Notes under the pieces: model-generated
What the model was told of the DNA's origin: nothing
The model's input: the letters and a program-made list of their open reading frames with translations, nothing else
The model's database searches: none
Made by a program: the position numbers and the translations under genes
Shown here: positions 1 to 10,453 of the stretch, in pieces
Layout: each line of letters opens with the position of its first letter
Position numbering within the stretch: the stretch's first letter is position 1
Source of the DNA: Candidatus Rokuibacteriota bacterium
Lineage (GTDB): Bacteria; Methylomirabilota; Methylomirabilia; Rokubacteriales; CSP1-6
Assembly (NCBI GenBank): GCA_016177555.1
Contig: JACOVB010000194.1
Location: 1 to 10,453 of the forward strand
Reading direction: 5' to 3'
DNA: 10,453 nucleotides

Positions 1-175
1 CGCCGCGCCGGTTGATCTCCTCGATCGCAAGCTGGTGCCCGGCCAACGCCGGCACGCCGTAGATCGCGCCGCCACCTGTCAGCGGATACATCGCACCGAT
101 GCGAATCGGCTCCTGCGCCGGTGCCTCACCGGCGATCAGCACGCCGACGGCCATGAGCATCAGCAATCGCTTCAT
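1..175 (-). CDS. ABC transporter substrate-binding protein, branched-chain amino acid type (N-terminal part)
   Basis: The 58 visible residues begin with a signal peptide: Lys-Arg, a hydrophobic run, and cleavage expected after APA near residue 20. The mature start PIRIGAMYPLTGG is the usual opening of periplasmic binding proteins of the Leu/Ile/Val type (Peripla_BP_6), which capture small amides, amino acids or organic acids outside the membrane and hand them to LivH/LivM/LivG/LivF-type transporters. The ATG at 175 has a good ribosome binding site, GGAGGAG at 183-189, seven bases upstream. The gene runs off the left edge, so ligand-binding residues cannot be seen. It lies downstream of the SMP-30 and tautomerase genes on the same strand, so its substrate may be what those enzymes process (inference). 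Family call is firm; ligand unknown. Confidence 0.85.
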   Translation of the reverse strand, partial: MKRLLMLMAVGVLIAGEAPAQEPIRIGAMYPLTGGGAIYGVPALAGHQLAIEEINRRG

Positions 176-182
176 AAATCGT

Positions 183-189
183 CTCCTCC
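183..189 (-). promoter_or_regulatory. Ribosome binding site of the substrate-binding protein
   Basis: On the minus strand this reads GGAGGAG, seven bases before the ATG at 175. It fixes the start codon and shows that Shine-Dalgarno-led initiation is used by some genes here, in contrast to the apparently leaderless starts at 1657 and 7103. Confidence 0.7.
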
Positions 190-276
190 GCTTTGTGGGT
201 TTCGGTACGGCAGCCGGCCCGACTGCCGCATCCGGACGCGGTCGCTCGCCGTCCGGCGCACTGGAGCCCGACAGGA

Positions 277-369
277 TCATCGGGCAGCCGACCTTGGACC
301 TGGCTTCTGGGCCTCGGCGGCCAGCGGCAGCGCCAGGCGCCCGGCCAGGAGCATCGTCAGCACGCGCAT
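277..369 (-). pseudogene. Signal-peptide fragment of a secreted (substrate-binding-like) protein, probable remnant
   Basis: A 30-codon reading frame encodes a signal-peptide-like segment: Met-Arg-Val, a hydrophobic stretch interrupted by one Arg, then PLAAEAQKPG. LAAEAQ-type endings are typical where a binding protein of an ABC transporter is cleaved. The frame then stops at TGA (277-279). Shifting frame by one base just before the stop opens a frame that runs on, without a stop, into the substrate-binding gene starting at 175. I read this as the 5' end of a decayed gene for an ABC_sub_bind-like protein, or a truncated copy left by recombination. Its ribosome binding site is excellent but sits 13 bases from the ATG. 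It could instead be a real leader peptide or small secreted peptide; confidence is low. Confidence 0.35.
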
Positions 370-382
370 CGTAATGCCTGAA

Positions 383-390
383 CCTCCTTT
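383..390 (-). promoter_or_regulatory. Near-perfect Shine-Dalgarno sequence ahead of the fragment
   Basis: The minus strand reads AAAGGAGGTT across 381-390, an almost perfect anti-16S complement. It lies between the SMP-30 stop (410) and the ATG at 369. The 13-base spacing is longer than ideal. A match this strong in front of a 30-codon frame is the main reason to think a functional gene once started here. Confidence 0.5.
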
Positions 391-409
391 GATCGCGTGA
401 GGTGCCACG

Positions 410-1297
410 TCAGAAGACCGGCAGGCCAGGGACGAGGACGCGCAGCCGGTAGACCGAGGTGGACGCCGTGATGTACAGGCTCCGGTAATCGGCATCGCCC
501 CAGGCCATGTTGGCCGTGTACTCGGGCACATGGATGACGCCGAGGCACCGGGCCTCCGGGGTGAACACGTGGATGCCTCCCGGCCCGCAGCAGTCGACGT
601 TCCCGACCGAGTCGATCTTCATCCCGTCCGGGGCGCCCGGGCCATCGCCGACGGTCTCGGCCCAGATGCGCCCGCCCGAGAGCCTGCCGTCGGCCTTCAC
701 GTCGAAGACGCGGATGTGCTGGCGGGCCGTGTCGTTGACGAAGAGGCGCCGGCCGTCCACCGAAAAGCAGAGCCCGTTGGGCAGGGCGAGATCGTCCACC
801 AGGAGGATCGGGCTCTGCGGGTCGGCACCCACGCGGTAGACCCCCTGGAAGGGTAGCTCCTGCTCGCGCTTGACGCCGTAGTACTCGGCCCGGCCGTACG
901 GCGGGTCGCTGAAGTAGATGCCGCCATCGGCGGCGCAGACGATGTCGTTGGGGCTGTTGAGCTGCTTGCCCTGGTAATGCGTCGCCAGCGGCGCGATGCG
1001 CCCGTCGGCCCCCGTGCAGGACACCTGGCTCGAGGCGTGCTCGCAGGCCAGGAGCCGCCCCTGGCGGTCCCACGTCAGGCCGTTGGACATGTTGCACGGC
1101 TTGCGGAACGTGGTCACGCCGTCCTGCGCCGACCAGCGCCGCAGGTGGTCGCCCGGCATATCGCTCCAGAGGAGGTAGTGATCCCGCGGATGCCAGAGAG
1201 GGCCCTCGGTGAAGAGGCAGCCGGTCGCGATGCGGTCGAAGGCGACCTCCGACCCAACGACGGCGGCGAGCCGGGGGTCGCGGGCCTCCAGGCTCAC
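410..1297 (-). CDS. SMP-30/gluconolactonase/LRE family hydrolase
   Basis: A 295-residue protein of the six-bladed SMP-30 propeller family, metal-dependent lactonases that open sugar or other lactones. The metal ligands expected for the family are in place: Glu31 (TEGPLW), Asn174 (LPNG) and Asp224 (PDGMKID). The substrate-side Asn is likely Asn117 (NSPND). Blade sequences such as GGIYFSDPPYG and DGRRLFVND recur in order. The length is normal and no signal peptide is seen, so it should act in the cytoplasm. The GTG start at 1297 overlaps the stop of the upstream tautomerase gene in a GTGA quartet, so translation is probably coupled. Paired with a tautomerase and a transporter protein, it fits a small catabolic operon. 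The lactone it hydrolyses cannot be told from sequence; annotations of this family as gluconolactonase are often too specific. Confidence 0.88.
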   Translation of the reverse strand: MSLEARDPRLAAVVGSEVAFDRIATGCLFTEGPLWHPRDHYLLWSDMPGDHLRRWSAQDGVTTFRKPCNMSNGLTWDRQGRLLACEHASSQVSCTGADGRIAPLATHYQGKQLNSPNDIVCAADGGIYFSDPPYGRAEYYGVKREQELPFQGVYRVGADPQSPILLVDDLALPNGLCFSVDGRRLFVNDTARQHIRVFDVKADGRLSGGRIWAETVGDGPGAPDGMKIDSVGNVDCCGPGGIHVFTPEARCLGVIHVPEYTANMAWGDADYRSLYITASTSVYRLRVLVPGLPVF

Positions 1298-1485
1298 TTT
1301 CTCATCCGGTCCCCGGGCCTCCCGGCGACGTACCAGTCCGGCGGGTCGATCTCCTCGATGATCACCCAGATGGCCTCGCGCGGCACCTGGGCCACCTCCG
1401 AGATGGCGTCGGTCACCCGCCGCGCGATCTCATCCTTCCGCTCCTTGCCGTGCCCCGCGTAGATCCGGATGTTCACGAATGGCAT
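1294..1485 (-). CDS. 4-oxalocrotonate tautomerase-like protein
   Basis: A 63-residue protein, exactly the size of the small 4-oxalocrotonate tautomerase subunits. Pro2 follows the initiator Met and would become the catalytic N-terminal proline after Met removal (MPFVNIRIYAG). The middle has the usual amphipathic helix (DEIARRVTDAISEVAQVP), then the strand IWVIIEEI and the Trp-containing tail (PPDWYVAG). Family members form hexamers and move double bonds in enol/keto acids, or act on related unsaturated acids. The ATG at 1485 is preceded by GGGGGAGG four bases upstream. It is the first gene of a minus-strand unit and overlaps the SMP-30 gene by four bases. Its actual substrate is unknown; many members of this family are promiscuous. 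Confidence 0.85.
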   Translation of the reverse strand: MPFVNIRIYAGHGKERKDEIARRVTDAISEVAQVPREAIWVIIEEIDPPDWYVAGRPGDRMRK

Positions 1486-1542
1486 CGCGCCTCCCCCTAT
1501 GTGCCGACGGAGCAGTGAGCTGTCCGGACCGAAAGTCCCGCG

Positions 1543-1572
1543 AGACTAGCACGCGGGCGGCTCCCGTCGCAA
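1543..1572 (-). promoter_or_regulatory. Candidate promoter for the tautomerase operon
   Basis: On the minus strand a -35-like TTGCGA (1567-1572) is followed after 18 bases by TAGTCT (1543-1548), with an extended TGC just before the -10. Transcription would begin near 1536, giving about 50 bases of leader before the ATG at 1485. The match to consensus is partial, so this is a candidate only. The -10 with its TGC extension resembles the one of the divergent nuclease gene (TGCTATGCT). Confidence 0.35.
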
Positions 1573-1606
1573 GGGTCCGGAACCGCCCGGGCACAGCGCG
1601 CCGCGT

Positions 1607-1643
1607 CAGGAGGCGGAGCCGCCCCCGCGGGGGCCCGCTCCTG
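1607..1643. promoter_or_regulatory. GC-rich dyad in the divergent promoter region
   Basis: An imperfect inverted repeat has outer arms CAGGAG (1607-1612) and CTCCTG (1638-1643) and a perfect inner palindrome CCCCCGCGGGGG (1622-1633). It lies directly upstream of, and its last two bases overlap, the extended -10 of the nuclease gene, between two divergent genes. Position and symmetry fit an operator. In DNA this GC-rich, such dyads also occur by chance, so the role is not proven. Confidence 0.3.
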
Positions 1644-1650
1644 CTATGCT
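1642..1650 (+). promoter_or_regulatory. Extended -10 box of the nuclease gene (leaderless start)
   Basis: TGCTATGCT carries the TGn extension and a -10-like TATGCT hexamer (1645-1650). The GTG start codon lies at 1657, six bases after the hexamer, where transcription itself should begin. No Shine-Dalgarno sequence fits in that space. The transcript is therefore probably leaderless. No -35 is evident, as often with extended -10 promoters. Confidence 0.45.
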
Positions 1651-1656
1651 GGGCCC

Positions 1657-2598
1657 GTGGCCGACCTCGTCAACGAGCTGTCGTGGTCCCGCACCCGGGA
1701 CAATATCTTCCAGGAGTGCCGTCGCCGCTACTACTTCCACTACTACGGCGCCTGGGGCGGATGGGACCAGACCGGGGACCCGGCGACGCGCGTTCTCTAC
1801 GTCCTCAAGCAGCTCGGGACGCGGCAGATGTGGGCGGGGCGACTCGTCCACGAGGCCGTGGAGCGCGCGCTCTTGGCCCTCCGCGACGGCTACGCGCTCT
1901 CCGAGGCCTCGCTCATCGAGGACACGGTGCGCCAGATGCGCGAGGAGTGGAAGGGCTCGCGCGACGGGGTGTACCGGCAGACCCCCAAGCGGACAGGGCT
2001 CTTCGAGCACGAGTACGCGGTGCCGATCAAGGATGCCGAGTGGAGAGCCCTCCGCGACAACGTGGTCCGGTGCCTTCGCAATTTCCACCGGCTGCCGCTC
2101 CTCGGCGAGATCAAGCGCGCCCCCACCGACCGCTGGATCCTCATCGAGGACATCGGCTCCTTCCCCTTCGAGGGCACGCTGGTCTACGCCGCGCCCGACT
2201 TCGGCTACTGGAACGAGGCGGGGCGGCTCCAGCTCGTGGACTGGAAGACGGGTGGCAACGGCAACAACGTGGCGCTCCAGCTCGGCGGCTATGCGCTGTA
2301 CGCGCTGGAGGTCCTGGGGGTGACGCCCGAGCGCGTGGACCTCCTGGAGGTCAACCTGCGTGAGGGGCGCGTGACGCCCCACCCCTGCGACGAGGCGATC
2401 CTCGAGCGCGTGCGGGAGCACATCCGGCTGTCGGTGCGGGCCATGAGGGCGTATCTGAAGGACCCTGCGCTCAACCTGGCCGAGCCTGAGGACTTCGAGA
2501 AGGCCGAGGATCTCCGGCTCTGCCGCTGGTGCAACTTCCGGGCGGTGTGCCGTCCGGAGCTGCCGCCCTTCGCGGCCGTCGAGCCGGCCCTGCCATGA
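1657..2598 (+). CDS. PD-(D/E)XK (RecB-family) nuclease with four-cysteine Fe-S signature
   Basis: A 313-residue stand-alone nuclease of the RecB/AddB/Cas4 superfamily. The motifs come in order: Cys21 in the opening QECRRRYY; His65 in GRLVHEAVE; Asp181 in the strand ending AAPDFGY; Asp195-Trp-Lys197 (LQLVDWKTG), the D-xK catalytic pair; Gln208-x3-Tyr212 (QLGGY); and a C-terminal CxxCx5C, Cys289, Cys292 and Cys298. One early and three late cysteines are the pattern that binds a 4Fe-4S cluster in AddB, Cas4 and Dna2. The metal-dependent core should cut DNA ends or flaps. No helicase domain is attached and no cas genes are nearby, so the partner is unknown. The start is GTG, six bases after a -10 box. 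The stop overlaps the HAD gene by ATGA, suggesting coupled translation. Confidence 0.85.
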   Translation: MADLVNELSWSRTRDNIFQECRRRYYFHYYGAWGGWDQTGDPATRVLYVLKQLGTRQMWAGRLVHEAVERALLALRDGYALSEASLIEDTVRQMREEWKGSRDGVYRQTPKRTGLFEHEYAVPIKDAEWRALRDNVVRCLRNFHRLPLLGEIKRAPTDRWILIEDIGSFPFEGTLVYAAPDFGYWNEAGRLQLVDWKTGGNGNNVALQLGGYALYALEVLGVTPERVDLLEVNLREGRVTPHPCDEAILERVREHIRLSVRAMRAYLKDPALNLAEPEDFEKAEDLRLCRWCNFRAVCRPELPPFAAVEPALP

Positions 2599-3299
2599 GG
2601 GCGCTCCTGGCGGATCTCGACGACACGATCCTCGACTACTCGGGGGGCGCCGCCGCCTCGTGGGAGGAGGCCTGCACCGGCGCCGCCGGACCCGCGGGCA
2701 TCGACCCTGGGCCCCTGGTGGCCGCCGTGGTGGCGACGCGACGCTGGTTCTGGGGGGACCCCGAGCGCCACCGGCGGGAGCGGGTGGACATGCCGGGGGC
2801 CTGGCGGAAGATCGCCGCGCACGCCCTGGAGAGCCTCGGGCTGCCCGCCCATCCGCTCGCCGCCGCGATCGCGGAGGACTTCGCGGCTCGCCGACGGGCG
2901 GCACTCTGCCTCCTGCCGGGCGCGCTGGAGGCCCTGGCCCAGCTCCGGCAGCGTGGGGTACCGCTCGCCCTGGTCACCAACGGTGATTCCTCGCAGCAGC
3001 GCGAGAAGATCGAGCGCTTCGACCTGGCGCGCTTCTTCCGTGTCATCGTCATCGAGGGAGAGTTCGGCGCGGGCAAGCCGGACGAGGCCGTGTACCGCCA
3101 CGCCCTCGCCGCCCTGGGCGCGCCCGCCAGGGACAGCTGGATGGTCGGCGACAACCTCGAGTGGGACGTGGCGGGCCCGCAGCGTCTGGGTCTCCGCGCG
3201 GCGTGGGTGGACGGGACCGGCCGCGGGCTCCCCGCCGGCAGCCCGGTGCGCCCGGACCGGGTCCTGCGTTCCTTCAGAGAGGTGCTCCAGCCCGGCTGA
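2595..3299 (+). CDS. HAD-superfamily hydrolase (phosphatase)
   Basis: A 234-residue member of the haloacid dehalogenase superfamily, subfamily I with a helical cap between motifs I and II. The four motifs are visible: Asp7 and Asp9 in DLDDT (nucleophile and acid/base), Thr128 in LVTNGD, Lys161 in GAGKPD, and Asp186/Asp191 in GDNLEWD (magnesium binding). The cap spans roughly residues 15-100. Such proteins are usually soluble phosphatases for sugar phosphates, nucleotides or similar metabolites (YjjG and N-acylneuraminate-9-phosphatase are relatives of this kind), but the substrate cannot be told here. I chose the ATG at 2595 because it forms an ATGA overlap with the nuclease stop and puts the nucleophile at the normal distance from the N-terminus. 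No Shine-Dalgarno is seen, so translation is likely coupled to the nuclease gene. Confidence 0.88.
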   Translation: MRALLADLDDTILDYSGGAAASWEEACTGAAGPAGIDPGPLVAAVVATRRWFWGDPERHRRERVDMPGAWRKIAAHALESLGLPAHPLAAAIAEDFAARRRAALCLLPGALEALAQLRQRGVPLALVTNGDSSQQREKIERFDLARFFRVIVIEGEFGAGKPDEAVYRHALAALGAPARDSWMVGDNLEWDVAGPQRLGLRAAWVDGTGRGLPAGSPVRPDRVLRSFREVLQPG

Positions 3300-3423
3300 C
3301 GCGCGGCGGTAGGATGCCCTTGCGTCTCCCCCGGCAGGGGGGGACGATGCCGGCAGCGGATCCCGTCAACCGACATGTGCAGGGGGCAGTGGGGCCGGCG
3401 GTGAGGCCGGCGGGAGGTGCCCG
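3300..3423 (+). promoter_or_regulatory. Structured leader ahead of the cytidylate-kinase-like gene
   Basis: This gap can form alternative hairpins. TCCCCC pairs with GGGGGA around the loop GGCA (about 3327-3343). Alternatively CCGGCA (3331-3336) pairs with the TGCCGG starting at 3349. A -10-like TAGGAT lies at 3310-3315. A tandem direct repeat GGCCGGCGG (3393-3401 and 3405-3413, separated by TGA) ends in the ribosome binding site GGGAGGTG (3412-3419). The first hairpin may end transcription of the HAD gene. A short frame from 3347 ends in a TGA overlapping the ATG at 3424. No known riboswitch class is recognised. Confidence 0.3.
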
Positions 3424-4242
3424 ATGAGCATCGTGGCCATATCCCAGACCCTCGGCAGCCTGGGCGAGGAGATCGGTCGTCAGCTCGCCCAGACCCTGTC
3501 CTGGCAATGCGCGGACAGGGAGATCATCCTCGAGGCCGCCAGCCGGTTCGGCGAGGGCGTGATGACCCTCGAGCACTTCACGGAGGAGAAGCCGAGCCTC
3601 TGGGAGCGCTTCAGCGACACGCATCACCGGTACCAGACCTTCGTCGAGACCATCATCCTGGAGATGGCGGCGCGCGACAACCTGGTCATCTCGGGCCGCG
3701 GCTCGTCCCTGGTGCTGCGCCGGGTCCGGCACGCGCTGAAGGTCCGGGTCATCGCGCCCGAGCTGCTCCGGGCCCGCCGCATCGAGGTGCGGCAGGGGCT
3801 GACGGCAGAGGCCGCCGAGCACCTCGTGCGGCAGAGCGACCGGGAGCGCGCGGCCCGCCTCAAGTTCCTCTTCCACGTGGACTGGGAGGACCCGCTGCTC
3901 TACGACATGACGCTCAACACCGAGCGCGTGGACGTGGAGGAGGCCTGCCACCTCGTCCGGGAGCTGCTGGTCAGCGAGCGGTTCCGTCCGACGGCCGAGT
4001 CGCTCGCCGAGGTCGGCGACCTGAGTCTGGCCGCGCGCGCCCGCGCCACGCTCATGACGAATCCCGAGACGCGGCGTCTCGCCCTCGGTATCACGTGCCG
4101 GGACGGCTGGCTGACCGTGAGCGGAGGTGTGGACCGGGAGCAGCAGCGGAAGACGGTCGAGGAGGCGCTGGCCGGGATCCCGGGCGCGAGGGGGGTGCAG
4201 AACGAGGTGATCGTGACCGCGCCCGCCATGGCGCGCCTCTAG
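3424..4242 (+). CDS. Cytidylate-kinase-like protein fused to a BON domain
   Basis: A 272-residue two-part protein. Residues 1-185 resemble the cytidylate-kinase-like family (Cytidylate_kin_2): an opening strand SIVAISQ, a phosphate-loop position GSLGEEIG (11-18), then VISGRGSS (88-95) and an Arg-rich lid region (RQSDRERAARLKF, 136-148). The loop has Glu-Glu where a classic P-loop has Gly-Lys, so ordinary nucleotide kinase activity is doubtful; related proteins of this family also deviate here. Residues about 200-264 form a BON domain (LALGITCRDGWLTVSGGV, then VEEALAGIPGARGVQNEVIV), a module found in periplasmic and membrane-associated proteins that bind lipid or other ligands. No signal peptide or membrane segment is present. 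The ATG at 3424 is preceded by GGGAGGTG. Real substrate and role are unknown; it may sense a nucleotide instead of phosphorylating it. Confidence 0.75.
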   Translation: MSIVAISQTLGSLGEEIGRQLAQTLSWQCADREIILEAASRFGEGVMTLEHFTEEKPSLWERFSDTHHRYQTFVETIILEMAARDNLVISGRGSSLVLRRVRHALKVRVIAPELLRARRIEVRQGLTAEAAEHLVRQSDRERAARLKFLFHVDWEDPLLYDMTLNTERVDVEEACHLVRELLVSERFRPTAESLAEVGDLSLAARARATLMTNPETRRLALGITCRDGWLTVSGGVDREQQRKTVEEALAGIPGARGVQNEVIVTAPAMARL

Positions 4243-4368
4243 CAGGCCGCTGAACAAGGCCCATCTGCGGCGTTGGCGCCCTCGGCCGCACGCTCAACGT
4301 ACAGAGAGTACGCCTCGCGTGCGGCCGTCGGGTGCCGCCTTGCATCTGGACCTTCTTGAGCGGCCTGC
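4242..4368. repeat. 127-base palindromic intergenic repeat (MITE-like or REP-like)
   Basis: The sequence folds on itself along its whole length. The outer arms GCAGGCCGCT (4242-4251) and AGCGGCCTGC (4359-4368) pair perfectly. The middle arms CGGCCGCACGC (4283-4293) and GCGTGCGGCCG (4317-4327) pair over 11 bases. The tip CGTAC/GTACG (4298-4302 and 4308-4312) closes on the loop AGAGA. Other stretches pair with mismatches. The left end overlaps the TAG stop of the cytidylate-kinase-like gene. I recall similar palindromes, ending in TTTTTCAGCAGCCTG-like arms, as dispersed repeats in environmental genomes, but cannot confirm copies here. It lies between convergent genes and could end transcription from both sides, although it has no T-tract. 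A further small hairpin follows at once. Confidence 0.65.
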
Positions 4369-4389
4369 GGAATTTCTCCGCATCCTGCT
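4366..4389. repeat. Small hairpin and outer CCTGCT end of the palindromic repeat
   Basis: TGCGGA (4366-4371) and TCCGCA (4377-4382) form a perfect six-base stem around ATTTC. The CCTGCT at 4384-4389 is the reverse complement of AGCAGG at 4241-4246, the left end of the large palindrome, so the element may really extend over 4241-4389 with the hairpin inserted near its right end. It is 15 bases beyond the stop of the M16 gene and may help to end that transcript. Confidence 0.4.
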
Positions 4390-4404
4390 GGAGGCCGGGG
4401 CGGG

Positions 4405-5745
4405 TCAGCGGGCGGGGGGCCGAACGACCACCGTGCGCAGCGTCGACAGGTAGCGTCGGGCCACGCGCTGAACGTCCGCCGGCGTCACCCGCCGCACCGC
4501 CGTCACGTAGCCGTCGAGGAACTCGTGGCCCACGCCTGCCGTCTCGAAGGCGGCCAGGTACCAGGCCTGGCGCGCGTTGGTGCGGCGATCCATCGCCAGG
4601 TTGCCCAGGAGGTACGCCTTGGCGACGCGCAGCTCCTCCTCCGACACCGGCTCCTGCTGGATCCGCCGCAGCTCGCGCAGCAGCGCGGCCTCCGACCTCT
4701 CCAGGTTCTCCGGCGCCGTCCCGATCTGCGCGAGGATGTAGCTCCGGTCCGCGCGCGTGGGGTAGAGGATCCCGGTCGTGTAGGCCAGCCCCTGCTTGTC
4801 GCGTAGCTCCGAGAAGAACCGCCCGGCCATCCCCCCGCCGAGCACCGTGCTGAGCACCTTCACGGCCGCATGGTCGGGGTCCGTGAGCGCCGGTGCGAGC
4901 CCACCTGCCAGGATCTGCGCCTGCGCCCCCGCCACCTCGAGGACTTCCCTGGCGCCGGACGGGACCGGCAGGGCCGCCGGGGAGAGCGGGGGCGCCGGGG
5001 CCGCCTGCGCGCCGCCGAAGAGCCGCTCCGCGTGCGCCGCGACCTCTGGCGCCTTCACGCGGCCGCTGACGGCCAGCACCATCTGCCCCGGCACGTAGTG
5101 GAGGCGGTAATGCGCCCGGAGCGTCACCTGGTCCAGCCGCTCCACGCTCTCCCTGAGGCCAAGCGGATTCCAGGCATAGCCGTGGTCGCCGAAGAGGCGC
5201 GCCGACAGCGCGTCCAGCCCCGCGTCGTAGGGCTTGTCGCCGCGGTTCCGGATCTGCCGCAGGAGGAAGTCGCGCACGGCCCGGGTCGTGCCCTCGTGCA
5301 GCGTCGGGCGGAGCGCGATGTCGGCCACCAGCTCGAGCATCTCGACCCAGTGGCGGGACAGCGCCGTGGCCGCGATCTCCGAGAAGTCCACGTCCCCGTA
5401 GGCGTCGATGCTCCCGCCCATGCGGTCGGCGGCCTCCACGATCTGGCCGCCGTCCAGCCTGGCCGTACCCCGCACCACCATGAGCTGGAGGAGGTTGGAG
5501 ATCCCGGCATTCTCCCGCGTCTCCCAGCGCGTGCCCATGCGCACCCCGAGCGAGATGGCCACCACGGGCGCCGTGGGGTTCTCGCGCGCGAGCACCGTCA
5601 GCCCGTTGGCGAGCCTCACGCGCGCGACGGCCGGCCCCTGCCCCTGCGCTGCCGCCGGCACGGGCCCCAGGAGCGCCAGCAGGGCGAGCAGGATCGTGGC
5701 GACCCGGAGCCCGGGGGGGCGGAGGGGCGGACGGGCCGCGCTCAC
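4405..5745 (-). CDS. M16 peptidase family protein, non-catalytic subunit
   Basis: A 446-residue M16 (pitrilysin-like) protein with a signal peptide: Arg-rich start, hydrophobic run ATILLALLALLG, and likely cleavage near residue 33 after AAA. It has the two-lobe M16 layout. Where the zinc motif HxxEH should stand, the protein reads NLLQL (Asn84, Gln87, Leu88 replace His, Glu, His), so it cannot bind the catalytic zinc. In the C-terminal lobe it keeps the Arg/Tyr pair, Arg315 and Tyr322 in ELRDKQGLAY, which holds the substrate in active/inactive M16 heterodimers. The upstream gene shows the reverse pattern, so the two should form one enzyme in or facing the periplasm. The GTG start at 5745 overlaps the upstream stop by GTGA, with AAAGG four bases before it. 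Substrate is unknown. Confidence 0.88.
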   Translation of the reverse strand: MSAARPPLRPPGLRVATILLALLALLGPVPAAAQGQGPAVARVRLANGLTVLARENPTAPVVAISLGVRMGTRWETRENAGISNLLQLMVVRGTARLDGGQIVEAADRMGGSIDAYGDVDFSEIAATALSRHWVEMLELVADIALRPTLHEGTTRAVRDFLLRQIRNRGDKPYDAGLDALSARLFGDHGYAWNPLGLRESVERLDQVTLRAHYRLHYVPGQMVLAVSGRVKAPEVAAHAERLFGGAQAAPAPPLSPAALPVPSGAREVLEVAGAQAQILAGGLAPALTDPDHAAVKVLSTVLGGGMAGRFFSELRDKQGLAYTTGILYPTRADRSYILAQIGTAPENLERSEAALLRELRRIQQEPVSEEELRVAKAYLLGNLAMDRRTNARQAWYLAAFETAGVGHEFLDGYVTAVRRVTPADVQRVARRYLSTLRTVVVRPPAR

Positions 5746-7103
5746 TGGGCCTTTCTCGGCACGAAGGCCAGCCGCGCGTAGTCAGTGCGGGACAGGAACC
5801 GGCGGGCCGCGTCCCGGATCTGCTCCCGGGTGACCTGCCGGAGCCGCTCCACGTAGCGGAGCTCCTCCTCGAGGGCCCAGGTGGTCTCGGCGATCCCGTA
5901 GGCATTGGCCAGCCCCTCGGAGGTCTCGATCGTGAAGGCGTGCTCGGACTCGGCTCGGGTCAGCGCCCGCACGCGCTCCTCCTCCGTGGGCCCGCTCTCC
6001 TGCATCTTCCCGATCTCCTCCAGGACGATCTCCTCGACCCGCGAGAGGTCCTTCGCCTCCAGCTCCGCCCTGAGGCTCACGATGCCCCCACCCATGAGCG
6101 CGGCGTAGCTCATGCTGATGCTCGAGACGAGCCGCTCCTCGTCACGGAGCCGGCGGGCGAGCCGCGAGCTCTCCGCGCCCGCCAGGATCGAGGCGAGCAG
6201 GTCCACCGCGAAGCCGTCCGTGTCGTCCGCCCGCGGCGCCGTCCACCCGAGCGCCAGGTGGGCCTGCTGCTCCGGGCGCTCGACCTGGCGCCGCACGCCG
6301 CCCGCGAGGGGGCGCGGCGGCGGCAGGGGCGCCGGACGGTAGCCCGAGGCGGGCGCCCGGCCGAAGGTCCGTGCCACCGAGGCGCGCACCGCTCGGGGAT
6401 CCACGGGGCCCGCCACCACCACCGACATGTTCTCCGGCGTGTAGTAGCGGCGGTTGTACTCCTTCAGGCGCTCGCGGGTGGCGGCGGTCATCGTCTCGCG
6501 GGCTCCGAGCACCGGGCGGCCGTAGGGATGGCCGTCGAAGACGAGGCCGTAGAGCTGGCGCACAATGGCGGTCCTGGGATTGTCGGCCTCGATGCGGGCC
6601 TCCTCGAAGATCACCTCGCGCTCGCGCGCGATCTCCTCGGGATCGAAGGTGGAGCGGAAGGCCATGTCGGCCAGCAGCTCGATGGCCGTGTCCATGGCCT
6701 CGGAGGGGACGACGATGTAGAAGGTCGTGTAGTCGAACGAGGTGACCGCGTTGGAGCGGCCGCCGACCCCCTCCACCGCGCGGTCGATGTGCCCGGGACC
6801 CCACCTGTCCGTGCCCTTGAAGAGCATGTGCTCCTGGAAGTGGGAGTAGCCCAGCTCGTCGGGCCGCTCGTAGCGGACCCCGACCCCGACCCAGAGGTAC
6901 ACGGCCACGATGTCGGCGGCGCGGTGGTCCTGGATGATGAGGCGGAGCCCGTTGGGCAGGACCTCGCGGGTCGGGGAGGGGAGGTCGTCCTCGCTGCCGG
7001 CCGGTCGGGGAATCACCGTCGCCCGGGGCGTCAGCGTGCCGCAGCCGGCGGCCAGCGCCATGAGCGCGATCCCCCCGAGGGCCATGCCCCAGCTCCGGGC
7101 CAT
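5742..7103 (-). CDS. M16 zinc peptidase, catalytic subunit, probable lipoprotein
   Basis: A 453-residue M16 zinc metallopeptidase. The motif HxxEH is intact (His88, Glu91, His92 in SHFQEHM), and a distal zinc ligand is expected at Glu168 (IFEEARIEADNP). The N-terminus is a short signal peptide ending in LAAGC, so Cys21 is probably lipidated and the enzyme anchored to a membrane facing the periplasm; Ala at -3 makes the lipobox slightly atypical. In the C-terminal lobe Arg320 remains, but the Tyr seven residues later in the partner is Ser327 here. Catalysis and substrate gripping thus appear split between this protein and the next gene. I chose the ATG at 7103 over in-frame starts 3 and 26 codons upstream because it gives a clean lipoprotein signal and lies seven bases after a perfect TATAAT. 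Likely substrates are peptides or unfolded proteins. Confidence 0.9.
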   Translation of the reverse strand: MARSWGMALGGIALMALAAGCGTLTPRATVIPRPAGSEDDLPSPTREVLPNGLRLIIQDHRAADIVAVYLWVGVGVRYERPDELGYSHFQEHMLFKGTDRWGPGHIDRAVEGVGGRSNAVTSFDYTTFYIVVPSEAMDTAIELLADMAFRSTFDPEEIAREREVIFEEARIEADNPRTAIVRQLYGLVFDGHPYGRPVLGARETMTAATRERLKEYNRRYYTPENMSVVVAGPVDPRAVRASVARTFGRAPASGYRPAPLPPPRPLAGGVRRQVERPEQQAHLALGWTAPRADDTDGFAVDLLASILAGAESSRLARRLRDEERLVSSISMSYAALMGGGIVSLRAELEAKDLSRVEEIVLEEIGKMQESGPTEEERVRALTRAESEHAFTIETSEGLANAYGIAETTWALEEELRYVERLRQVTREQIRDAARRFLSRTDYARLAFVPRKAQ

Positions 7104-7110
7104 GCCGCGC

Positions 7111-7116
7111 ATTATA
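7111..7116 (-). promoter_or_regulatory. Perfect TATAAT -10 box of the M16 peptidase genes (leaderless start)
   Basis: The minus strand reads TATAAT, followed by seven bases (GCGCGGC) and the ATG at 7103. Transcription should start at or next to that ATG, and there is no room for a Shine-Dalgarno sequence. The box sits in the 37-base gap after the dehydrogenase stop. A perfect AT-only hexamer is striking in DNA of about 70% GC. No good -35 is visible. This promoter would let the M16 pair be expressed apart from the genes upstream. Confidence 0.55.
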
Positions 7117-7140
7117 CAGGGGGCTTCGCGCGGGACTCGT

Positions 7141-8169
7141 TCAGACGGGGATGCAGGCGCCGGAGATGGCCCCCGCCTCATCGGAGGCGAGGTATGCCAC
7201 CACCCCTGCGACGGCGTCAGTCGAGACCCACGCCGAGCGATCCGCGCGCGGCATCGCAGCTCGGTTGGCGGGGGTGTCCATGGTGCCTGGGAGCACCGCG
7301 TTCACCGCGATGCCGCGTCCCTTTCCCTCCTCGGCCAGGGCCTGGGTGAGCGTGATGACGGCGGCCTTGGCCACCGTGTAGGCGATGAAGCCCCCCGCGG
7401 GCGGCACGACCGCGCGCGAGGCGATGTTGACGATCCGCCCGTGGCCCGCCGCGAGCATGGGCGGGAGCACCGCGCGGCACCCCACCACCGCCGAGATGAG
7501 GTTGAGCCGCAGCATGTGCTCCCACTCGGGGAGGGGGGTCGAGGCGAGGTCGCCCCCGGCGAAGCCTCCCACCGCATTGACGAGGATGTCCACTCGGTGG
7601 TGACGCTCGAGGACGCCGGCGACGAAGGCTGCGAGCGGCGTCTCGTCGCTCAGGTCGGCCGGGGCCGCGTGCAGCCGGGCGCGCTCCGCCTCCCCGAGGC
7701 GGCGGCGCAGCGCTTCGAGCCCCTCGGCTCCGCGGTGCGGGACGCAGACGGTGGCTCCGGCCTCGAGGAGCCGCCTGCAGATCGACTGTCCGAGCGCCCC
7801 CGCGCCCCCCGTCACCACCGCCACGCGGCCGGCGAAGGACACGGACGCCCGTGCGAGGCGGTCCGCGCGCGCCGCAGGCTCGGCGGCGAGGGCGTCCAGC
7901 CGGGCCGCCAGCGCGAAGTCGCTCGCCGTGATCCCCCCGGCCTCGTGGGTGATGAGGTCCACCGTCACCCGGTTGTAGGCGTTGGACCAGTCGGGGTGAT
8001 GACCCAGGGCCTCGGCCTCGTGGGCCGCCGCCGTCATGAAGGCGAAGGCGTCGACGAAGTCCCGGAAGGTGAAGACACGGTGGAGCCCTTGGTCGAGGGC
8101 GGTCCACCCGGGGAGGGTCGCGAGCCGCCGGGCGATCTCGCTCTGGCTGAGCCGCTCGGGTCGAGCCAC
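7141..8169 (-). CDS. Fusion of pterin-4a-carbinolamine dehydratase (PCD) and dihydropteridine-reductase-like SDR
   Basis: A 342-residue fusion. Residues 1-95 are a PCD domain with every position of the active-site pattern: Glu53, His57-His58-Pro59 (ALGHHPDW), Tyr65, His75 (THEAGGIT) and Asp84. PCD removes water from 4a-hydroxytetrahydropterin made by aromatic amino acid hydroxylases. Residues about 112-342 are a short-chain dehydrogenase: nucleotide loop TGGAGALG (120-127), Asn223, and the triad Ser251, Tyr264, Lys268. The SDR half has NAVGGFAGG in place of the usual NNAG, and AVLPGTMDTPANRAAMP near its end. Both resemble, from memory, dihydropteridine reductase (AGGWAGG; AVLPVTLDTPMNRKSMP), which reduces the quinonoid product of PCD. 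Together the halves would regenerate tetrahydropterin; this is inference. The GTG start lies 12 bases after the ParB-like stop, without a clear ribosome binding site. A generic SDR with another substrate remains possible. Confidence 0.85.
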   Translation of the reverse strand: MARPERLSQSEIARRLATLPGWTALDQGLHRVFTFRDFVDAFAFMTAAAHEAEALGHHPDWSNAYNRVTVDLITHEAGGITASDFALAARLDALAAEPAARADRLARASVSFAGRVAVVTGGAGALGQSICRRLLEAGATVCVPHRGAEGLEALRRRLGEAERARLHAAPADLSDETPLAAFVAGVLERHHRVDILVNAVGGFAGGDLASTPLPEWEHMLRLNLISAVVGCRAVLPPMLAAGHGRIVNIASRAVVPPAGGFIAYTVAKAAVITLTQALAEEGKGRGIAVNAVLPGTMDTPANRAAMPRADRSAWVSTDAVAGVVAYLASDEAGAISGACIPV

Positions 8170-8181
8170 GGCGGGCGGTTC

Positions 8182-9102
8182 TCAGGATGGGGCGGGCGCA
8201 GCCATCAGGCCTGCACGCTGGATGTCTTCGTAGCGGACGCGGCTCACGTCGAACGACTCCAGGTTCTCGTTGAGCTTCTTGAAGGTCTGGTCGAAGCTCG
8301 GCAGCATCTTGCGCTGGCGGGTGAGCGGGGTGGTGCGCGCGAGCACGAAGTTCTTCACGTAGGGGTGGCTGATGCCGCGCTTCTTGAGCCGGGCCACGAC
8401 CCCGGCGAGAGCCTCGTCCGCCTCCGCGACGCGCGCGGCGCGCTCTTCCCGCTCCGCCAGCGTCTTCGGGAACGTCCCCTTGAGGAACCTGTCCACGCGC
8501 CGGAGGATCGGGGCGAAGGCGCCGCCCGAGAAGCGCTTGTTCTGCTCGTAGAGCAGCCCCAGCGTGATGAAGTGAGCCGCCTCGAACTGGAAGGCGTACT
8601 CCTCCTCCCCGCTCCTGGGCTCTGCGCCCACGAGCCCCCGGTACATCCGGACCACCTCCAGCGACTTCTCCTTGAGGTTATGCGCCTTCTCGGTGTTCAG
8701 CGCGAGGATCTGGAAGGCCACCTCGGCCTCGGGCACGAGGATGGCGGGGATCATCTTCGCCTTGAGCTTCTCGAGCGCGGCCCGGCGGTGGTTGCCGTTG
8801 GGTGTCCAGTACACGCCGGGCCTCGGGGACATGGCGACGATGGGGTCCACGAAGCGGTCGAGCTTCCTGACGACCGCCTGAAGCCGCTTGACGTGGGTGG
8901 GGGAGAGGTCGCGCTGGTAGGGGGTGGCCTCCACCTTGCCCATGGGGAGCAGGCAGAAGATCTGCCAGTGCGCGCCCACCGGGTCGCGATAGAGGGCCAG
9001 CGCCCGGCCGCCGTCCGTCTCCACCTGCTCGGCGAGGGCCTGCGCCTGCTTCGAGGGGGCTTCGTCGGGATGGACGACCCACCGGGGCATGACGAGACCC
9101 AT
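8182..9102 (-). CDS. ParB N-terminal-fold protein of unknown role
   Basis: A 306-residue protein with a ParB/sulfiredoxin-like nuclease or CTPase fold in residues about 48-125. The PYQRDLSPTHVKRL segment (61-74) matches the conserved Q-R box, and NGNHRRAALEKLK (102-114) corresponds to the GERRxRA-type nucleotide box, with GNHRR instead of GERR. The rest is largely helical and charged: 139-160, then a Lys/Arg-rich region 212-280 that may bind DNA or RNA. No helix-turn-helix of chromosomal ParB is recognised and no ParA gene is adjacent, so chromosome or plasmid partition is unlikely. It precedes the pterin-enzyme fusion by 12 bases and should share its transcript. An alternative ATG at 9090 lies ten bases after CATAAT (9101-9106), so the true start may be Met5. 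Function unknown. Confidence 0.7.
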   Translation of the reverse strand: MGLVMPRWVVHPDEAPSKQAQALAEQVETDGGRALALYRDPVGAHWQIFCLLPMGKVEATPYQRDLSPTHVKRLQAVVRKLDRFVDPIVAMSPRPGVYWTPNGNHRRAALEKLKAKMIPAILVPEAEVAFQILALNTEKAHNLKEKSLEVVRMYRGLVGAEPRSGEEEYAFQFEAAHFITLGLLYEQNKRFSGGAFAPILRRVDRFLKGTFPKTLAEREERAARVAEADEALAGVVARLKKRGISHPYVKNFVLARTTPLTRQRKMLPSFDQTFKKLNENLESFDVSRVRYEDIQRAGLMAAPAPS

Positions 9103-9106
9103 TATG
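9101..9106 (-). promoter_or_regulatory. CATAAT -10-like box at the ParB-like gene
   Basis: The minus strand reads CATAAT here, overlapping the first possible ATG (9102) and ten bases before the second (9090). If it is a real -10, transcription begins about three bases before the ATG at 9090, making that the start and the message nearly leaderless. For the ATG at 9102 there is only a weak GAGG four bases upstream. Placement resembles the TATAAT at 7111-7116. Confidence 0.3.
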
Positions 9107-9180
9107 CCTCAGGCGCCGGATCCCGGCGAGGAGCGGCCCAGGCCCTCGTGTCGCGGTCCGGATGTTCGTGGACAGGCCCG

Positions 9181-9323
9181 GGGCGGGGGAGGGGGCGCGC
9201 TCCCCGGAACCGTGGCTTCTGCGTGTTGCCGGAGCAGGAGACCTCCATCTCGTGGCCCGTTCCGACCGGGCGCATCGCGTGACGAGGGAGCGTGTTCCGG
9301 GGAGGGCGCCCCCTCCCCCGCCC
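9181..9323. repeat. 30-base inverted repeat (29/30) around an 83-base centre
   Basis: The arm at 9181-9210 and the reverse complement of 9294-9323 agree in 29 of 30 positions; the single mismatch is at 9199. The arms are G-rich or C-rich and end in CGGAAC/GTTCCG at the inner side. The 83-base centre (9211-9293) contains a small dyad GGAG-AC-CTCC but no convincing reading frame. The element fills most of the 254-base gap between the LivM stop and the ParB-like start. It may be a miniature mobile element with terminal inverted repeats, a transcription end, or a structured RNA. No direct repeat flanks it that I can see. Confidence 0.6.
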
Positions 9324-9333
9324 GCCTCGCGGG
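9321..9333 (-). terminator. Short GC hairpin just after the LivM-type gene
   Basis: CCCGC (9321-9325), loop CTC, GCGGG (9329-9333) lies 24 bases past the LivM stop in the direction of transcription. It shares bases with the right arm of the long inverted repeat, so the two structures compete. No T-run follows, so it is a weak candidate for ending the liv transcript. Confidence 0.25.
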
Positions 9334-9356
9334 GGGCGGTCGCCAATCGAGGCGCG

Positions 9357-10346
9357 TCAGGCCGGCGCGGTCCGGCGCCGGGCCAGGCGGCGCGCGATGG
9401 CTTCCCGGAGGCTGCCGTAGATGCCCGCCGGCAGGAAGATGATGCAGAGGATCAGGACCAGCCCGTAGATCGTCTCGGCCATGCCGATGAACTTGAGGCC
9501 GAAGAGCACGCGGAGGTACTCGGACAGCGCGATGGTGAGCGCGCTGCCGATGGTGGGGCCCAGCAGCGAGTACATGCCGCCCAGGACCACGGCGAACACG
9601 ATCCGGAGCGACACCCCGATGCCGGAGAGCGTGTCGGGGTTCACGTAGGTGAAGTACTGGGCGTAGAGGACGCCGCCCACGGCGGTCAGCGCCGCCGAGA
9701 GCACGGTGATGGCGAGCTTGAAGCGCGTGACGTGGATGCCCACCGACGCGGCCGCTCCCTCGTCCTCCCCGATGGCTTCCAGCGCCGAGCGCGCCATGCT
9801 CCGGTCCACGCGGCGCCACACCCAGAGCCCGCCGAGCCACAGGGCCACGGAGGCGTAGTAGAAGACGCGTTTGTCCGCGAACTGGATGGCGGCGAGGCTC
9901 GCCTCGCCTGCTGACGCCTTGAGCGTGACGCCCAGCGAGCCGCCCGTCCAGTCGCGCTCGGCGATGACGAGGAGCCGGACCACCTCGCCCACCGCGAGCG
10001 TCACGAGGGCGAAGTAGTGGCCCACCACGCGGAAGCGGAAGCACGGATAGCCGAGCACCAGCCCGATCACCACGGCGCCCGCCACGGCCACGAGCACCCC
10101 CAGCCACGGCGTGAGGCCCCAGACGTTCCAGAGGAGCGTGGTGGTGTAGGCGCCGGCGCCCAGGAAGGCGCCGTGGCCGAGGGAGATCAGCCCGAAGCGC
10201 CCCATGAGAGACCACGCCCCACCGATGAACGACCAGATGAAGATCTGTACCAGGACGTGGAGCGCGTACTGGCGCATGCCGCCCATGGGCAGGAAGGGGG
10301 CGACGGCGATGATGGCGAGGACGGCGGCGGCGGGGAGTCGCGCCAC
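9357..10346 (-). CDS. livM: Branched-chain amino acid ABC transporter permease, LivM type
   Basis: An integral membrane permease of the LivM family, about 329 residues. Hydrophobic segments fill most of the length, for example 10-22, 33-50, 83-102, 112-130, 164-180, 212-232, 250-275 and 294-310. Family signatures are present: SLGHGAFLGAGAYT (57-70, counted from the 10352 start) and the cytoplasmic loop AIGEDEGAAASVGI (193-206), which contacts the ATPase subunits. The C-terminus is a basic tail after LPAGIYG. I prefer the GTG at 10346, five bases after GGGAG; a GTG two codons earlier (10352) would give a GTGA overlap with the LivH-like stop. With LivH upstream it forms the membrane channel of a Leu/Ile/Val, urea or amide importer. 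The ATPases and binding protein are outside the window. Confidence 0.9.
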   Translation of the reverse strand: MARLPAAAVLAIIAVAPFLPMGGMRQYALHVLVQIFIWSFIGGAWSLMGRFGLISLGHGAFLGAGAYTTTLLWNVWGLTPWLGVLVAVAGAVVIGLVLGYPCFRFRVVGHYFALVTLAVGEVVRLLVIAERDWTGGSLGVTLKASAGEASLAAIQFADKRVFYYASVALWLGGLWVWRRVDRSMARSALEAIGEDEGAAASVGIHVTRFKLAITVLSAALTAVGGVLYAQYFTYVNPDTLSGIGVSLRIVFAVVLGGMYSLLGPTIGSALTIALSEYLRVLFGLKFIGMAETIYGLVLILCIIFLPAGIYGSLREAIARRLARRRTAPA

Positions 10347-10348
10347 GG

Positions 10349-10453
10349 TCACTCCCGCTTCGCGAGGATGCCGCCCGGGCGCGCGAACATCATCACGATG
10401 AACAGCACGAAGGCGATCACGTAGCCCATCTCGGTGGACATCATGACGCCGCC
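10349..10453 (-). CDS. livH: Branched-chain amino acid ABC transporter permease, LivH type (C-terminal part)
   Basis: Only the last 34 residues are in the window: a final membrane helix (MGYVIAFVLFIVMMFARP) followed by GGILAKRE. The FxRPxGIL-type ending right after a helix is characteristic of LivH permeases. The stop abuts the LivM-type gene (two bases before its preferred GTG, or overlapping by GTGA if 10352 is used). The two form the heterodimeric channel of the importer. Identification rests on a short piece but is supported by its position. Confidence 0.75.
   Translation of the reverse strand, partial: GGVMMSTEMGYVIAFVLFIVMMFARPGGILAKRE

What the first reader, a model, noticed from the sequence alone, without database searches (positions are those of the whole stretch)
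7141..8169. PCD fused to a dihydropteridine-reductase-like dehydrogenase: a one-protein pterin recycling enzyme?
The N-terminal domain has the full PCD active-site pattern (Glu53, His57, His58, Pro59, Tyr65, His75, Asp84). The C-terminal SDR has NAVGGFAGG and AVLPGTMDTPANRAAMP, close to motifs I recall in animal dihydropteridine reductase, including DTPxNRxxMPxAD. In animals PCD and DHPR act one after the other to restore tetrahydrobiopterin. A fusion would pass the unstable quinonoid intermediate from one site to the other. I know of no described enzyme of this architecture.
Basis: partly seen in the sequence, partly recalled or inferred. Interest (0 to 1): 0.8.

Follow-up and report, generated by a model that had tools for sequence, protein, structure and literature searches.

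The report
Fused pterin dehydratase and DHPR-like dehydrogenase
An uncultured bacterium makes one protein that joins an intact pterin dehydratase to a dehydrogenase resembling the animal enzyme for the next recycling step, which hints at an undiscovered pterin cycle in bacteria without the usual pterin-using hydroxylases.

Summary
It is no assembly error: six fusion clusters, all 342 aa, form one clade, and 3 of 95 Methylomirabilota genomes carry the fusion. In 8 more the two genes are separate neighbours (4-nt overlap in 5 of 8). Other Rokubacteria have the SDR at the same place without PCD, so PCD was inserted and later fused.

The SDR half shares animal DHPR's signature residues and is human DHPR's best match in 10 of 10 genomes tested. 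It is not a DHPR orthologue: it lies outside the DHPR clade, is about 25% identical, and keeps the catalytic Ser that DHPR lacks. Aromatic amino acid hydroxylases (PF00351) were found in 0 of 95 genomes, PCD in 77. The fusion genomes carry a GTP cyclohydrolase/PTPS/PTPS/SDR/glycosyltransferase cluster, so a non-folate tetrahydropterin is plausible.

Best reading: a one-protein pterin recycler for a cycle not based on phenylalanine hydroxylase (0.45). Main rival: a working PCD joined opportunistically to an SDR with another substrate (0.38). New architecture of known families.

The parts
7141..8169 (-). PCD-SDR fusion ORF, 342 aa, GTG start at 8169, stop TGA 7143-7141
   Evidence: same length in six clusters
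7888..8154 (-). PCD (Pterin_4a) domain, residues 6-94
   Evidence: Pfam PF01329, 110 bits
7918..8013 (-). PCD active-site stretch E53..H57-H58-P59..Y65..H75..D84
   Evidence: pattern match residues 53-84
7834..7887 (-). linker, residues 95-112; lowest model confidence (mean pLDDT 55 at residues 101-110)
7144..7833 (-). SDR domain, residues 113-342
   Evidence: Pfam PF00106/PF13561; structural matches within residues 103-342
7366..7419 (-). SDR catalytic residues Ser251, Tyr264, Lys268
   Evidence: alignment
7228..7278 (-). DHPR-shared motif DTPxNRxxMPxADxxxW, residues 298-314
8182..9102 (-). upstream ParB-like gene, stop 12 nt before the fusion's start; conserved neighbour of the SDR across Rokubacteria
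   Evidence: no Pfam or NCBIfam match; the ParB likeness is my reading, from no tool
5742..7103 (-). downstream M16 peptidase, same strand
4405..5745 (-). second M16 peptidase
9357..10352 (-). LivM-type permease, upstream in the conserved order LivM - ParB-like - (PCD) - SDR

Best explanation
It is a bifunctional pterin-recycling protein. The N-terminal PCD dehydrates a 4a-hydroxytetrahydropterin to a quinonoid dihydropterin (inferred from the family and the intact active site). The C-terminal SDR, from the broad prokaryotic SDR group that resembles animal DHPR, reduces that dihydropterin with NAD(P)H back to the tetrahydro form (inferred). The pterin would come from the FolE-PTPS-PTPS-SDR cluster in the same genomes (cluster shown, product inferred). 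The enzyme that makes the carbinolamine is unknown and is not a PF00351 aromatic amino acid hydroxylase. Shown: one ORF, intact residues of both domains, one clade of fusions derived from neighbouring genes, retention across species. Not shown: either activity, the cofactor, or any channelling.
For: PCD active-site pattern intact; the fused PCD is the only PCD found in G001, G002 and G092. It shares GGxGALG, GG[FW]AGG and TxDTPxNRxxMPxADxxxW with 5 DHPRs. PCD lies next to this SDR in the 11 genomes whose SDR is 58% or more identical to the window's, fused in 3, with a 4-nt overlap in 5 of the 8 separate pairs. Six fusion clusters of identical length. A pair of neighbouring PTPS genes in 15 of 15 genomes searched, standing with FolE, an SDR and a glycosyltransferase in the six loci inspected. 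PCD in 77 of 95 genomes with PF00351 in none.
Against: SDR outside the DHPR clade; fusions only 24-26% identical to human DHPR, no closer than other members of the group, and several plasmid-borne relatives are closer (up to 32%). Catalytic Ser kept; Ala in 5 of 5 DHPRs. The Asp after the second strand of DHPR is not conserved. In 25 of 29 ParB-like loci the SDR follows directly without PCD, so its function predates the PCD. PCD presence and SDR-orthologue presence are not associated across 95 genomes (38/44 against 39/51, Fisher p 0.30). The SDR is fused to a glycoside hydrolase in G003, and reads on into one in G004, so fusion at this locus is weak evidence of shared chemistry. Of the plasmid relatives with the motif, L180, L181, L184 and L188 sit among acyl-CoA or aromatic catabolism genes. 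Listed structural matches are FabG-type and other carbonyl-reducing SDRs.
Confidence: 0.45

Rival explanations
1. Opportunistic fusion: the PCD half is a working PCD serving molybdopterin or general pterin upkeep, and the SDR half keeps an older, unrelated carbonyl/alcohol oxidoreductase function; the two were joined because their reading frames already overlapped.
For: Classical Ser-Tyr-Lys residues; PCD-less orthologues at the same locus, 10 of the 29 ParB-like genes overlapping the SDR by 4 nt; SDR-glycoside hydrolase fusion at the same locus in a sister lineage and an enoyl-CoA hydratase-PCD fusion elsewhere; MoaA in 14 of 15 genomes; a PCD role in Moco metabolism is listed in PMC3223725 (table passage seen).
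Against: The partner is the most DHPR-like SDR of each genome tested, unlikely for a randomly hit SDR; PCD adjacency kept in the 11 genomes whose SDR is 58% or more identical.
Confidence: 0.38
2. The PCD half is structural only: like DCoH it oligomerises and stabilises the SDR, without pterin chemistry.
For: Vertebrate PCD/DCoH has a second, non-enzymatic role (recalled); PCD is also found fused to an unrelated enzyme.
Against: Active-site residues conserved in six of six fusions.
Confidence: 0.1
3. Assembly or frameshift artefact of two overlapping genes.
For: In 5 of 8 relatives with separate genes the two overlap by 4 nt, so a small indel could join them.
Against: Identical 342-aa fusions in six clusters and three genomes; single clade 100/99.
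Confidence: 0.02

Closest known systems
Pterin-4a-carbinolamine dehydratase (PF01329, COG2154, PhhB)
   Same: domain and active-site pattern intact
   Different: usually a stand-alone protein of about 100 aa (recalled; so in the unfused relatives here); here fused to an SDR, in a phylum where no PF00351 hydroxylase was found
Quinonoid dihydropteridine reductase (QDPR; PDB 1hdr, 1dhr, 1ooe, 3orf)
   Same: GGxGALG, GG[FW]AGG, DTPxNRxxMPxADxxxW, YxxxK
   Different: 24-26% identity to human, separate clade, Ser instead of Ala at the catalytic position, no Asp after the second strand
Bacterial SDRs of NCBIfam NF004201/NF004204 (named FabG)
   Same: best profile matches of the SDR half (200.7 and 155.1 bits)
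   Different: below the curated cut-offs (288, 352); function of this group not established here
PTR1/FolM/PruA pteridine reductases
   Same: SDR family, pterin-reducing (passages)
   Different: their TGX3RXG motif is absent; the fusion has TGGAGALG
PhhA-PhhB-PhhC (phenylalanine hydroxylase-PCD-aminotransferase) operon of Pseudomonas aeruginosa
   Same: PCD in a gene cluster (passages of PMC1173090)
   Different: no PF00351 hydroxylase in 95 genomes

Membership tests
PCD (PF01329/COG2154) | Pfam gathering score | tested here: met
   110 bits against 26
PCD (PF01329/COG2154) | active-site pattern [EDKH]x3H[HN][PCS]x5-6[YWF]x9[HW]x8-15D (pattern recalled) | tested here: met
   residues 53-84; 38 of 40 PCD rows of that call fit
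PCD (PF01329/COG2154) | dehydratase activity | not testable with these tools
   needs an assay
Quinonoid dihydropteridine reductase | falls within the DHPR clade | tested here: not met
   5 DHPRs form one clade 100/100 without the fusion; where that clade attaches is unresolved, long branch
Quinonoid dihydropteridine reductase | signature GGxGALG, GG[FW]AGG, DTPxNRxxMPxADxxxW | tested here: met
   but much of it is also in a wider prokaryotic group
Quinonoid dihydropteridine reductase | Ala in place of the catalytic Ser | tested here: not met
   Ser251; Ala in 5 of 5 DHPRs
Quinonoid dihydropteridine reductase | Asp after the second strand (role in NADH choice recalled) | tested here: not met
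   VCVPHR against VASVDV
Quinonoid dihydropteridine reductase | reciprocal best genome match | tested here: inconclusive
   human DHPR's best match is this SDR in 10 of 10 genomes; the reverse was not run against a DHPR-bearing genome
Quinonoid dihydropteridine reductase | qBH2 reductase activity | not testable with these tools
   needs an assay
Quinonoid dihydropteridine reductase | nearest solved fold | tested here: inconclusive
PTR1/FolM pteridine reductase | TGX3RXG motif (passages of PMC1971073 and PMC13259868) | tested here: not met
   TGGAGALG, residues 120-127
FabG, NCBIfam NF004201 | curated cut-off 288 bits | tested here: not met
   200.7 bits

The most novel reading that the evidence does not exclude
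The first one-protein PCD-plus-DHPR-type tetrahydropterin recycler, serving an unrecognised pterin-dependent oxygenase cycle in Methylomirabilota, where no PF00351 aromatic amino acid hydroxylase was found but a FolE-PTPS-PTPS-SDR-glycosyltransferase cluster is present. By extension, the wide 'FabG-like' SDR group with DTPxNRxxMPxADxxxW would be a hidden prokaryotic pool of pterin reductases from which animal DHPR descends.
Probability: 0.3. Interest if true: 0.78.

Novelty: new variant of a known kind. Interest (0 to 1): 0.5.

Why it matters
If the SDR half reduces dihydropterins, this is a natural fusion of two consecutive recycling enzymes, gives a function to a large group of SDRs now called FabG, and says that pterin-4a-carbinolamines are made in bacteria by an oxygenase nobody has named. 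PCD in 77 of 95 genomes with a PF00351 hydroxylase in 0 of 95 raises the question of what bacterial PCDs do without phenylalanine hydroxylase; the fusion makes it directly testable with one protein. If the SDR half has another substrate, it is still a traceable case of gene insertion followed by fusion.

Tried and rejected
Sequencing-error reading: rejected (six same-length fusion clusters, three genomes). Plus-strand reading of 7141-8169: only a stop-free frame. Orthodox phenylalanine-hydroxylase cycle: rejected for this phylum (0 of 95; of the 14 control genomes Caulobacter rings), with the caveat that completeness of these genomes is not stated and many are draft metagenome assemblies. Alkylglycerol-monooxygenase-type use: PF04116 was not found in the three fusion genomes and was found in 9 of the 15 searched, so no support. 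PCD/SDR co-occurrence across 95 genomes: no association (I read presence by eye from the tables, counting the SDR orthologue at E 6e-58 or better; G012 at 1.9e-50 was counted as without). Fold search for a DHPR match: none among the rows shown, inconclusive. The alignment A3 used for the model was flawed: of its 36 rows L110 was taken on the wrong strand and the PCD rows L109 and L112 were misaligned (seen), so the PCD half of the model rests on six fusion rows; the prediction was not repeated. Window RNA families: none at gathering scores. Papers: the rows listed by searches named no PCD-SDR fusion; three of these listed only part of their hits (12 of 65, 15 of 141, 8 of 47), the library lacks most subscription journals, and the key COG2154 paper (PMC2287330) is not held. 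I read passages only of PMC3223725, PMC9737128, PMC13259868, PMC1971073 and PMC1173090. Placing DHPR inside a named bacterial lineage: not possible, its branch is long and its place unresolved. PCD relatives outside the phylum were not sampled, so an outside origin of the linked PCD is untested.

Full report
WHAT IS THERE. The finding's coordinates hold one minus-strand ORF, 8169 to 7141, GTG start, 342 aa. Pfam gives Pterin_4a over residues 6-94 and adh_short over 115-305, both far above cut-off. The named PCD residues and the two SDR motifs are present where stated. The predicted structure has mean pLDDT 89 with a weak linker at residues 101-110; 3 of the 36 rows of its alignment were faulty, so I use it only for the overall domain layout.

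IS IT REAL. The protein database holds six fusion clusters, the window's own included, all 342 aa, 75-100% identical; the other 114 of the 120 rows listed are stand-alone SDRs of 221-235 aa (3555 hits, best 120 shown). A search with the PCD half alone among proteins of 188-598 aa gave 7 hits: these six and one enoyl-CoA hydratase-PCD fusion. In 95 genomes of the phylum of Rokubacteria GWC2_70_16 (Methylomirabilota; that GTDB name is recalled and also stands in record titles), 3 carry the fusion: G001, G002 and G092. The window ORF's DNA is found letter for letter in G092. The six fusions are one clade (100/99).

HOW IT AROSE. In Rokubacteria the order LivM - ParB-like - SDR is conserved. Of 29 ParB-like genes called in the 80 loci, the next gene is a PCD-less SDR in 25 (one a partial call), the fusion in 1, a PCD in 2 and another call in 1; 10 of the 29 overlap the SDR by 4 nt. 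Within those 80 loci a PCD lies beside the SDR in 5: two fusions and G003, G004, G005. Five further genomes, G065, G067, G068, G069 and G075, have PCD and SDR as separate neighbours. Between the separate genes there is a 4-nt overlap in 5 of 8 (those five genomes), 1 nt in G003, 101 nt in G005 and 271 nt in G004. These 11 genomes are exactly those whose SDR is 58% or more identical to the window's. In the 27 other SDR-bearing genomes that have a PCD, it is on a different contig from the SDR. In the SDR tree the linked SDRs, the fusions and eight database relatives whose neighbours I could not see form a clade (99/96) apart from the PCD-less ones (99/98). In the PCD tree (40 rows; other-locus PCDs sampled, not complete) the linked PCDs group with the G086 PCD, which also follows the ParB-like gene, and with the hydratase-fused PCD, apart from the other-locus PCDs of the phylum (99/98). 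Most simply, PCD was inserted here once and fused once.

PTERIN CONTEXT. PF00351 hydroxylases: 0 of 95; PCD: 77 of 95. PTPS: 15 of 15 genomes searched, each with a neighbouring pair. In six inspected loci (G001, G002, G003, G057, G065, G092) the pair stands with GTP cyclohydrolase I, an SDR, a glycosyltransferase and MoaE-type and IscA-like genes. Pfam scans cover the G092 cluster except its IscA-like and TilS-like genes, the glycosyltransferase of G057, and the FolE of G003 and G065; the rest I name by their like sequences. In both loci printed, one PTPS keeps a Cys-x3-HGH motif and the other lacks the Cys. This makes a dedicated, perhaps glycosylated, tetrahydropterin plausible (inference); folate, queuosine and Moco uses of these genes are not excluded. 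MoaA is in 14 of 15.

COUNTER-EVIDENCE. The same SDR is fused to an MGH1-like glycoside hydrolase in G003 (1090 aa, Pfam-scanned) and reads on into a like protein in G004, so this locus fuses genes readily. PCD and SDR-orthologue presence are not associated (p 0.30). Of ten plasmid regions read, four with the motif have acyl-CoA or aromatic catabolism neighbours; no PCD or phenylalanine hydroxylase is named in any of the ten, though those gene tables are incomplete.

VERDICT. A genuine, conserved, new domain architecture. The PCD half is a PCD by every test available. The SDR half plausibly works like a DHPR but fails membership on three tested points. Pterin recycling without phenylalanine hydroxylase is my best reading at 0.45; opportunistic fusion to an SDR of other function is close behind at 0.38.

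Noticed in passing
L194:5520-7097 (-), also L193, L195, L196: GTP cyclohydrolase I (FolE) of about 525 aa interrupted by an intein-like insert: LAGLIDADG_3 over cut-off in L194 and barely in L195, Intein_splicing below cut-off in both; L193 and L196 judged by length and likeness. L197 is insert-free by Pfam, L198 by length.
   Followed up: partly
L194:3630-8899 and counterparts L193, L195-L198: Conserved cluster glycosyltransferase - PTPS - PTPS - FolE - SDR - IscA-like - MoaD/E - TilS-like, suggesting a dedicated, perhaps glycosylated, tetrahydropterin.
   Followed up: partly
L003:229-3501, L004:3007-4809: In a sister lineage the SDR runs directly into an MGH1-like glycoside hydrolase (1090 aa in L003), losing its last residues.
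   Followed up: partly
P0123: Enoyl-CoA hydratase-PCD fusion of 438 aa.
   Followed up: partly
window 8182-9102 (-): ParB-like protein (my reading) without Pfam or NCBIfam match, followed directly by the SDR in 26 of 29 loci, one of them the fusion.
   Followed up: partly
window 3424-4242 (+): Cytidylate kinase-like domain joined to a BON domain.
   Followed up: no
window 2-280 (-): Start of what reads like a LivK-type periplasmic protein at the window's low end, besides the LivM gene at the high end; no family scan was run on it.
   Followed up: no
L148 (G086), S9 peptidase at 7128-9086: In G086 the ParB-like gene and a PCD are followed by an S9 peptidase in place of the SDR.
   Followed up: no
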